Made by a program: the position numbers and the translations under genes
Shown: positions 1 to 64,000 of the stretch, in pieces
Layout of the letters: every line of letters begins with the position of its first letter
How positions within the stretch are numbered: the first letter of the stretch is position 1
Assembly (NCBI GenBank): GCA_001508155.1
Contig: LGFI01000001.1
Location: 62,001 to 126,000 of the forward strand
Direction: 5' to 3'
From: Acetothermia bacterium 64_32
GTDB lineage: Bacteria > Bipolaricaulota > Bipolaricaulia > Bipolaricaulales > Bipolaricaulaceae
DNA: 64,000 bases
Notes under the pieces: generated by a model
The model's database searches: none
What the model saw: the letters and a program-made list of their open reading frames with translations, nothing else
Told to the model about the DNA's origin: nothing

Positions 1-26
1 GCCCCTTTCCCCGGACGATCCCCGGC

Positions 27-599
27 TCAGGGAGCTGCGGGTCGGCTGATGAGGGCCAGGGCCTCGGCCCGGGCCGCGGGGTCAGTGCGGAACAGCCCGC
101 GAATGGCCGAGGTCACGAGGGTGGAGCCGGGCTTCTTAACGCCCCGAATGGTCATGCACAGGTGCTCAGCCTGGACCTGGACAAGGACCCCATGGGGTCG
201 GAGCTTCTCCATGAGCGCATCGGCCACCTGCGAGGTGAGCCGTTCCTGCAATTGCGGCCGGGCGGCGGCCACCTCAAGTACCCGCGCCAGCTTGCTCACC
301 CCCACCACCCTCCCCCCCTTTGGGAGGTAAACCAGGCTGGCCCGGCCGATGAAGGGAAGCAGGTGGTGCTCACACAGGGAGTGAAAGGGCACATCCCTTA
401 GCACCACCATCTCATCGTAGGGCTCAAGGAAGGTGACCTCGAGTTCGTCCTCGGGGTTTTTCTCAAGCCCAAAGCAGAGCTCCGCCAAGGCTTCAGCCAC
501 CCGGCGGGGGGTGTTGGCCCATATCTCCTGGGAGAGCTTCCCCTGGCCGAGCCCCTCCAGGATGAGCCGCACCCCGGCCTCGATCTTCCCAAGATCCAT
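27..599 (-). CDS. folE: GTP cyclohydrolase I (FolE type)
   Basis: A 190-residue protein that should convert GTP to 7,8-dihydroneopterin triphosphate, the first step of tetrahydrofolate or pterin synthesis, in the cytoplasm. The family signature is clear: HSLCEHHLLPF (zinc-binding Cys and catalytic His region, about residues 73-83) and EHLCMTIRGVKKPGS near residue 145, which carries the second zinc Cys. The length matches bacterial FolE. No strong ribosome binding site is visible. A promoter-like pair (TTGCCC, 17 bases, TAGGAT) ends only 9 bases before the ATG, so the transcript may start almost at the start codon. The gene stands alone, divergent from the tRNA-Pro gene. Confidence 0.95.
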   Translation of the reverse strand: MDLGKIEAGVRLILEGLGQGKLSQEIWANTPRRVAEALAELCFGLEKNPEDELEVTFLEPYDEMVVLRDVPFHSLCEHHLLPFIGRASLVYLPKGGRVVGVSKLARVLEVAAARPQLQERLTSQVADALMEKLRPHGVLVQVQAEHLCMTIRGVKKPGSTLVTSAIRGLFRTDPAARAEALALISRPAAP

Positions 600-608
600 C
601 CTGCCGAC

Positions 609-637
609 ATCCTAGCCGGGCGGGAGGGTGAGGGCAA
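609..637 (-). promoter_or_regulatory. Candidate folE promoter
   Basis: On the minus strand TTGCCC (632-637) and TAGGAT (609-614) are separated by exactly 17 bases. The -10 box ends 9 bases before the folE ATG, predicting a leader of about 3 bases. Each box matches 4 of 6 sigma-70 consensus bases. Confidence 0.45.
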
Positions 638-679
638 GGGTTGGCAAGGGGCCCGCCGGGGGGTAACATCAGGCTGGCT

Positions 680-756
680 CGGAGCGTAGCGCAGCCTGGC
701 AGCGCGCTGGCATGGGGGGCCAGAGGTCACCGGTTCAAATCCGGTCGCTCCGACCA
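680..756 (+). tRNA. tRNA-Pro (anticodon GGG)
   Basis: A 77-base cloverleaf: acceptor arms CGGAGCG (680-686) and CGCTCCG (746-752), anticodon stem CTGGC/GCCAG around the loop ATGGGGG with anticodon GGG, T-arm CCGGTTCAAATCCGG, and an encoded discriminator A plus CCA at 753-756. The D-arm contains AGCGCAGCCTGGCAGCGC, typical of bacterial tRNA-Pro. It converges on the metallophosphoesterase gene and ends 3 bases from that gene's stop codon. Confidence 0.95.
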
Positions 757-759
757 GCC

Positions 760-1875
760 TCAGGGGAGCCGGAAGGCGTCCAGGACCTCCGGGCAAGGGA
801 TAACTTTATCCCCGGCTACCTTGGCCACCCCCACCACCTTCACTTCTATCCCCTCCCGGCTGGCGAGCACGGCCACGTAAAAAAGGCGGTCGTCGTAGGC
901 GACCTGGGACCCCTCCACCCGGGCCGGTGAAAGCCGGGAGGGGTTGGCCCCGCCCCCGCCTATCACGAGATAGGTCACCCCATCGCGCTGGATCCGCTCG
1001 TAGTTGTGAGCGTGGCCACTCAGCACCACATCCACCCCCAACTCGACGAACACCGGGTGCCACAAAAGCTCGAGCCCGGGGCTTCCAGGCCCGTAGAGGG
1101 CGTCGGAGGAGAACACCGGGTGATGGAAGACGACGAACCGGTGGGGCTCTGGGCCGGAGAGGTTCTCCCGCAGCCAGGAGATCTGGGCATGGTAGTCCTG
1201 GGGCCTTGTGACGTTGGTGTCAAGCCCCACCACAGCCACATCCCCGAAGTGCAGGGCCCACCAGCGTTCGCCGAGTTTCCCCTCCCCTGGGGGGAGATCG
1301 AAGTGCTTGAAGTAGGTTATGCTCCCCCGCTCGTGGTTACCCAAGACCGGCAAAAGGGGTGCCCTGAGGAGGGCCGGGGTTAGGCTTCGGAAGAAGAAAC
1401 CCCAGTTCTCCTGAGTGGGGGATTCCACCAGGTCCCCGGCGTGGAGGAGGAAGTGGAAGGGCCAGGGATCGGAGGCAATGGCCCGGGCTACTAGCTCCAC
1501 CCGGTTGGGTCCCTCCCATTGCCTTTGGGTATCGGAGAGGGCCGCAAAACACACCGGTTGGCCGGGGTCGGGCGCGGTGAAGAACCACCCCACCGGGGAG
1601 GCCTCCCCGCTGGGGAAGGTGAACCGGTATTCATACCAGGTCCCCCCAGCAAGCCCCTCCAGGCGTACCTCCGCGATCCCAGTCCCCTCATACCAAAGCG
1701 TCCTTTCCCGATCGGTGGACAAGGGGCGGTAGCTGAGCTCAACCGGGGAGAGGGCGGCCCAGCTCACCGTCACCCCGTCCGGGGCAGGGGCCCCGGTCCA
1801 GGGGCCATAAAGGAGCGGCCCGGCCAGCCCCTCCAAGGCCAAAAACAGAATTACGGCCGACCAGGCCTTCCTCAA
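760..1875 (-). CDS. Secreted metallophosphoesterase, purple-acid-phosphatase-like
   Basis: A 371-residue protein with an N-terminal signal sequence (about residues 1-18) followed by a fibronectin/Ig-like segment (about 30-95). The rest is a calcineurin-type metallophosphoesterase: SDTQ, HAGDLVES, LGNHERGS, VFHHPVF and SGHAHNYER supply the metal-binding Asp, Asn and His residues in the usual order. The architecture matches bacterial purple acid phosphatase-like exported phosphatases. Its start lies 1 base after the nuclease gene ends, so it is the last gene of the 5757-760 operon. With that nuclease and the Ugp-like importer, a role in releasing phosphate or nucleosides outside the cytoplasm is a reasonable inference. 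The exact substrate is not known. Confidence 0.85.
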   Translation of the reverse strand: MRKAWSAVILFLALEGLAGPLLYGPWTGAPAPDGVTVSWAALSPVELSYRPLSTDRERTLWYEGTGIAEVRLEGLAGGTWYEYRFTFPSGEASPVGWFFTAPDPGQPVCFAALSDTQRQWEGPNRVELVARAIASDPWPFHFLLHAGDLVESPTQENWGFFFRSLTPALLRAPLLPVLGNHERGSITYFKHFDLPPGEGKLGERWWALHFGDVAVVGLDTNVTRPQDYHAQISWLRENLSGPEPHRFVVFHHPVFSSDALYGPGSPGLELLWHPVFVELGVDVVLSGHAHNYERIQRDGVTYLVIGGGGANPSRLSPARVEGSQVAYDDRLFYVAVLASREGIEVKVVGVAKVAGDKVIPCPEVLDAFRLP

Positions 1876-1876
1876 G

Positions 1877-2632
1877 TCAATCCTCCCAACCGAGCTGCTC
1901 GGGGAGCAACACCTCTATGAACGGCCCCTCTTGCAGGCGCTCCCAGCGGAGCTCCCCGGAAGCGTAAACGGTCCGGCCCACCAGCCATTCCCCCTCAAGC
2001 TTTGGCCAGACCTCGGGCCGGACCAGGAGATGAAACCCGTATCGGGAGCCAAGGGCGAATGCCCGCCAGCCGTCCTCGGCCTCTTGGACATGGCCTGCCG
2101 TGAAGGCCACCGTCACCGCCTCGGTTAGGTATAAAACTGGGTCCTCCTCCACGGTGGACAGGGGCAAGGGCTCCTTAAACTTCCCCCAAAGGCCGCGCTT
2201 CTCCACCTGGGCCAGGGTCACGGCCCGAAGGAACCGTTCGTAGTATTTTTCCTCGGCCGGCCAGAACACATAAAGCCGGGCCACCCCCCGGCGCAATAGC
2301 TCCTCGTTCACCAAGAGCCACTCCCCGTCCTCCCTCACCCAGAGGTAGGCGAGCAGCCGGCCGTAGGCGTCGCGGCGCTCGTGGCCGAGCTCAAGGTAAA
2401 CGTCCCTTCCCAGGACCAGGGCCCGGTTTATCCTGGTGGCCGCCTGGTAAAAGGGCTCACCTGCCTCCGGCGTGTCCACCCCCAGATAGCGGACGATCTC
2501 GTGGGAGCCCAGGAGCACCACGGTGTCCCCGTCCACCACCCGGGCGACCCGCACCGGCTGGGCCTGCTCAGGCTGGGCCAGGGCCCCCATGGCCAGAAAG
2601 ACCATCAAGGGGAGAACCACCCTACCTCTCAT
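1877..2632 (-). CDS. Secreted thermonuclease-family (SNase-like) protein with C-terminal OB-like domain
   Basis: A 251-residue protein with a signal peptide (residues 1-19, ending ALAQ) and a staphylococcal-nuclease fold. Key elements are RVVDGDTVVL, VRYLGVDTPEA and RRDAYGRLLAYLWV, which contain the Asp, Arg and Glu residues used for calcium binding and phosphodiester cleavage in the family. Residues about 160-251 form an extra segment with an alternating beta pattern (GRTVYASGEL) that resembles a second OB fold; this is a judgement by eye. The start overlaps the end of the permease gene by 11 bases, so the two are translationally coupled. A DNA- or RNA-degrading scavenging role is likely. 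Confidence 0.85.
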   Translation of the reverse strand: MRGRVVLPLMVFLAMGALAQPEQAQPVRVARVVDGDTVVLLGSHEIVRYLGVDTPEAGEPFYQAATRINRALVLGRDVYLELGHERRDAYGRLLAYLWVREDGEWLLVNEELLRRGVARLYVFWPAEEKYYERFLRAVTLAQVEKRGLWGKFKEPLPLSTVEEDPVLYLTEAVTVAFTAGHVQEAEDGWRAFALGSRYGFHLLVRPEVWPKLEGEWLVGRTVYASGELRWERLQEGPFIEVLLPEQLGWED

Positions 2633-3557
2633 AGTGAACCCGCCTTTGGGTCACCGTTATCTGAAACAGGGTCAAGAGGAATATGATGCCAAACAGTACC
2701 ACCGAGGCGGCCGCCGCCCGCCCGAAATGGAACCGATTGAACCCCTGATCGAAGATGTAGTAGACCATGGTCATGGCCGAGTAAAGCGGTCCCGGGGTGT
2801 TATTAAACAAGATTAGCACCTCTTCAAAGATCTTGAACGATCCGATGAGGGAGATGATGAACACGAAGAAGATCTGGGGGGTGAGGAGGGGGATGGTTAT
2901 CTTCCGCCAGGCCTGAAGGCCCGTCGCCCCGTCCACCTTGGCCGCCTCGTAGTACATCCTGTCGATCCCCTGCATCCCGGCAAGCAGGATGATGGCCTGG
3001 TAGCCCACAAACCGCCACACGTTCATGATGATAACCGCAGCCAGGGAAAAGCGGGGGTCGTTTAGCCAGTTGATTAGATCAACCCCAAAGAAGCCCAGGA
3101 AATAGTTTAAAAGCCCGTACTTCCAGTTGTAGATCCACTGCCAAACCATGGCGATGGCCACCACCGGGGTGATGTAGGGCATGAAGTAAGCCAGCCGGTA
3201 AAACGGCCGCAGCCTGAGCCCCTCGTTGAGTAGGGTGGCCAGCACCAGGGCCAGCCCGATGGTGATCGGCACCGAGATCGCCACGTAGATGCAGGTTTGC
3301 CTAACCGCCTTGATGAAGATCGGATCGCTGAAAAGCCGGGCGAAATTGCTCAGCCCCACGTACTCCATGTAAAGGGGGATGAGCCGCCCCCCCACCCGCT
3401 TAACCAAATATACCTTATGGAAACTAATGTTAAAGGCATTGAAAAACGGGTAGAACACGAACACGCCCAGCACGGCCAGGGCCGGCAGCAGGTACAGGTA
3501 GGCCTGGCCGGTTTCCAGCCAATACCTTCTGCTGCGCAGGCGGGGTGGGATCCTCAT
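2622..3557 (-). CDS. ABC importer permease, UgpA/MalF type
   Basis: A 311-residue inner-membrane protein with about six hydrophobic segments. The EAA loop reads EAAKVDGATGLQAWRKITIPLL (about residues 205-226), the contact site for the ATPase. It belongs to the carbohydrate/glycerol-phosphate CUT1 permease family. It forms one transport unit with the binding protein (3597-4811) and the second permease (4879-5757). No UgpC/MsmX-type ATPase gene is nearby, so a shared ATPase encoded elsewhere is likely. A strong hairpin lies directly upstream of its start, which probably separates its expression from that of the more abundant binding protein. Confidence 0.9.
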   Translation of the reverse strand: MRIPPRLRSRRYWLETGQAYLYLLPALAVLGVFVFYPFFNAFNISFHKVYLVKRVGGRLIPLYMEYVGLSNFARLFSDPIFIKAVRQTCIYVAISVPITIGLALVLATLLNEGLRLRPFYRLAYFMPYITPVVAIAMVWQWIYNWKYGLLNYFLGFFGVDLINWLNDPRFSLAAVIIMNVWRFVGYQAIILLAGMQGIDRMYYEAAKVDGATGLQAWRKITIPLLTPQIFFVFIISLIGSFKIFEEVLILFNNTPGPLYSAMTMVYYIFDQGFNRFHFGRAAAASVVLFGIIFLLTLFQITVTQRRVHYER

Positions 3558-3563
3558 GGGCTT

Positions 3564-3590
3564 GGGGGGAGGGGGGAGGCCCCTCCCCCC
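3564..3590. other. Strong intercistronic hairpin (plus-strand terminator shape)
   Basis: GGGGGGAGGGG (3564-3574) and CCCCTCCCCCC (3580-3590) form a perfect 11-bp stem with a 5-base loop. Read on the minus strand, in operon direction, there is no T-run after it, so it should protect the 3' end of the binding-protein mRNA rather than terminate. Read on the plus strand it is followed by C and seven T, so it could stop antisense transcription. Confidence 0.6.
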
Positions 3591-3596
3591 CTTTTT

Positions 3597-4811
3597 TTAC
3601 TCCGAAATCAGGACCTCGATCTCGGCCGCCAGGTTGTCCAGGGCCGTCTTGGGATCGGACTCCCCCAGCAGGACCTGTTCGTAGTAGGTGATCAGCACGC
3701 TCCGGATGTCCCAGTAGACCGGGTGATGCAGCTGGCCGAAGCCCCCCTCCAAGAACTGCTCGGTCATCACGGCCTGCTCGGGGTGTTCCCGGATGAAGGA
3801 CTGCCACTCTTGGGAGTCGAAACCGCTTACGGTGACCGGCAGGTACCCGGTGTTCTTGGCCCAGAAGACGGTGTTCTCGGGGCGAAGCAGATACTCGATG
3901 AGCTTGACGGCAGCGGCGATCTGCTCGGGGGTCTGGTTCATGGAGAACACCCCCAGGTTGGTCCCCTGGACCATGGAGGCACAGCTTCTGCGGCAGGGGA
4001 CCTTGGCCACCCGCATCTCAAAGCCCCCCTGCTGGGCGGCGGCCAGGTTGTACGGGTAACCGGCGGAGGTATCCACGAACATGGCGATCAGCCCCTGGCC
4101 GAAGGGATCAGAGAGGTACCCCCCCTGCACCAGGGCACACTCGGCCAAGCTCGCCATGAACTCCATCGTCTCCAGTCCCCGCTCGTCGTTGATGGTCACC
4201 TCGGTCCAGTCCTCGGACAGGATGGACCCCTCGTTCTGGGCAAGGAAGGTGAGGAAGATCTCCGGGTTCGGCGGCCTAAGGCCAGTGCCGTATCGCTCGG
4301 GGACCCCGTCCCCGTCCTCATCCACCGTCAGGGCACAGGCCAGCTCCAGGAACCCCTCCCAGGTGGTGGGCGGCTCAGGCACAAGATCAGCACGATAATA
4401 GAGCACGATGATGGATTTGTTGAACGGCACCGTAAGCAACTTGCCCTCGAACTTGTTCATCTCCAGGAATCTAGGGTGGATGTCGGCCAGAACCTCAGGG
4501 GAAAGGTAGTCCTCCAGCGGCACCAGGGCGTCCAGCCACTGGGTGGTCCAGTTCTCGTACTGTTGGGCGATGGTGGGGGGGTCCCCTGCGGCCACGGCCC
4601 CGATCAGCTTCTGGGAAAGGGAGCTATAGCCGCCCTGGTAGACGAGGTTCACCTCTATCCCAGGGTTCTCCTCCATGAACCCCTGCACGAGCTGTTCCAG
4701 GAACGGACCGTGTCGCTCGGACATGGCATGCCAGAAGTCGATGGTGACCTGGGGGAGCCCAAGCACCCAAAAGCCCATAACCAGCGCCACAAAAAGCCCA
4801 CATCTTCGCAT
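3597..4811 (-). CDS. ABC importer solute-binding protein, UgpB-like
   Basis: An exported family-1 solute-binding protein of 404 residues. The start at 4811 is chosen because GGAGGTGAAGGAA precedes that ATG and a clean signal peptide follows (CGLFVALVMGFWVLGLPQ); a longer reading from 4874 would bury the signal. The mature N-terminus, VTIDFWHAMSERHG, resembles glycerol-3-phosphate-binding UgpB, and the remainder (GDPPTIAQQYENW, VPFNKSIIVLYYRADL) is typical of the family. The substrate cannot be read from sequence: glycerol-3-phosphate, its diesters or a sugar are all possible. The accompanying secreted nuclease and phosphoesterase favour a phosphorylated or nucleotide-derived ligand. Confidence 0.85.
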   Translation of the reverse strand: MRRCGLFVALVMGFWVLGLPQVTIDFWHAMSERHGPFLEQLVQGFMEENPGIEVNLVYQGGYSSLSQKLIGAVAAGDPPTIAQQYENWTTQWLDALVPLEDYLSPEVLADIHPRFLEMNKFEGKLLTVPFNKSIIVLYYRADLVPEPPTTWEGFLELACALTVDEDGDGVPERYGTGLRPPNPEIFLTFLAQNEGSILSEDWTEVTINDERGLETMEFMASLAECALVQGGYLSDPFGQGLIAMFVDTSAGYPYNLAAAQQGGFEMRVAKVPCRRSCASMVQGTNLGVFSMNQTPEQIAAAVKLIEYLLRPENTVFWAKNTGYLPVTVSGFDSQEWQSFIREHPEQAVMTEQFLEGGFGQLHHPVYWDIRSVLITYYEQVLLGESDPKTALDNLAAEIEVLISE

Positions 4812-4878
4812 TTCCTTCACCTCCGAAAGGCGTTTTTTCCAAGCTTTGCCGCACAGATCGAGCCCTCCTATCACCCCC

Positions 4879-5757
4879 CTATTTGAGCCCGGTGCGCGCC
4901 ACCCCCTGGATGAACTGGCGTTGGGTGAAGAAGAACAAGATCAGGATGGGGACGATGGCCATGGTGGCCGCCGCCATGAGCAGGGGATAGTTGGTCCCCA
5001 CGTCCGACATGAAGAACCGCAACCCCACCGGAACGGTGCGCAGCTCCACCTTATCCGTCATGATGAGCACCCAGAGGAATGCGTTCCAGGAGCCCACGAA
5101 CTTGAACAGGGCCACCGTGCCTATCCCCGGCCGCGAAAGGGGGACCACTATCCGCCAGATGAACCGGAATCGGGAGCAGCCGTCTATCCGAGCGGCGTCC
5201 CATAGCTCATCAGGGATGGTCCGGAAGAACTGCCGCAACAGGAAGATCCCGAACACCGACACCACCCAGGGGATGATCAGGGCCCAGTAGGTGTTGTACC
5301 AGCCAAGCCTTTTTATGGTGACGTAGTTTGGCACAAGCAGCATCTGCCCCGGGATCATGAGCGTCCCCAAAAGCAGGATGAAAAGGAAGTTTTTTCCGAA
5401 GAATTCCATCTTGGCGAAGGCGTAGGCGGCCAGGATGGTGGTTATCACCTCCCCCACCGTGGTGGTGATGGCGATGAAAAACGAGTTGAAGAAGTATCTT
5501 CCAAACGGAGCGGCATTCCAGGCGAGCACGTAGTTCTCCCAGTGGAGGGCCTTGGGGATCCAGACCGGGGGCATCCGCAGCGCCTCGGCCAGGGTCTTGA
5601 GGGAGGTAGAAATCATCCAGAAGAAGGGAAGGAGCATCAGGGCTGCCCCGGCAGTGAGGGAAAGGTAAAGGAAGGAATGCCATAGAATGCGACGCACCCG
5701 GCTTGCCCCACCAAATCCAAGGTAACTTGGGGACCACCGCACCCATTCCGTCGCCAT
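4879..5757 (-). CDS. ABC importer permease, UgpE/MalG type
   Basis: A 292-residue integral membrane protein and the first gene of the operon. It has six hydrophobic segments and the EAA motif DAARIDGCSRFRFIWRIVVP (about residues 190-209). The C-terminus FFFTQRQFIQGVARTGLK is the classical end of MalG/UgpE-type permeases. It pairs with the permease at 2622-3557. The operon promoter should lie in the 167 bases between this gene and the divergent dppB-like gene. That stretch is A+T-rich near 5860-5880, but I could not settle on one promoter. Confidence 0.9.
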   Translation of the reverse strand: MATEWVRWSPSYLGFGGASRVRRILWHSFLYLSLTAGAALMLLPFFWMISTSLKTLAEALRMPPVWIPKALHWENYVLAWNAAPFGRYFFNSFFIAITTTVGEVITTILAAYAFAKMEFFGKNFLFILLLGTLMIPGQMLLVPNYVTIKRLGWYNTYWALIIPWVVSVFGIFLLRQFFRTIPDELWDAARIDGCSRFRFIWRIVVPLSRPGIGTVALFKFVGSWNAFLWVLIMTDKVELRTVPVGLRFFMSDVGTNYPLLMAAATMAIVPILILFFFTQRQFIQGVARTGLK

Positions 5758-5911
5758 GGACGAGACACTTTACCTCCCCCCATCCCGGCCCGCAACCCAA
5801 ACCCGGCCTGTTTCTCCCTGGCCGGCCTCGGACGCCTCAACAGATCGAGGCCTCCCATTTGTAAAAGAAAAAAGGTGTAAGCAACCACAGCGCCGGGCCG
5901 TGTTTTAGGGC

Positions 5912-5917
5912 TATACT
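5912..5917 (+). promoter_or_regulatory. Candidate -10 box of the dppB-like gene
   Basis: TATACT ends 7 bases before the ATG at 5925, with no ribosome binding site between them. This fits a leaderless mRNA. No good -35 box is visible 16-18 bases upstream. Confidence 0.35.
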
Positions 5918-5924
5918 GGGTGGG

Positions 5925-6866
5925 ATGTGGCGGTATCTGGTGTTAAGGGGAGTGGGCCTTCTGGCCACGCTCCTCTTGGCCTGTTTTTCCGTGTTTGCGT
6001 TGCTCAACCTGGTGCCGGGGGACCCGGCCCTGCTGGTGGTGGGGCCGGAGGCGAGCCCGGAGGCCTACCAGGTGGTGAGGGAGAAGCTTCAGTTGGACAG
6101 GCCATGGCTGGCCAGGTTCGGGGGCTGGCTTTCGGGGGTGGCGCGGGGGGACCTGGGGACCTCCCTGTCCCGGGGGCTGCCGGTGGCGGGGCTGATCGGG
6201 GGGGCGCTTGTGGTGACCCTGCCCCTGGCGGGCCTGGCTGCCCTCCTTGCGGTCCTCCTCTCCCTGCCCCTGGGGGTGGTGGCCGCCACCCGCCCCGGGG
6301 GGCTTTTGGACCTGGCCACCGTGGGCGTCGCCCAGCTGGGGATGGCCATCCCGGAGTTCTGGCTGGGGATGATCCTTGTGGGCTTCCTGGCGGTGGGGCT
6401 ATCGGTCCTCCCCGCCGGGGGCTTCCCGGGCTGGGGGGACCCGAGGGCGGCCCTGGCGCACCTCCTCCTCCCCGCCCTGGCACTGGCCCTGCCCCGGGGG
6501 GCGTACCTGGCCCGGATGACCAGGGCGGCCATGCTGGAGGCCTTGTCCGCCCCCTACGTCCGCACCGCCCGCGGGAAGGGGCTCCCGGAAAGGGCGGTGA
6601 TCGCTCGCCACGCCCTGAAGAACGCCCTCATCCCGGTGGTGACCGCAGCCGGGCTAAGCCTGGGACAGCTTTTGGCCGGCGCCCTGGTGGTGGAAAACCT
6701 CTTCTACCTCCCCGGGCTGGGCAGGCTGGCCCTGACGGCGGTGAGGGCCAGGGACCTACCGCTCCTTTCGGGGGTGGGGTTGGTGACGGCCGGGCTGATC
6801 CTCCTGGTGAACCTTGTGGTGGACGTCTCCTATGTATTGCTGGACCCCAGGGTCCGCTTGCGATGA
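5925..6866 (+). CDS. Peptide/nickel-type ABC permease, DppB family
   Basis: A 313-residue membrane protein of the DppB/OppB/NikB family. It starts with the typical MWRYLVLRGVGLLATLLLA first membrane segment, then NLVPGDPA and the periplasmic helix region. The EAA loop YVRTARGKGLPERAVIARHALKNALIPV (residues about 207-234) is diagnostic. It overlaps the next permease by ATGA, so the two are translated together. The binding protein gene (7668-9149) faces them. The DppD/DppF ATPases are absent from the window and must be encoded elsewhere. No ribosome binding site is seen. Confidence 0.92.
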   Translation: MWRYLVLRGVGLLATLLLACFSVFALLNLVPGDPALLVVGPEASPEAYQVVREKLQLDRPWLARFGGWLSGVARGDLGTSLSRGLPVAGLIGGALVVTLPLAGLAALLAVLLSLPLGVVAATRPGGLLDLATVGVAQLGMAIPEFWLGMILVGFLAVGLSVLPAGGFPGWGDPRAALAHLLLPALALALPRGAYLARMTRAAMLEALSAPYVRTARGKGLPERAVIARHALKNALIPVVTAAGLSLGQLLAGALVVENLFYLPGLGRLALTAVRARDLPLLSGVGLVTAGLILLVNLVVDVSYVLLDPRVRLR

Positions 6867-7690
6867 GGGGGCATCTGGAACTTTGGCTGGGGCTTTCCTT
6901 CCTCCTTGTCACCGGCGGGCTGGTGGCGGTGGGGTGTGTGTGGCTTCCGACGGACCCCTTGGCCATGGGGGATGAACGCCTTTTGCCCCCGTCCCTTGGC
7001 CACCCCATGGGCACGGACTGGTTCGGCAGGGATGTACTTGCGCGGGTCCTGGTGGGGGGCAGGGTGAGCCTGGCCGCGGCCCTGGCCGCGGTGGCCCTGG
7101 GGGCGGGGGTGGGCACCGGCCTGGGGGGGTTGGCCGGCTACCAGGGAGGGCTTTTGGAGGAGCTCCTCATGAGGGGGGCAGATCTCCTGCTCGCCTTCCC
7201 CCCACTGCTTCTGGCCCTCCTTTTGGCCACGGTGCTCGGCCCAGGCCCCTGGGGCATCGTGATCGCCATCGCCGTCTTCAACGTCCCCTACTTCTCCCGC
7301 CTCACCAGGGGGTGCCTGGTTTCCCTCAGGGAAAGGGAGTTCGTCCTGGCGGCCCAAGCCCTGGGGGCAGGGGGCCTCCACATCCTGGGCCGCCACATCC
7401 TCCCCCACCTCGTCTCCCCCCTCCTGGTCCAGCTAACCGTGAGCCTGGGGGGGGCGCTGCTGGCGGAGGCGGCCTTCAGCTACCTGGGCCTGGGGACCCC
7501 ACCCCCCACCCCCTCCTGGGGCCGGATGCTGAAAGAAGCCCAAAGCTACTTCCACCTCTCCCCCTGGCCGGCGGTCTTCCCCGGGCTGTTCATCGCCCTC
7601 ACCGTGCTGGGGCTGAACCTGGTGGGGGATGGATTGCGAGACCTCTTGGACCCCCAGCTGCGTGGCCTCAGCGGGCGGTTGCCCCGCTGA
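6863..7690 (+). CDS. Peptide/nickel-type ABC permease, DppC family
   Basis: A 275-residue DppC/OppC/NikC-type permease. The start at 6863 overlaps the dppB stop (ATGA). The reading frame stays open far upstream of it, but that part is only an out-of-frame reading of dppB. Features are GTDWFGRDVLARVLVGGRVSL, the family's N-terminal signature (about residues 46-66), an EAA-type loop FVLAAQALGAGGLHILGRHILPH, and AEAAFSYLGLGTPPPTPSWGRML near the C-terminus. It ends 23 bases inside the convergent binding-protein gene. Ligand unknown: peptides, nickel or sugars are all found for this family. Confidence 0.92.
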   Translation: MRGHLELWLGLSFLLVTGGLVAVGCVWLPTDPLAMGDERLLPPSLGHPMGTDWFGRDVLARVLVGGRVSLAAALAAVALGAGVGTGLGGLAGYQGGLLEELLMRGADLLLAFPPLLLALLLATVLGPGPWGIVIAIAVFNVPYFSRLTRGCLVSLREREFVLAAQALGAGGLHILGRHILPHLVSPLLVQLTVSLGGALLAEAAFSYLGLGTPPPTPSWGRMLKEAQSYFHLSPWPAVFPGLFIALTVLGLNLVGDGLRDLLDPQLRGLSGRLPR

Positions 7691-9149
7691 GGTCCAGCAC
7701 ATAAAGCGGATACACCGCCAACCCCTCCACCCCCCGCCTGGCCACCAGGATCCGATGCGGGTCCTGGATGAAGGCGTTCACCGCCTCCCGGGCGATCAGA
7801 TACTGACACACCGTGTAAACGGCCCTCCTTGCCCCCTCATCCATAAGGGATGCACCCAATGTAAGGAGATGCTCCAGCTCAGGGTCCTCCCAGCCCCGCC
7901 GGAAATAGTAGCCCCGCTGGTCCGGACCATAGGGGCTGAGCATGGGGGCCGGGTCCAGCTTCCAAGGATGGCCGATCACGGTGAGATCGTAGTCGGCCTC
8001 CCCATATACCCTCCCCAGCCACGTCCCCCAGTCCACGAGCTCCACCTGCACCCTGATCCCCACCTGCTCAAGCTGCCCGGCGATCACCTCGCCAGTGCGT
8101 ACGTGAAAGGCGTAGTTCTCCGGCAAGGTAAGGGTGGTGGAAAGGCCCTCCGGGTAGCCGGCCTGGAGGAGGAGCTGGCGGGCCCTGTCGGGATCGTAGG
8201 GGTAGACCCAGGTCATGTCGGCGTAATAGGGGGTGGCGGACGGGATGTGGCTCCCGATGGGGGTCCCGTAGCCGAAGGAGACGAGCTCTATGATCGCCTT
8301 CCTGTCTATGGCATGGCAGATGGCCTGGCGCACGCGCCGGTCTTTTAAGGGCCCCCGGGAGGTGTTGATGGCCAGGATCTGCACCAGGTTCTGAGGCCCG
8401 GAGATGACCTGGAAGCCGGGGTCGTCCGCCAGGGTGGAGGCGATCTCCGGGGCCACCTCGACCACTAGGTCCACGTCCCCGGCCCGGAGGGCGGCCAACT
8501 GGGCCGCCGGGTCCGGGATGAACCGGAACACCACCCGGGAGAGCTTGGGCACCCCGGCTAGGTAGTAGTCTGGGTTCTTCTCCAAAACCAGCCGGTCCCC
8601 CGGGCGCCAGCTCGCCAACCTGAACGGCCCGGTCCCCACCGGCCGGGTGGCAAGGTCCCCATCGATCGGGGTCACCACCGCGTCCCCCAGCGCCAGGACG
8701 GGGAGGAACGCAGGGCTCCTCTCCCTCAACACGAACCTCACGGTAAGGGCATCCAGCGTCTCCACCCGCTCTATGAGGGCGAAGTACTCCGGATGGGGCA
8801 CCCCGGTCGCCTCATCCAGGAGCCTGAGGAAGCTATCTCGTACGGCCTCGGCATCACAGGGGCTGCCGTCGTGAAAGCGCACCCCCTCCCGCAGGTGGAA
8901 GGTGTAGGAAAGGCCAGCCTGGGAAACCTCCCAGGAGCGGGCGAGCTGGCCGTGGAGCTCCCCTCGGGCGTCCACCTGGACCAGGTTCTCATAGAGGTTG
9001 TGGTGGAGCAGAAGGTCGATGGCCGCGGCGGCGTTGGTGGTGGGGTCAAGGGAAGGCGGTTCGGTGGACACGGCCACCACCAGCTCCGAGGCTCCCGACA
9101 CAAAAAAAAGCGCGAGGAAAAAGGGGCAGAAAAGCAGAATCCTTGACAC
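7668..9149 (-). CDS. Extracellular solute-binding protein, family 5 (DppA/OppA-like)
   Basis: A 493-residue exported protein. The start is a GTG at 9149 with GGAGGTGAC nine bases upstream, followed by a signal peptide (LFCPFFLALFFVSGA). The mature part shows ELVVAVSTEPPSLDPTTNAA and LREGVRFHDGSPCDAEAV, the normal family-5 landmarks, and VRQAICHAIDRKAI in the middle domain. It presumably feeds the convergent DppB/DppC permeases, since both systems would otherwise be incomplete. It lies downstream of coaX on the same strand. Its ribosome binding site is duplicated (see 9150-9189). Confidence 0.9.
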   Translation of the reverse strand: MSRILLFCPFFLALFFVSGASELVVAVSTEPPSLDPTTNAAAAIDLLLHHNLYENLVQVDARGELHGQLARSWEVSQAGLSYTFHLREGVRFHDGSPCDAEAVRDSFLRLLDEATGVPHPEYFALIERVETLDALTVRFVLRERSPAFLPVLALGDAVVTPIDGDLATRPVGTGPFRLASWRPGDRLVLEKNPDYYLAGVPKLSRVVFRFIPDPAAQLAALRAGDVDLVVEVAPEIASTLADDPGFQVISGPQNLVQILAINTSRGPLKDRRVRQAICHAIDRKAIIELVSFGYGTPIGSHIPSATPYYADMTWVYPYDPDRARQLLLQAGYPEGLSTTLTLPENYAFHVRTGEVIAGQLEQVGIRVQVELVDWGTWLGRVYGEADYDLTVIGHPWKLDPAPMLSPYGPDQRGYYFRRGWEDPELEHLLTLGASLMDEGARRAVYTVCQYLIAREAVNAFIQDPHRILVARRGVEGLAVYPLYVLDLSGATAR

Positions 9150-9189
9150 GGAGTGTCACCTCCAATCCCGTTTTTGGAGTGTCACCTCC
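9150..9189 (-). repeat. Duplicated 14-bp ribosome-binding-site segment
   Basis: GGAGTGTCACCTCC occurs at 9150-9163 and again at 9176-9189. On the minus strand each copy reads GGAGGTGACACTCC, with the Shine-Dalgarno core GGAGGTGA. The copy next to the GTG start of the binding protein is the functional one by spacing; the other lies 26 bases upstream. Confidence 0.6.
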
Positions 9190-9210
9190 GGGGGCTATGG
9201 TAGCCTGGGA

Positions 9211-9978
9211 TCATGGGGAGGGCAAGTTGCGGTCGGCGATGAGGCGGAGGCCGTCCAAGACGAGCCAGGGGTCCACCTCCTCGATCTCCTCCACCAGGGG
9301 GGCGATGAGGCCTGCCAGGCCGCCGGTGGCGATCACCGGCGCCTGGCCGAGCTCGGCCGCAAGCCTCCGGAGGAGCTCCCGTACCAGGCCCACGTAGCCG
9401 AAAACCAGGCCTGACTGCATGGCCTGTCGGGTGTTCCTCCCCAGGGCCTGGGGGGGCGCCTCCAGGGGGACCTCCGGCAGCAGGGCGGTCCTCTTCTTGA
9501 GGGCCTCGGCCGAGGCGGCCAATCCCGGGGCGATGGCCCCGCCCCGCAGGGCCCCCTCCCGGTCCACACATGCGAAGGTGGTGGCGGTGCCGAAGTCCAC
9601 CACGATACAGGGGGCGCCCAGCTTGGCCTGGGCCGCCACCGCCCCCGCCACCAGATCCGCCCCCACCTCGGAGGGGTGGTCCACCCGCAGGGGGAGGCCG
9701 GTCCGCACCCCCGGCCCCACCAGAAGGGGCTCTCGCCCCAGCCAGCCCCCCAAAAGCTCCCGGAAAACCTGGGTCAAAGGCGGCACCACGCTCCCCACCA
9801 CCGCCCGCGACAAGCAACCGGGTTCGACCCCATCCCGGGAAAGGAGCGCTCGCAAAAGCACATCGTACTCGTCCGGGGTCTTGCCCACCACGGTCCGCAC
9901 CCGAAACCGGGCCCGCCAACCCCCGTCCCACAGCCCAAACCCGATCTCGGTGTTGCCGATGTCCACCGCAAGGAGCAT
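9211..9978 (-). CDS. coaX: Type III pantothenate kinase
   Basis: A 255-residue cytoplasmic enzyme that phosphorylates pantothenate, the first step of coenzyme A synthesis. The type III signature is complete: LLAVDIGNTEIGFGLW (phosphate motif, residues 2-17), SEVGADLVAGAVAA (about 104-117), CIVVDFGTATTFACVD (about 123-138) and LRGGAIAPGL. The length is normal for CoaX. It starts 9 bases after phoU ends. A TAAAAT -10-like box sits only 6 bases before the ATG, so the gene may also have its own leaderless promoter inside the pst-phoU operon. Confidence 0.95.
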   Translation of the reverse strand: MLLAVDIGNTEIGFGLWDGGWRARFRVRTVVGKTPDEYDVLLRALLSRDGVEPGCLSRAVVGSVVPPLTQVFRELLGGWLGREPLLVGPGVRTGLPLRVDHPSEVGADLVAGAVAAQAKLGAPCIVVDFGTATTFACVDREGALRGGAIAPGLAASAEALKKRTALLPEVPLEAPPQALGRNTRQAMQSGLVFGYVGLVRELLRRLAAELGQAPVIATGGLAGLIAPLVEEIEEVDPWLVLDGLRLIADRNLPSP

Positions 9979-9987
9979 GCCTTTATT

Positions 9988-10650
9988 TTACCCCTCCCCG
10001 GGGACCGGGTTGAGCTCCTCCATGGCCCCGGTGGCCACGAACACCACCCGTTCGCAGATGTTGGTGGCCAGGTCCGCCACCCGTTCCACGGCGTGGCTGG
10101 CCCACATGAGGTAGGTGGCCTGCCGGATCACCTCCGGCCGCCCCACCATGAGGGCGAACAGCTCCTGGTGGATCCGGTCGTGGAGGGCGTCCACCTCGTC
10201 GTCCCGCCGGGCCACCTCCCTGGCCGCGCCCACATCCCGGGCGGAGAAGGCCCTAAGGGCCCCGGAGAGCATCCCGGCCGCCAGCCTTGCCATCCGGGGC
10301 AGGTCCACCAGGGGCTTTATCAGGGCCTCATCCCCGATGAACAGGGTGATCCGGGCCAGGCCCTTGGCGTGGTCGGCCGCCCGCTCAAGGTCGGTGGCGA
10401 TGTGCATCACCCCGGTGACCAGCCGCAGGTCGGAGGCGGCCGGCTGCTGGGTGGCCAAAAGGCGGATGCACCTCTCCTCCAGGGCTGCCCGCCGGGCGTT
10501 TATCCCCCCATCCCCATCTATCACCCCTTGGGCGGCCACAAGGTCCCTGCGGGAGAGGGCCCGCATCGCCCCCCGCAGGGCCCGGATGACCTGCGCCCCA
10601 AGGGCCCTCAGCTCCCCCTCCAGTCCGGAAAGCTCCTCTTTCCGCACCAA
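9988..10650 (-). CDS. phoU: Phosphate transport regulator PhoU
   Basis: A 220-residue, largely helical protein with two PhoU repeats. The metal-cluster motifs appear as HIATDLERAADHAKGLAR in the first repeat (about residues 83-100) and SHAVERVADLATNICE in the second (about 188-203). PhoU links the Pst importer to the phosphate-sensing histidine kinase and prevents phosphate over-uptake. It begins 1 base after pstB ends and is cotranscribed with it. A second, different PhoU-family protein is encoded upstream of pstS. Confidence 0.93.
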   Translation of the reverse strand: MVRKEELSGLEGELRALGAQVIRALRGAMRALSRRDLVAAQGVIDGDGGINARRAALEERCIRLLATQQPAASDLRLVTGVMHIATDLERAADHAKGLARITLFIGDEALIKPLVDLPRMARLAAGMLSGALRAFSARDVGAAREVARRDDEVDALHDRIHQELFALMVGRPEVIRQATYLMWASHAVERVADLATNICERVVFVATGAMEELNPVPGEG

Positions 10651-10651
10651 G

Positions 10652-11455
10652 TTAGCTAAACCTCCCGGTGAGGTAGTCCTCGGTGCGGGGGTCCTTGGGC
10701 CGGGTGAACAGCTCCTCCGTGGGGGCGTACTCCACCAGCTCCCCTGAAAGGAGGAAGGCCGTGTGGTGGGAAACCCGCGCCGCCTGCTGCAGGTTGTGGG
10801 TCACGATCACCACCGTGAACCCCTGGGACAGGGTCCGCACCAGCTCCTCTATCTTGGCGGTGGCCGCCGGGTCCAGGGCACTGGTGGGCTCGTCCATGAG
10901 GAGCACCTGGGGCTCCACGGCCAGGGCCCGGGCGATGCACAGCCTCTGTTGCTGCCCCCCGGAGAGGTCGAAGGCGCTCCTTTTGAGCTTGTCCTTCACC
11001 TCGTCCCACAGGGCGGCCTGCCGGAGCGCCCGCTCCACGATAAAAGAAAGCTTTCTCCTGCCCCGCACCCCGTGGATCCTGGGGCCGTAGGCCACGTTGT
11101 CGAAGATGGATTTGGGGAAGGGGTTGGGCTTCTGGAAGACCATGCCCACCTTGCGCCTTAGGGCCACCACGTCGAGGCGAGGGTCCAGGATGTTCTCCCC
11201 GTCCAGCCACACCTCCCCGGTGGCCTTGGCCCCCGGGATTCGCTCGTAAAGGCGGTTGAGCACCCGCAGGAAGGTGGACTTGCCACAGCCCGAGGGCCCC
11301 ATGATGGCCGTCACCCGATGCCGGGGGATGTCCATGGTGATCCCCTTCAGCACCTTTTCCCTTCCGTAGAAAAACGAGAGGTTCCGTACCCGGAAGGCGG
11401 GGGCCTCGGCCTCAATCCTTTGGTTTACCTCAACTGGCCGGGTTTTCGTTACCAT
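10652..11455 (-). CDS. pstB: Phosphate ABC importer ATPase PstB
   Basis: A 267-residue ATPase. The Walker A motif GPSGCGKST is at residues 53-61, the ABC signature is [15 protein letters not shown], and Walker B is [12 protein letters not shown] followed by a His switch ([17 protein letters not shown]). [21 protein letters not shown] is diagnostic for PstB. It overlaps the end of pstA by 7 bases. With PstA, PstC and PstS it forms the high-affinity phosphate importer. Confidence 0.96.
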
Positions 11456-12300
11456 CTCTTCCTCCTCCTTGCCCTGGCCCTGAGCAGGCCCGCTATAAGG
11501 TAGAAGGACAAGACCAGGACGAGGAGGGCCAGGGCGGTTCCGTATTGGAGGTGTCGGGTCTTCCAGAAGAAGGTGGACTCGGTGGCCATGACGTAAAGGT
11601 GGTAGGGAAGGGCCATGACCTCGTCCAGGGGGGAGCGGGGGAGCCTGGGGGTGTAGTAGGCGGCGGCGGTGAACATGATGGGGGCGGTTTCCCCGGCGGC
11701 GCGGCCCACCGCCAGGATGGCTCCGGTCAGGATCCCTGGGAGGGCGGCCGGCAGGACCACCGTGTGGATTGCCTGCCAGGGGGTGGCCCCCAGGGCGTAG
11801 GCCCCCTCCCGGAACTCCTCCGGCACCGCCCTAAGAGCCTCCTCCGCCGCCCGGATCACCACCGGGAGGGCGAGGAGCGAGAGGGTGAGGACCCCCGAGA
11901 GGAGGGAAACCCCAAGCCCCATGGCCTTGACGAAGAAGGCAAGCCCAAACAGCCCGAACACGATGGAGGGGACCCCGGCCAGGGCGTTCACCCCCACCCG
12001 CACCGCCCGCAGCCACCTCCCCCCCCGGGCGTACTCGGAGAGCCACACCGCCGCCCCCACCCCCAAGGGGACCGAGATCACCACCGTGCCCGCCATGAGA
12101 TACCCCGTGCCCACCAGGGCGGGCAGTATCCCCCCTTGGGTCATCCCCCTCCTGGGGAAGGAGGTGAAGAACTCCCAGGACAGGGCCGGCGCCCCCTGCA
12201 CCAAGAGGAAGAGGACGACCGCCCCCAGGACCAGAAGCACCGCCCCGGCGGAAAGGGAAAGGAGTACATATCCTAGCCCCTCCCAGTGCCTGCGCCTCAC
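11449..12300 (-). CDS. pstA: Phosphate ABC importer permease PstA
   Basis: A 283-residue permease. The start is a GTG at 12300, overlapping the pstC stop as GTGA; the open frame upstream of that point is only an alternative reading of pstC. Six hydrophobic segments are present, with [20 protein letters not shown] and the permease loop [30 protein letters not shown] in the expected order. PstA and PstC form the membrane channel. The protein ends in a basic tail ([10 protein letters not shown]). Confidence 0.93.
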
Positions 12301-13175
12301 GCCCCCCTCCGCACCCGGTGGGCCACGAGCTCCCCCACCAGGTTCAAAAGGAGAACGAAAAGAAACAGGACCCCCCCCACGGCGAACAGGGCCCGGTAGT
12401 GAAGCCCCCCCACCGGGGCCTCCGCCATCTCCAGGGCCACCGTGGCGGTCATGGTACGGACCGGGGAGAGGAACGAAGGGGGCCACACCGGGGAGTTCCC
12501 CGAGACCATGAGCACCGTCATCGTCTCCCCGATGGCCCGTCCCATCCCCAGGAGCACCCCGGCGAAGGCCCCGGACTTGGCCGCCGGGAGCACCACCCGC
12601 CACATGGTCTGCCAGGGGGTGGCCCCCAGGGCCAGGGAGGCCTCCCTCAAGGAATCGGGCACCGCCGCCACCGCATCCTCGGCCACCGAGGCCACCGTGG
12701 GGAGCGCCATTACCCCGAGGAGAAGGGCGGCAAGGAGGGCCGTCTGCCCGGTGGGAAGCCCCAGCACCCCTTGCAGCCACGGCCCCACCACCACCAGCCC
12801 GAAGAACCCATAAACCACCGAGGGGATCCCCGCCAGGATCTCCACCGAAAGCTTCAGGAGGTCCCGGAACCCCTGGGGGAGAACCTCCCCGATGAACAGC
12901 GCCACCCCAATCCCAAACGGGACCGCAACCAAAAGCGCCCCGAAGGTAACCAAGGCAGAACCGGCGACCATGGGCAGGATCCCAAAGGAAGGGGGGTCAG
13001 AGGTGGGCCGCCAAACGGCCCCAAAGAGGAAGCCCCCAAAGGATACCCGGGAGAACAGGGGCACGGCCTCCCGGAACAAGAACAGGGTGATCAACCCCAG
13101 GCCCAAAAGGGAACACGAGGCACAGCCCCAGGTGATCACCTTAACCACCCGGTCCGCCAGCCCCCGTTTTTTCAT
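12297..13175 (-). CDS. pstC: Phosphate ABC importer permease PstC
   Basis: A 292-residue permease with six hydrophobic segments. LKLSVEILAGIPSVVYGFFGL and [21 protein letters not shown] are classic PstC signatures. It is separated from pstS by 91 bases, while pstCAB and phoU all touch or overlap. No clear ribosome binding site precedes the ATG: the upstream sequence is A+T-rich (GATAAA repeated three times, then TATTTATATA directly before ATG). This may lower translation relative to PstS. Confidence 0.93.
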   Translation of the reverse strand: MKKRGLADRVVKVITWGCASCSLLGLGLITLFLFREAVPLFSRVSFGGFLFGAVWRPTSDPPSFGILPMVAGSALVTFGALLVAVPFGIGVALFIGEVLPQGFRDLLKLSVEILAGIPSVVYGFFGLVVVGPWLQGVLGLPTGQTALLAALLLGVMALPTVASVAEDAVAAVPDSLREASLALGATPWQTMWRVVLPAAKSGAFAGVLLGMGRAIGETMTVLMVSGNSPVWPPSFLSPVRTMTATVALEMAEAPVGGLHYRALFAVGGVLFLFVLLLNLVGELVAHRVRRGA

Positions 13176-13266
13176 TATATAAATACCCAGGATTTTATCT
13201 TTATCCCCTTTATCTAACTTTAGCCGAAAGAATACAGACTTTCTATGGCCAGGTCAAGGCCGCCGG

Positions 13267-14106
13267 CTAGCCTGCCAGGGACCGGATGGGGACGTACCCG
13301 AGCTCTGACACCAGCCTCTGCCCCTCATCGGAGAGGATGAACATGATGAACCGGCGCACCACCCCCTCGGGGAATCCGTTTGTGATCATGAAAAGGGGCC
13401 GGGCGATGGGGTAGGTCCCCGAGATCACCGCCTCCTCGGAGGGGAGGACATAAGGCCCGGCCTCGTCCTCGGCCACCGCCAGGGCCTTGATGGCCGGGTT
13501 CAGGTAGCCCATCCCCACGTAGCCGATGGCCCCCGGGGTGCGGGCCACCGCCTCGGCCACCGCCGCGTTGGAGGGCTGGAAGAGCATCCCCGGGGCGCTG
13601 GGCTCCTCCCCGGAGAGGACGAGCTCCTTGAACACCTCATAGGTCCCGGAGGCACTGTCCCGGGAGATGGTCACCACCTTGAGGTCGGGGCCCCCGAGCT
13701 CCTTCCAGTTCGTGATCCTCCCGGTGTAGAGGTCCTTGATCTCCGCCAGGGTGAGGCGCTGGAGCGGGTTTTGGGGGTGGACCACGATGGCAATGCCGTC
13801 GCTGGCGATGAACCAGTGGTAGGGGTAAACCCCCTTCTCCACCGCCCGCGCCCACTCCGAGGGCTTCATGGCCCGGGAGGCATCGGCGATGTCACAGGTA
13901 CCGTCGATCAGGGCCGCGATCCCCACCCCTGAGCCCCCGCCCTGGACGGACACCGCCACCTCGGGGAACCGCTCGGCGAAGACCTCCGCCGCAAGCTGGG
14001 CTATGGGGAGCACGGTGGTGGAACCCTTGAGCGTGAGCTCCTCCCCGGCCAGACAGGCCAAACCCACCAACAACACCACCGCAGCCACCATCGGCTTCCG
14101 AAACAT
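13267..14106 (-). CDS. pstS: Periplasmic phosphate-binding protein PstS
   Basis: A 279-residue exported protein with a signal peptide (residues about 1-20). The binding site residues are recognisable in LKGSTTVLPIAQ, VQGGGSGVGIAALIDGTCDIADASRAM and ISRDSASGTYEVF, which supply the Ser, Arg, Asp and Thr contacts to phosphate. AAGGAGG lies a few bases before the ATG. It is the first gene of the pstSCAB-phoU-coaX run, and two promoter-like elements are visible in the 157 bases upstream. Confidence 0.95.
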   Translation of the reverse strand: MFRKPMVAAVVLLVGLACLAGEELTLKGSTTVLPIAQLAAEVFAERFPEVAVSVQGGGSGVGIAALIDGTCDIADASRAMKPSEWARAVEKGVYPYHWFIASDGIAIVVHPQNPLQRLTLAEIKDLYTGRITNWKELGGPDLKVVTISRDSASGTYEVFKELVLSGEEPSAPGMLFQPSNAAVAEAVARTPGAIGYVGMGYLNPAIKALAVAEDEAGPYVLPSEEAVISGTYPIARPLFMITNGFPEGVVRRFIMFILSDEGQRLVSELGYVPIRSLAG

Positions 14107-14135
14107 CTAACCACCTCCTTAAAGATTCTGGACAA

Positions 14136-14164
14136 AGTATATAGAACTTGAAGCAGCGCGGCAA
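14136..14164 (-). promoter_or_regulatory. Proximal pstS promoter candidate
   Basis: TTGCCG (14159-14164) and TATACT (14136-14141) on the minus strand, 17 bases apart, lying about 30 bases before the pstS start codon, with a good ribosome binding site in between. Confidence 0.5.
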
Positions 14165-14198
14165 GGCCCGGACCAATGGATGTCAGTTTAGGCGTGGA

Positions 14199-14216
14199 AT
14201 TATACGGGAAATCCCG
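14199..14216 (-). promoter_or_regulatory. Distal pstS -10 box with palindromic operator-like site
   Basis: A perfect TATAAT (14199-14204, minus strand) is preceded immediately by the inverted repeat CGGGAAATCCCG (14205-14216; 5-bp arms, 2-base centre). No -35 consensus is present at 14222-14227, which would suit a promoter that needs an activator. The palindrome lies where a regulator would contact the promoter. Confidence 0.4.
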
Positions 14217-14263
14217 ACTTAAAGGACATTCGTCACTAAAAATTTTTGAAAAAAGTATATACT

Positions 14264-15259
14264 CTAGAGGGGGTGGTTATGGGCGATGGCGGCGTCCAGT
14301 GCGATCTCGGCGATGTTGAAGCCGTACTCCCTTGTCCTGAGGAGGCTATCCATGACGATGCTGATGGCGTGGGCGTTTTCCGGCTGATCGGCCGCTGAGA
14401 TCTGGGCCAGTTCCAGCAGCCTTGCCCGGTCCTCCTTGCCCCCAAGCACCCGGTTGGCCTGGGTGGTGTCGGCCTCCTCGAAGGCGCGGACGGCTTCCAC
14501 CAGCACCGCCCGGGACTCCTGGTGCAGGCCTTTTACCCTGTCCGCCACCCCGGGGAGGAGGCCGGTGGAGAGCCCCAGGGCGGCCTGGGAGATCTTGGCC
14601 CCGTGGTCGGCCACCCGTTCCAGCTGGTCGGCCACCGTGTGGTAGTAGAGGAACTGGAAGCGGGACATCCCGGCCTCCGCCTCGCTCAAAAGGTCGCGCA
14701 AAAGCAGGCTGAACTGCCTGGCCACCAGGAGCACCAGCCGGTCCACGTCGTCGTCCCGTTCGATCACGTCCCGGGCCAGCTCCACGTCCCGGCCGAGGAA
14801 GGCGCTCACCGCGTCATCCAGCATAGCCAGGGTGATGTCGAAGATGCGGTGGATGGTGTGGCGGGCGGGGAAGTCCCGGATGTTCACCACCGAGTGCAGC
14901 ACCACGGTGGACTGGGTCTCCTCCAGGATCTCCACCCCGATCAGGGACTGGGTGATCTCCCGCACCATGCGCCGCTCCTCTTGCCGGACCCGGGCCCCGC
15001 TGATCTCTATCACGTCGTAGCCGGCTATGTAGCGGGCGATGATATCCCGCGTGAGCTCCACCCGGCTGCGCCCATCCAAGGGGAGGCGGCAACGGTTCCT
15101 CTCCCTCAACCCCTCCGGGATCACCAGGAGCGGCCCGCCCCCACTGGGCACCAGCTGCACCTCCCCCCCATGGCGGACCCCCACCCGCTCCGCCCACTCC
15201 TTGGGCAGGGTCACGAAGAACGTCCCCCCTCCGGTCACCTGCACCTTCCGGGTATACAC
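14264..15259 (-). CDS. AbrB-PhoU fusion phosphate regulator
   Basis: A 331-residue protein. The start is taken as the GTG at 15259, since GGAGG lies just upstream and a TATAAT promoter box at 15287-15292 would exclude any longer reading from 15316. Residues about 1-45 (YTRKVQVTGGGTFFVTLPKEW) are a SpoVT-AbrB DNA-binding domain. Residues about 90-331 are helical with PhoU motifs (YYHTVADQLERVADHGAKIS). Such fusions are common as phosphate uptake regulators in archaea and some bacteria. It precedes pstS and probably controls the pst promoter; that role is inferred from the domains and position. Confidence 0.85.
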   Translation of the reverse strand: MYTRKVQVTGGGTFFVTLPKEWAERVGVRHGGEVQLVPSGGGPLLVIPEGLRERNRCRLPLDGRSRVELTRDIIARYIAGYDVIEISGARVRQEERRMVREITQSLIGVEILEETQSTVVLHSVVNIRDFPARHTIHRIFDITLAMLDDAVSAFLGRDVELARDVIERDDDVDRLVLLVARQFSLLLRDLLSEAEAGMSRFQFLYYHTVADQLERVADHGAKISQAALGLSTGLLPGVADRVKGLHQESRAVLVEAVRAFEEADTTQANRVLGGKEDRARLLELAQISAADQPENAHAISIVMDSLLRTREYGFNIAEIALDAAIAHNHPL

Positions 15260-15286
15260 CCAACCTCCTTTAATGGCAGCTGAACA

Positions 15287-15316
15287 ATTATATAGCAAAC
15301 AAAAGACTTTAGCCAA
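15287..15316 (-). promoter_or_regulatory. Promoter of the AbrB-PhoU regulator gene
   Basis: TTGGCT (15311-15316), an 18-base spacer and TATAAT (15287-15292) on the minus strand. It overlaps the end of the isomerase gene upstream. Transcription would begin about 20 bases before the GTG at 15259. Confidence 0.55.
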
Positions 15317-16052
15317 GTAGGCGGTGGAGGTCGTGGGCGAGGGCCTGGGGGGAGGTGGCCTCCACCACCCATCTTTCGGGGTGGAGGAGGGGGATGGCGG
15401 CTTCGAGCTGAACCGTTCCCTCCCCCAGGGGCAGGTGTTCGTCCTCCTGCCCGTGGTTGTCGTGCAGGTGTACGGAGTGGATGAGGGGGCGAAGCTGGGG
15501 GAGCAGGCTCAAGGTGGCTTCCCCGTGGGCGGTCCAGGCGTGTCCCAGGTCCAGGGTCCCTGGGAGGGAGAGTTCGAAAAGGAGCCTTCCGTACAGCTGG
15601 AGGTCCCATAGGAAGGAGTAGGGGGTTTTGGGATCGTTTTCCAGGGCCAGGGTGACCCCCAGGGTGCGGGCCAGGCTGGAGAGCCTTTGTATGGCGGCCT
15701 TGGCCTCCCCCCAAGGGGGGTCGTAGGGGGCTCCGGTGGAGCGGTACCCCAGGTGGAAGGTGACCCCGCGGGCCCCGAGCCGGGCGGCGAGCTCCAGGGT
15801 GCGGGCGAGCTCGGCTTCGGCGAAGGCCCGTGCCTGGGGATGGGGTGAGATCAGGTTCACGTCGGCTATGGGGGCGTGAAGGGAAAGCTCTGCCCCTTTG
15901 AGCCTGTGGACCAGCCGGGGGGGCCAGCCCCGGGGGTGCCAGGGGGGGTCGCACAGGACCTCGACCCCCTGAAAGCCCAGGGCCAGGGCCCTTTCCAGGG
16001 CCCGGTCCGGCGAAAGGGGGTGGAAGGCCAAGGTGGAGGCGAGGAGCCTCAT
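15309..16052 (-). CDS. Sugar phosphate isomerase/epimerase-like TIM-barrel protein (AP endonuclease 2 family)
   Basis: A 247-residue protein starting MRLLASTLAFHPLSP. It has the xylose-isomerase-like barrel pattern: GFQGVEVLCDPPW, LSLHAPIADVNL, GARGVTFHLGY, VTLALENDPKTPYSF, PGTLDLGHAW and IHSVHLHDNHGQEDEHLPLGEG, with the Glu, Asp and His residues that bind the divalent metal. It could be an isomerase/epimerase or an endonuclease IV relative; the DNA-repair metal set is not complete enough to call it Nfo. The start at 16052 overlaps the stop of the HAD remnant by ATGA, so the two were once an operon. Confidence 0.8.
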   Translation of the reverse strand: MRLLASTLAFHPLSPDRALERALALGFQGVEVLCDPPWHPRGWPPRLVHRLKGAELSLHAPIADVNLISPHPQARAFAEAELARTLELAARLGARGVTFHLGYRSTGAPYDPPWGEAKAAIQRLSSLARTLGVTLALENDPKTPYSFLWDLQLYGRLLFELSLPGTLDLGHAWTAHGEATLSLLPQLRPLIHSVHLHDNHGQEDEHLPLGEGTVQLEAAIPLLHPERWVVEATSPQALAHDLHRLLG

Positions 16053-16162
16053 CGCTCCCCCTCCTTCGCCAGCTCCAGCACTGTGCGGACAACCCTGTCG
16101 GCTACGGCCCGCACCCCGGGCGGGGCATGGGCCATCGCCACCCCCAGCCCGGCCCCGTTCAT
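16049..16162 (-). pseudogene. C-terminal remnant of a HAD-family (Cof-type) phosphatase
   Basis: A 37-codon reading frame beginning MNGAGLGVAMAHAPPG and continuing VRAVADRVV. This matches the conserved C-terminal end of Cof-type HAD phosphatases (an AGLGVAM-NA-x-VK-x-AAD block), with nothing of the catalytic N-terminal part left. Its stop overlaps the start of the TIM-barrel gene and its ATG overlaps the stop of the HD-GYP gene, both as ATGA. It looks like the stump of a gene whose 5' part was replaced by the HD-GYP gene. It may still be translated. The family assignment rests on one short block. Confidence 0.55.
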
Positions 16163-17454
16163 GTCCCTGGAGGGACATCCACTTCGGGCCTCAGGGCCCT
16201 GAACTCACCCAACGCCATCCTTTGGGATTCCCGCCGCGCTTCGTCTATTTCAAACAGCCTGTCCTTAAGGAGCGAACCCACCAGAGGATCGAGTGCCCCC
16301 TCCCTCACCATCCGCTCTATAACCCCTACAGCTTCATTAGCCGTCATACCATTTCTACAGGGCCTGTCCTCGGTCAAGGCGGTGAACACATCGGCCACCG
16401 CCATTATCCTCGAACCAAACGGAAGATCATCCCCCTTCAGGTGAAACGGGTAACCACTCCCGTCGAGGCGTTCGTGGTGCAAAGACGCCCATGCATTCAC
16501 CGTCTCCAACCCGGGTATTTTCTCCAGTATGCGGTAGGTGTAGTGAGTATGAGTCCGGATTAAAGCGAACTCCTGCGCTGTTAATCTCTCTGCCTTTTCC
16601 AGTATCTCGTTTGGCACAGCTAGCTTCCCCAGATCGTGAAGATAGCCGGAAAGCCGCATGATATCTTGCTCCCGAGGGGAGAGGCCAGCGGCCCGGGCCA
16701 GGGCTGCGGCGGTGCCAGCCACTCCGGCAACGTGGGCAGCAGTGAAACGGCTTCTGAAATCCACCAGACGCGCAGTCAGACTCCCGACGGCAAGCAGCCC
16801 CTTCAGGCTTAACCTCGATTCAGATAACGGGCGATATTCGTATAAGATATCCTTTAAACTAGGGGAGGAGACATCAAGCCAAAAGGACTCCTTCCCGGCA
16901 AGGGATTTGAAGGCCGCTACAAATTCGGGAACAAAAGTGTGGTTTGTTCCCTCTTCTATTTTTGCTACGATCCCTTGGGTTTGTTGGAGGATGGGCATCC
17001 CCGGCTCGATGAGAACCGCTATCCTATCCGCGAGGTGAAGGACATGGCTCTCTCGGGGGACCTCATGGCCTCCGCATTCGCTTCCCTGGCCCGCTTCCCA
17101 TCTGGTGTGATGAAACCTTACCACCTCAGCTTCCCGGTCAAGCAACCCACAGGTTCTAAGGAGGCGATAGCCCATCTCCGCGTGCCTTTGAGTCCCTGCT
17201 ACATCGAACTTGAGTAGGTCTATCCTTTCCTTCACCTCCAGGGATCCCACATCGTGCAGTAGGCCTGCAGTCAAGACGAGGTTCTTCTCCCTCCGGGAAA
17301 GGCCCAGTTCGTCGGCGAGGGAGCAGCCGATATAAGCCACCCTGAAGTGGTGGTTCACCAAGACCGGACTTACCAGGTCCATAGCGTGGGAGAGGGCCAT
17401 GAGTACATCGAAAAGCGGAACCAGGAGTTCCCCGATCATGATAAACGCTCCCAA
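16159..17454 (-). CDS. Tandem HD-domain protein with C-terminal HD-GYP
   Basis: A 431-residue cytoplasmic protein with two HD domains. The first (about residues 34-160) contains GLLHDVGSLE and VVRFHH but no GYP. The second (about 235-390) has SGYLHDLGKLAVP, HTHYTYRILEK and HHERLDGSGYP, the full HD-GYP signature, which in characterised proteins hydrolyses cyclic-di-GMP. No membrane or receiver domain is seen. The base composition and codons look less G+C-rich than its neighbours, and its end abuts a truncated HAD gene, both consistent with later insertion. 208 bases without a gene separate it from the protease gene; nothing recognisable was seen there. Confidence 0.85.
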   Translation of the reverse strand: MGAFIMIGELLVPLFDVLMALSHAMDLVSPVLVNHHFRVAYIGCSLADELGLSRREKNLVLTAGLLHDVGSLEVKERIDLLKFDVAGTQRHAEMGYRLLRTCGLLDREAEVVRFHHTRWEAGQGSECGGHEVPRESHVLHLADRIAVLIEPGMPILQQTQGIVAKIEEGTNHTFVPEFVAAFKSLAGKESFWLDVSSPSLKDILYEYRPLSESRLSLKGLLAVGSLTARLVDFRSRFTAAHVAGVAGTAAALARAAGLSPREQDIMRLSGYLHDLGKLAVPNEILEKAERLTAQEFALIRTHTHYTYRILEKIPGLETVNAWASLHHERLDGSGYPFHLKGDDLPFGSRIMAVADVFTALTEDRPCRNGMTANEAVGVIERMVREGALDPLVGSLLKDRLFEIDEARRESQRMALGEFRALRPEVDVPPGT

Positions 17455-17662
17455 CTAAGGATAGCGGGGGGGCCGGGGGGGGACAACCCACCCCGGCGGG
17501 GCAACGCTTATCGGGGTGGGGTTCATCTTCCTCGGGGGGTCCGCCCTGCTTTTTTGATCGGGACAGGGGGCTTCCCTTGAGCAACCCCTTTTGGCCCGGG
17601 GATTGACGGCCAAAGGAAGGCCGGAGGGACCGGATTCAGGATAGCCCTGGGGCGGGCCAGGG

Positions 17663-20053
17663 CTACTCCTCCTCCGCCTTCAGGTGCTCCCGGAGCTCCT
17701 CAAGGCGCCTTTGCACCAGGTGGAACAGGGTACCCTCCGGGTAGTTGCCCTCCTCATCCGGGGTCCCGGCCGGCATCCCCGAAAGGATCTGGATCCCCTC
17801 CTCCACGGTCCCCACCGCCCAGATGTGGAACCTGCCCTCCCTGACGGCCTCCAGCACCTCCTCGGGGAGCATGAGGTCGTCCACGTTCCCCTCCGGGATG
17901 ATCACCCCCTGCTCCCCGGTCAGGCCCAGCTCCTTGCACACAAGGAAGTGCCCTTCGATCTTCTCGTTCACCCCGCCCACGGGCTGCAGGCGCCCCTTCT
18001 GGTCCACCGAACCGGTGACCGCTATCCCCTGCTTGAGCGGGACCCCCGACAGGCTGGAAAGGAGGGCAAAGAGCTCGGCCGCGGAGGCCGAGTCCCCCTC
18101 CACCAGCGAGTAGGACTGCTCGAAGGCGATGCTCGCGGAAAGCGAAAGCGGCCCCTGGGCGGCGAACTTCTCCCCCAGATATCCCTTGAGGATCATCACC
18201 CCCTTTGTGTGAAGCTTCCCCGAGAGCTTGGCCTCGCGCTCGATGTCCACCACCCCGTCCTTGCCGGCGAACACGTTGGCCGTGATCCGAGAGGGTTTTC
18301 CGAACGCGAAGTCCCCCAGGTCGATCACCGCCAGGCCGTTCACCTGGCCCACCTTGGCCCCGGACATGTCCACGATGAGCTTCCCCCGGGCGATCCTCTC
18401 CCGGACCTTCTCGGCCAGGAGGGCATGACGGCTCCTGCCCTTCTCTATCGCCGTCCGCACGTGGCGGGCCTCCACACTCTGGGCCCCCTCCTCCCTGGCC
18501 CAAAAGCTGGCCTCCCGAACCAGGGCCGCCAGGCTGGCAAATCGGGTGGAGAGCTTCCTTTGGCTCCCGGCCAGCTCCCCGGCATACTCCACCACCTTCG
18601 CCACCCCGGAGGGGGAGAAGGGCAGGATCCCGGGGTCCTCCACCCGCCGCGCCCGGATGAACCTGGCTATCGCCTCCTCCGCCTCCTCGGTCCAGTCCAT
18701 CTCGGTGTCGAAGTCCGAACGCACGGTGAAGAGCTTGGGGAAGTCCTCATCGTAGTAGTGCAAAAGATAGTAAAGATAGGGTGAACCAATGATGACCACC
18801 TTCACGTCCAAGGGGATGGGTTCGGGCCTGAGGCCCTCGGTGGAGGCGAGCCCCAGCATCTGGGCCGGGTCCTCGATGCGGATCTCCCCGGTCTTTAGGG
18901 CGATCTTGAGCCCCTCCCAGCTGATGCTGAAGCGCAGGAGGTTGGAGGCCGAGAGCACCAGGTAGCCGCCGTTGGCCCGGTGGAGAGAGCCGGCCCGGAT
19001 CTGGGTGAAGTCGGTGGTGACCACCCCGAACTGGACCCTCCTTTCCACCGTGCCGAACAGGTTGGTGTAGGTGGCGTTCTCCTCCACCACCACCGGGGCC
19101 CCCTCCAGGCCGGAGTTGTCCACGATCACGTTCACCCGGTAGCGCTGATAGGGGTCCGCCCCCCCTGGGACCGGGATGGGCAAGGCCGGCTTCTTGTTGG
19201 CGGCCTGGAGGTCCTCCACGTTCTGGACGATGTCGGCCTGGGCCTCCTCCAGGAACTCTTGCACCCGGTCGATCCCCGCGTATTTCCGCTTGAGCTGGGC
19301 AAACCGCGGCTCGATCAAAAACTGCACCGCTTTCTTGGTCAGATGCCGGCGAGCCTCCTGCCATCTTTCCTCAAGCTCCCCCAGCTTCTGGAAGGCCTCG
19401 CGGATGGCCTCCTGCAGTTCCTCCTGGCGCCGCAATATGGCCTCCCGCTCCTCCTCTTGCAGGGCCTCGTACTCCTCCTGGGAATAGGGGGTCCCGTCCG
19501 GCTTCAAGGGCACGGTGTTTATCCCCACCGGGGTGCGTTGGATGGCGAACCCCAGCCGACGGGCCCGCTCCTCCAGCTCTTGGAACAGCTCCTCGCGCCT
19601 GGCCACGAACCGCTCCCTCTCCTCCTTGGCCTGGGCCTTGAAGTCCTCGGACTCCAGGACCTTCCCCAGTTCCCGCCTGAGGAAGTCGATGCAGCGGTCC
19701 ATGTCCTCCTTCAGCTCCCTGCCCTTTCCGGCCGGGAGCATCAGGTACCGTGGCCGATGTGGGACCTGGAAGTTGTGCACGTAGCAGACGTCCGGGGGGG
19801 TGGGCTGCTGGCGGGAGAGCTCCCGCAGGAAATGGGCCACGGCCGACGTCTTCCCCAAGCCCGCCTCACCGGTCACGAACACGTTGTAGCGGTTGCGGGG
19901 GTCCTTGATCTTGAGGCCCACCCGCAGGGCCTCCAGGGCCCGTTCCTGACCGATGATCCCCTCCAAAGGCTCGAGCTCATCCGTGGTGGAGAAACGAAAA
20001 CGCCCCGGATCGCAATGTCGCCTTAGCTCGTCCGGCTTCAAAGCTCTTGCCAT
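17663..20053 (-). CDS. ATP-dependent Lon-family protease, LonH/YcbZ-like
   Basis: A 796-residue protein. An N-terminal AAA domain has Walker A GEAGLGKT (residues 62-69), followed by a long charged coiled-coil insert (about 120-260) typical of this Lon subfamily. A second ATPase portion contains HRANGGYLVLSASNLL and VVIIGSPYLYYLL. The C-terminal Lon protease domain has the catalytic Ser in EGDSASAAEL and Lys in PVGGVNEKIEGH. It resembles E. coli YcbZ rather than the classical Lon with its own substrate-binding N-domain. AAGGAGGG precedes the ATG. It is divergent from the phospholipase-like gene, with overlapping -10 candidates between them. Confidence 0.9.
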   Translation of the reverse strand: MARALKPDELRRHCDPGRFRFSTTDELEPLEGIIGQERALEALRVGLKIKDPRNRYNVFVTGEAGLGKTSAVAHFLRELSRQQPTPPDVCYVHNFQVPHRPRYLMLPAGKGRELKEDMDRCIDFLRRELGKVLESEDFKAQAKEERERFVARREELFQELEERARRLGFAIQRTPVGINTVPLKPDGTPYSQEEYEALQEEEREAILRRQEELQEAIREAFQKLGELEERWQEARRHLTKKAVQFLIEPRFAQLKRKYAGIDRVQEFLEEAQADIVQNVEDLQAANKKPALPIPVPGGADPYQRYRVNVIVDNSGLEGAPVVVEENATYTNLFGTVERRVQFGVVTTDFTQIRAGSLHRANGGYLVLSASNLLRFSISWEGLKIALKTGEIRIEDPAQMLGLASTEGLRPEPIPLDVKVVIIGSPYLYYLLHYYDEDFPKLFTVRSDFDTEMDWTEEAEEAIARFIRARRVEDPGILPFSPSGVAKVVEYAGELAGSQRKLSTRFASLAALVREASFWAREEGAQSVEARHVRTAIEKGRSRHALLAEKVRERIARGKLIVDMSGAKVGQVNGLAVIDLGDFAFGKPSRITANVFAGKDGVVDIEREAKLSGKLHTKGVMILKGYLGEKFAAQGPLSLSASIAFEQSYSLVEGDSASAAELFALLSSLSGVPLKQGIAVTGSVDQKGRLQPVGGVNEKIEGHFLVCKELGLTGEQGVIIPEGNVDDLMLPEEVLEAVREGRFHIWAVGTVEEGIQILSGMPAGTPDEEGNYPEGTLFHLVQRRLEELREHLKAEEE

Positions 20054-20077
20054 CTTCCCTCCTTATCTTGGTATCAT
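20047..20077 (+). promoter_or_regulatory. Candidate promoter of the phospholipase-like gene
   Basis: TTGCCA (20047-20052) and TATCAT (20072-20077) with a 19-base spacer. The -10 ends 8 bases before the ATG at 20086 with no ribosome binding site, again suggesting a leaderless transcript. The same bases read on the other strand give TATGAT (20073-20078), a possible -10 for the divergent lon-like gene. Confidence 0.35.
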
Positions 20078-20085
20078 AACTTGCC

Positions 20086-21141
20086 ATGCGGCGCGGGGCT
20101 ATCCTTGCTTCCTTGCTCTTCTTTTGGGCCCTCGGCCACGGGTTCCCGGTGGTGCCTCTCATAACCCGACCCGGCCACCCCACCTACCTCTCCTATGTGC
20201 CCTCCCTGCTTGCGGCCGCCCAGGAGGAGGTCCTGGTGGCCCTCTCGGACCTGCGTCTGTACCAAGAAGGGGGGACGCAGCCGCTTTTGGACGGGCTGGT
20301 GGAGGCAGCCCAGCGTGGCCTTGAGGTGAGGGTGCTGTTCGAGCGCCGCGGGGACAGGGGGCCAACAGGGGAACAGCTTGCGGCCTTCCAATACCTCTCC
20401 CGGCGGGGCGTCGAAACCCGTTGGGACGACCCGGAGGTCACCCTCCACGCCAAGTTCCTGGTGATCGACCGAAGGGTTCTGGTGGTGGGGTCAAGCCACT
20501 GGACCTACTCGGCCTTGACGGACTCCGTGCAGGTGGACCTGGTGCTCCACTGTCCGGGGCTTGCGGCCCTGGCCGCGGATTTCTTCGAGCTTTTGTGGGT
20601 GGGAGGGCTGGACGCACGGCCGGTCCTGGCGGACCCCCCCTGGCCGGCCCATGGGGTACTGGCCCTGCTGGAGCTCCCCGAGGCCGGGCTCCACATGAAG
20701 GCGATCCCCCCTATCCTGGCCAGGGCCCAAGCGGGAATCGACCTCCTGCTCTACCGGTTCTCCTACTACCCCCAGTACCCCGAAAGCCCGTCCAACACGT
20801 TGGTCGAGGCCCTGTTGGAGGCGGTGAGGCGGGGGGTGCGGGTGCGGGTCCTCCTGGAAGGGGGGGAGGATTTCCCCGAGCTTTCAGAGGCCAACCGGCT
20901 TGTGGGGGCCTATCTTTCCTTAAGCGGGGTGCAGGTCCGCTTCGATCCGCCCGGGGAGACCATGCACGCCAAGTGCCTGATCGTGGACGGCCGTGATGTG
21001 GTGGTCTCCTCGGCCAACTGGTCTTATTACTCGCTTGCCAAGAACGTGGAGGCGGGGGTGGCCCTCCTGGATGCAACCCCCCTGGCGGAGGAGCTGAAGA
21101 CGACATTTGAAAGCTTGTGGGAATCCGCCCCTTCCCCTTAG
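20086..21141 (+). CDS. Secreted phospholipase D-like protein (two HKD motifs)
   Basis: A 351-residue protein with a signal peptide (about residues 1-19). It carries two HKD catalytic motifs: HAKFLVIDRRVLVVGSSHWT (about residues 123-142) and MHAKCLIVDGRDVVVSSANWS (about 288-308), so a complete bilobed active site is expected. Family members cleave phosphodiester bonds in lipids or nucleic acids. The small size and export resemble bacterial Nuc/PLD-like proteins. It stands alone and its stop overlaps the convergent PKD gene by 4 bases. The true substrate is unknown. Confidence 0.88.
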   Translation: MRRGAILASLLFFWALGHGFPVVPLITRPGHPTYLSYVPSLLAAAQEEVLVALSDLRLYQEGGTQPLLDGLVEAAQRGLEVRVLFERRGDRGPTGEQLAAFQYLSRRGVETRWDDPEVTLHAKFLVIDRRVLVVGSSHWTYSALTDSVQVDLVLHCPGLAALAADFFELLWVGGLDARPVLADPPWPAHGVLALLELPEAGLHMKAIPPILARAQAGIDLLLYRFSYYPQYPESPSNTLVEALLEAVRRGVRVRVLLEGGEDFPELSEANRLVGAYLSLSGVQVRFDPPGETMHAKCLIVDGRDVVVSSANWSYYSLAKNVEAGVALLDATPLAEELKTTFESLWESAPSP

Positions 21142-21794
21142 GGGGCTATCACCCTCCCCCCTATGCGGATCTCGATCCGCCCCCCGCCGGCCGCGTAGGC
21201 GCTGGCTGTCCCCTGGAGCCTGGCCGTCGCCCCGGAGGCCGGGGGGTAAAGGAGGTAGCGGAGCCGGACCTCGTTGCCGGTCCAAAGCTCGTAGGGCCAC
21301 ACTGCCTGGAGGCGGCCGTCTTCCCGCTTGGTGAACGCCCCCCCCTCGTCCACCAGCTCCAGGATCCACCCCGGGGGGACGGATTCCTCGAGCCCGGGGG
21401 CGAACAGATGCCCCTTAGCCCGGATGACCAGGGTGACCTCCACGGGGTCAGTGCCCTGCACAAGCCGGTAAGCCCCCAGCTGCTCGTGGCTTGTGATGGC
21501 CAGGCGAGCCGACCCAACCGGGGCCCCCCCCACCACCACCTGCAGCACCACCTCCTGATAGCCGGCCCGGGTGGTGTAGGTGAGCTCGGGGGCGTTTCCG
21601 GTGAAGTCCACCGTCCCGTCGCCTCCGAAGTCCCAGTAGAACTCGGCGCCCTCGGGCGCCCCCGTCACCCGCAGGGTCAGTTCCTCCCCCGGGGTGGGGG
21701 TGAAGGTGGAAGGCACAAGTTCTATCCCCCCGGCCAACCCCAAACCGGCCAAGAAAAGCACCACCAGCGGGACGAGCTTCATCCTGCTTGACAT
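21138..21794 (-). CDS. Secreted PKD-domain protein
   Basis: A 218-residue protein with a signal peptide (about residues 5-21). A PKD domain follows (YWDFGGDGTVDFTGNAPELTY, about residues 48-70), then a segment with FAPGLEESVPPGWILE that is clearly the same module found twice in the neighbouring 732-residue protein (GAGLEEQIPAGWEI and GVGLDEDLPTGW). ATG codons at 21794 and 21782 both follow GAGGAGGGGG. It lies downstream of the larger PKD gene on the same strand, 85 bases away, and probably acts with it at the cell surface. Function unknown. Confidence 0.75.
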   Translation of the reverse strand: MSSRMKLVPLVVLFLAGLGLAGGIELVPSTFTPTPGEELTLRVTGAPEGAEFYWDFGGDGTVDFTGNAPELTYTTRAGYQEVVLQVVVGGAPVGSARLAITSHEQLGAYRLVQGTDPVEVTLVIRAKGHLFAPGLEESVPPGWILELVDEGGAFTKREDGRLQAVWPYELWTGNEVRLRYLLYPPASGATARLQGTASAYAAGGGRIEIRIGGRVIAP

Positions 21795-21879
21795 TTACCC
21801 CCTCCTCATCCGGCAGCCCCGGTGGGGGGCCGGAGCCCCCCACCGGTCAAGGTGAGCAAGATCAGCCCGGCATCCCCCA

Positions 21880-24078
21880 TCAGCGGCCTACACAGACATC
21901 CGGGACCACCCCCGGCAGGGGCTCGCAGATGGGCGTGTCGGTAAGCCACCGGGCGACGATCTCCTTCATCAGCTCGAAGGTCACCTTCCCGTCCCCACAG
22001 GTGCGGGGAACCACCTCGTCCTCAAGCCAGAAGGCGATGGCTCGCTGGACCTGCTGGAAGGTGATCTTGTCCGAAAGCGCAAGGTTGATGGCCTCCCGGT
22101 TCACGTCCCAACGGGAGATGGCGGCGATCACCGACAGGCAATCGGTGAGGTCCACCCGGCTCTGGCCGGCCACCTCGGCCTCCACGCACGGTTGCCCGGT
22201 GTCCACCCGGCCGGCGATCGTCTCGCTGGCCAGAACCAGGCACCCGTCGGCCGGAGGCGCCTCGATGGTGACGGTGGGGGGGACCTCCACCTCGTAGATG
22301 ATCTGGCGGGTCTCCCCGGCCGGGAGCACATCAAGCAGGGCCCATTGGTTGACGCCCGCCTTGTAGATGAAGCCGTCGCTTTCGATGGGGTTAACCCGCC
22401 AGCCCGTCGGCAGGTCCTCGTCGAGGCCCACCCCGAACACGTCCTGGTCGGTGCTGATCTCGACCTTCACCGTGAACTTGTTCCCCAAGGGCTGCCCCTG
22501 GGGGTCGTAGAAGCCGATCACCACCCCCTCGCAGGGGATGGGGGAGCGGATGGTGCGATGGGCGGACACGTTGGCCTCCGGCATGTCGGGCAAGGGACGG
22601 TCGATGGGCACACAGGCCTTGGCGTAGGCGGCCGCCAGCTTCAGGGTCTCAAGGTCGATCCTCTCCCCGCAGGTACCCACCACCGGCCGGTCGGTCCGCC
22701 ACAGCTCCCCGGCCCTGGCAAGCTGGGCGGCGCTTATGACCTCGGAGAGCCGGAGGTCGATCTTGTCCTGGCTCCCCGGAGTTTTCGGGTCCGCCACCAC
22801 CATGTGGGTGATAGCCTCCAGCACCGACAGGCAGTCGTCCACCACCACACAGGACTCCCCACCCACCTCCACCACGATGTCCGGGACCTTGGCCTGGAAC
22901 ACCCCGCTTATGCAGAACTGCTGCGGAAGGCGGATGGTGGAAAGAAGCTCCGACCTGGGCACGGTGAGGTCGTAGGTGATCACCCGGTCGGTGCCTGCCC
23001 GGATGGCCTCCACGAACACCCACTGGATGGTGGGGCGCTTGAAAACGGCGCCCGCGCTCTCCACCGGGGTGATCTCCCAGCCGGCCGGGATCTGCTCCTC
23101 AAGCCCAGCCCCAACCAGGTCCTGATCCGTATGGATGCGGACCGTGACCCGGAAGGTGTAGCCGGGCATGGCGGTGGTGGTGGAGATGGAACGGGTTACC
23201 ACCACGGTGACCGGGGAGATGTAAAGGGGTAAGCTGTAGTCAGTGGTGAGCCCCATGTCGTCCACCAGGGTGAGCTCTAGGTTGTAGCTCCCACCGCTGG
23301 GGTAGGTGTAGCGCACCGTTGGGTCGGTACTGGAGAGGTCGACCACCCCGTCCCCGTCGAAGTCCCACCGGTACTCCACGATCCGGCCGTCGGGGTCGTA
23401 GCTCGCCGAGGCATCGAGGGTTATCTCCTGGCGGGCCCTGGGTTCGGCAGGGGTCACCGCCAGGCTGGCCACCGGCGGCTGCCCCCTCATCCCGATGATC
23501 TCTATGGGGTCGGTGAGGTTAAGCTCCAGGCTCTGGGGGGCATCTATGTCGCCGTACTTGAACACGATCCTCTGGACCCCGATCATGATCCCCGGGGAGA
23601 GGGTGAGCCGGAACTCCTGGCCCAAGGGGCCGAGCACCCCCCCGTCCGTGCGGAAGGGGGCCCACACCCAGGCGAGCCGGCCGGCCACGATGTCGTAGAC
23701 GTCGTTAGGGTCCATGTTGCTTGGGTCGTCGGTGACCACGAAATCCGCCCCGGCCGGCACCCCTTGGATGACGAACTGGGCGGAGGAGTTGACCCCCGCC
23801 GGGGCCTGGGTGGCCTGGCCGTGGATGATGAAAAGGTAAAGCTGCTGGTTGGGGTCCAGGTAAAGGAACATCACGGTGGCATCGGGTTCCACCAGCGGAC
23901 AGGTGGACAGGAACTGGGTGTTATCGTATCCGTAGAACTCCTCCACGGAAACCGTCCCCGCCAAGGGCTGCACCACGGCCTGGACGGCCCCTTGGCTCAC
24001 CGAGAAGTACCCCTGCCCCAAAAGGGGCAAGGCGGTGAGCGCGGCCGCCAAGGCCCACAGGCTGATCTTCCTCACCAT
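21880..24078 (-). CDS. Large secreted PKD-domain protein with duplicated module
   Basis: A 732-residue exported protein with a signal peptide (about residues 1-22). An N-terminal domain (about 25-195) is unrecognised. A PKD domain with YDPDGRIVEYRWDFDGDGVVD lies at about 205-290. Two copies of a module follow (about 300-510 and 530-725). Each has TDQDxxGxGL-x-E, P-x-GW, a QW block, then DCLSV-x-x-AI and a TCG motif near its end. Cysteines recur at matching positions, suggesting disulfides. The second half of each module resembles helical dockerin-like or cohesion segments, but I do not recognise the family. Start supported by TAAGGAGGGAAAC before the ATG. Confidence 0.75.
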   Translation of the reverse strand: MVRKISLWALAAALTALPLLGQGYFSVSQGAVQAVVQPLAGTVSVEEFYGYDNTQFLSTCPLVEPDATVMFLYLDPNQQLYLFIIHGQATQAPAGVNSSAQFVIQGVPAGADFVVTDDPSNMDPNDVYDIVAGRLAWVWAPFRTDGGVLGPLGQEFRLTLSPGIMIGVQRIVFKYGDIDAPQSLELNLTDPIEIIGMRGQPPVASLAVTPAEPRARQEITLDASASYDPDGRIVEYRWDFDGDGVVDLSSTDPTVRYTYPSGGSYNLELTLVDDMGLTTDYSLPLYISPVTVVVTRSISTTTAMPGYTFRVTVRIHTDQDLVGAGLEEQIPAGWEITPVESAGAVFKRPTIQWVFVEAIRAGTDRVITYDLTVPRSELLSTIRLPQQFCISGVFQAKVPDIVVEVGGESCVVVDDCLSVLEAITHMVVADPKTPGSQDKIDLRLSEVISAAQLARAGELWRTDRPVVGTCGERIDLETLKLAAAYAKACVPIDRPLPDMPEANVSAHRTIRSPIPCEGVVIGFYDPQGQPLGNKFTVKVEISTDQDVFGVGLDEDLPTGWRVNPIESDGFIYKAGVNQWALLDVLPAGETRQIIYEVEVPPTVTIEAPPADGCLVLASETIAGRVDTGQPCVEAEVAGQSRVDLTDCLSVIAAISRWDVNREAINLALSDKITFQQVQRAIAFWLEDEVVPRTCGDGKVTFELMKEIVARWLTDTPICEPLPGVVPDVCVGR

Positions 24079-24305
24079 GTTTCCCTCCTTAGCTGTTTGA
24101 TCCTCATATGCCCAAAGCAGTCTAACATGCCGACCCTCCCCTGTCTGTAACCCCGATCACTCCCCCAGGAAACATATCCTGGCAAGCAGGGTACCGGGAA
24201 GGGGGCAAGGCCCCCAGGAAAGAAGCGGCCAACCGGCCCTCAGTTTGTCTTAGGACAAAGTGACCTAGATCACCCTCAAGGGGGGACCACTGCCCCGGGG
24301 CGGGG
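24079..24305. other. Intergenic region between rplM and the PKD gene
   Basis: 227 bases without a gene. It holds a hairpin GGGGGC-AAG-GCCCCC near 24201-24215 and a near-palindrome TTTGTCTTAGGACAAA at 24243-24258 (6-bp arms). Neither is followed by a T-run, so neither is a convincing terminator. The palindrome could be an operator for the secreted PKD genes. No rpsI gene follows rplM here. Confidence 0.4.
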
Positions 24306-24749
24306 TTACAGGTTCAAAGGGATGGGCTTTTGGGCCTGGTGAGGGTGATCGGCCCCCGGGTACACCTTGAGCTTCCGGAGCATCCGCCGCCCCAGCTTGT
24401 TCTTGGGGAGCATCCTCCGAACCGCCAGCTTTATGGGTAGCTCGGGGTGCCGGGCGGAAAGCTGCCGGTAGGTCAGGGTGTAAAGATGCCCAATATAGCC
24501 CGTGTGCCGATAGTACACCTTCTGATCCTGCTTTTTCCCCGTAAGCTTGACCTTGGCGGCGTTTATCACGATCACATAGTCACCCACATCGAAATGAGGG
24601 GTATAGGTGGGCTTGTGTTTTCCTTGAAGGATTGTAGCTATTTTAGAGGCAAGACGTCCTAGTGGGACCTCGCTTGCGTCCACCACGTACCATTGGCGCT
24701 TGAAGGCTGTTCCAGCGTCCTCTTTCTTGGCCATATAGGTCTTTTGCAT
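24306..24749 (-). CDS. rplM: 50S ribosomal protein L13
   Basis: A 147-residue ribosomal protein. [21 protein letters not shown] near the N-terminus, [16 protein letters not shown] and [23 protein letters not shown] at the C-terminus are the conserved L13 blocks. The start at 24749 is preferred over 24755 because GGAGGATGACG precedes it at the right distance. In most bacteria rplM is followed by rpsI; here no S9 gene follows, and the gene sits at the end of a purA-birA-ileS-purB run. It starts 40 bases after purA ends. Confidence 0.95.
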
Positions 24750-24789
24750 CGTCATCCTCCATTTAATTTTATCGGCTTTTTTTCCTTGT

Positions 24790-26043
24790 TCAACGGCGGA
24801 CGATGAGCTCCTCCTCCCCGGGGCCGACCCCGATGAGGGTCACCGGGACCCCCAGTTGTTCCTCGATGAACAGGAGGTACCTCCGGGCGTTTTCCGGGAG
24901 CTCCTCCCAGGTGCGGGCGGGGCGGATGTCCTCGTTCCAGCCGGGCAGGGGCTCGTAGAGGGGTCGGGCGGCGGCGAGCTCTGAGACCCGACCGGGGAAG
25001 TCCTCGACCCGGCGTCCAGAAAGTTCGTAGGCCGTGCACACCGGGATCTCCTCCAGCCCCGAGAGCACGTCCAGCTTGGTGACGGCAAGTTCGGTGAACT
25101 GGTTAACCTCCTGGGCGTAGCGGAGGGCCACCAGGTCCAGCCAGCCGCAGCGTCGGGGCCGGCCGGTGGTGGTCCCGTATTCCCTCCCCCTGGCCCGCAG
25201 CAGCTCCCCCCCCGCCCCGGGGTCCTCGGTGGGGAAGGGCCCCTCCCCCACCCGAGTGGTGTAGGCCTTGGCCACCCCCACCACCCTGGGGGAACCCGAC
25301 AGGCGCACCCCCACCCCCCAGCCGATCCCGTGCACGGTGGTGGTGGAGGAGGTCACGTAGGGGTAGGTGCCCAGGTCGAGGTCGAGGAGCGTGCCCTGTG
25401 CCCCCTCGAACACCACGGACCTCCCCTGGGCCAGGGCCCCCGCCACCAGGGCCCGGGTGTCCACGATCCTCTCCTGCCATCTCCGGTAAAAGTCGCTCAG
25501 CTCCTGGCAGAGGGCTTCCGGGTCAAAGCCGGCCCGGCCATACCCCTTTTCGAGGGCCAGCCGAAGCTCGCGAAGGCGTTCCAGCACGGCCTCCGGTTGG
25601 GCCAGGTCCCCCACCCTCAACCCCCGACGGGCCACCCGCTCCTGGTAGGCGGGGCCCACCCCCCTCCTGGTGGTGCCGATGCGCTCGGCCGTCCCCTCCA
25701 GCTCCTCCACCAGCCGATGGTGGGGGAGGATGAGGGGGGCCCGGTGAGAGAGGTAGAGCACCGGGCATGGCCGCCCCTGGCTGAGGATGGAGTCCAACTC
25801 CTGTTCCAAAACCCGGGGGTCCACCGCCACCCCGTGGGCGATCACCCCCTGGCAGCCCGGTTGCAGGGCACCGGCGGGCACCAGATGAAGCTGGATCGTC
25901 CCCCGGGCGTCCTGCACCGTGTGGCCGGCGTTGGGACCTCCGTTGAACCGCACCGCAAGGTCGGCCTCCCTGGCCAAGAAGTGCACGATCTTCCCCTTGG
26001 CCTCATCCCCCCACTGGGCCCCGATCACCGCCGTCTCAGGCAT
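24790..26043 (-). CDS. purA: Adenylosuccinate synthetase
   Basis: A 417-residue enzyme that joins IMP and aspartate using GTP, the first committed step to AMP. The N-terminal loop reads [11 protein letters not shown] (usual form GDEGKGK, so one Gly is Ala), followed by [24 protein letters not shown] and [16 protein letters not shown] are further conserved blocks. The partner enzyme PurB is encoded 4 kb upstream in the same direction, so both steps from IMP to AMP appear to be in one transcript. It overlaps the end of birA by 19 bases. Confidence 0.95.
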
Positions 26044-26552
26044 GCCGCCCCCTTTTCATACGCCACCTCCAGTGCTGAGAGCACCTCCCCTAAAAGCCGG
26101 CGCAGCCCCTGCGGCCTCCCCAGGACGTCCACCAGGGCGATGGCCTGTTCGGAAAGCGGGGGTGGAAAACCCCGCGCTGAGTTGTTCACGTTAACCCCCA
26201 CCCCCACCACCCCCTTCACCGGCCTCCCCCCCTGAAAGCATACCTCCACCAGTATCCCCCCCAACTTCCTGCCAAAGAGCACGAGGTCGTTGGGCGGCTC
26301 ATAGGCTATGGGCAGGGAGTAACCGGAGGCCAGGGCGCGGGCCACCTCCAGGGCTATCGTCCCCTGGGCCGGGACCGGGGGCGGCACCACCGCCGACAAC
26401 CACAACCCCCCGGCGGGGGAATGCCAAAGCCGGCCCTGTCTTCCCCGGCCCGCGGTCTGGCGCTCGGCCACCACCGCCGTCCAGAAGGGGGCATCCCTGG
26501 CCAGGTCGTTGGTGGAGCCCACTTCCCCCTGCCAGCTAACCCGCCACCGCAT
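26025..26552 (-). CDS. birA: Biotin-[acetyl-CoA-carboxylase] ligase, short form
   Basis: A 175-residue biotin protein ligase catalytic domain: TAGRGRQGRLWHSPAGGLWLS (biotin/AMP loop, about residues 33-53), PPNDLVLFGRKLGGILVE and GVGVNVNNS. It attaches biotin to carboxyl-carrier proteins. The N-terminal repressor HTH of E. coli BirA is absent, and the C-terminal SH3-like domain is much reduced. The residue before PPNDL is Glu where most family members have Lys (KWPNDL); the second conserved Lys (RKLGGI) is kept. It overlaps ileS and purA, implying coupled translation. Confidence 0.85.
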   Translation of the reverse strand: MRWRVSWQGEVGSTNDLARDAPFWTAVVAERQTAGRGRQGRLWHSPAGGLWLSAVVPPPVPAQGTIALEVARALASGYSLPIAYEPPNDLVLFGRKLGGILVEVCFQGGRPVKGVVGVGVNVNNSARGFPPPLSEQAIALVDVLGRPQGLRRLLGEVLSALEVAYEKGAACLRRR

Positions 26553-29500
26553 CCCGGCTCACCCGCCGCAGCTGCACCACCCCCCGCCGGCCGTGCACCT
26601 CAAGCTCCAGGGTGTACTCCGGGGCCGGAAGCCCGCCCTCCCGCAGGGAGAGGGCCAGCACCTCCTTTTTTATCCGATCGGCAAACCGCTTGAATATCCC
26701 GGAGAGCTCCCCTTGGTAGGCCAGCTCGATCCGGTCGGTGACCTCAAAGCCGGCCTCCTTACGGGCAAGCTGTATCCGGTGTACCAGCTCCCGGAAGTCC
26801 CCTTCGGCCAAGAGCTCATCGCTGAGCCGCACGTCCAGGGCCACCTCCCCCTCGGGCTCCTTGAGGATCACGAACCCGTCGGCCGCCTCCCAGGAGACGG
26901 TGACGTCGTCCTCGGTGATCTCCACCGCCTCCCCGTTTAGGTCCACTTGGGCCTTCCCCTCCCGCTGGAGCCTTTCCCACAGGGCGGGGTGGGGGGTCTG
27001 GGAGATGGCCGCGGCCGCCTTCTGGGCCAAGGGCCCCAGCCGCGGGCCCAGGGCCCGGAAGTTGGGGGAGAGCTTGGGGGTCTTGAAGCCGGATAGATCT
27101 CCCACAAGCTCCAGTCCCCGCACGTTTAGCTCGGCCCTGACCAGGGCCCACAGCTCCTCGGGCACCTCCTCGTCCCCCGGCCTTTTCACCAGGTACAGGG
27201 TGGAAAGCGGCTGGCGCACCTTTATCCGGGCCAGGTTCCTGGCGGCCAGGCCCAACGAGGCCACCTCCCGGGCCCTCGCCATGGCCCGCTCCAGGGGCTC
27301 GTCGCGGGGGCCGGCCTCAGGCCAGTCCGCAAGGTGAACCGACTCCGGGTCGCCTGGGGCCCTCAGGGAGGCCCACATGGCCTCGGCCAAAAACGGGGTG
27401 AAGGGGGCAAGGAGCAGGGCCAGCGTCCTCAAGGCCCCATACAGGGTATGATAGGCCGACAGCTTGTCCTGGGACAGGCCCTCCCCCCAAAAGCGGGGGC
27501 GGGAAAGCCGGATGTACCAGTTGGAAAGGTCGTCCACGAACTGGCCCAGCTGGCTGCAAGCCCGGACCACATCGTAGGCCTCCAGGGCCTGGGTCACCCC
27601 CTCCACGGCCGCCGAAAGGCGGGAGAAAAGCCACCGGTCCAGGGCCGGGCGGGCATCCGGAACCGGGTGTTTTCTGGGATCGAAGCCGTCGATCCCGGCG
27701 TAAAGGGCGAAGAAGTCGTGGCAGTTGCGCACCGTGTCGAGGAAACCGAACCGGGCCTTGGCCACGCCCTGGGGGTCGAGCCTGCGCACCGTCCAGGGGG
27801 CGGACTCGGAGATCAGGTACCAGCGCACGGCATCCGCCCCGTGCCGGTCCGCTATGGGCAGGGGATCGAGCACGTTCCCCCGGGACTTGCTCATCTTCTG
27901 CCCCTGGGCGTCCAGCCCCATCCCGGTCACCAGGACGTTCCGGTATGGGGCCTGGCCGTGGACCAAGACCCCGGTCACAAGGAGGGTATAGAACCAGCCC
28001 CGGGTTTGGTCCAGGGCCTCGCAGATGAAGTCCGCCGGGTAGTGCTCCCGAAACAGCCCTTCGTTCTCGAACGGGTAGTGCCACTGGGCGGTGTGCATGG
28101 CCCCCGAGTCGAACCAGGTGTCCAGCACGTGTGGCACCCGCGCCATGGTCCCCCCACACTCACAGGAGAGCTCCACCCGATCTATGTACGGCCGGTGCAG
28201 TTCCACCGTGCGGGCGAGCTCCGGGTCCCGGGCGTGCTCCACGAGCTCCCTTCGGGAGCCCACCACCCGCATGGCCCCGCATTCCCGGCACACCCACACC
28301 GGCAGGGGGGTGCCCCAGAACCGATCCCGCGACAGGGCCCAATCCCGCATGGAGCGGAGGAAGTCCCCGAAGCGGCCCCGGCCCACGTGCTCGGGGTACC
28401 AGCTTACCTTTTCGTTTTCGGCGATGATCTCGTCCTTCCGGGCGGTGGAGGCGATGAACCAGGAGTCGATGGCGTAGTAAAGGAGCGGGGTGTCGCAGCG
28501 CCAGCAGAAGGGGTAATCGTGGGCGTACATCTCCGCCCGGAACAGGCGTCCTTTCCCCTTCAGGTCCTCGATGATCAGGGGGTCGGCGTCCTTTACGAAC
28601 CTGCCGGCTGCCAAGGGGAACTCCTGGGTGAACCTGCCGGCCCGGTCCACCGGCTGCAGCAGGGGCAGTCCTTCCTCCTTGCCCAGCTGGTAGTCCTCCT
28701 CGCCGAAGGCGGGGGCCATGTGGACGATCCCGGTGCCCTCGTCCATGGTGACGAAGTCCGCCGCCACCACCCGGTAGGCCTCCCCCGGGTCGGCCAGGGG
28801 GTAAAGCGGCCGGTAGCGGAGCCCCACCAGGTCGATCCCCCGGTGTTCTGCCACCACCCGGGCCCCCTCCCCCAGCACCGCGGGGAGCCGCGGCCGGGCC
28901 AGGATCAGTCGCCGGCCGTCCTCCTCCACCTCCACATAGGTGGCGCTCGGATCTACCGCCAGGGCCACGTTGGCCGGCAGGGTCCAGGGGGTGGTGGTCC
29001 AGACGAGGAAGGCCCGCTCTGGGTCTTCGGAAAGGGGCATGAGCACGAACACCGATGGGTCCTCCACCCTCCGGTACCCCTGGGCCACCTCATGGGAGGA
29101 AAGGGGGGTCCCACACCGGGGGCAGTAGGGGAGGATCTTGTGTCCCTGATATAAGAGCCCCTGCTCGTGGATCCTCTTGAGCTGCCACCACAGGGACTCG
29201 ATGTAGTCGTCCTTGTAGGTGATGTAGGGATGGGCAAGGTCGATCCAGAAGCCCATGCGGCGGATCATGTCCTCCCAGGCCTTTATGTACCTGTGCACCG
29301 AGGCCTTGCAGCGCTCCACGAACCTCTCTATCCCGTACTCCTCTATCTCGGCCTTGGTCTTGATCCCGAGTTCCTTTTCCACCTCCAGCTCCACCGGAAG
29401 CCCGTGGCAGTCCCAGCCCGCCTTGCGGGGCACCTGAAAGCCACGCATGGTCTTGTAGCGGGGAAAGAGGTCCTTGTAGATGCGGGGGAGCAGGTGCCCG

Positions 29501-29664
29501 AAGTGGGGCTGGCCGTTGGCAGTGGGGGGGCCTTCGTAGAAGACATAGCGGGGCCCCCCTTCCCTCTGCTTTACCGACCGTTCAAACGTCCTTTCCCGCT
29601 GCCAGAACTCGAGGATCGCCTGTTCGCGCCGGCGTGGATCGCTCTCCAGCTTGTGGAAGCCCAA
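26536..29664 (-). CDS. ileS: Isoleucyl-tRNA synthetase
   Basis: A class I synthetase of about 1042 residues that charges tRNA-Ile. The ATP site is GPPTANGQPHFGHLLPR (HIGH motif as HFGH) and KMSKSRGN; the editing domain has LVWTTTPWTLPANVALAV. Residues CPRCGTPLS and CRECG could bind zinc. The long C-terminal region with anticodon recognition is complete. The start is taken as TTG at 29664 because AAAGGAGG lies 5 bases upstream, whereas the ATG at 29712 has no ribosome binding site. This leaves a 136-base leader after purB with a hairpin and a possible leader peptide. It overlaps birA by 17 bases. Confidence 0.94.
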   Translation of the reverse strand: MGFHKLESDPRRREQAILEFWQRERTFERSVKQREGGPRYVFYEGPPTANGQPHFGHLLPRIYKDLFPRYKTMRGFQVPRKAGWDCHGLPVELEVEKELGIKTKAEIEEYGIERFVERCKASVHRYIKAWEDMIRRMGFWIDLAHPYITYKDDYIESLWWQLKRIHEQGLLYQGHKILPYCPRCGTPLSSHEVAQGYRRVEDPSVFVLMPLSEDPERAFLVWTTTPWTLPANVALAVDPSATYVEVEEDGRRLILARPRLPAVLGEGARVVAEHRGIDLVGLRYRPLYPLADPGEAYRVVAADFVTMDEGTGIVHMAPAFGEEDYQLGKEEGLPLLQPVDRAGRFTQEFPLAAGRFVKDADPLIIEDLKGKGRLFRAEMYAHDYPFCWRCDTPLLYYAIDSWFIASTARKDEIIAENEKVSWYPEHVGRGRFGDFLRSMRDWALSRDRFWGTPLPVWVCRECGAMRVVGSRRELVEHARDPELARTVELHRPYIDRVELSCECGGTMARVPHVLDTWFDSGAMHTAQWHYPFENEGLFREHYPADFICEALDQTRGWFYTLLVTGVLVHGQAPYRNVLVTGMGLDAQGQKMSKSRGNVLDPLPIADRHGADAVRWYLISESAPWTVRRLDPQGVAKARFGFLDTVRNCHDFFALYAGIDGFDPRKHPVPDARPALDRWLFSRLSAAVEGVTQALEAYDVVRACSQLGQFVDDLSNWYIRLSRPRFWGEGLSQDKLSAYHTLYGALRTLALLLAPFTPFLAEAMWASLRAPGDPESVHLADWPEAGPRDEPLERAMARAREVASLGLAARNLARIKVRQPLSTLYLVKRPGDEEVPEELWALVRAELNVRGLELVGDLSGFKTPKLSPNFRALGPRLGPLAQKAAAAISQTPHPALWERLQREGKAQVDLNGEAVEITEDDVTVSWEAADGFVILKEPEGEVALDVRLSDELLAEGDFRELVHRIQLARKEAGFEVTDRIELAYQGELSGIFKRFADRIKKEVLALSLREGGLPAPEYTLELEVHGRRGVVQLRRVSRDAVAG

Positions 29665-29741
29665 CTTCTCCTCCTTTGGCCCAAAAAAGCAAACGAAAAC
29701 CGCCCTCCGCATCCCAATGAAGCTGGCTGCACGTGGATTTC

Positions 29742-29761
29742 CCTGCCCCTAGCGGGGCAGG
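29742..29761 (-). promoter_or_regulatory. Hairpin in the ileS leader
   Basis: CCTGCCCC (29742-29749), loop TAGC, GGGGCAGG (29754-29761): a perfect 8-bp stem in the purB-ileS gap. No T-run follows on the minus strand, so it is not a simple terminator. It overlaps the stop codon of the candidate leader peptide. Confidence 0.5.
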
Positions 29762-29799
29762 ATGATGCGGCGGGCGCCGGCCAGGTAGTTCGCTGTCAT
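29749..29799 (-). other. Possible ileS leader peptide (16 codons, tandem Ile)
   Basis: A short frame reading MTANYLAGARRIILPR, starting 1 base after the purB stop and ending inside the stem-loop. Two adjacent ATC (Ile) codons lie just before the hairpin, the arrangement used for translational attenuation of amino-acid genes. The ribosome binding site is weak, so it may be fortuitous. Confidence 0.25.
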
Positions 29800-29800
29800 C

Positions 29801-31123
29801 TCAGGTCCCAGGGGGATTATAACGTGGCCCTGCCGGCGGGGAAAACCGGCGGAAGAGCTCATCTATGCGGGCCAAGGCGGTCCCAAGGTCGAAGGCCCCC
29901 TCAAGCTCCTCGGGCGAAAGCATCCCCTTGACCCGGGGGTCGGAGCCCGCCACCTCCAAGAGCCCCTTGCCTTCTTTCTCCGCCTTCCGGGAGAGCTCGG
30001 TCACCAGGGCATGGGCCCTTCCCCTCGGCATCCCCTTCCTCACCAGCGACAGGAGCAGCCCCTCGGAGAAGGGGAGCCCGGCTGCCGCAAGGAGGTTCTC
30101 CCGCATGCGTTCCGGGAATACGTGCAGCCCCTCCACGAGCTCCCTGGCCTTGGCCAGCATGTAGTCCACCAGCACGAACGCCTGGGGCAAAAGGACCCTT
30201 TCCACCGAGGAGTGGGACATGTCCCGCTCGTGCCACAGGGCACAGTTCTCCAGCGCTGGGGGGAGGGAGGCCCGCAGGATCCGGGCCAGGCCGCATAGCC
30301 TTTCGGAGAGGATGGGGTTCTTCTTGTGGGGCATGGCGGAGGAGCCCTCGGGGCGGCCTTCTGCCACCTCGGCCACCTCGGACCGGGAAAGGTGTCGGAC
30401 CTCCATGGCGATGGCCTCCACCAGCGAGGCGGCGGAGGCCAGGGAGAACAGGACCTCGGCGTGGCGGTCCCGGGGGATGATCTGGCTGGCCACCGGGCAG
30501 GGGGAAAGGCCTAAGGCCTTCAGGGCCAGGGCCTCGGCCTCGGGGGGGAAGTGGGCGTAGGTCCCCACCGCCCCGGAGAGCTTTCCCACCGAGATGGCCT
30601 CCCTGGCCCGCAACAGGCGCCCCTCCACCCGGGAAAGCCAGTCGTACCAGAGGAGCACCTTGAGCCCGAAGGTGGTGGGCTCGGCGTACTGGCCGTGGGT
30701 GCGGCCGACGATGGGGGTTTCCTTGTACCTGGTTGCAAGCTCCCACAGGGGGCGGTAGAGGGCCCGGGCCTTCTCCAGGACCAGGTCCAGGGCCTGCCGG
30801 ATGGCCAGGGCCAGGGAGGTGTCCTTTACGTCCGAGGAAGTGAGCCCGTAGTGGAGCCACCGCCCCTCCTCGCCGACGGACTCCTCAAGTGCGGTCAGGA
30901 AGGCGACAAGGTCATGGCCGACCTTCCGCTCGATGCCCAGGATCCTTTCCACGTCTATTTTGGCCCGCTCTCGGATATTCTCCGCGGTCCCGGGGGGGAC
31001 CCGTCCCAGCTCCTCCAGGGCGGAGAGGGCGGCCAGCTCCACCGCGAGCCAGCGGCGGTACTGGGCCTCCAGGGTCCACAGCCCGCGCATTGGCTCCAGG
31101 GCGTATCGCTCCCACATGGCCAC
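29801..31123 (-). CDS. purB: Adenylosuccinate lyase
   Basis: A 440-residue homotetrameric lyase acting twice in purine synthesis (SAICAR cleavage and adenylosuccinate to AMP). The fumarase/lyase signature GSSAMPHKKNPILSE is present at about residues 258-272, along with HYGLTSSDVKDTSLAL and VGRTHGQYAEPTTFG. GTG at 31123 directly follows the previous gene's TAG; an ATG two codons later (31117) is an equally good start, since the family begins near MWERYALEPM. The run hpnA-like, purB, ileS is contiguous on the minus strand. Confidence 0.95.
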   Translation of the reverse strand: MAMWERYALEPMRGLWTLEAQYRRWLAVELAALSALEELGRVPPGTAENIRERAKIDVERILGIERKVGHDLVAFLTALEESVGEEGRWLHYGLTSSDVKDTSLALAIRQALDLVLEKARALYRPLWELATRYKETPIVGRTHGQYAEPTTFGLKVLLWYDWLSRVEGRLLRAREAISVGKLSGAVGTYAHFPPEAEALALKALGLSPCPVASQIIPRDRHAEVLFSLASAASLVEAIAMEVRHLSRSEVAEVAEGRPEGSSAMPHKKNPILSERLCGLARILRASLPPALENCALWHERDMSHSSVERVLLPQAFVLVDYMLAKARELVEGLHVFPERMRENLLAAAGLPFSEGLLLSLVRKGMPRGRAHALVTELSRKAEKEGKGLLEVAGSDPRVKGMLSPEELEGAFDLGTALARIDELFRRFSPPAGPRYNPPGT

Positions 31124-32119
31124 CTATGGTGGCCCAGCGGGGCCGGGCGCACAAGTGAACCAAGCCACGGCATCTCGCAGGGCTTCCTCGACCGGGGTCT
31201 GGGGGAGGCCCAGCTCCTGTCTCGCCTTCTCGGGGGAGAAGAACATGTAGTGGCGGGCCATCCTGACCGTGTCCGGGGTCATCCTGGGGGTGCCGCCGGC
31301 CAGGAGGCAGAGGCCGGCGTTGAGGTAGGAGAGGGCCAGGGTGGGGAGGTAGGGAAGCCGCAGCCTGGGGGCGGAAAGGCCGGTGAGCCAGGAAAGGAGC
31401 CGAAGGAGCCCCTCCATGGTCATGTTCTCCCCTCCCAGGATGTACTTCTCGCCCACCCTGCCCCTTTCTGCGGCCAGGAGGTGTCCGGCCGCCACGTCCG
31501 AGGCCGCCACCACGTTCATCCCGGTCTCCAGATAGGCCGGCATCCTCCCCTCCAGGAAGTCCTTGATCACCTGACCGGTGGGGGTGGGCTTTATGTCGTA
31601 GGGGCCCACGGGGAAGGTCGGGTTGACGATCACCACCGGCAGGCCTTTCTTGGCGTAGGCCAGGGCCACCTCCTGGGCCAGGTATTTACTCCTCTTGTAG
31701 TCCCCCACGATGGCCTTGGGGTCCACCGGGGTCTCCTCGTCGGCGGGGGTTCCGTCCTCTCGCAGGCCCAGGGCGGCCACGGAGCTGGTGTACACCACCC
31801 GTTCGGCCCCCAGCTCCAGCGCCGCCTGGAGCACGTTGCGGGTGCCGTCCACGTTCACCTGGTAGATGAGCCCCCTTGGCCGGACCCAGAAGGAGTACAG
31901 GGCCGCCACGTGGAAGACGAGCTCGCAACCCTCCATGGCCCGTCTGACCGAGGGGAAATCGCGCACGTCCCCCCAGGCCAGCTCCACGTCCAGCCCCGCC
32001 AGGTTCCGTAGGTCGGTCCCGGGGCGGGCCAGGGCCCGCACCTTGCCGCCCCAGGCGAGCAGGGCCCGCACCACGTGGGCCCCGATGAACCCCGCTGCCC
32101 CGGTGACCAGCGACCTCAC
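31124..32119 (-). CDS. NAD-dependent sugar epimerase/reductase, HpnA-like
   Basis: A 331-residue short-chain dehydrogenase/epimerase of the extended type. The Rossmann motif is LVTGAAGFIGAHVV at the N-terminus; the catalytic Tyr and Lys are in DYKRSK. The blocks VVIVNPTFPVGPYDIKPTPTG, GRMPAYLETGMNVV, VAAGHLLAAERGRVGEKYILGGE and MARHYMFFSPEKARQELG follow the hopanoid-associated epimerase HpnA closely. No other hopanoid gene is in the window, so the substrate is open. The start is a GTG at 32119; the longer open frame upstream is only a reading of the transsulfuration gene in another frame. Confidence 0.85.
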   Translation of the reverse strand: MRSLVTGAAGFIGAHVVRALLAWGGKVRALARPGTDLRNLAGLDVELAWGDVRDFPSVRRAMEGCELVFHVAALYSFWVRPRGLIYQVNVDGTRNVLQAALELGAERVVYTSSVAALGLREDGTPADEETPVDPKAIVGDYKRSKYLAQEVALAYAKKGLPVVIVNPTFPVGPYDIKPTPTGQVIKDFLEGRMPAYLETGMNVVAASDVAAGHLLAAERGRVGEKYILGGENMTMEGLLRLLSWLTGLSAPRLRLPYLPTLALSYLNAGLCLLAGGTPRMTPDTVRMARHYMFFSPEKARQELGLPQTPVEEALRDAVAWFTCAPGPAGPP

Positions 32120-32133
32120 GTTCCAATCGTAGC

Positions 32134-33321
32134 CTAAAACCCGGGGAAGGCCCGGTCCAGGGCCTGTTTTATGTCGGCGATTAGGTCCTCGGGGTCTTCG
32201 ATCCCCACCGAAAGCCGCACCAGGCAATCTGGGATCCCCAGCTCCTTTCGCTCCTGGGGGGAGAACTTGTAGAAGGAGGTGTAAGCGGACTGCTCCACCA
32301 GGGATTCCACCCCCCCGAAGCTGGAGGCGAGCCGGGGGATGTTCAAGGCATCTATGAAGCGGGATGTCTGCTCCCCGGTCCCGGCCAGCTCGAAGCTCAC
32401 CACCCCTCCGAAGCCGGCCAGCTGGCCCCTGGCCAGGTGGTGGTGGGGGTGGCTGGGGAGCCCGGGGTAGTAAACGCGCCTCACCCGGGGGTGCCCTTCC
32501 AGGAACCTGGCCACCTCCAGGGCGGTGGCGTTCTGCCGCCCCACCCTCAGGGCCAGGGTCTTGAGCCCCCGCAAAAGCAGGTACGCCCCGTGGGGGTCCG
32601 GGACCCCGCCCAGGTAAGCCTGGACCTCCCGCACCCGGGCCACCGTCTGGGCGTCCCCCACCACCGCCCCGGCCAAGAGGTCGTTGTGCCCCCCCAGGTA
32701 CTTGGTGGCGCTGTGCACCACCAGCCCGGCCCCGAACTCCAACGGCCGCAGGTTTATCGGGGTGGCCATGGTGGAGTCCACCACCACCTTGGCCCCACAG
32801 CCCTGCGCCACCTCCACCAGCTGCCCCAGGTCGGGGACGTTGAGGTGGGGGTTGGTGGGGACCTCGGCGAATATGACCCGGGTGTTTTCCCGCACCGCCG
32901 CCTCCACCCCCTCCGGGGACCAGCGGGAAAGGAAGCTCGCCTCCACCCCCATCCGGGAAAGAAGCTGGGTGGCGAAAAGCCGCGTCTGCCAGTAGCACTC
33001 GTCCACAAACAGCACGTGATCCCCCTGGGAGATCAGGCTCAAAAGGCAGGTGGATATGGCCGCCATCCCGCTTGAGAAAAGCACCGCCGCCTCCCCTCCC
33101 TCCAGCGCGGCCAGCTTGGCCTCCACCACCGCCTGGGTGGGGTTGCCATACCGCCCGTAGGCGAACCGGTCCACCTCCCCGGCGTTATACGCCAGGCGCT
33201 CCGGCATCCCGGAGAAACAATAGGTGGCCGTCTGGAATATGGGCACGGTCAGGGAATGCTCGGGCTTGTCCCTCTTTTCGCCTGCATGCACGGCCCGGGT
33301 GGAAAACCCGCTTAAAGACAT
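32134..33321 (-). CDS. PLP-dependent transsulfuration enzyme (MetB/MetC/methionine gamma-lyase family)
   Basis: A 395-residue Cys/Met-metabolism PLP enzyme. The cofactor Lys is in HSATKYLGGHND (about residues 205-216). FAYGRYGNPTQAVVEAKLAALEGGEAA and EVPTNPHLNVPDL are the usual substrate and PLP contacts, and SLGGVESL is replaced by SSFGGVESLVEQ. It could be cystathionine gamma-synthase, gamma- or beta-lyase; the sequence alone does not decide. S-adenosylhomocysteinase is encoded 1.6 kb away, so a role in homocysteine/cysteine flow is plausible. AAGGAGGGAAGC precedes the ATG. The 104 bases upstream hold no recognised riboswitch. Confidence 0.88.
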   Translation of the reverse strand: MSLSGFSTRAVHAGEKRDKPEHSLTVPIFQTATYCFSGMPERLAYNAGEVDRFAYGRYGNPTQAVVEAKLAALEGGEAAVLFSSGMAAISTCLLSLISQGDHVLFVDECYWQTRLFATQLLSRMGVEASFLSRWSPEGVEAAVRENTRVIFAEVPTNPHLNVPDLGQLVEVAQGCGAKVVVDSTMATPINLRPLEFGAGLVVHSATKYLGGHNDLLAGAVVGDAQTVARVREVQAYLGGVPDPHGAYLLLRGLKTLALRVGRQNATALEVARFLEGHPRVRRVYYPGLPSHPHHHLARGQLAGFGGVVSFELAGTGEQTSRFIDALNIPRLASSFGGVESLVEQSAYTSFYKFSPQERKELGIPDCLVRLSVGIEDPEDLIADIKQALDRAFPGF

Positions 33322-33425
33322 GCTTCCCTCCTTGGAAGGTTGGAGATTCCGGAAGTGAAAGGCGGGGCAAGGCCGGGGGAGCCCGGCTCAGCGGTTAAAG
33401 CCTGGGAAAGGCACGCATTAAATAC

Positions 33426-34886
33426 TCAGCCCCTGCCCAACGGGTCATGGTGGGTTACTTTACCCTCCGTCCGGGCCCGCGTCAAGACCGCCCGGCAGGC
33501 CGCCACCACCTCGGGGTCGTAGAGCCTCCCCTTACCCTTTTCCAGTTCCTCCAGGGCGGCCTGGACCCCCAGGGCGGGGCGGTAGGGGCGATGGGAGGTC
33601 ATGGCCTCCACCACGTCCGCCACCGCCAGGATCCTGGCTTCCAGGGCGATCTCCTCTCCCTTCAACCCCTTGGGGTAGCCCGAGCCGTCCAGCCGTTCGT
33701 GGTGCTGGGCCACCCAGTCGGCGATGGGCCAGGGGAAGTCCAGGTCCTTGAGGAGCTCCCAGCCGTGTTGGGGGTGTTGCTGTATGAGCCTCCGCTGCAG
33801 GGGATCGAGCTCCCCGGGGTAGCTCAGGATCTCGGCCGGTATCGCAATCTTTCCCACGTCGTGGACCAGGGCGGCAAGGTGCAGCCCCTCCACCCTCTCC
33901 TCAGGAAGGCCCATCTCCTCGGCGATGGCACAGGCGAGCTTGGCCACCCGCTCCTGGTGGCCGGCGGTGTAGGGGTCCCGTTGCTCCACCACCCGTGAGA
34001 GCATCCTCACCGTTTGGGAGAAGGTCCGAACGAGTCGGTGCTCGGCCCGGGCATGGGCCACGGTCTTGGCCACCACCCCGGCCAATACCTCAAGGAAGTC
34101 CAGTTCCTCTTTTGAAAGCCTTGCCCCGGCGGGGAGGTACAGGTTCAGCACCCCGATCACCTCGCCCTCCACGGTCAAGGGGAGGCAGGCATGTCCGTGG
34201 GGGGCGATCCCAGGGTAGCTGGTTTCGTGGCGTTCGTCGAGCTGGAAGGAGAAGGCCGGCCTCCCCAGGGCTGCCCGGCCGCACAGGCAATGTCCCACCG
34301 GCACCCTCGCGCAGCGGCGCCGGAGCTCCTTTGGAAGGCCCACCTGACAGGCCAAACGGAGCTCCCCTCCCTCCACCAGGAAGATGGCCCCCTTTGATTC
34401 CAGCTTCACCTTCGGCAGGCGCAGCGCCTCCCGGAGGATCCTCTCCAGGAGCTTTTCAAAGGGCAGGTCCTGCAGCGAAGCCTGGACCACCCGCCGCAGG
34501 GCCCGCTCCAGCCCCACCCGGAGGGCCAGCCTCCGGCGGGCATCCACCTCCTGGGTCGCATCCGTGGCCGCATAAAGGAAAAGGGCCTCCCCATCCAAGG
34601 AGCCCAGGGGATAGATCGCCACCCGCACCCAGCCCTTGCCCCGGGGGAGTTCGGTTATCAAGGGCCTACCGCTGGTGGCCACCTCCTCTAAAGGGCAGCC
34701 CTCCGCCCTTAGTAGGTCCGGGCAAGGCCTTCCGATCAGGGCCTCAGGGGAAGCCTTAAGCCTGTCCGCCAGGGCCCTGTTCACGAACCGGATCCGACGC
34801 CTTCCGTCCACAATGGCCAGCTCAAGGGGGAGCGAGTCCACCGCCCCTTGAAGGGCCTCAGGTCCCAGTTCTAGCTCCTTTGTCAC
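33426..34886 (-). CDS. PAS-GAF-HD-GYP signalling protein
   Basis: A 486-residue soluble sensor. A PAS domain covers residues about 12-125 (LAIVDGRRRIRFVNRALADRL). A GAF domain spans about 140-290 and holds several Cys (CARVPVGHCLCGRAALG) that might bind a cofactor. The HD-GYP domain lies at about 305-470 with AALVHDVGKIAIP, QHPQHGWELL and HHERLDGSGYP. Predicted activity is cyclic-di-GMP hydrolysis controlled by a small ligand or redox state. The start is GTG at 34886, with AATAAT 6 bases before it and no ribosome binding site. It is divergent from ahcY and is the second HD-GYP gene in the window. Confidence 0.9.
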   Translation of the reverse strand: MTKELELGPEALQGAVDSLPLELAIVDGRRRIRFVNRALADRLKASPEALIGRPCPDLLRAEGCPLEEVATSGRPLITELPRGKGWVRVAIYPLGSLDGEALFLYAATDATQEVDARRRLALRVGLERALRRVVQASLQDLPFEKLLERILREALRLPKVKLESKGAIFLVEGGELRLACQVGLPKELRRRCARVPVGHCLCGRAALGRPAFSFQLDERHETSYPGIAPHGHACLPLTVEGEVIGVLNLYLPAGARLSKEELDFLEVLAGVVAKTVAHARAEHRLVRTFSQTVRMLSRVVEQRDPYTAGHQERVAKLACAIAEEMGLPEERVEGLHLAALVHDVGKIAIPAEILSYPGELDPLQRRLIQQHPQHGWELLKDLDFPWPIADWVAQHHERLDGSGYPKGLKGEEIALEARILAVADVVEAMTSHRPYRPALGVQAALEELEKGKGRLYDPEVVAACRAVLTRARTEGKVTHHDPLGRG

Positions 34887-34970
34887 GTCGGGATTATTCC
34901 CCGCTTACGTGGCTTCTAGCCCTCGGGCATCCCGGCGCCCGATGTGTTAATTTTTGGGAAAGGAGGCTTT

Positions 34971-36134
34971 ATGAAAGAGGGAGAGGTTGGTTGGGAGAAG
35001 ATAGAGTGGGCGCGGGGGCACATGCCCCTGCTTGGGGGGATCCGGGCCCGGTTCGAAAGGGAGCGGCCGTTTTCGGGCCTTGTGATCGGGGTGGCCCTTC
35101 ATCTTGAGGCCAAGACGGCCAACCTGATCCTCACCCTGAGGGCCGGGGGGGCGGAGCTGTTTGTGATCTCCAGCAACCCGCTCTCCACCCAGGATGCGAT
35201 CGCCCGGGCGTTGGCCCAGGTGGAGGGGATTCAGGTGGCTGCCCGGCACGGGGAGTCGGAGGCCGAGCGCTTGGGGAACATAGACCGGCTTATCGGCCTT
35301 TCCCCCCGGCTGATCATGGAGGATGGGGGGGACGTGGCCTGGCGGCTGGCCGAGCGGGGTTTTTATCCGGGGCTTTTGGGGATCTGCGAGGAGACCACCT
35401 CAGGGGGGGAGCGGCTGCGGGCCCTGCACCAGGCAGGGAGGCTCCCGGTCCCGGCCATCGTGGTGAACGATGCCAGGATGAAGCACCTCTTTGACAACCG
35501 CTACGGCACCGGGCAGTCCACCTGGGATGCCATCATGCGGGCCACGAACCTGTTGGTGGCGGGGAAGGTTGTTTTGATCGTGGGCTACGGCTGGTGTGGC
35601 AAGGGGCTGGCGTTGCGGGCGGCCGGCCTTGGGGCGCGGGTGTTGGTGACGGAGCTCGACCCGGTGAAGGCGGCGGAGGCGGCCATGGAGGGCTTTACCC
35701 CGGTGGAGCTCGCCAAGGGCCTTTCCCAGGCCGATTTTGTGATCACGGCCACCGGGAGGGCGGGGGTGATAGGGGAGGAGGAGTTCTCCTTTTGCAAGGA
35801 CGGGCAGGTGCTCGCCAACGCCGGGCATTTCGGCTATGAGATAGACCGGGCGGCCCTGGAGCACCTTTCGGTGGAGGCCTTCCCGGCGCGGCAGGGGGTC
35901 ACCGGGTATCGCCTGCCGGATGGGCGGACCGTTTACCTTTTGGGGGAGGGGGAGCTGGTGAACCTGGCCCTGGGCGACGGTCATCCGGTGGAGATCATGG
36001 ATGTCTCCTTTGCCTTGCAGGCGCTTTCGGCCGAGCTGCTGGTGCGGGAGGGGGGGCTTGAGCCGGGGGTGTATCCGGTGCCCCGGGAGATAGACGAGGA
36101 GGTGGCGCGGCTGTTTCTGGCCACGTTGAGTTAG
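34971..36134 (+). CDS. ahcY: S-adenosylhomocysteine hydrolase
   Basis: A 387-residue enzyme that splits S-adenosylhomocysteine into homocysteine and adenosine with bound NAD. Landmarks are [54 protein letters not shown] and the Rossmann block [23 protein letters not shown]. The length is that of the short form lacking the 40-residue insert, as in archaea and Thermotoga. The ATG at 34971 follows AAAGGAGGCTTT; an upstream GTG at 34944 would put the ribosome binding site inside the gene. recA follows 52 bases later on the same strand. Confidence 0.95.
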
Positions 36135-36186
36135 GCTTGCCCGGGGTGGGGGGCGGGCTTACCATCCTCACCGAGGGGGTAGATCC

Positions 36187-37224
36187 ATGGCAGCTGACAA
36201 GAAGCGTGAGGTATTGGAGAGCGTGCTCAAGCAGATAAAGAAGTCCTATGGGGAGGGGGCCATCATGTGGCTGGGGGAGCGGGCGGTGGCCTCCGGGATC
36301 GAGGTCATCCCCACCGGGGCGTTGTCCCTGGACATCGCCCTGGGGGTGGGGGGGGTGCCGCGGGGGCGGATGGTGGAGATCTTCGGCCCGGAGGCGTCGG
36401 GGAAGACCACCCTGGCCCTCCACATCATCGCCGAGGCGCAAAAGCTGGGGGGGACGGCGGCGTTCGTGGACGCCGAGCACGCACTGGACCCGGGTTACAC
36501 CCGGGCCATCGGGGTGGACCTGGATCACCTGCTCCTCTCCCAGCCCAGCTCCGGGGAGCAGGCCCTGGAGATCACCGAGCAGCTGGTGCGCTCCGGGGCG
36601 GTAGACGTGATAGTGATCGACTCGGTGGCGGCGCTGGTGCCGGAGGCAGAGCTCCAAGGGCAGATGGGGGACGCCCAGGTGGGCCTGCAGGCCCGGCTCA
36701 TGTCCCAGGCCATGCGGAAGCTGGCGGCGGCCATCGCCCAGTCCAAGACGGTGGCCATCTTCGTGAACCAGATCCGTTCCACCATCCAGTCCGGCCCCTG
36801 GGGAGGGGGCACCACCACCACCGGCGGCCGGGCCCTCAAGTTCTATGCTTCGGTGAGGATGCAGATATGGTCGGAGGGGAAGATCGAGGAGGGGGATGAG
36901 CGGGTGGGCACCCGTGCCCACGTGCGGGTGGTGAAGAACAAGGTGGCCCCCCCCTTCCGGGAGGCCGTCTTCGACGTGATCTACGGCAAGGGGATCGCCC
37001 GGGCCCGTGACCTAATCCACACCGGGGAGTCCCTGGGGGTGGTGTCCCGTTCCGGGGCCTGGTATTCCTATGGGGACACGCGCCTTGGGCAGGGGATCGC
37101 CCAGGCCTCTCAATTCCTCGAGGACAACCCAGACCTTGCCGCCAAGATCGAAAAGGAGATCCGGGAGCGGGCCGGGCTTCCCGGCCCGAGGTCCCTTTCG
37201 GGGGATGAAAAGGCCGAGGGATGA
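36187..37224 (+). CDS. recA: Recombinase RecA
   Basis: A 345-residue RecA, the strand-exchange ATPase of homologous recombination and trigger of the SOS response. Walker A is GPEASGKTT (usual GPESSGKTT), then [30 protein letters not shown] and the L2 region. The segment after IFVNQIRS is [27 protein letters not shown], where most RecA proteins have a GVMFGNPE stretch, so the L2 loop is distinctive. The C-terminal tail is short and acidic. recX begins inside its 3' end (20-base overlap), so the pair is coupled. Confidence 0.97.
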
Positions 37225-37687
37225 GGACTGGGCCTGGGGTTACGTAAGCCGGCTCCTTCACTTCCGCCCCCGCACCGAGGCGGAGCTCCGCTCGCGCCTG
37301 GCCCTGAAGGGCTGCGAGGAAAAACTCATCGACCGGGTAATTGCCAGGGCCAAGGCTGAGGGGCTGGTGGACGATCGGCTGTTTGCCCGGCTTTATGCGG
37401 AGGACAGGCTCCTTGGGCGGCCCTGTTCCAGGGGGGTGCTTGCCCGGGAGCTTCGGGCCAAGGGGGTTTCCCGGGAGGTAGCCGAGCGGGCGGCGGCCGA
37501 GGTTTTGCCGGAGCTCGACGAGCGGGCCTTGGCCGAGAGGGCGCTTAAGGGACGGCTTTCACTGTGGCAGGGCCTTCCGGACGAGGTGAGGAAGCGCCGT
37601 GCCTATGCTTTCCTTCTGCGGCGGGGCTTTTCCCCCGAGCTAGCGCGGGAGCTGGTAGAGGAGATCGTGGGTGGGGGCGATGGGTGA
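37205..37687 (+). CDS. recX: Regulatory protein RecX
   Basis: A 160-residue helical protein that restrains RecA filaments. The pattern [23 protein letters not shown], then [24 protein letters not shown] and [19 protein letters not shown], shows the three-helix RecX repeats. The start at 37205 (MKRPRDEDW) lies within the recA 3' end; further upstream in-frame sequence is just recA in another frame. It overlaps ispF by 8 bases. Confidence 0.9.
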
Positions 37688-38174
37688 GGTCAGGGTGGGG
37701 CTGGGGATCGACTTCCACAGGCTGGTTGTGGGGAGGAAGCTCATCCTGGGGGGGGTGGAGGTTCCTTTTGAGCTTGGGCTTTTGGGGCATTCGGATGGGG
37801 ATGTGGTTTTGCATGCCATCTGTGATGCTTTACTGGGGGCGGCTGCCTTGGGGGACATCGGCCAGCATTTCCCCCCGGGGGATCCGGAATACAAAGGCAT
37901 CTCCTCCCTGCGGCTCCTTTCGCGGGTGAGGTTTTTTTTGGAGGAGGAGGGGTATGAGCCGGTGCAGGTGGACTGCGTGGTGGTTGCCCAGGCGCCCCGG
38001 CTTGCCCCTTATATCCCCCGGATGCGGGAGCGGATAGCGGAGACGTTGGGGGTGGGGGAGGTTTCGATCAAGGCCACCACCCCGGAGGGGATGGGGCCGC
38101 TTGGGGGAGGGGAGGGGATTGCTGCCTGGGCGGTGGCCCTCATCCGCCCTAAACGTCGTAAACGTCGCACATAA
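37680..38174 (+). CDS. ispF: 2-C-methyl-D-erythritol 2,4-cyclodiphosphate synthase
   Basis: A 164-residue enzyme of the non-mevalonate isoprenoid pathway. GLGIDFHRLVVGRKLILGGVEVP holds the metal-binding Asp and His, LGHSDGDVVLHAICDALLGAAALGDIG and IKATTPEGMGPLGGGEGIAAWAVALI complete the family pattern. The normal protein should end about at AVALI. Here it continues RPKRRKRRT, encoded by the first hairpin repeat of the adjacent cluster; the TAA stop (38172-38174) is in the loop of that hairpin. So a repeat insertion has given the enzyme a new basic tail. An in-frame GTG at 37671 is an alternative start. Confidence 0.93.
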   Translation: MGEVRVGLGIDFHRLVVGRKLILGGVEVPFELGLLGHSDGDVVLHAICDALLGAAALGDIGQHFPPGDPEYKGISSLRLLSRVRFFLEEEGYEPVQVDCVVVAQAPRLAPYIPRMRERIAETLGVGEVSIKATTPEGMGPLGGGEGIAAWAVALIRPKRRKRRT

Positions 38175-38376
38175 AGTGCGACTAAACGTCGCACATAAAG
38201 TGCGACGCTACCCAAACCCTACTAAACTAAACGTCGCACACAAGGTGCGACGCTACCTAGGGTAGAGGTAGCGTCGGGCCTTGTGCCCGACGAAAAATAT
38301 ATGGTAGCGTCGGGCTTTACGCCCGACGAAAATATACGGTAGAAAATATACGGTAGCGTCGGGGCTTGTCCCCGAC
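38151..38376. repeat. REP-like hairpin cluster 1 (six copies)
   Basis: Six hairpins. Type A (GTCGCAC / GTGCGAC with loop ATAAA or ACAAG): 38164-38182, 38188-38206 and 38233-38251; the last two are followed by GCTACC. Type B (GTCGGGC / GCCCGAC): 38273-38291 and 38309-38327. Type C (GTCGGGG / CCCCGAC): 38358-38376. Types B and C are preceded by GGTAGC. Seen on the minus strand, type A also reads GGTAGC followed by the stem, so all belong to one family with different arms. The cluster begins inside ispF and ends 42 bases before the transposase gene. Confidence 0.9.
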
Positions 38377-38418
38377 GAGAATACACGACGTGACGTTCGG
38401 TAGTCGGACGATAGAAAA

Positions 38419-38910
38419 ATGGATGAAATGAAAGGTAGGGCGAGGTACAAGACCTTTGGCAAAAGGCGCTCGCTGCGGCTCCCTGGTTACGATTACTCCT
38501 CCCCCAGGCCCGTTCATCTTGTCATCGGAACCTATGGGAAAAGGCCGATCCTCACCGGCCGGCTGGCGATGGCGATGGTGGGATGTTTGAAGGAGACCGC
38601 GGAACGGTGTGAGGTTGTGCTCTTTGCCTTCTGTGTTATGCCGGATCATGTGCATCTGCTTGTGAGCTCGCGGGGTGGGGTGGACCTGGTGACGTTCGTG
38701 CAGAGATTTAAGGGTAAAAGCACCCGTATCTTCTGGGAGCTGGGTGGCAGGGGGAAGCTTTGGCAGCGGGGATTTTATGATCATGTGCTGCGCAAGGAGG
38801 AGGCGGTGGAGGACGTGGCCGCTTATGTCCTCAACAACCCGGTGAGGAAGGGGCTGGCAAGGGATTTCAGGGACTACCACTACTCAGGCTCGTCCGTAAT
38901 CGAATGGTGA
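38419..38910 (+). CDS. REP-associated tyrosine transposase (RAYT, Y1/IS200-like)
   Basis: A 163-residue HUH single-strand transposase. The metal-binding HUH motif is MPDHVHLLVS (His77 and His79); the C-terminal block WQRGFYDHVLRKEE, AAYVLNNPVRKGLARDF includes the catalytic Tyr region and the YxxNNP motif that marks RAYT rather than IS200 proteins. RAYTs bind the tetranucleotide GTAG next to REP hairpins. Exactly such hairpins flank this gene on both sides (38151-38376 and 38934-39094). It appears intact. No terminal inverted repeats of a classical IS are seen, as expected for a domesticated RAYT. Confidence 0.9.
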   Translation: MDEMKGRARYKTFGKRRSLRLPGYDYSSPRPVHLVIGTYGKRPILTGRLAMAMVGCLKETAERCEVVLFAFCVMPDHVHLLVSSRGGVDLVTFVQRFKGKSTRIFWELGGRGKLWQRGFYDHVLRKEEAVEDVAAYVLNNPVRKGLARDFRDYHYSGSSVIEW

Positions 38911-38933
38911 TCGTTCAAATAAAACGATGAAAA

Positions 38934-39094
38934 GGTAGCGTCGGGCTTTATGCCCGACGAAAATATACGGTTAAGAAAATATACGGTTAAACGTCGCACA
39001 TAAAGTGCGACGCTACCAAGGGTTACCAAGGGTGAAGAGGTAGAGGTAGCGTCGGGCCTTGCGCCCGACGGTAGCGTCGGGGCTTGTCCCCGAC
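38934..39094. repeat. REP-like hairpin cluster 2 (four copies)
   Basis: Type B at 38940-38958 (tag GGTAGC at 38934), type A at 38993-39011 followed by GCTACC, type B at 39051-39069 (tag 39045-39050) and type C at 39076-39094 (tag 39070-39075). The linker between the type A copy and the next type B copy reads AAGGGTTACCAAGGGTGAAG and then AGGTAGAGGTAGC, which is similar to linkers in cluster 3. Confidence 0.9.
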
Positions 39095-39095
39095 G

Positions 39096-39127
39096 AAAAA
39101 ACCCGGGGGCGGCGAGGCCGCCCCCGG
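39096..39127 (-). terminator. Rho-independent terminator of the PorV-like gene
   Basis: On the minus strand CCGGGGGCGGC and GCCGCCCCCGG (39103-39113 and 39117-39127, 11-bp stem, 3-base loop) are followed by six T (39096-39101). It lies 28 bases after the stop of the PorV-like gene and directly abuts the last REP copy. Confidence 0.85.
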
Positions 39128-39154
39128 TGGGCACAAGAAACCTTGGGCTGGTCG

Positions 39155-40069
39155 CTATTCGGTAGGCTGTCCTTCCTCAGCCGGCGGAGCCAGAAGCTCC
39201 CCCAAAAGGAAGGTGGCAGAAAGCACCAGCGACTCACCCGGATCAGACTGTAGCACGTAAGCCGCGTCTATGGAAAGGTCACCAACCGCAAGCCCGGCGC
39301 CAACGGTGAAGTAGTAGTCGGCGAAGTCCGCCTCGGGGAACACCACCCCGGCGCGCACCGCCAGGTTCTCCACCAGCACGAACTCAAGCCCGGCCTTGGC
39401 CCCGGAGAAGGCAAAATCCATCCCGGCAAAGTCCACATCGGCCGCCAGGGTCATCGCCCCGTCCAGGAGCTTGGCCCCAAAGCCGGCCGTGTACATGGGC
39501 TCCACCGTCTGGTCCCACAACGAGGTGCCACCCACGTCCTTGGCCACGATCCCAATGGCAAGCTCATCGGTGAGCGGGAAAAGAAGCCCGATGTCGAAGC
39601 CGAACCCGGTGGCCGAGTCCTCCTCGATGGTCTCAGAATAGTACTTTACGTTAACGCCCACGCTTCCGAAGTCGGCGATGTTGACCCCCACCGTGCCCAG
39701 GTACAGGCTGGCGTTGTACATCCCCGGGTTGGCCTCGTCGTTTGCCACCGCGTTGGCCCAACCAAGGCCGATCGCATACCCCTCGAAGGTGAACCCGCCC
39801 GAGATGTACTGGTAGGAAACGCCACCGAAGTCACCGGTGGAGAAGCGGTTGGACGTTGCCCCGCCGATCCACGGCTGGGCGAAGGTCAGCCCGGCGGGGT
39901 TCCATAGGGCCCCCGTCGCGTCGTTCGCCAGGGCGCAGTACGCACCCCCCATCCCCAGGGCCTTCGCCCCATGGCCCCCTTGGAATATGATCGACCCCAC
40001 ATACTCCTGCGGGAAGGCTGCCACGGCAAGGGCCCCCACGAGCAAGCTCGCTACGATTATCCTTTTCAT
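39155..40069 (-). CDS. PorV/PorQ-family outer-membrane beta-barrel protein
   Basis: A 304-residue exported protein with a signal peptide (about residues 1-19) and the family landmark GAKALGMGGAYCALANDATGALWNPAGLT (about residues 34-62). The rest alternates Gly/aromatic strands ending in VLSATFLLGE, typical of an outer-membrane barrel. In type IX secretion, PorV binds the C-terminal domain of cargo and shuttles it to the attachment complex. The neighbouring upstream gene encodes a large exported protein with such a C-terminal domain. GGAGGTAAGGCGAAG precedes the ATG. Whether a full type IX system exists cannot be judged here. Confidence 0.75.
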   Translation of the reverse strand: MKRIIVASLLVGALAVAAFPQEYVGSIIFQGGHGAKALGMGGAYCALANDATGALWNPAGLTFAQPWIGGATSNRFSTGDFGGVSYQYISGGFTFEGYAIGLGWANAVANDEANPGMYNASLYLGTVGVNIADFGSVGVNVKYYSETIEEDSATGFGFDIGLLFPLTDELAIGIVAKDVGGTSLWDQTVEPMYTAGFGAKLLDGAMTLAADVDFAGMDFAFSGAKAGLEFVLVENLAVRAGVVFPEADFADYYFTVGAGLAVGDLSIDAAYVLQSDPGESLVLSATFLLGELLAPPAEEGQPTE

Positions 40070-40108
40070 CTTCGCCTTACCTCCTCACGCACCCTATGTC
40101 CAAGCCCT

Positions 40109-40134
40109 GGGGGTGGGCCAGGCGGCCCACCCCC
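40109..40134. other. Intercistronic hairpin between the surface-protein gene and the PorV-like gene
   Basis: GGGGGTGGGCC (40109-40119), loop AGGC, GGCCCACCCCC (40124-40134): an 11-bp perfect stem 12 bases after the stop of the large gene. No T-run follows in the gene direction, so it may mark an mRNA 3' end or allow partial readthrough into the PorV-like gene. Confidence 0.55.
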
Positions 40135-40145
40135 AAAAGCCCTTT

Positions 40146-43073
40146 CTACCGCTTGATGTAAACGAAGCCGCGGAAGGTCCAGACCTGGTCCGCACCCTCC
40201 ACCACGGCCACGTAGATGTACGCGCCGTTCCTCAAGGACTCACCGGTCCAGGACACCCGGTCGGTGTCGCTCCCGGAGACCTCCGCCACCTTCTTCCCGA
40301 GGAGGTCGTAGATGGTGACGGCGATCGAGTCGGCCACCGCGCCGGAGGGCTCCGCCTGGATCCTGAACTCGGTGGAGGTGGAGAACGGGTTCGGCACCAC
40401 CGAGATCCCGGTCACATCCGAGAGCTCGGCCGCCACCACCTGAGCGGTGGCATCGTCGGTCCGGTCCGGATCGGCCGGGTCGGTGTAGGTGGCGGTGATG
40501 GTCCCCAGCGCCACGTCCTCCGGGAGCGTGTAGCTCACCCGGAACTGGCTGCCGGAGAGGGCCGGGATCGAGTTCCAGGACTCGAGCACGGCACCGGTGG
40601 CGTCCTTGAGCACCAGGACGGCCCCCTCCTCGGAGGAGATCTCATCGTACCCCTCGTAGACCACGTCGGTCACGGTGATGGTCACCACGTCACCCGGGTT
40701 GTACTGGGCCGCGTCGAAGGCCACGGTGGGCGGGCTAGGAGGCGTGACGCCGGCTGCGCCGCCCTCGGTCACCTTGATGGAGATGATGGCGATGTCGGAG
40801 TGGTTGGAGGGGTCCTGGTAGAAGGCCATGATGGTGTCGCCGGCCTGGGAGCCCAGGTTCCCATCACCCGGGTGAGCGGAGTCAGCCACCAAGACACAGG
40901 TGGTGGACCGGAACACCCCGGTGTTCACCCCGGTCTCCCTTAGGTCCAGCCGCTCCCAGGTCCCCCGCTGCGCGTTCCACATGAACACCTTCACGGTGGC
41001 CGGGATGTCCGTAATGGAGAGCACGTCAAGGTCAACCCCACCGGAAATAGCCCCGTCGGGGGTCATTAGATCGGCGGCAGCTGTTACATTGTTCTCTGCA
41101 GTGGCTGTGAGATCCCAGATCGGAGCCGAGTCCTCTTCCTCGTCGTTCCCATTTGCTGCGGTGTCAGCACCTTCAGTCTGATCGGCGTCCTTGTTCCAAC
41201 CGCCGAAGACCTGCTCGCGGAGGAGTGGGTTCTCGTTCTGATCGGGGTCGGTCACCTCGATCCCGAGCTCCCCACCGAGCGGCACCTCACCGGTGATGGG
41301 GGTGCCGGAACAGGTGACGAACCGCATCTTGTGCTCGCCGGTCGTCACGTAGTTCTCACCGCAACCGCGGCTGGTGGGCATGGAGATCGAGAACACCTGG
41401 GTGTCGTACACCTTCACCAGGTCGAACGACACGTCCCACGGCTGATACCGGGAAGCGTCCGTATCGATCACCGGCGGGAAGAGATCATCGTTCGGGTTCC
41501 CGTCGCCTAGGGCGTTCAGGGACTCCTGCGTATAGACCACGGAGTTGTAGCGGGCGTAGATGGTGTCCTCGTTGAACGCCTCGAAGGTCCAGGAGTCGAA
41601 AACGAGCTGATAGCCGCCCACCGCGTCCCAAACCGGCAGGAGCGGCATCCCGGAAAGGGAGGCGAAGATGCCGGAGTTGGCCGACACCTCGTCGATCTCC
41701 CAGTACTCGGAGTCGTCCTCGCCATGCGGGTCGCACAGGTGCACCACCACCGAGTCGCAGCAGCAGGCCTCGATGTTGGCGTCGGCGTCGTAGACCCGCA
41801 CGTAGAGGCCGGTGTGTCCGATCTTCACCTGGGTTACGGGGACGCCGTTTGCGTCGGTGAGGTAGGTCTCAGAATGCGGCCGGTCGCCCACCACGGCGGT
41901 GGCCAGGGTGAAGTCGTCGAAGTCGTTCGGATCGAGGTAGTAGAAGGCGATCGTGGTGCCGGGCACGAACCGATCCCCGGTCACGTCCGGGTCCAGGCCC
42001 AGGGCCTCCATCAGGTTCTCCAGGTTCCCGAAGTTGTACTCGAACACCCCGGAGGAAACGTCCGTCTCATGGGCGAAGAACACCACCGGGAGCACATTGG
42101 TAGTAGCAAACCACCCAGGGTATTCGATGTAGCGCTCGGGGTTGTAGATGTTGTACCACTGGATGTAGTTCCCCCACACGTCCCCGGAAGCATCGGTGCC
42201 GCCCCACTTCTTGAGCATGCAGAAGTTGGTGGCGGAGTTGGTCTGCACAGGGTTCCAGCTTCCCGGGTTGATGATGAGGAAGAACGGGACGTAGTCCACC
42301 TTGTCGCAGTCCAGGTTCTCGTCCGGGTCGTTGATGGTCACGGTGATGTTCTCGCACACCCCCGCACAACCGTAGGCGAGCTGAGTAGGGCTCACGGTCA
42401 GGGTGGCCACGGTGTCGACGATCTTCACCTGATCCTGGTCGATGTTCCGCTCGTCGGTGTCGTCGGCCACGATCAAGACCAGCGTGTCCATGTTCTCGAA
42501 CCGACCAACCACAGGGGCTGTGCCTGCCAGTTCGGGATAAGTCGGCCCGTAATTAGCGTAGTCAACCCTCGCGACTTCCTTGAGCTCAGGAAGGGCGTCT
42601 GTTTCACCGTCAGCATCAGGATCTGTGTCCTCATCCAAGTAAATCCAGTCCCCTTCCGCCCACAGGGAATCCCCCAAAATATGGGTCCACTGATACTGTT
42701 GGTCCGGGCCTGTGGGTGGGAGCGCAGCCGGCGCATCCCAATAACGGTCGCCGACCTTGATCGCCTGCTTGTTGCCAGCGTCATCCACCCAGAAGTAGAT
42801 GCCGCTTCCGGCCTCAAACTCCCGGAATACCTCGTCGGTTTCCTCAATGTAAGCCCCGGTCTTAAAGTCGAAGATCACAAGGTCGGCGGTGAACTCGTCG
42901 ATGCCGCAGGCGCCCTTCTCCGGGTCGTTCACCACCACGTAGAACCGGCTGCCCTCCCAGATCCCCTGGATCTTGTTCCCCGACGCGTCGGCAAAGTACG
43001 CGTCAAAGCCAAACGCCGTGGCAGATATCGCCACGGCCGCCAAAAGCCCGATCACTAGTGCTTTGCTCCTCAA
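40146..43073 (-). CDS. Large secreted repeat protein with FlgD/T9SS-like C-terminal domain, candidate surface-layer protein
   Basis: A protein of about 975 residues. The start is TTG at 43073, 7 bases after AAAGGAGG, giving a standard signal peptide (ALVIGLLAAVAISATAFG). An ATG at 43130 also has AAAGGAGG but would add 19 residues before the signal. About five Ig-like modules carry an Asp-rich motif: VVVNDPEKG, VTINDPDENLD, RVYDADANIE, EVTDPDQNEN, TVTDVVYEG. Several end in TGVF/SGIF and GDTI-x-AFYxDP blocks. Unusual Cys clusters occur (ACCCDS, CAGVC). The last 90 residues (NPFSTSTEFRI, IYDLLGKKVAEV, NGAYIYVAVV) match FlgD/T9SS type A sorting-like domains. Tandem promoters and a long leader suggest very high expression. 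Confidence 0.75.
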   Translation of the reverse strand: MRSKALVIGLLAAVAISATAFGFDAYFADASGNKIQGIWEGSRFYVVVNDPEKGACGIDEFTADLVIFDFKTGAYIEETDEVFREFEAGSGIYFWVDDAGNKQAIKVGDRYWDAPAALPPTGPDQQYQWTHILGDSLWAEGDWIYLDEDTDPDADGETDALPELKEVARVDYANYGPTYPELAGTAPVVGRFENMDTLVLIVADDTDERNIDQDQVKIVDTVATLTVSPTQLAYGCAGVCENITVTINDPDENLDCDKVDYVPFFLIINPGSWNPVQTNSATNFCMLKKWGGTDASGDVWGNYIQWYNIYNPERYIEYPGWFATTNVLPVVFFAHETDVSSGVFEYNFGNLENLMEALGLDPDVTGDRFVPGTTIAFYYLDPNDFDDFTLATAVVGDRPHSETYLTDANGVPVTQVKIGHTGLYVRVYDADANIEACCCDSVVVHLCDPHGEDDSEYWEIDEVSANSGIFASLSGMPLLPVWDAVGGYQLVFDSWTFEAFNEDTIYARYNSVVYTQESLNALGDGNPNDDLFPPVIDTDASRYQPWDVSFDLVKVYDTQVFSISMPTSRGCGENYVTTGEHKMRFVTCSGTPITGEVPLGGELGIEVTDPDQNENPLLREQVFGGWNKDADQTEGADTAANGNDEEEDSAPIWDLTATAENNVTAAADLMTPDGAISGGVDLDVLSITDIPATVKVFMWNAQRGTWERLDLRETGVNTGVFRSTTCVLVADSAHPGDGNLGSQAGDTIMAFYQDPSNHSDIAIISIKVTEGGAAGVTPPSPPTVAFDAAQYNPGDVVTITVTDVVYEGYDEISSEEGAVLVLKDATGAVLESWNSIPALSGSQFRVSYTLPEDVALGTITATYTDPADPDRTDDATAQVVAAELSDVTGISVVPNPFSTSTEFRIQAEPSGAVADSIAVTIYDLLGKKVAEVSGSDTDRVSWTGESLRNGAYIYVAVVEGADQVWTFRGFVYIKR

Positions 43074-43243
43074 CGTCCTACCTCCTTTCACTCCGGGATC
43101 ACTCGACCCCACGGTCCTTGTGCCCTGCATCTCCCCCTCCTTTCGGTGCTACGATCACCCATCACCTCCATCTTTACCCCTTTCGCAGGGGCCGGGATGA
43201 GGGCTCCCCCTCGCCCTCGGTGAGGAGCGATAACGCAATGTGC

Positions 43244-43272
43244 ATCCTACCACATCCCTCCTCCCCGGTCAA
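43244..43272 (-). promoter_or_regulatory. Proximal promoter P2 of the surface-protein gene
   Basis: TTGACC (43267-43272), 17 bases, TAGGAT (43244-43249) on the minus strand; five and four matches to consensus. Transcription would start near 43237, leaving a leader of about 165 bases to the TTG start. Confidence 0.55.
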
Positions 43273-43320
43273 GACGCCAAGGCGGTTTCGCCCCTCGGAC
43301 CCCGGGAGCAGTTGGCCCGT

Positions 43321-43349
43321 ATGTTAGCCTTCCCAAAGCCCCAAGTCAA
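43321..43349 (-). promoter_or_regulatory. Distal promoter P1 of the surface-protein gene
   Basis: TTGACT (43344-43349), 17 bases, TAACAT (43321-43326) on the minus strand. It lies 77 bases upstream of P2 and gives a leader of about 240 bases. Between P1 and the repeat cluster (43350-43470) nothing else was recognised. Confidence 0.55.
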
Positions 43350-43470
43350 CTTCACACCGGGCACAAACGCCCCACGAGATGCCCGCTTGGATTAAACAAA
43401 CCCCGGGGGACACCCCCTAGGCGCACCGTCCCCCCCGCCCCGGACTTTCGTCCCCACCCGACGATAAAAC

Positions 43471-43854
43471 GTCGCACACAAGGTGCGACTAAACGTCTAA
43501 ACGTCGCACATAAAGTGCGACGCTACCTAGGGTGAAACCCAGGGTGAAATGAGGTAGAAATGAGGTAGCGTCGGGCCTTGTGCCCGACGATAAACCCGGT
43601 AGCGTCGGGCTTTATGCCCGACGCCAAATGATAAAACGTCGCACACAAAACCAAACGTCGCACATAAAGTGCGACCAAACAAACGTCGCAAACGTCGCAC
43701 ATAAAGTGCGACGCTACCAAGGTGGAGAGGTAGAGGTAGTAGAGGTAGCGTCGGGGCTTGTCCCCGACGAAAGAAAGAGCGTTACCAAGGTGGAGAGGTA
43801 GAGGTAGCGTCGGGCCTTGTGCCCGACGAAAGAGCGTCGGGCCTTGTGCCCGAC
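43471..43854. repeat. REP-like hairpin cluster 3 (nine copies plus two half copies)
   Basis: Type A at 43471-43489, 43503-43521, 43657-43675 and 43694-43712; type B at 43570-43588, 43604-43622, 43809-43827 and 43836-43854; type C at 43750-43768. Half copies of type A are at 43638-43648 and 43685-43690. Tags GCTACC (after A) or GGTAGC (before B and C) accompany six of the nine. Linkers repeat AAGGTGGAGAGGTAGAGGTAG. The cluster ends 16 bases before the stop of the helicase gene, on the far side of the surface-protein gene from the transposase. Confidence 0.9.
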
Positions 43855-43870
43855 GATAAATGACAAAACG

Positions 43871-48081
<4,211 letters not shown>

Positions 48082-48085
<4 letters not shown>

Positions 48086-49641
48086 TCGGGACCCCCCCTG
48101 GGGGGGCCGTAGCCTCCGCCGCCGGGGGTACGGATGGAGATGATCGCGCCCGGCGGGACCTCCACCGTGCCCTTAGCGGGGATCCGCCTTTCCTCCTCCT
48201 CGATGACCAGAAGATCCTCCCCCGGGGTACCGGGGGCTCCACCGGCCAGGCCCCAGGGCCTCTCTTTTCTCCTCTCCGCAAGCAAGGAAACCGTCGCCCG
48301 ATGGCCCAAAACCCGGATGTCCCTTCGTATCCCCATCCCCCCGCGGTACCTGCCCTTGCCCCCCGAGCCCTCCCTGAGCTCGTACCTCTCCACCCGCAAG
48401 GGATACGCGAGCTCCAGGGCCTCCACCGGGGTGTTTAAGGTGTTTGTCATGTGGGTGTGGACCCCATCGATCCCGTCCTTTCCGGGCCTTGCCCCCATCC
48501 CCCCGCCGATGGTCTCGTAGAAGGTGTAGGGCCTTCCGGTCTGGGGATCGACCCCGCCGATGGTGAGGTTGTTCATGGTCCCCTGGCTTGCCGCCGGAAC
48601 CCGGCCGGGAAGGGCGCGGGCAAGCGCCCCCAACACCACGTCCACGATCCTCTGAGAAAGCTCCAGGTTCCCCCCGCCCACCGGGGCCGGGGGGAGGGCG
48701 TTCACCACCGTCCCCTCCGGGGCGATGATCCGGACCGGCCGCCATGCCCCGGCGTTCGGGGGAAGCCCTGGGTCCAGGACCGCCTTGAGGGCGAAGTAGG
48801 CCGCCGAGGCGGTCACCGCAAGAGGCGCGTTCACCGGAAACCCCACCTGAGGGGAGGTCCCCGAAAAATCGAGCTCCACCTCGTCCCCCTGTATCCGGAG
48901 CTCCAGCCTTATGGCGATCCCCTCGTCGAGAAAGTCCTCGAACCGGAAGGTCCCGTCCGGAACATCTTCGATGGCGGCCCGCATCCTCCGCTCCGCATAG
49001 AGGCAAAGCTCCCGATAGGCGGCAAAGAGCGTTTTGGCCCCGATGCGCCGGGCAAGGGCCACAACGCGCCGGATGCCGGTTTCCACCGCGGCCCGCTGGG
49101 CCCGCAGGTCCCCCTCCCGCTCCCAGGGGGTGCGGACGTTGAGGAGGACCAGGGAGAGGAGGTCCCGGTTGAGCTCCCCCTTTCGCCAAAGCTTAACGGG
49201 TGGGATCCTGAGGCCCTCCTGGAAGATCTCGCTTGCCGCCCCGGGGAGGCTCCCCGGGGTCATCCCCCCCACATCCGCATGATGGGCCCGCACGGCCACA
49301 AACCCCAAGAGCTCCCCCTCATGAAAGGCCGGGGCCACGAAGGTGATGTCCGGAAGGTGCGCCCCGCCGCAGAAGGGGTCGTTGAGGACGGCGATATCCC
49401 CCACAGCCCAATCAGGAAAGGCCTCCAGGGCCGCCCGCACGGAAAACGGCATCGCCCCAAGATGCACCGGGATGTTCTCCGCTTGTGCTACCAGCTCTCC
49501 GTTCGGGGTAAAGAGGGCGGAGGAGCAATCCCGCCGCTCCTTGATGTTGGGGGAGTAGGCGGTGCGGACAAGGGCGGCCGACATCTCCTCGCAGATCCCG
49601 GAAAGGGCGTTCCCCACCACCGCCAGGGTTATCGGGTCCAT
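48082..49641 (-). CDS. Hydantoinase B/oxoprolinase family protein
   Basis: A 519-residue HyuB-type subunit: MDPITLAVVGNALSGICEEMSAALVRTAYSPNIKERRDCSSALF at the N-terminus, then NDPFCGGAHLPDIT, GFVAVRAHHADVGG, TVNALPPAPVGGGN and the C-terminal TPGGGGYGPP. It pairs with the HyuA subunit to hydrolyse hydantoins or 5-oxoproline, or works within carboxylase-like relatives using ATP. The start lies 1 base after hyuA ends. Substrate cannot be decided from sequence. Confidence 0.9.
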
Positions 49642-49642
49642 C

Positions 49643-51658
49643 TTAGACCTCCAGGATCAGGTTTCCATAGTCGTCCACGTGTGCCCGGCCCCCCGGGGGC
49701 ACAAGGCAAGTTGACTCCGGGCCCTCCACCACTGCCGGCCCCGGGAACTCAGCCCCCTTAGGTAGCCTTTCCCGCTGGAAGACCGGCCACGCCCCCCAGC
49801 CCCCATCGAAGTAGACCCGCCGCCTTTCGATGACCGCCTCCTCTAGCCCTCCACCCCCTGGGGCCTCGGGGAGCCCCGGGGCCTCGGTCTTCCCCACCGC
49901 GGTGAGGCGGAGGTTCACCAGCTCCACCGGTTCTTCGGGCACGGAGTAGCCGTAGTTGCGTTCATGTTCCCGGTGGAAGCGTTCCCCGAGTTCTGCCAGG
50001 TCTTCTTCTGTGAGGGGGCGGTCGGGGAGGGGCAGGGTGAGCTCGAAGGCCTGGCCACGGTAGCGCAGGTCCGCTGCCGGTCGGTAACCCCTGGCCCTTT
50101 CGGGAACCCCCTCCGCGGCGAGGATCCCCTCGGCCTGCCGGCGGAATCCCTGCAGGGCCCGGTTGACGCGGGCTGGGGGGAGCTCGGAGAGGGGGGCGAC
50201 CAGGGAGCGGACGAAGTTATGGACGAGGTCCGCGCAGATGAGGCCCAGGGCGGAGAGGACCCCGGCCTGGGCCGGCACCAGCACCCGGGGGATCCCGAGC
50301 TTCCGCGCCAGGGTCGCCCCATGCAGGGGCCCGGCCCCGCCGAAGGCGACCAAGGTGAAATCCCGGGGGTCGTGGCCCCGCTCCACCGAGATCACCCGGA
50401 CCGCCCGCTCCATGGTGGCCTCCACCACCTCCAGGATCCCCCAGGCCGCCCCCTCCAGGGAAAGCCCCAGGGCCCGGGCGATCCTCCCCACCGCCTCCTC
50501 GGCCAGCTTCGTGGACAGGGGAGGGAGCCCGCCCAGGGGCCGGGCCCGGGGGAGGTGTCCCAGAAGGAGGTGGGCGTCGGTTACGGTGGGCTCGGTTCCC
50601 CCGCGGCCGTAGCAGGCCGGGCCGGGGACTGCCCCAGCGCTTCGGGGCCCCACCCGGAGCCCGCCCCCGGGATCGGTCCAGGCGATCGACCCTCCCCCGG
50701 CCCCCACCGTGTGCACGTCCACCATGGGCAGCCTCACCGGCCGGCCCGCCACCTCGCGCTCGGGGGTGAGGACAATTTCCCCCCCTCGGACCAGGGAGAC
50801 GTCGGTGGAGGTCCCCCCCATATCCAGGGTGACGAGGTCGGAAAAACCCGCGGAAAGGCCCACCTGTCGCGCCCCGATCACCCCTCCCGCCGGCCCGGAA
50901 AGGAGCAGGGCCGCCGCCCTCCTCCCCGCCTCCTCGGTGCCCGCCACCCCCCCGCTCGACTGCATAACAAGCAGGGGCGCTTCCACCCCTAGCCCCCCAA
51001 GCGCCCGGGAAAGCCGTGAAAGATACCCCTCCACCACCGGCCTCAGGGCCGCGGTGATCACCGTGGTGGAGGTGCGCTCGTACTCCCGGAACTCGGGCAG
51101 GACCTCCCACGACAACGTGATCGGCACCCGCACCCCGGCCTCCTCCAGGATCCCCCGCACCCGCTCCTCGTGAGCAGGGTTGAGAAACGAGAAGAGGAAC
51201 ACCACCGCCACCGACTCGATCCCCCCCTCCGCTATCCTCCGGGCGATTTCCCTTACCGCCCTCTCCTCCAAGGGTCTGACCACCCGGCCCCGGCGATCCA
51301 GCCGCTCGGGGACCGGAAGGCGCCATTCCCTGGGCACCACGGGCCGCGGGCGCTCGCAGAAAAGATCGTACAGGGAGGGTCGGTTCTGCCGCCCGATCTC
51401 CAGCACATCCCGGAACCCCTCCGTGGTGAGGAGACAGGTTTTCGCCCACCTTTCCTCCAGGAGGGCATTGGTGGCCACCGTGGTCCCATGGACGATCCTC
51501 GCGAGCCTCCCCGCCGGAAGCCGCTTGAGGCCTGCGAGGAACCCATCCTCCGGCGCCGGGGTGGTGGGCAGCTTGAAAAGGGAAAGCCCCCCGTCCACCA
51601 CCCAGGCAAAGTCGGTAAACGTCCCCCCGATATCCACTCCCAGCACAACCCCTTTCAT
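49643..51658 (-). CDS. Hydantoinase A/oxoprolinase family protein
   Basis: A 671-residue HyuA-type ATP-binding subunit. VLGVDIGGTFTDFAWV (residues 5-20) is the actin-like phosphate loop; IVHGTTVATNALLE, LLSGPAGGVIGA, TLDMGGTSTDVSLV and DVHTVGAGGGSIAW are conserved blocks. The C-terminal domain includes GPAVVEG. With HyuB it should form the ATP-dependent ring-opening amidohydrolase. It sits between the AEC transporter and hyuB, separated by 1 base on each side, so the transporter may move its substrate or product. Confidence 0.9.
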   Translation of the reverse strand: MKGVVLGVDIGGTFTDFAWVVDGGLSLFKLPTTPAPEDGFLAGLKRLPAGRLARIVHGTTVATNALLEERWAKTCLLTTEGFRDVLEIGRQNRPSLYDLFCERPRPVVPREWRLPVPERLDRRGRVVRPLEERAVREIARRIAEGGIESVAVVFLFSFLNPAHEERVRGILEEAGVRVPITLSWEVLPEFREYERTSTTVITAALRPVVEGYLSRLSRALGGLGVEAPLLVMQSSGGVAGTEEAGRRAAALLLSGPAGGVIGARQVGLSAGFSDLVTLDMGGTSTDVSLVRGGEIVLTPEREVAGRPVRLPMVDVHTVGAGGGSIAWTDPGGGLRVGPRSAGAVPGPACYGRGGTEPTVTDAHLLLGHLPRARPLGGLPPLSTKLAEEAVGRIARALGLSLEGAAWGILEVVEATMERAVRVISVERGHDPRDFTLVAFGGAGPLHGATLARKLGIPRVLVPAQAGVLSALGLICADLVHNFVRSLVAPLSELPPARVNRALQGFRRQAEGILAAEGVPERARGYRPAADLRYRGQAFELTLPLPDRPLTEEDLAELGERFHREHERNYGYSVPEEPVELVNLRLTAVGKTEAPGLPEAPGGGGLEEAVIERRRVYFDGGWGAWPVFQRERLPKGAEFPGPAVVEGPESTCLVPPGGRAHVDDYGNLILEV

Positions 51659-51659
51659 G

Positions 51660-52571
51660 CTAGCTTAGGATCCACCTCCACAGGCTAAGGGTGAGGAGGG
51701 ACCCCAGGGAGGAAACGAACACCACGGTGCCGATCAGCTCCGGGTGGTACCGGTAGCGCTGGGAAAGCACGATCATGTTCACCGCGATCGGGGTCCCGTT
51801 CATGAACACCAGCACATCCCGCTCCAGGGCGGAAAACCCCAGGGTCCAGGCCACCAGAAAGGTGATCCCCGGCAGGATCAAAAGCCTGAGGGCGCTCAAA
51901 CCCAGAGCCGGGACGAACGACCGGTAGCTTCTTCCGTACAGGAACACCCCCAGGGAGAAGAGAGCCACCGGGGCGGTGGCCGAGCTCAGGTAGGAGAGGC
52001 TCTGAACCAGGAACCTGGGCAGGGAAACCTCGGCCAGGGAAAGGCTCGCTCCCAGGGCGATGGCGATGATCAAGGGGTTACGGGAAAGCCGTACCGCCAC
52101 CTTCCCCAGAGCCTTCCTCAAAGAGCCTTCAATCCCATAAAGTTCCAGAAAGGTGAGGACGAGGATCACCGTGGGGGGTGCCACTGCGGCGATTATCAGG
52201 GCGGCCAGCCGTTCCGGCTCCCCTGGCCCCAGCACGTACTCAACGTATGGCACCCCGAAGAAGGCCAGGCTCCCGAACACGGTGCTGGTGGTGAGGAGAT
52301 AGAAAAGCTCCTTTCCGCCCCCCACCCTCCTGATGAGGAAGTAAGCCCCAAGGAGGGCAGCGATTGGAACCAGCCCTGCCCCCATGAATTTTAGGGATTC
52401 CAGGGTGAACGAGGTCCTGGAAAGGTTCAAAAGGAGGAAGGCCGGCAGGGCAAAGAAGTAGACGAACCCGTTGAGGGCCCTTTCGTCCCCGGCCCTGAGG
52501 AGCCCCAGCGCCCGGGAGAGGAATCCCAGGGCGATGAGGATCAGGATGGGCGCCGTTCCACCGAGCATCAT
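51660..52571 (-). CDS. AEC-family transporter (auxin efflux carrier-like)
   Basis: A 303-residue membrane protein with about ten hydrophobic segments in two halves. Typical AEC blocks are LNGFVYFFALPAFLLLNL, SLSYLSSATAPVALFSLGVFL (about residues 180-200) and GTPIAVNMIVLSQRY near the C-terminus. Bacterial members carry malate, malonate or similar organic acids. Its position directly upstream of hyuA suggests uptake or export of the compound handled there. It overlaps the phosphatase gene by 4 bases. Confidence 0.85.
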   Translation of the reverse strand: MMLGGTAPILILIALGFLSRALGLLRAGDERALNGFVYFFALPAFLLLNLSRTSFTLESLKFMGAGLVPIAALLGAYFLIRRVGGGKELFYLLTTSTVFGSLAFFGVPYVEYVLGPGEPERLAALIIAAVAPPTVILVLTFLELYGIEGSLRKALGKVAVRLSRNPLIIAIALGASLSLAEVSLPRFLVQSLSYLSSATAPVALFSLGVFLYGRSYRSFVPALGLSALRLLILPGITFLVAWTLGFSALERDVLVFMNGTPIAVNMIVLSQRYRYHPELIGTVVFVSSLGSLLTLSLWRWILS

Positions 52572-53341
52572 ATCGTGACGATCTTCAGGTCACGGGCATC
52601 GTGCAGGGGCCGGCCGGGCTCCAGGACGGCCACGGTACGCTCGGTACCGCCGTAGGCGGAGGAGGTGAAGATGGTGAGACACCGCCCGTCGTAAAGGTAA
52701 GTGGGGGCGTGGGGTTGGTGGGACCTCACCAGGGCCTTCAGGCCCAATCGGCCCATGACCTCCTCGAAGAAATCCCGGCCGAAGGTGGGGCGGCCGAAGT
52801 AGTCCCCGGCGGAATACCCGGGCACATCTGCCCAGTCCCCCCAGGTGATCTTCCGCCAATCGCTCGAGCCAAGCGGGATTTTTTCTATCTCCTCCACCCC
52901 CTCCACGTCGGGCAAAGCCCCGTGGAGGGCAAGGAGGCCGGCCGGGTGCCAGGCGGCAAACGGAAGTTCTGCCAGGGCCTGTGCGCATTGCTTTTGCCTT
53001 TCGGGGCGGAGCGAGTGCCAGAAATCGGCCGGGGAAAAGGGGGAGACGGCCCATCCCTCGTGGTTCCCCATGAGGAGGACTATCCGGTCTGGATGGGCAA
53101 GCTTGGTCTCCAAAAGGAGTTTAAGGTTCCCCCCCGAATCCGGCCCCCGGTCCACGTAGTCCCCCAGGAACACGAGCACGTGGTTTGGGGAGAGGAAGCG
53201 GTCAAGGACCGTTTCTGTTGCCTCCCGGTCCCCGTGGGTGTCGCCCACGAAGGCGACCCTCTTCCCCTCGGGGAGGCGGACCAGTCGCCCCTCCTTCCTG
53301 AAGTGGGCCTGTGCCGCAACGAGGAGCTCCTCCAGTTCCAC
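52568..53341 (-). CDS. PP1/PP2A-like metallophosphoesterase
   Basis: A 257-residue phosphatase with the full motif set: FVGDTHGD (about residues 31-38), VFLGDYVDRGPDSGG, LLMGNHEGW and the later His positions in LVRSHQPH. This is the arrangement of Ser/Thr phosphatases of the PP1/PP2A superfamily, also found in diadenosine tetraphosphatases. No signal peptide, so it is cytoplasmic. The start is a GTG at 53341 without a clear ribosome binding site. It heads the AEC-hyuAB-lhr run. Confidence 0.85.
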   Translation of the reverse strand: MELEELLVAAQAHFRKEGRLVRLPEGKRVAFVGDTHGDREATETVLDRFLSPNHVLVFLGDYVDRGPDSGGNLKLLLETKLAHPDRIVLLMGNHEGWAVSPFSPADFWHSLRPERQKQCAQALAELPFAAWHPAGLLALHGALPDVEGVEEIEKIPLGSSDWRKITWGDWADVPGYSAGDYFGRPTFGRDFFEEVMGRLGLKALVRSHQPHAPTYLYDGRCLTIFTSSAYGGTERTVAVLEPGRPLHDARDLKIVTI

Positions 53342-53389
53342 GGTGGTTAAAGCTAGCCTTTCTTGCCTGAGGGGGCAAGCCGGAGGGGT

Positions 53390-55300
53390 TCAGCTGGGCA
53401 TACGGGAAAGGATTTCCTTTGGGAGCAGGGCAAGCGTCTCGCCCGAGGTGGCTTTGCCCACATGGAGGAGCCCGGCGAGCTGCAGCCTTCCTACGATGGA
53501 GGAGGGGAAGTTCCAGTGCCAATCGATGCTGTCTTCCTCGATCTCCCCGTACCGCTCTATGAGGGAGGAGAGGGGCACAACCCCGCCTTTCTTTGCCACC
53601 CAGGCCAGGGCTTCTTGAGCCTGGGGCGGCAGGGCTTGGACCACCTCTTCCAGGTGTTCCTGGATGAAGCGGGCGATTCGGCTCGCGAGCTCCTGCTTGC
53701 GGAGGGGGCTGTAGGGGAGGCCGAGCCATTTTGCGGTGCCCACAAGCTGGTTCTTGGTGAGCCCGGCCAGGGCCTCCTCCAGGGGCATCCCGGGGTGGAC
53801 GGGCCGGCTCAGGTAGCGTTTTTGGCGGCGCGCCTTGAGCTCCTTTAGGCGGGCCAGCTCTTGCTCCACCCTCATTAGCAACCCCAACTCCCTCACGACG
53901 GTCTTGGCCTCCTCATCCGGGTTCAGATCGAGGAACTCCTGGAGGGCCTCCTTGGCCTCCTCAGGCTCCCCCAGGGCGAGGTGTGCCCACCCCCGGAGGA
54001 ACCAATACAATGAGGCCCCCTCCTGGGGGAGCTCCCCCGGGATCAGCTCCTCCAACACTGCGGCGGCCTCCTCCGGCCGGTCTTCCCTTAGGTACAGGAT
54101 CGCAAGCCCTAGTCCGGCCTCCTCCCTCCCCAGCTCGAAGGCGGTCTTGAAGAGCTGCTCCGCCTCTTGAACCCGATCGGTTTGCATGTACACCCCAGCC
54201 AGGGCCACCATCGCCGAGAGGAAGCCGGGGAAGACCTCCATGGCTTTCAGGTAGGCCTTCTCCGCCTCCTCAAGCCTCCCTTCCTCTTCGAGCCCCATGC
54301 CCTGCATGAAGAGCTCCATCGCCTCCGGCGGGGGCTCCTCTTCCGGATCGACCCGGACGAGCCTGAGCTGCCGGACCTCCCCGTTCAGGTGCGCCTCGCA
54401 CATCTCCCCTTCGGCGATGGCGCCCCGCCTCACCAGGGCGGTGGCCGCGTGCAATTTGAGCTCGTCGGGGAGCTCCGGCCGGGTGAGGAGGAGCCTCAGG
54501 AAGGCCTCGGCCCAGGGGTCTTCCCAGCCCGCCAGGGCATCCACAAGCTCATGTCGGACCTCCTCCTCCCCCTCCCATATTCCCCATACCATGGTTGGTT
54601 TCAGCTCCTCATGCGACTCGGGGGAGGGCTCATCAATGAAGTTGTAGGAAAAACGGAATGATGGGGCCCTTCCGGCGCGAAGGTGCCGGGCGGCGGACAG
54701 GTACTGGTCGAGCAAATCTAGCTCCGGATCCAGCTCCAGGGCCCGCTGCCACAGCCCCTCCGCCTCCGCGAGGTGCCCCAGGTTGGCCGCCGCCACCCCG
54801 ATCCTGGCCCAGGACAAAGGGTCTAATACGAGATCGAGGCCTTCCTTATAGCGCATGTAAAGCTCATAGATCTTCTCATCCCATTTGAGTTCGGCCAGGG
54901 CCTCGAACGTCTTGTCAAGGAGCTTTAGTGCCATGGGGGAGGAGAGCCGTTGCAGGGCTGCGAGTGCCCGCTTTGCGTGGGCCTCGGCCCGGGCCCCTTC
55001 CCCCAGGTGGAGGTGGCATTGGGCCAAGGTGAAGTGGGCAAACACGTTTTGGCTATCGTATTTCAGGGCCCGCTGGGCGTATTCGATGGCGTGGCGGAGG
55101 TCGTCCTTGAGGTAGGCGCAGAGGGCGAGGTTGTTGAGGGCTGGGACGGCGCAGCTGCAGATGGAAAGGGCCTCGCGGAACTTGTGTTCCGCCGGCTTTA
55201 TCCTTCCCTGCTCGAGGAGCCTGCTCCCCTCCTCATTGAGCCTGAGGACCCGTCTTCCGAGCTCGGGATGGGAGGCGAGGAACCGGGTGAACGCGTTCAT
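53390..55300 (-). CDS. TPR-repeat protein with C-terminal SAP/Rho-N-like segment
   Basis: A 636-residue protein. TPR-like helices occupy about residues 28-215 (AEHKFREALSICSCAVPALNNLALCAYLKDD) and again about 330-475 (LEEAEKAYLKAMEVFPGFLSAMVALAGVY). Near residue 505 a segment LTKNQLVGTAKWLGLPYSPLRKQELASRI resembles a SAP or Rho N-terminal nucleic-acid-binding motif, followed by a winged-helix-like tail. No signal peptide. TATACT lies 9 bases before the ATG with no ribosome binding site, suggesting a leaderless mRNA. Function unknown; protein-interaction scaffold is the safest description. Confidence 0.75.
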   Translation of the reverse strand: MNAFTRFLASHPELGRRVLRLNEEGSRLLEQGRIKPAEHKFREALSICSCAVPALNNLALCAYLKDDLRHAIEYAQRALKYDSQNVFAHFTLAQCHLHLGEGARAEAHAKRALAALQRLSSPMALKLLDKTFEALAELKWDEKIYELYMRYKEGLDLVLDPLSWARIGVAAANLGHLAEAEGLWQRALELDPELDLLDQYLSAARHLRAGRAPSFRFSYNFIDEPSPESHEELKPTMVWGIWEGEEEVRHELVDALAGWEDPWAEAFLRLLLTRPELPDELKLHAATALVRRGAIAEGEMCEAHLNGEVRQLRLVRVDPEEEPPPEAMELFMQGMGLEEEGRLEEAEKAYLKAMEVFPGFLSAMVALAGVYMQTDRVQEAEQLFKTAFELGREEAGLGLAILYLREDRPEEAAAVLEELIPGELPQEGASLYWFLRGWAHLALGEPEEAKEALQEFLDLNPDEEAKTVVRELGLLMRVEQELARLKELKARRQKRYLSRPVHPGMPLEEALAGLTKNQLVGTAKWLGLPYSPLRKQELASRIARFIQEHLEEVVQALPPQAQEALAWVAKKGGVVPLSSLIERYGEIEEDSIDWHWNFPSSIVGRLQLAGLLHVGKATSGETLALLPKEILSRMPS

Positions 55301-55309
55301 GGCTGTTTG

Positions 55310-55315
55310 AGTATA
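55310..55315 (-). promoter_or_regulatory. Candidate -10 box of the TPR gene
   Basis: TATACT on the minus strand, 9 bases before the ATG at 55300. No ribosome binding site lies between, and no good -35 is visible. Confidence 0.35.
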
Positions 55316-55335
55316 GAGGGGAGGGGTGAGGGGTG

Positions 55336-56235
55336 CTACCCCAGGCTTGCAAGCAGGGCTTCCACCTCCTGGCGGGTTGGAAGGGATGGTTGGGCTCCCC
55401 GGCGGGTGGCGGCCAGGGCTCCGGCGGCGTTGGCAAAGCGCACGGCTTCCTCGATTTCCTTTCCCTCCGCCAGGGCCACGGCCAACGCCCCGTTGAACGC
55501 GTCCCCACAGGCGGTAGTATCCACTGGGTCAACCTCAAAGGCAGGGAAATGGCGGAAGTTATCATTCCCGATCAGATAGGCCCCCTCGACGTCGGCCTTG
55601 CAGATCACCTGGCCGGCCCCGAGCGCGAGGAGCCTGTGGGCCGCGGCTTTCAGGTCTTCCTCCCCGGTGAGGGCGGAGAGCTCCCCCCGGTTGGGGGTGA
55701 TGATGTCCACGCGTTCAACCGGCAAGCTGGAGATGTCCTGGGCCGGGGCCGGATCCAGTATTACCAGGGGGGCTTTTGGGGGCAGCCCTCGGAGGAGGTG
55801 GGCGATGGTTTCCAAGGGGATTTCGAGTTGCAGAAGGAGGACCTTTGCGGCTGCTAGTTTGTGGAGCATGCGATCTACGTAGGGGGGGGCCACCGAGGCG
55901 TTGGCCCCGGGGACGTAGACGATGGCGTTCTCGCCTTTCTCGGTGACCCAGATCGAGGCGATGCCGGAGGGGGTGTCCCGTTCTCGTTCCACTGCCTCCA
56001 CGTTGACCCCGTTTTCTTTCAGGCTTTGGAGGAGCTCGTTTCCGAAGAGGTCATCCCCCACCTTGCCGTAGAAGGAGGCTTGGGCGCCGAGGCGGGCGGC
56101 GGCCACCGCCTGGTTGGCCCCCTTCCCCCCAGGGTAGCGAGCAAATCTTAAGCCGCACAATGTTTCTCCTTCGCGAGGAAGATGTGACACCTCACACACG
56201 AGATCCATGTTGACGCTCCCCAAAACTCCAATCAT
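55336..56235 (-). CDS. rbsK: Ribokinase (PfkB family)
   Basis: A 299-residue sugar kinase making ribose-5-phosphate. GSVNMDLVCEVSHLPREGET and YPGGKGANQAVAAARLG at the N-terminus bind ribose, VDTTACGDAFNGALAVAL near the C-terminus holds the catalytic Asp and anion hole. The start at 56235 follows AAGAGGTGAAC; an ATG at 56262 lacks this. It is the last gene of the lacI-nucleoside importer operon and is again G+C-rich, unlike the genes immediately upstream. The 116 bases upstream are A+T-rich (TATATTTGGATATATCC). Confidence 0.93.
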   Translation of the reverse strand: MIGVLGSVNMDLVCEVSHLPREGETLCGLRFARYPGGKGANQAVAAARLGAQASFYGKVGDDLFGNELLQSLKENGVNVEAVERERDTPSGIASIWVTEKGENAIVYVPGANASVAPPYVDRMLHKLAAAKVLLLQLEIPLETIAHLLRGLPPKAPLVILDPAPAQDISSLPVERVDIITPNRGELSALTGEEDLKAAAHRLLALGAGQVICKADVEGAYLIGNDNFRHFPAFEVDPVDTTACGDAFNGALAVALAEGKEIEEAVRFANAAGALAATRRGAQPSLPTRQEVEALLASLG

Positions 56236-56351
56236 GTTCACCTCTTGCCCACCCGCTTTCATCGTAGAAAGTCCGGCCTATTGACCATCCCTTCAAATAC
56301 GTCCTATATTTGGATATATCCGCATTCTCGCACATGCAAGATCGGATAAGC

Positions 56352-57761
56352 TCATTGTGTATCACCTGGAGGCTGGTGCTTGCGAACTAACTCAGTTGTC
56401 CACCGGGCCAATTCGGTAATTCTTAGCTCTTCCATTCCTCGCATATAAGTTCGGAGATCATCATAGATTGGATCTGACCAACGTTTGTCCACAGCATCCG
56501 GCCCGAGCATGATGCCGAGCACAGTGGCTATTTGAGCGGCATTACAGTCTACATCCTGCCCAGCCATTGCGATAATACTCATTGTTTTATCGAAATTACC
56601 GTTACCATACCATAAAGCGATGATTTCTGCAGCGGCATTTGGGTAAGCGTGAACCCAGTTGTATCTTTCGAAGGTTTTCTCGCATCTTCTCCAAGCGCCA
56701 AGCCATTCTGACTCGTTTTTGCACATGTCGAGAGCGGTCTCCACTACCCAGCGGTATTGGCTGTCTATGGGAATGCAGCGAATAGCATCATGTACAAGCC
56801 TACGCACATCTGTTTCTACAAAGGCCATTGCCGTCAAAACCGCGTTGAATACCTCCCCCAAGACACCGTTGGATTGGTGCGAGATCACGCCATCAACCCA
56901 CGCCAACCGGGCCGCCTCCGCAGGATTACCTGGAGTGACCATCCCAATCACTGCTCCTCTCATTTGGGCACCAATCCATTCCGAGAAGGGGTTTGATCTC
57001 ACCCCGCTTTCGGGAGGAAAAATACCTAACCTAAGATTATTCAAAGCTATATATTCTGCTGACCATCCAAAAGGGATACGAGCAACCCATTCTTCAGCAA
57101 TATCACTTGATTCGACTTTGTAGCCCTCTTTCTCGAAGGCCTTAAGGAAAGCCAGCTCATAAGTGACATCATCATTATAAGTTTCAGGAGGCCGAACGTA
57201 ATAGCTAATTTCACCATAGGCCTCAAGTAAGTGATCTGTAATATATCCCTCAAGAGCGGTACCAAGGGCACCACCACAAATTTGTGCGAGCCATCCACCG
57301 TAAATTCGTTCCTCAAAATTGGTACTGCGGGTGTCAACCGGTTCGGCTGCGGGGAAACGAACCTTTATTTTATGGTCTTCCCAAGACAATGGATGCCTAA
57401 AATTCCAGTACTCCGATTTATGATTAGGCGGAGCTTGTTGTAACTCTCTCCAAATACAGGCCGTAATTCTGTGCAAGGAAGGTACGTCATTTCGATCCCA
57501 AGCCTGAATCCCAGCAAGTAAAAGCTCCTCGGCTTTGTCTACTTGGAGCCCCTTGTTCTCAGCAGCCTGAACCGCCGCTACCATGAGACGTTCCGGCGCA
57601 CCGGATCCGGGCACTTCACTATACCACAGTGCTTTGACAAGGGCGTCTTCAACCTTTTGGATCTCCTTGATTGTATTCCATCCTGTCTCATGCACTAGCT
57701 TCGGACGGGCTTCCCTCCTGAGTTCTAATTCTAGCTCCCAAGCTTTAGGCACTGCAAACAC
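56352..57761 (-). CDS. ADP-ribosylglycohydrolase-family protein
   Basis: A 469-residue protein. After an N-terminal extension (about 145 residues, no recognised domain) the DraG/ADP-ribosyl-GH fold begins at ERIYGGWLAQICGGALGTALEGY. The metal site appears as YNDDVTYELA (usual T-DD-T form) and, near the C-terminus, MAGQDVDCNAAQIATVLG (GxDxDxxAA). Family members cleave N- or O-ribosyl bonds. Lying between nucleoside permeases and ribokinase, it may act as a nucleoside-type hydrolase that frees ribose; this is inference. Base composition is much more A+T-rich than the window average. Confidence 0.85.
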   Translation of the reverse strand: MFAVPKAWELELELRREARPKLVHETGWNTIKEIQKVEDALVKALWYSEVPGSGAPERLMVAAVQAAENKGLQVDKAEELLLAGIQAWDRNDVPSLHRITACIWRELQQAPPNHKSEYWNFRHPLSWEDHKIKVRFPAAEPVDTRSTNFEERIYGGWLAQICGGALGTALEGYITDHLLEAYGEISYYVRPPETYNDDVTYELAFLKAFEKEGYKVESSDIAEEWVARIPFGWSAEYIALNNLRLGIFPPESGVRSNPFSEWIGAQMRGAVIGMVTPGNPAEAARLAWVDGVISHQSNGVLGEVFNAVLTAMAFVETDVRRLVHDAIRCIPIDSQYRWVVETALDMCKNESEWLGAWRRCEKTFERYNWVHAYPNAAAEIIALWYGNGNFDKTMSIIAMAGQDVDCNAAQIATVLGIMLGPDAVDKRWSDPIYDDLRTYMRGMEELRITELARWTTELVRKHQPPGDTQ

Positions 57762-57803
57762 CTCCTCTATAACTCACGTTAAATAACAATCCATAAACTA
57801 ATG

Positions 57804-58712
57804 TCACCTCGTTGAATGTCTCCTTCGGTTAGCGTAGGCAACGAAAGCTACAATTGCAGCGATGTAAGGGATAGCATTGGCGAACTCAGCAGGAATCCGG
57901 AAGGCTTGAGCAGTGGCCGCGAAAGCCTCTGTAAAGCCAAAAACGAGTGAACCCCATAGGGCCCCAAAGGCGGACCGGCCTCCTAAAGTCTCGGCAACAA
58001 GACCTATGAAACCTCTACCAGCTGTCATCCCTCTGCCAAACCAAGACACGTACCCCATGGAAAGGAAGACACCGCCAAATCCGGCAAAGAAGCCGCTTAA
58101 CAACAAAGCGACCATTTTAACTCTGTTAACCCTGATGCCTACAGAAGCTGCGGCTTGTGGATGCTCACCCACTGCGCGCAATCTTAGGCCATATGGAGTC
58201 TTGTAAAGCATGTAATAAGCGATCAAGACCGATACGAAAGCAACGTAAGTTAGCACATTGTGACCGCTGACAATTTCTCCTAAGATTGGAATGTTGGCTA
58301 TTCCGGGGATATCGCATCGGGGAAGCACCAAGCTTTTTACTCCAGATGAAATACCTTTGTTGCCGGTAAACAAGTAGAGGAAAAGAACAGTGCTTCCCGA
58401 ACAAAATATATTAAGAGCAATTCCTGTGAGAATAAGATCTGATCGAAGTCTTAAGTGGAAATAACCTAACAGCGCTGCTATGCCCATAGCACTAACTACT
58501 CCTGTCAAAAGCCCAATCCAAGCGCTGCCTGTCCTTGCACTAACCAGTACCCCCCACAGAGCTGCTTGAAGCATCCCTCCTTCTACTGCGATGTTGACGA
58601 CCCCTGCAAGGTCGCTGATCAATATCCCAACGGAAGCGAAAAGTATTGGAGTTGTAACTCTCAGCGCAGCATACACGAATTCGGCATTGAAAATCATTCC
58701 AAGCTCATTCAT
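57804..58712 (-). CDS. Nucleoside-type ABC permease, NupC/YufQ-like
   Basis: A 302-residue membrane protein of the branched-chain/BPD_transp_2 class with about eight to ten hydrophobic segments. NIAVEGGMLQAALWG and YGLRLRAVGEHPQAAASVGI are typical of the second permease of BMP-dependent nucleoside importers. It overlaps the preceding permease gene by 4 bases. AATATGAT-type A+T-rich codons match the adjacent genes. Confidence 0.88.
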   Translation of the reverse strand: MNELGMIFNAEFVYAALRVTTPILFASVGILISDLAGVVNIAVEGGMLQAALWGVLVSARTGSAWIGLLTGVVSAMGIAALLGYFHLRLRSDLILTGIALNIFCSGSTVLFLYLFTGNKGISSGVKSLVLPRCDIPGIANIPILGEIVSGHNVLTYVAFVSVLIAYYMLYKTPYGLRLRAVGEHPQAAASVGIRVNRVKMVALLLSGFFAGFGGVFLSMGYVSWFGRGMTAGRGFIGLVAETLGGRSAFGALWGSLVFGFTEAFAATAQAFRIPAEFANAIPYIAAIVAFVAYANRRRHSTR

Positions 58713-59776
58713 CTTTGACTCACCTTTCGCTTAAGTCGCTTGCGTTGCCAAAGATTTAAAAGCGCTTCGGCAGTTACCAGCAGAACGATGATCGATTCCA
58801 AAACCATGGCCATCTCAGCTGAGACATCACTCCCGCGTTCCATCACTCGACCTCCAGTGCGCAGATAGGCAACGAAAAGCGCAGACAGTGGTACCAAAGC
58901 GGGATTGTTCCTCGCTATCAGGGCAATAATGACCCCATCAAATCCATAGCCAGGCATCGATTGCCAGAGATACCTGTGGTGAAGACCCGTTACTTCTATA
59001 GCTCCTGCCAGTCCAGCTACAGCTGCACTAATTACATTTGAGTAAATAATTACTCTTTTAACATTTATGCCATTAAAGGAAGCAAAACCGATGTTAGTGC
59101 CAACCATCCGGATTTCGTAACCCCATTTAGTTCGGTATAAGAAGTACCAGACCAGGCCTGCTATAATAAAAGCTATAACGAGACCACCGTTAATCCGATA
59201 TCTGGCTGATAGAAAAGGCAAGTAGCTAGTTGAAGGAATGAAAGGCGAAGCCATAAAACCAGCATAAATATCGCGGAAATGATTGTTTATTGTGTAATAT
59301 GCGGTGTAGAAGCCAATAAAATTCATCATGAGGGACACAACCAATACGCCAAGATTATCCCCTTCCTTCAAGCCATACGCTGACAAAAGGCCAGGTATTA
59401 CCCCCCAGAGCGCACCACAAAGCATGCCTGCCAGTATGGCCACCAAAAGGTGGATCACATCCACCTCGGGAAAGCTGAGAGCTACCATTGTAGCCCCCAA
59501 TGCACCTATAAGGAACTGCCCTTCGGCACCAATGCTGAATTGATTGGCCTGGAAAACGATAGCAACGGCGAGGCCTGCAAAAAGCAAAGGGATTGATTGG
59601 TTTAACCACTCTGCTAATCTAGAGATCCGAGCAAAAGGTCCAATGAGGAATAGACGATAAGCTCTCACGGGATCTTTACTGACTATTACTATAAAAATAA
59701 ACACTATTAATAAAGACAGGAAGACAGCTACCAGCGTCCTAACCAGTTCAAAAACGTTAGATCTCAACAATTCCAA
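58709..59776 (-). CDS. Nucleoside-type ABC permease, NupB/YufP-like
   Basis: A 355-residue membrane protein with about nine hydrophobic segments. NQFSIGAEGQFLIGALGA, GYEIRMVGTNIGFASFNGI and GYGFDGVIIALIARNNP are the conserved blocks of the larger nucleoside permease subunit. It overlaps the ATPase gene by 13 bases. Partner of the permease at 57804-58712 and the binding protein at 61378-62466. Confidence 0.88.
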   Translation of the reverse strand: MELLRSNVFELVRTLVAVFLSLLIVFIFIVIVSKDPVRAYRLFLIGPFARISRLAEWLNQSIPLLFAGLAVAIVFQANQFSIGAEGQFLIGALGATMVALSFPEVDVIHLLVAILAGMLCGALWGVIPGLLSAYGLKEGDNLGVLVVSLMMNFIGFYTAYYTINNHFRDIYAGFMASPFIPSTSYLPFLSARYRINGGLVIAFIIAGLVWYFLYRTKWGYEIRMVGTNIGFASFNGINVKRVIIYSNVISAAVAGLAGAIEVTGLHHRYLWQSMPGYGFDGVIIALIARNNPALVPLSALFVAYLRTGGRVMERGSDVSAEMAMVLESIIVLLVTAEALLNLWQRKRLKRKVSQR

Positions 59777-61311
59777 GCTCCTTCGGCCTCTTTCTCGCTC
59801 TGGCGCTCGACGCCAAGCATATACTGTCCCAATAACTCCGGAGTAACCGACTCAATATCAGCAAAATGGGCAACAATACTACCCTTGTACATCACTATGA
59901 TGCGATCTGCTAGTTGCATAATTTCTTCTAGATCGGTAGAGACAAGCAATATTGCCGCACCTCTATCGCGTTCGTCGATTAGTCTTTGGCGAACAAACTT
60001 TGTAGCAGCCACGTCAAGGCCTCGAGTAGGTTGGTCAGCGATCAACAATTGGGGACCTGCGGAAAGCTCTCGAGCCACGACAACTCTTTGGATATTCCCA
60101 CCAGAAAGGCTTCCCACTAGTGTCGAAGGCGCTATAGCTCTTATCGCAAACACATGCATCAGGTTCTTTGCATGCTCTCGAATCGCTTTCTTGTTCAACC
60201 CCCACCAGCGAGAGAATTCGCGCTTGAAATATCGGTCAGCAATGAGGTTTTCCTCTATGGAAGCCCTCATTGCGACCCCTCGCCCTATCCTGTCAGCAGG
60301 AATGCAGGCAACCCCCTGACTCCGGATCTCTTTTGGGGGAGCATTCGTGTATTCTTTATCATTAAGGAAAATCTTGCCACGCGTCGCCTTCCTCAAGCCC
60401 ACTAAAATATCCACCAATTCAGCCTGACCGTTTCCCTCCACTCCAGCTATAGCTACTATCTCGCCGGATCTAACCTTGAAGGAAACATTCTGTAATACGT
60501 TTCGTCCATCTCGAATATAAAACACACCCTTCACAGTGAGTACTTCAGCTCCAGGCTTCGTTGTCCTTTTTTTATAAACATCTACCTCTATGGCTCTGCC
60601 AACCATCATGCGAACGAGTTCGGCCTCCGACACTTCTGATACAAGACCGTTTCCAACGTTGCTTCCGTCTCTAAGTACAGTAAATCTGTCTGCTAATTGC
60701 TTAACTTCTTTTAATTTGTGTGTGACAAATATGATAGTTTTACCTCTTGTAACCAGAGTTTTTAGTGCTGCAAAGAGTTCCTCCGTCTCAAGAGGGGTCA
60801 AGACAGCGGTTGGTTCATCTAGGATAAGCAGCTCAGCTCCACGAAGTAAAACCTTTAGTATCTCAACTCGCTGTCTCATACCCACCGGAAGCTCGGCGAC
60901 GATCTCGTTATGTGAAACTGGAAGACCAAACTCCGCTCCGAACCGTTCTGTTAACTCTATCGCTTTACTCCTATCGATGCTTAATCCACGGCGAGGCTCA
61001 ATTCCCAGAACACAATTCTCCGCAACAGAAAGCGAGGGTATGAGCATAAACTCTTGATGGACCATACCAATTTTCAGCCGAATTGCATCTAGAGGGCTTG
61101 CGATGTGTACTTCCTTCCCTTCAAGGAATATTTTTCCAGCGTCGGCACGCTCTATGCCGTAAAGGATCTTCATCAGAGTGCTTTTGCCTGCTCCATTCTC
61201 TCCTAACAAAGCGTGTATTTCGCCTTTTTCTACATTCAAATTGATGTTTCTATTAGCTACCACGCCGTTAGGATAAACTTTTGTAATACCGCACATATTA
61301 AGGTATGACAC
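59764..61311 (-). CDS. Nucleoside-type ABC importer ATPase (two fused nucleotide-binding domains)
   Basis: A 515-residue tandem ATPase of the RbsA/YufO type. The first domain has Walker A GENGAGKST (about residues 37-45), signature-like ELPVGMRQRVEILKVLLRGAELLILDEPTA. The second has the weaker AGVEGNGQAEL in place of Walker A, but a normal LSGGNIQRVVVARELS and DQPTRGLD. This asymmetry is normal for the family. It follows a hairpin with a T-run after the binding-protein gene, which should reduce its expression relative to the binding protein. Confidence 0.93.
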   Translation of the reverse strand: MSYLNMCGITKVYPNGVVANRNINLNVEKGEIHALLGENGAGKSTLMKILYGIERADAGKIFLEGKEVHIASPLDAIRLKIGMVHQEFMLIPSLSVAENCVLGIEPRRGLSIDRSKAIELTERFGAEFGLPVSHNEIVAELPVGMRQRVEILKVLLRGAELLILDEPTAVLTPLETEELFAALKTLVTRGKTIIFVTHKLKEVKQLADRFTVLRDGSNVGNGLVSEVSEAELVRMMVGRAIEVDVYKKRTTKPGAEVLTVKGVFYIRDGRNVLQNVSFKVRSGEIVAIAGVEGNGQAELVDILVGLRKATRGKIFLNDKEYTNAPPKEIRSQGVACIPADRIGRGVAMRASIEENLIADRYFKREFSRWWGLNKKAIREHAKNLMHVFAIRAIAPSTLVGSLSGGNIQRVVVARELSAGPQLLIADQPTRGLDVAATKFVRQRLIDERDRGAAILLVSTDLEEIMQLADRIIVMYKGSIVAHFADIESVTPELLGQYMLGVERQSEKEAEGAWNC

Positions 61312-61325
61312 CCTACACTCCTCAG

Positions 61326-61368
61326 AAAAAGGGAAGGGGTGGAAGAAGTATTCTCCACCCCCTCCCTT
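61326..61368 (-). terminator. Internal terminator/attenuator between binding protein and ATPase genes
   Basis: A 15-bp stem with one wobble pair (61329-61343 and 61354-61368) and a 10-base loop, followed on the minus strand by TTTTT (61326-61330). It lies 9 bases after the binding-protein stop and 14 bases before the ATPase start, the classic place to make binding protein in excess. Confidence 0.75.
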
Positions 61369-61377
61369 AGTTTTTCG

Positions 61378-62466
61378 TTAAGGCTTCACCGCCTGCCGCA
61401 TAGCGTCCAATTCCTGGGGTGCCATTCCGAAGGCTGACCGTACCACAATCTCCCCTGCCAAGATCTTTTGCTCCAGTTCTGTCAACGTTTTTCTAAAGCT
61501 CTCGGGCACGTGTGTCCGATATATTGAGTTGTCAGCCAATCCTACTGCACCTTCCGCTATTCCCCAAGCCTCCGCCTGTCCATAAGGCAATTTGCCCGTC
61601 ATATGCAATTTTAAGGCGTGGAATAGCGATACATCGACTTTTTTGAGTGCGGAAGACAAAATATGTTCTGCGGTTTCGGTGTCCCCAAGCTTTTCGGCGA
61701 AGATCAACGCCTGGTCGTCGTCCACTCCGATTGCATATTTATCGACCTCTTTAGCAGCTTCCAAAGCACCAAGGCCGGTCATAGCAGCGGCAGGGAACAC
61801 AACGTCAGCTCCTGCCCTATATTGCGCGAGAGCGAGCTCTTTCCCTTTAGCTGGATCAGAGAAAGTGCCTGCATAAGCAATCAGAACCTTGACTGCGGGA
61901 TTGATATATTGAGCACCCTGGATATATCCCACTAAAAAGTCGTTAATGATAGGATAATCCTGCCCCCCTATAAATCCAATTATTGGCTCAGGATTAGCTT
62001 TTGGCATATCTGAGGTGGTCACGAGTGCAGCTAGTGCTCCAGCAAGAAAGGCACCCTCATTTTGTTTGTAAAGTATGCTGTATACATTGGTTAGCTCGGG
62101 GTGGCGCTCATAGTCGACCTGGGTATCAAACAAGATGAAATGTTTATCCGGAAGTAAAGCGGCTACTCGCTCTACATGCGTTGCCATAGGTGGAGCTCCA
62201 GTGATAATGACATCGTAGGGACCATAAGCCACATCTTCAAGTCCTGGACCCCATGCTGCCGGATCGGGTCCCGCCTCTATGATGGTGTACTGAATACCGA
62301 GGTCTTCTGCAGCCATTGTTACTCCTCGAGCCGCTGAGTCGAAGAAACCCATATCCCCCAAATTACCGGGGAGAAATAGGGCGACTTTAAGTTGGTCCCC
62401 ATAGGCGATGGACACGCCCCCTATGACCCCTAAGACCAAGACTGCCAAGCAAAGTACCCGTTTCAT
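61378..62466 (-). CDS. BMP-family nucleoside-binding protein
   Basis: A 362-residue exported binding protein. The ATG at 62466 follows GGGAGGTGCTAAGT and gives a clean signal peptide (VLCLAVLVLGVIGGVSIAYG); it has no lipobox Cys. LKVALFLPGNLGDMGFFDSAARGV, PIIGFIGGQDYPIINDFLVGYIQGAQYINP and the AAAMTGLGALEAA segment are the BMP/Med/PnrA landmarks, a family that binds purine nucleosides. It follows lacI and starts the A+T-rich block. Confidence 0.9.
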   Translation of the reverse strand: MKRVLCLAVLVLGVIGGVSIAYGDQLKVALFLPGNLGDMGFFDSAARGVTMAAEDLGIQYTIIEAGPDPAAWGPGLEDVAYGPYDVIITGAPPMATHVERVAALLPDKHFILFDTQVDYERHPELTNVYSILYKQNEGAFLAGALAALVTTSDMPKANPEPIIGFIGGQDYPIINDFLVGYIQGAQYINPAVKVLIAYAGTFSDPAKGKELALAQYRAGADVVFPAAAMTGLGALEAAKEVDKYAIGVDDDQALIFAEKLGDTETAEHILSSALKKVDVSLFHALKLHMTGKLPYGQAEAWGIAEGAVGLADNSIYRTHVPESFRKTLTELEQKILAGEIVVRSAFGMAPQELDAMRQAVKP

Positions 62467-62524
62467 ACTTAGCACCTCCCTCTTTTTCTCACGTCTTCCT
62501 GTTGACTTCATACAGTGTTATCTT

Positions 62525-63520
62525 TCACCACCCCCTTTGGACGCATGTGGCCCCGGGAATTATCCGAGCCTCCAGCAGGCGGTTTCGATTGTCAGCCTTC
62601 ATGAACTGGCGGATGGCCACTTGGCCCAGGTTGTAAGCAGGGATTTCCACTGTGGTAAGTTTGGGCTGCACAAGGTCGGACCAAAGCACGTGGTCGAAGC
62701 CGGTCACCCCCAGGTCCTCCGGGACACGAAGGCCGAGGTCCTCCGCTGCTCTAATGGCGCCGATGGCCATGAGGTCGTTGCCACACATGATGGCATCCAC
62801 CTTTCCCTTTTCCAGGATACCCCTCGCTAGCTCGTAACCGGACTCGTAGGTGAAGTTCCCATGCCGCACCGCCACCGGCGCAAGGCCCGCCTCCTCCATG
62901 GCCTCCTGAAAGCCCAAAAGCCGATCCTGGGCCGTACTCACCTCCTCGGGCCCCGCGATATAGGCGATCCTCCGATAGCCTAAACTAAGCACATACCGGG
63001 TGAGCTCACGGCTTCCACCACGGTTATCGGCCTCCACCGTGGGAAGCCCCTCCACCCGGCGGTCGGCCGCCACGATCCTTATCCCCCGCCGCAGAAGCCG
63101 CTCGATCCTCCCCATATCGGGCCGGCCCACCGGGACAAATACGATCCCCTCCACCCCCTCGGAAAGAAGGATGTCCAAATACCGGGACTCCTTCTCCACC
63201 GAGTGGTCGGAATCACAGATCAGGGTGGAGTAGCCGCTTTCGAACGCCACCGAGGCCACCCCGCGGGCAAGGAGCGAGAAGAAGGGGTTTGAGATGTCAG
63301 GGACCAGGATCCCAATCACCTGGGTGCGCTGGCACCTCAGGGAACGGGCCGCCTTCACCGGGGTGTACTCGAGCTCCTCGATAGCCCGCAGGACCCTCTC
63401 CTTGGTCTCAGGACGCATATGATGGGCATCTCGGCCATTAAGCACCCGGGAAACCGTGCTCACCGATACCCCGGCCCGGGCCGCCACCTCCCTGATCGTC
63501 ACCTTCCTCCTCACACCCAT
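62525..63520 (-). CDS. LacI-family transcriptional regulator
   Basis: A 331-residue repressor. The HTH is KVTIREVAARAGVSVSTVSRVLNG (residues 6-29), with the hinge NYTPVKAARSL form EYTPVKAARSLR. The effector domain is of the RbsR/PurR type (VIGILVPDISNPFFSLLARG, VEGIVFVP, VTGFDHVLWSDLVQPKLTTV). The ATG at 63520 is preferred: the longer frame upstream runs through the promoter. It is G+C-rich, unlike the genes it precedes. The promoter and palindrome upstream predict autoregulation and control of the whole importer-to-ribokinase operon; a ribose-like or nucleoside effector is likely but unproven. Confidence 0.93.
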   Translation of the reverse strand: MGVRRKVTIREVAARAGVSVSTVSRVLNGRDAHHMRPETKERVLRAIEELEYTPVKAARSLRCQRTQVIGILVPDISNPFFSLLARGVASVAFESGYSTLICDSDHSVEKESRYLDILLSEGVEGIVFVPVGRPDMGRIERLLRRGIRIVAADRRVEGLPTVEADNRGGSRELTRYVLSLGYRRIAYIAGPEEVSTAQDRLLGFQEAMEEAGLAPVAVRHGNFTYESGYELARGILEKGKVDAIMCGNDLMAIGAIRAAEDLGLRVPEDLGVTGFDHVLWSDLVQPKLTTVEIPAYNLGQVAIRQFMKADNRNRLLEARIIPGATCVQRGW

Positions 63521-63528
63521 TAGTGTAT

Positions 63529-63543
63529 CGTTTTCCGAAAACG
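63529..63543 (-). promoter_or_regulatory. Palindromic operator of the LacI-family regulator
   Basis: CGTTTTC-C-GAAAACG: perfect 7-bp arms around one base. It begins 8 bases downstream of the -10 box and covers the predicted transcription start, so a bound repressor would block initiation. GAAAACGTTA within it resembles usual LacI-family half sites. Confidence 0.75.
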
Positions 63544-63550
63544 TTACCCT

Positions 63551-63579
63551 ATTATAGTGGGGGGTGGGGTGGTTGTCAA
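63551..63579 (-). promoter_or_regulatory. Consensus promoter of the lacI-nucleoside operon
   Basis: TTGACA (63574-63579), 17 bases, TATAAT (63551-63556) on the minus strand: a perfect sigma-70 consensus in both boxes and spacing. It is followed by the palindrome at 63529-63543. Confidence 0.9.
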
Positions 63580-63661
63580 GGGGGATGGGTGAATGCGCCA
63601 AGAGATGGTGACCCACCCCCGAGACCGGATCTTGCCGCGTTCGAGGAGTTCTTGAAGAAGT

Positions 63662-63718
63662 GTGGCATCCCTCCTATTCGTAAGTTCGTACAAACCGCCA
63701 CGAAAGGAGGGATGCCAC
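63662..63718 (+). promoter_or_regulatory. Hairpin covering the transposase ribosome binding site
   Basis: GTGGCATCCCTCC (63662-63674) and GGAGGGATGCCAC (63706-63718) form a perfect 13-bp stem over a 31-base loop. The right arm contains the GGAGG used by the transposase start at 63720. If transcribed from outside, the stem would block translation. The left arm may also coincide with the element end, since TGT begins at 63661. Confidence 0.65.
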
Positions 63719-63719
63719 C

Positions 63720-64000
63720 TTGCTGGCATTCACGCTCACCGAAGCTTACCAGCTCACCAACAAGGAGGGCAAAGTGATTCTGCGACTTCGGATCGTGGAC
63801 ACCTGGAAGGCGTGCGGGAGCCTGAGGGAAACCGCCCGTAAGCTTTCCATCTCCCGCAACACCGTGCGCAAGTGGGTCAGGCGCTACCAGGAAAGTGGTG
63901 AGGCAGGGTTACTGGATAGGTCTCGTCGTCCTAACCACAGTCCTCGCCGCACTCCCAAAGAGGTAGAGGAACAGGTCCTTTCCCTGAATCAGGAGCGGGG
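63720..64000 (+). CDS. IS481-like transposase, N-terminal part (cut by window end)
   Basis: A frame open to the window end, at least 93 codons. It starts TTG CTG GCA (LAFTLTEAYQL) 9 bases after GGAGG. WKACGSLRETARKLSISRNTVRKWVRRYQ is a helix-turn-helix typical of IS481/IS3-type transposases, followed by GEAGLLDRSRRPNHSPRRTPKE, the usual linker before the DDE domain. The catalytic domain is beyond the window. Family choice is moderately sure; the HTH itself is clear. Confidence 0.8.
   Translation, partial: MLAFTLTEAYQLTNKEGKVILRLRIVDTWKACGSLRETARKLSISRNTVRKWVRRYQESGEAGLLDRSRRPNHSPRRTPKEVEEQVLSLNQER

Follow-up and report, generated by a model that had tools for sequence, protein, structure and literature searches.

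The 37-codon open reading frame between an HD-GYP phosphodiesterase gene and a TIM-barrel gene of Acetothermia bacterium 64_32 is almost certainly a relic, consisting of the last ~34–36 codons of a Cof-type HAD (HAD-IIB) phosphatase gene. It is likely that this relic was produced by rearrangement or deletion, with the tail of the HAD gene being spared as the 5′ flank of the TIM-barrel (TIM) gene. The window, i.e. the whole stretch of DNA that was analysed, comprises 64,000 nucleotides of the host genome (G000), a 92%-complete draft assembly of 1.81 Mb in 33 contigs.

The genes of interest are all on the minus strand and are ordered as follows: a Lon-type protease gene (17663..20053), the HD-GYP phosphodiesterase gene (16159..17439, with an alternative TTG start at 17454), the 37-codon stump (16049..16162), the TIM gene (15309..16052), a PhoU-like regulator and a Pst phosphate transporter. 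The Lon gene forms the end of a PLD–Lon block that is conserved in relatives, and the TIM gene, whose product is xylose-isomerase-like (AP_endonuc_2, with weak similarity to CbiR), heads the PhoU-like/Pst block, which is also present in G001, the one other genome from this genus. The stump shares a 4-nt ATGA overlap with each of its neighbors, HD-GYP and TIM, exactly as the sequence-only reading had placed it; since, by a rough count, 4-nt start/stop overlaps are found in 8 of the 35 adjacent same-strand ORF pairs of the window, the overlap alone is unremarkable. Stop codons are met a short distance upstream in the reading frame of the stump, so that no longer HAD frame is concealed within the HD-GYP gene. 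The last codons of the stump contain an AGGAGG core (16060..16065, minus strand), positioned 7 nt before the ATG of the TIM gene, which from its sequence would act as the Shine-Dalgarno-like element of that gene. A perfect hairpin with a 7-bp stem and a 4-nt loop (16161..16178) spans the HD-GYP stop and the ATG of the stump, but such hairpins are common in the window (60, as compared to 24–33 in shuffles) and it is therefore not taken as functional. No promoter-like match was detected between the HD-GYP and TIM genes, the sole match (15287–15316) lying past the TIM gene. Elsewhere in the window, positions 56352–62511 make up a low-GC block (GC 0.45–0.50, GC3 0.43–0.48), which carries a Bmp/PnrA-type ABC transporter and an ADP-ribosylglycohydrolase gene and has perhaps been acquired.

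The identity of the stump is evident from a phylum-specific HAD profile, built from 17 full-length Bipolaricaulota HADs with the stump left out, against which it scores 32.0 bits, with a maximum of 4.0 among 1000 shuffles; the C-terminal Cof-type block recognized in the sequence-only reading is thereby borne out. Among 5293 six-frame segments from the window and the TIM-gene loci, the stump was the only one to match the HAD profile at E ≤ 1 (31.2 bits, E 3.2e-8), and when it is aligned locally to each of the family's 18 HAD sequences, of which 17 are full length and one is a tail, it scores between 57 and 90, each time above the best of 500 shuffles (44–56). In an alignment with the full-length HADs, the stump covers everything from immediately past motif IV (GDQxxD) to the natural C-terminus, retaining the well-conserved HAD columns of the aligned segment (about ten columns). 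It most closely matches a contig-terminal HAD tail of G003, with which it has in common the AGLGVAMAHAP block and the pattern that follows. Generic profiles yielded sub-threshold matches, namely Pfam Hydrolase_3 (E 0.013, below cut-off, profile positions 220–245 of 255) and TIGR00099 (E 0.053), with Pfam Ribosomal_S5_C (E 0.0051, also below cut-off) ranking slightly above Hydrolase_3. That order, and the failure of the generic profiles to reach their thresholds, would fit a chance resemblance or an S5-like fragment at a site where no HAD was ever present, which is barely credible given the score against the phylum profile, approached by none of the shuffles, and an alignment in the right register at the C-terminus.

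Cof-type HAD phosphatases are characterized by motif I (DxDGT), motif II, the lysine of motif III and motif IV (GDxxxD). The alignment shows that motifs I–IV are all absent from the stump, which starts past every one of them and is therefore no enzyme. Judged by its sequence, the stump is a fragment of the Cof-type HAD family by descent and not a functional member of it: the C-terminal part alone is left, as in a 3′-end relic, and the remainder is missing from the locus. It could be argued that the stump has been retained as a functional coupling leader or as a small protein between HD-GYP and TIM, as its frame is open, ATGA overlaps are present at both ends, the conserved HAD columns are kept, and similar tails stand before other genes in G002 and G025. 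Such a role is nonetheless unlikely, because no second genome with the same stump was found among the relatives searched, the roughly ten conserved columns set no more than a bound on the amount of change and are compatible with a recent event, and what is left begins beyond the catalytic motifs.

Other parts of the HAD to which the stump belonged were not found in its own genome with the family profile, which in this 92%-complete assembly matched the stump and one distant HAD, the latter in its C-terminal part alone. The HADs on contigs C7 and C32 of the same genome were rejected as the origin of the stump, as they match mainly the C-terminal part of the profile and sit in longer, other HAD frames. 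A HAD-IA gene found downstream of Lon at a distance of ~1.1 kb in G001 and G003 was likewise considered as a syntenic source and discarded, since it scores at shuffle level when compared with the stump (27 and 20, shuffle means about 26). Near-full-length HAD matches (E 1e-97 or better) are present in 22 of 100 Bipolaricaulota genomes, and the neighbors were examined for 17 of these 22 full-length loci. The gene directly upstream of the HAD is an intact ABC-transporter ATPase in 14 loci and an ATPase stump in two, with a contig end in the remaining one, indicating that the HAD usually closes an ABC transporter operon. The phylum's Cof-type HAD-IIB phosphatases (G002, G006, G031 and others) thus share with the stump the C-terminal AGLGVAMAHAP...AD block and the C-terminus, but differ from it in their full length (~260 aa), in this genomic setting, and in that the stump has no catalytic motif. 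In G010, a different TIM-barrel gene overlaps the HAD downstream. Two apparent HAD stumps, G003:C156 and G014:C296, are contig ends and not relics. In G011, the ORF following the HAD (L119:3699-4271, G011:C47) seemingly lacks the first ~86 residues of its counterpart in G006.

Among the 99 other genomes, an orthologue of the TIM gene (E 1e-40 or better) is present in 19, which all belong to one family, and 18 of these relatives have at least 1.1 kb of sequence upstream of it, G007 having too little to tell. A scan of the TIM loci with the HAD profile revealed a HAD or a HAD remnant before TIM in none of the 18 checkable relatives, and the check proposed in the sequence-only reading, i.e. a full HAD gene at this place in related genomes, accordingly came out negative. 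In all 10 genomes that have both the HAD and the TIM gene, the two are on different contigs. The gene preceding TIM varies among the relatives and is, for example, an intact RadC in G002 and CoaD in G003 (names assigned by eye, except for RadC); the TIM–PhoU–Pst block is common to the window and G001, with a different gene upstream of it in the latter. On the other side of the junction, Lon keeps its PLD neighbor in several relatives, where other genes then follow Lon. The Lon/HD-GYP/stump/TIM junction was seen in its own genome only, and exact matches to it in viral contigs numbered zero. In G002, a Lon gene (L214:4509-4820, G002:C25) is split into several frames by in-frame stops, possibly owing to sequencing error.

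HD-GYP phosphodiesterases carry the motifs HD...HDxGK...HHExxDGxGYP. The HD-GYP gene next to the stump is intact, encodes two HD domains, and contains the motifs LHDLGK and HHERLDGSGYP (Pfam HD_5, E 1.7e-47). Among solved proteins, its product is closest in sequence to V-cGAP3 (PDB 5z7c, E 3.3e-34), the likeness residing in the HD-GYP domain, with the best stretch at residues 207–386 and weak matches in the N-terminal part as well; V-cGAP3 acts on 3′3′-cGAMP, while the product of the gene described here is a putative phosphodiesterase. The gene also differs in composition from its surroundings, as the sequence-only reading had suggested: its GC3 is 0.625, as opposed to 0.83–0.92 for the neighbors (0.85–0.915 for TIM, PhoU-like, PstS, PstC, PstB and Lon, and 0.83 for PLD). 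A full-length orthologue was found in one of 59 relatives, G003, with 55% identity and in another gene context. The final ~8 residues of the HD-GYP protein have no counterpart in the aligned part of this orthologue, the last aligned residue being 418 of 426, and the interval from that residue to the first HAD-homologous residue of the stump (16159..16186, minus strand) would contain the breakpoint. No direct repeats that stand out were found to flank the HD-GYP gene.

These properties bear on the proposal of the sequence-only reading that the HD-GYP gene replaced most of a HAD gene. The proposal stands insofar as the stump is a HAD tail, the remainder was not found in the genome, and an HD-GYP gene of odd composition and patchy occurrence lies exactly where the body of the HAD would have been; it is not supported by the relatives, as none of the 18 checkable ones has a HAD at this site. 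In its one-step form, a horizontally acquired HD-GYP gene would have taken the place of the HAD body by recombination into a HAD–TIM operon, with the coupling left intact. The foreign-like GC3, the patchiness, and the exact abutment on the tail are in agreement with this course of events, which is nevertheless rather doubtful in view of the relatives' loci and of the Lon-side flank, which has been rearranged as well in this genome; a wider rearrangement fits at least as well as a one-step replacement, and the same facts are accounted for if a rearrangement or deletion brought an HD-GYP gene up against the 3′ end of a HAD gene.

Stumps of a similar kind are present at other loci of the family. 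In G001, a RadC C-terminal stump of 43 codons (L045:935-1066, G001:C60) separates a xanthine-dehydrogenase-like gene from the TIM gene; it matches RadC residues 190–225 (Pfam RadC, 28.8 bits, cut-off 22.1), and a full-length RadC match is found elsewhere in that genome on another contig. The intact RadC gene of G002 lies 45 nt before TIM. In G002, moreover, ~50 C-terminal residues of an ABC ATPase precede the HAD, the junction being a GTGA overlap as in the congeneric genome G014, and upstream of this tail is a 78-codon N-terminal piece of a metallo-beta-lactamase, such that the region (L112:2603-3015, G002:C82) looks like a deletion junction. A 24-residue ABC ATPase tail in G025 (L127:3825-3896, minus strand, G025:C70) lies between a substrate-binding protein gene and the HAD, its stop being 4 nt from the HAD start, the same as in G019 and G022. 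The three parallels also bear on the possibility that the junction in the window is an assembly chimera. The assembly is a draft of 33 contigs and the genomes of the relatives are mostly drafts too, but the junction lies inside a contig of 219,737 bases with exact overlaps on both sides, and with comparable stumps in three other assemblies (G001, G002 and G025) a chimera is very improbable. As a separate observation, the genome of the window has an internally deleted RadC relic of its own (L190:3726-3908, G000:C29), and an intact RadC was not found in it.

The leads in G001 and G025 came from a first scan for stumps, which considered tails of 20–90 aa from 60 sources in 484 kb; another scan, in which composition was not corrected for, yielded mostly shadow frames of GC-rich sequence and was disregarded. 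A filtered scan, using 304 of 968 ORFs and 209 conserved queries, gave 29 candidate sites, 24 of the 3′ type and five of the 5′ type, and added the G002 case. On sorting by eye, most of these sites turned out to be over-extended starts. It has to be noted that the scans covered loci fetched for other reasons and that no rate or significance is claimed for 3′ retention: with few stumps, a limited search and 5′-end pieces among the sites, a retention of 3′ ends above chance cannot be claimed.

In the model that we consider likely, the HAD gene would once have stood directly before TIM, the two being joined by an ATGA overlap. In the lineage of the host, ~225 codons from the start of the HAD gene would then have been lost by rearrangement or deletion, and the HAD tail would have been fused, out of frame, to the end of an accessory HD-GYP gene or of an incoming segment with HD-GYP, so that the HD-GYP frame would now stop at a TGA overlapping the first Met codon of the stump. 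HD-GYP may have arrived in the same event in which the HAD was lost. The sequence-only reading had held that a clean replacement or selection for continued coupling would be needed for both overlaps to be kept, which does not seem to be so: the stump/TIM ATGA would simply be what was once the junction of HAD and TIM, and the ATGA between HD-GYP and the stump would result from the HD-GYP frame running into the TGA over a Met codon of the HAD frame. The tail would persist as the 5′ flank of TIM, in which the Shine-Dalgarno sequence of that gene lies and across which ribosomes would be handed on to it from the upstream gene. The simplest explanation for a tail surviving beside an intact downstream gene is that the translation start region of that gene lies inside the tail, and we somewhat favor the view that the stump owes its survival to the TIM start region. 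The same class of event has probably left the RadC tail before TIM in G001 and the ABC-ATPase tails before the HAD in G002 and G025; in its general form, an upstream gene would be removed except for its last 24–50 codons, which carry the translation start of the next gene. We infer the order of these events and, as no relative has a HAD adjoining TIM, the ancestral HAD–TIM arrangement as well.

The case can be compared with two known situations. Truncated pseudogenes and gene relics are the decayed remnants of once-full genes in bacterial genomes, and the stump differs from them in being specifically a 3′ end whose stop–start overlap with the next gene is kept. The other is gene displacement in situ with the formation of mosaic operons, a concept reportedly put forward by Omelchenko et al. 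2003. Here, too, the gene at one position in an operon would have been exchanged while neighbors and coupling stay, but the newcomer is unrelated to the gene that was lost, the 3′ end of the old gene was left behind, and the displaced gene was found at the same site in 0 of 18 relatives. In the parts of the literature on gene displacement, gene remnants and Bipolaricaulota that were drawn upon, no description of 3′-stump leaders was met, and such descriptions may exist elsewhere.

The stump is, in summary, an ordinary gene relic with a neat and recurring form. More tentatively, these compact and heavily overlapped genomes may filter rearrangements in such a way that, when a gene is lost, its last ~25–50 codons remain as the “relic leader” of the next one. 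If so, such ORFs would record former gene neighbors while still carrying translational coupling, and the four cases of this family (G000, G001, G002 and G025) would belong to a general class whose members can be counted. Annotations usually drop the short ORFs between overlapping genes or list them as hypothetical proteins, but some of them, as the stump and its three parallels show, are readable fossils of the former upstream gene. The stumps hint that the translation start region of a surviving gene possibly limits the extent of a deletion, and they would offer a simple route to the lost gene order in the fragmented genomes of uncultured bacteria.

What the first reader, a model, noticed from the sequence alone, without database searches (positions are those of the whole stretch)
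38151..43854. A complete REP/RAYT system with two hairpin families and compensating stem changes
Nineteen complete 19-base hairpins in three clusters share one plan: GGTAGC tag, then GTCG-NNN-loop-NNN-CGAC. Arms differ as CAC/GTG, GGC/GCC or GGG/CCC, always with the matching partner, so base pairing has been conserved while sequence changed. GTAG is the tetranucleotide that known RAYT proteins recognise beside REP stems, and an intact RAYT lies between clusters 1 and 2. Type A always sits on the minus strand and types B and C on the plus strand, giving head-to-head pairs like BIMEs. I do not know this repeat family from any described genome.
Basis: partly seen in the sequence, partly recalled or inferred. 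Interest (0 to 1): 0.75.

Follow-up and report, generated by a model that had tools for sequence, protein, structure and literature searches.

The report
REP hairpins with their transposase
This stretch of an uncultured bacterium's genome (candidate phylum Bipolaricaulota) holds a small transposase gene surrounded by the short tagged hairpin repeats it probably recognises, which is a known kind of bacterial repeat system found here in a phylum not listed among its known hosts, with clear evolutionary evidence for the hairpin shape.

Summary
There are 19 perfect hairpins in three clusters (8 type A on minus; 8 type B and 3 type C on plus), and an intact RAYT lies between clusters 1 and 2. One correction: only 15 of 19 carry the GGTAGC tag. 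The genome holds about 21 tagged copies; 15 are here and six are dispersed. Of these six, the five examined lie between genes or just after 23S rRNA.

The genome is a Bipolaricaulota MAG (inferred). The repeats occur in 49 of 100 genomes of its class (up to 94 copies) and in all 12 encoding the full-length RAYT ortholog. They flank 11 of 12 orthologs but only 2 of 24 other Y1 transposases. Repeat and RAYT divergence correlate (Mantel r 0.67).

New here: (1) loop positions 1 and 4 covary as strongly as stem pairs, so the hairpin is probably an 8-bp stem, one bulged pyrimidine, a ninth pair and a TY loop; (2) the A/B strand asymmetry is conserved across genomes, like E. coli Y and Z units; (3) tagless copies accumulate mainly 3' of full repeats.

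Best reading: a REPtron, a new member of a known kind in a phylum absent from the surveys I read. Cleavage and mobilisation were not tested.

The parts
38419..38910 (+). RAYT / TnpA-REP gene, 163 aa, HUH motif DHVH (H77, H79), WQ (115-116), catalytic Y136 in YVLNNP
   Evidence: NCBIfam REP_Tyr_transpos 92.8 bits, cut-off 80; Pfam Y1_Tnp 64.1 bits; invariant residues in 20 relatives; predicted fold best matches 4ER8, TnpA-REP bound to a REP hairpin
38151..38400 (.). cluster 1: 3 type A, 2 type B, 1 type C hairpins plus truncated copies; overlaps the 3' end of ispF
38934..39095 (.). cluster 2: B, A, B, C hairpins between the convergent RAYT and porV-like genes
43466..43854 (.). cluster 3: 4 type A, 4 type B, 1 type C hairpins plus truncated copies, downstream of the lhr-type helicase gene
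38164..38182 (-). type A hairpin, no tag
38187..38212 (-). type A hairpin (CAC/GTG, loop TTTAT) with GGTAGC tag
38232..38257 (-). type A hairpin (loop CTTGT) with tag
38267..38292 (+). type B hairpin (GGC/GCC, loop CTTGT) with tag
38303..38328 (+). type B hairpin (loop TTTAC) with tag
38352..38377 (+). type C hairpin (GGG/CCC, loop CTTGT) with tag
38934..38959 (+). type B hairpin (loop TTTAT) with tag, 23 bases after the RAYT stop codon
38992..39017 (-). type A hairpin (loop TTTAT) with tag
39045..39070 (+). type B hairpin (loop CTTGC) with tag
39070..39095 (+). type C hairpin with tag, abutting the previous one
43471..43489 (-). type A hairpin, no tag
43502..43527 (-). type A hairpin with tag
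43564..43589 (+). type B hairpin with tag
43598..43623 (+). type B hairpin with tag
43657..43675 (-). type A hairpin, no tag
43693..43718 (-). type A hairpin with tag
43744..43769 (+). type C hairpin with tag
43803..43828 (+). type B hairpin with tag
43836..43854 (+). type B hairpin, tag replaced by AAAGAGC

Best explanation
This is a REPtron: a vertically kept, single-copy REP-associated tyrosine (HUH, Y1) transposase with its cognate GTAG-tagged REP family, arranged as inverted A/B pairs (BIME/REPIN-like). Proposed working: when a strand is exposed, for example on the lagging-strand template, each hairpin folds on its own strand. RAYT binds the GTAG foot and the stem, probably reading a bulged pyrimidine near the apex. 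It then cuts nearby DNA through Tyr136 and rejoins strands, occasionally copying or moving REP units within the genome. Types A and B/C are the two opposite-strand members of the pair, equivalent in role to E. coli Y and Z units. SHOWN: anatomy, covariation, association with RAYT, co-divergence, dispersed copies and A/B strand coupling. INFERRED: binding, cleavage, mobilisation, vertical inheritance and any host benefit.
For: Repeats: 19 hairpins with 3/3 paired arms; tag enrichment 15 against 0.08 expected. Protein: REP_Tyr_transpos above its cut-off. H77, H79, W115, Q116, D121, H122, R125, Y136 and N140 are invariant in 20 relatives, and W, Q, H, R, Y and N align with TnpA-REP 4ER8, with D121 opposite E. 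The AlphaFold model (pLDDT 89) has 4ER8 as best PDB fold hit. Association: all 12 genomes of the class with a full-length ortholog carry 8-94 repeats, against a median of 0 in the other 88 (Mann-Whitney P 1.5e-6). Repeats flank 11 of 12 orthologs but 2 of 24 other Y1 genes (Fisher P 1.4e-6). RAYT relatives in Zixibacteria and Anaerolineales have the same GTAG-CGTC(G) hairpins. Co-divergence: Mantel r 0.67, 0 of 9,999 permutations. Structure: pairs 1-11, 2-10, 3-9 and loop 1:4 covary in 143 elements; loop 1:4 is 139/143 Watson-Crick (permutation maximum 93); 18 of 18 hairpins from divergent RAYT loci keep it. Orientation: opposite-strand neighbours AB 28, AA 6, BB 1; same-strand AA 3, BB 13, AB 0 (Fisher P 3e-8).
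Against: Copy number in this genome is low (about 21), and 71% of copies sit at the locus, so efficient dispersal is not evident. 23 of 88 class genomes have at least 5 repeats without a detected ortholog. A profile search found no ortholog in most of those tested, although incomplete assemblies explain at least one (G029: a RAYT C-terminus at a contig end next to REPs). No empty-site comparison was possible: the congeneric G001 contig ends just after ispF. No cleavage-site motif was identified in the flanks. Related elements are not independent, so the covariation and Fisher P values overstate significance.
Confidence: 0.93

Rival explanations
1. A relic: RAYT and REPs are inherited together but no longer move. 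The clusters here have grown mainly by replication slippage at hairpins, and the dispersed copies are old. (This is a variant of the best explanation in which activity is lost; the two overlap in identity.)
For: 15 of about 21 tagged copies are at the locus; many tandem and truncated duplications with one end inside a hairpin; the close relative G001 has one repeat and no RAYT.
Against: The RAYT frame and all catalytic positions are intact. Stems stay paired in every copy here although arms and loops differ. Related genomes carry up to 94 dispersed copies.
Confidence: 0.3
2. The hairpins act mainly as RNA elements (3'-end stabilisers or terminators) and the RAYT neighbourhood is incidental.
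For: Clusters and dispersed copies lie at gene ends: ispF, RAYT/porV, lhr, between convergent genes near clpP, after 23S rRNA (L018).
Against: No Rfam match up to E 0.1. The unpaired GTAG tag is kept and RNA function would not need it. Association is with this RAYT clade specifically, and repeats co-diverge with it. A secondary host role is not excluded.
Confidence: 0.06
3. An ordinary IS200/IS605 insertion sequence with subterminal hairpins.
For: Same Y1 HUH fold.
Against: The REP-specific family model scores above its cut-off while the IS200 model is below its own. The gene is single copy, and repeats occur singly and in pairs without the gene.
Confidence: 0.02

Closest known systems
E. coli REPtron (TnpA-REP/YafM with Y, Z1, Z2 palindromic units; BIME)
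   Same: GTAG foot, HUH-Y1 protein (4ER8 is the best fold match), gene flanked by inverted REPs, distinct REP types on opposite strands, irregularity in the stem
   Different: Short 25-nt REP with an 8-bp perfect lower stem and a single-base apical bulge instead of a mid-stem 2x2 mismatch; 18% identity over the fold match; few copies
GTAG REP superfamily of Di Nocera et al. 2013 (PMC3733652)
   Same: Unpaired GTAG at one end, 6-9 bp stems, subfamilies with compensated stem changes, paired and clustered copies
   Different: The text lists Proteobacteria, Cyanobacteria, Chloroflexi and the PVC group as hosts; Bipolaricaulota and Zixibacteria are not listed. The CGTC here is inside the stem, so this is not a CGTC-tagged REP
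'Long canonical' REPs and TnpA-Y1 subclasses 2.7 / 2.5 (PMC6006769)
   Same: 7-20 bp basal stem, bulge of 1-3 nt, extra stem of at least 1 bp; motifs [ND]HVH, WQ, YI[LR][NQ]NP close to DHVH, WQ, YVLNNP
   Different: Shorter protein than the 2.7 median (163 vs 213 aa); subclass not assigned by their HMMs
Marinomonas REPtron Mb (PMC8266576)
   Same: There too two 'loop' bases (T12, A15) behave as a pair
   Different: 5-bp stem separated from GTAG by 2 bases

Membership tests
GTAG-tagged REP | unpaired GTAG within 0-2 nt of a 7-20 bp, G+C-rich stem | tested here: met
   15 of 19 in the window, 8-bp stem directly after GTAG
GTAG-tagged REP | multi-copy, mostly extragenic | tested here: met
   about 21 copies genome-wide; clusters and five examined dispersed copies are intergenic or just after 23S rRNA, but cluster 1 overlaps the last codons of ispF
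GTAG-tagged REP | high copy number (often >100; typical rather than defining) | tested here: not met
   21 here, up to 94 in relatives; PMC2817692 lists families with similarly few copies, so this does not exclude membership
RAYT / TnpA-REP | HUH motif and nucleophilic tyrosine of Y1 transposases | tested here: met
   H77, H79 and Y136 invariant, aligned with 4ER8
RAYT / TnpA-REP | RAYT-specific sequence features | tested here: met
   NCBIfam equivalog REP_Tyr_transpos 92.8 bits against cut-off 80; IS200 model 49.3 against cut-off 55; residues equivalent to GTAG-contacting Q95 and R104 conserved
RAYT / TnpA-REP | cuts and rejoins its cognate REP on one strand | not testable with these tools
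   needs purified protein
REPtron | rayt gene flanked by inverted cognate REPs, low gene copy number | tested here: met
   clusters 1 and 2 flank the gene; one copy plus two distant Y1 genes without REPs
REPtron | REP and RAYT co-diverge | tested here: met
   Mantel r 0.67, 0 of 9,999 permutations
BIME / REPIN | REPs in alternating orientation as pairs found as units | tested here: inconclusive
   alternating A/B pairs at the locus and in relatives; dispersed copies in this genome are single or in direct orientation
IS200/IS605 insertion sequence | gene plus ends transposing as a multi-copy unit | tested here: not met
   single-copy gene, repeats present without it
CGTC-tagged REP | unpaired CGTC tag | tested here: not met
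   CGTC forms part of the paired stem
TnpA-Y1 subclass 2.7 | key motifs and subclass HMM | tested here: inconclusive
   motifs nearly match (PMC6006769 Table 1); the HMM was not available

The most novel reading that the evidence does not exclude
The A and B hairpins are functionally different ends, like left and right ends of a transposon, that RAYT must pair. The asymmetry (B on the RAYT sense strand, A on the other) is old and kept in most Bipolaricaulota loci. Tagless copies 3' of full repeats would be footprints of RAYT cutting and rejoining within a hairpin, a stepwise amplification route for REPs.
Probability: 0.15. Interest if true: 0.6.

Novelty: new member of a known kind. Interest (0 to 1): 0.36.

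Why it matters
It puts a REP/RAYT system in a candidate phylum absent from the surveys I could read. The relatives provide a ready comparative set (about 1,000 repeats in 100 genomes) in which hairpin recognition features can be read from covariation. The inferred apical bulge and the conserved A/B asymmetry give specific, testable predictions about how RAYTs recognise REPs, a question still open outside E. coli, Stenotrophomonas and Marinomonas.

Tried and rejected
CGTC-tagged REP: rejected, because CGTC is in the stem. Rfam RNA family: no match up to E 0.1. Conserved cleavage dinucleotide in the flanks (E. coli uses CT): no clear position-specific signal in 43 A and 46 B contexts. Empty-site comparison downstream of ispF: the closest relatives' contigs end there or have unrelated sequence. 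Loosening the own-genome pattern to 3 mismatches gave counts below its reversed control (138 against 218), so only exact or near-exact matches were used. Energy folding does not show the ninth pair, because the model does not allow 2-nt loops; the claim rests on covariation only. Literature search for Bipolaricaulota plus palindromic repeats: no paper.

Full report
What is there. The window contains exactly 19 hairpins of the form GTCG-NNN-5nt-NNN-CGAC, all between 38164 and 43854 and all with fully paired variable arms. Fifteen are preceded by GGTAGC, against 0.08 expected by chance. Eight are type A (CAC/GTG) on the minus strand; eight type B (GGC/GCC) and three type C (GGG/CCC) are on the plus strand. 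Cluster 1 lies at the 3' end of ispF. Cluster 2 lies between the ends of the RAYT gene and a porV-like gene. Cluster 3 lies downstream of an lhr-type helicase gene.

Host. The window is part of a 1.81-Mb, 33-contig assembly. Its nearest searchable relatives have contigs of the same lengths as records titled 'Candidatus Bipolaricaulota bacterium' (for example G025:C81 and JAGGWU010000181.1, both 10,815 bases). I infer that this genome is from the same phylum.

The protein. ORF 38419-38910 passes the NCBIfam model for REP-associated tyrosine transposases (92.8 bits, cut-off 80) and stays below the IS200 cut-off. In 20 relatives the HUH histidines, Tyr136, Asn140, Trp115-Gln116, Asp121, His122 and Arg125 are invariant. 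Their counterparts in E. coli TnpA-REP align, with Asp121 opposite a glutamate; PMC6006769 and PMC8266576 give residues of this region as contacting GTAG. The predicted structure (mean pLDDT 89) is closest to 4ER8, TnpA-REP bound to a REP hairpin.

Genome-wide distribution. About 21 well-paired tagged copies exist in the assembly: 15 here, and the rest at C1:189973, C1:205079, C6:14448, C15:16085 and two at C31:44.7 kb. The five I examined lie between genes or just after what reads as the 3' end of 23S rRNA (L016-L019). In 197 sampled genomes the pattern is common only in this class. 49 of the 100 class genomes (G000-G099) have it, with 1,018 copies in total and up to 94 in one genome; genomes outside the class are at the level of the reversed-pattern control.

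Association with RAYT. All 12 genomes with a full-length ortholog have 8 to 94 repeats; the median of the other 88 is zero. Within 1.5 kb, repeats flank 11 of 12 orthologs but only 2 of 24 genes of other Y1 transposases, mostly of about 290 aa, including the two others in this genome. The exception (L034) has only about 120 bases of sequence on one side. RAYT relatives in Zixibacteria and Anaerolineales have the same hairpin plan, and more distant relatives have GTAG hairpins with other stems. Repeat divergence follows RAYT divergence (Mantel r 0.67, none of 9,999 permutations). Repeats without a detected ortholog occur in 23 class genomes with at least 5 copies. One of these (G029) has a RAYT C-terminus cut by a contig end directly beside REPs, so some cases are assembly gaps; others may be real losses.

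Hairpin structure. In 143 distinct elements the variable arm pairs covary. So do the first and fourth bases of the supposed 5-base loop: 139 of 143 are Watson-Crick, the permutation maximum is 93, and the mutual information equals that of the stem pairs. In RAYT loci with quite different stems the same relation holds in 18 of 18 hairpins, 17 as C:G. The simplest reading is an 8-bp (or 7-bp) stem, a single unpaired pyrimidine on the 3' side, one more pair and a 2-3 nt loop. This fits the 'long' REP class of PMC6006769. It also recalls the unpaired bases read by TnpA of IS608, ISDra2 and E. coli REPs, and the loop pair in the Marinomonas REP (PMC8266576). Caveat: elements share ancestry, so the permutation result overstates the evidence, but both loop types occur with nearly all arm types.

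A/B asymmetry. Among neighbours within 150 bp in non-redundant loci, opposite-strand pairs are AB 28, AA 6, BB 1; same-strand pairs are AA 3, BB 13, AB 0. In Bipolaricaulota RAYT loci of this family B-type repeats are on the RAYT sense strand and A-type on the other in most cases; L055, L056 and L059 differ. This is the organisation of E. coli Y and Z units, which flank its own rayt gene (PMC2817692, PMC6006769).

Truncated copies. Next to full repeats there are copies lacking the tag. They lie downstream (3') in 11 of 93 cases and upstream in 2 (one-sided P 0.011). L054 has the unit reiterated at least three times. They look like tandem duplications with one end inside the hairpin. Slippage at a hairpin is the simplest cause; a RAYT cut-and-join product is possible.

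Verdict. By nearly every sequence-level criterion that I could test, the system is a REPtron; the shortfall is its modest copy number. Activity is inferred. The novelty is the host phylum, the repeat consensus and the comparative detail, not the kind of system.

Noticed in passing
38151-38174: The ispF reading frame ends in repeat sequence: its last 7 residues (KRRKRRT) and stop codon come from the hairpin cluster, whereas relatives' IspF end differently.
   Followed up: partly
38149-38206, 43490-43500, 43630-43700, 43829-43854; also L016, L017, L054, L149: Tagless, truncated tandem copies sit mainly 3' of full repeats (11 downstream against 2 upstream of 93).
   Followed up: partly
39155-43130: PorV/PorQ-like protein and a 994-aa secreted protein with a weak T9SS C-terminal sorting domain match (24.7 bits, cut-off 23) side by side, suggesting a type IX-like secretion route in this Bipolaricaulota genome.
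   Followed up: no
L018:1502-1526 (G000:C15:16085): A repeat lies directly after what reads as the 3' end of the 23S rRNA gene.
   Followed up: no
L022 and L023 (G000:C1:174017, C32:2445): Two other Y1 transposase genes (open frames about 290-320 aa) in the same genome have no such repeats within 1.5 kb; the same longer family is widespread in the class.
   Followed up: partly
G029:C34:2-100 (L213): An assembly breaks inside a RAYT gene next to REPs, so RAYT absence in draft genomes is unreliable.
   Followed up: partly
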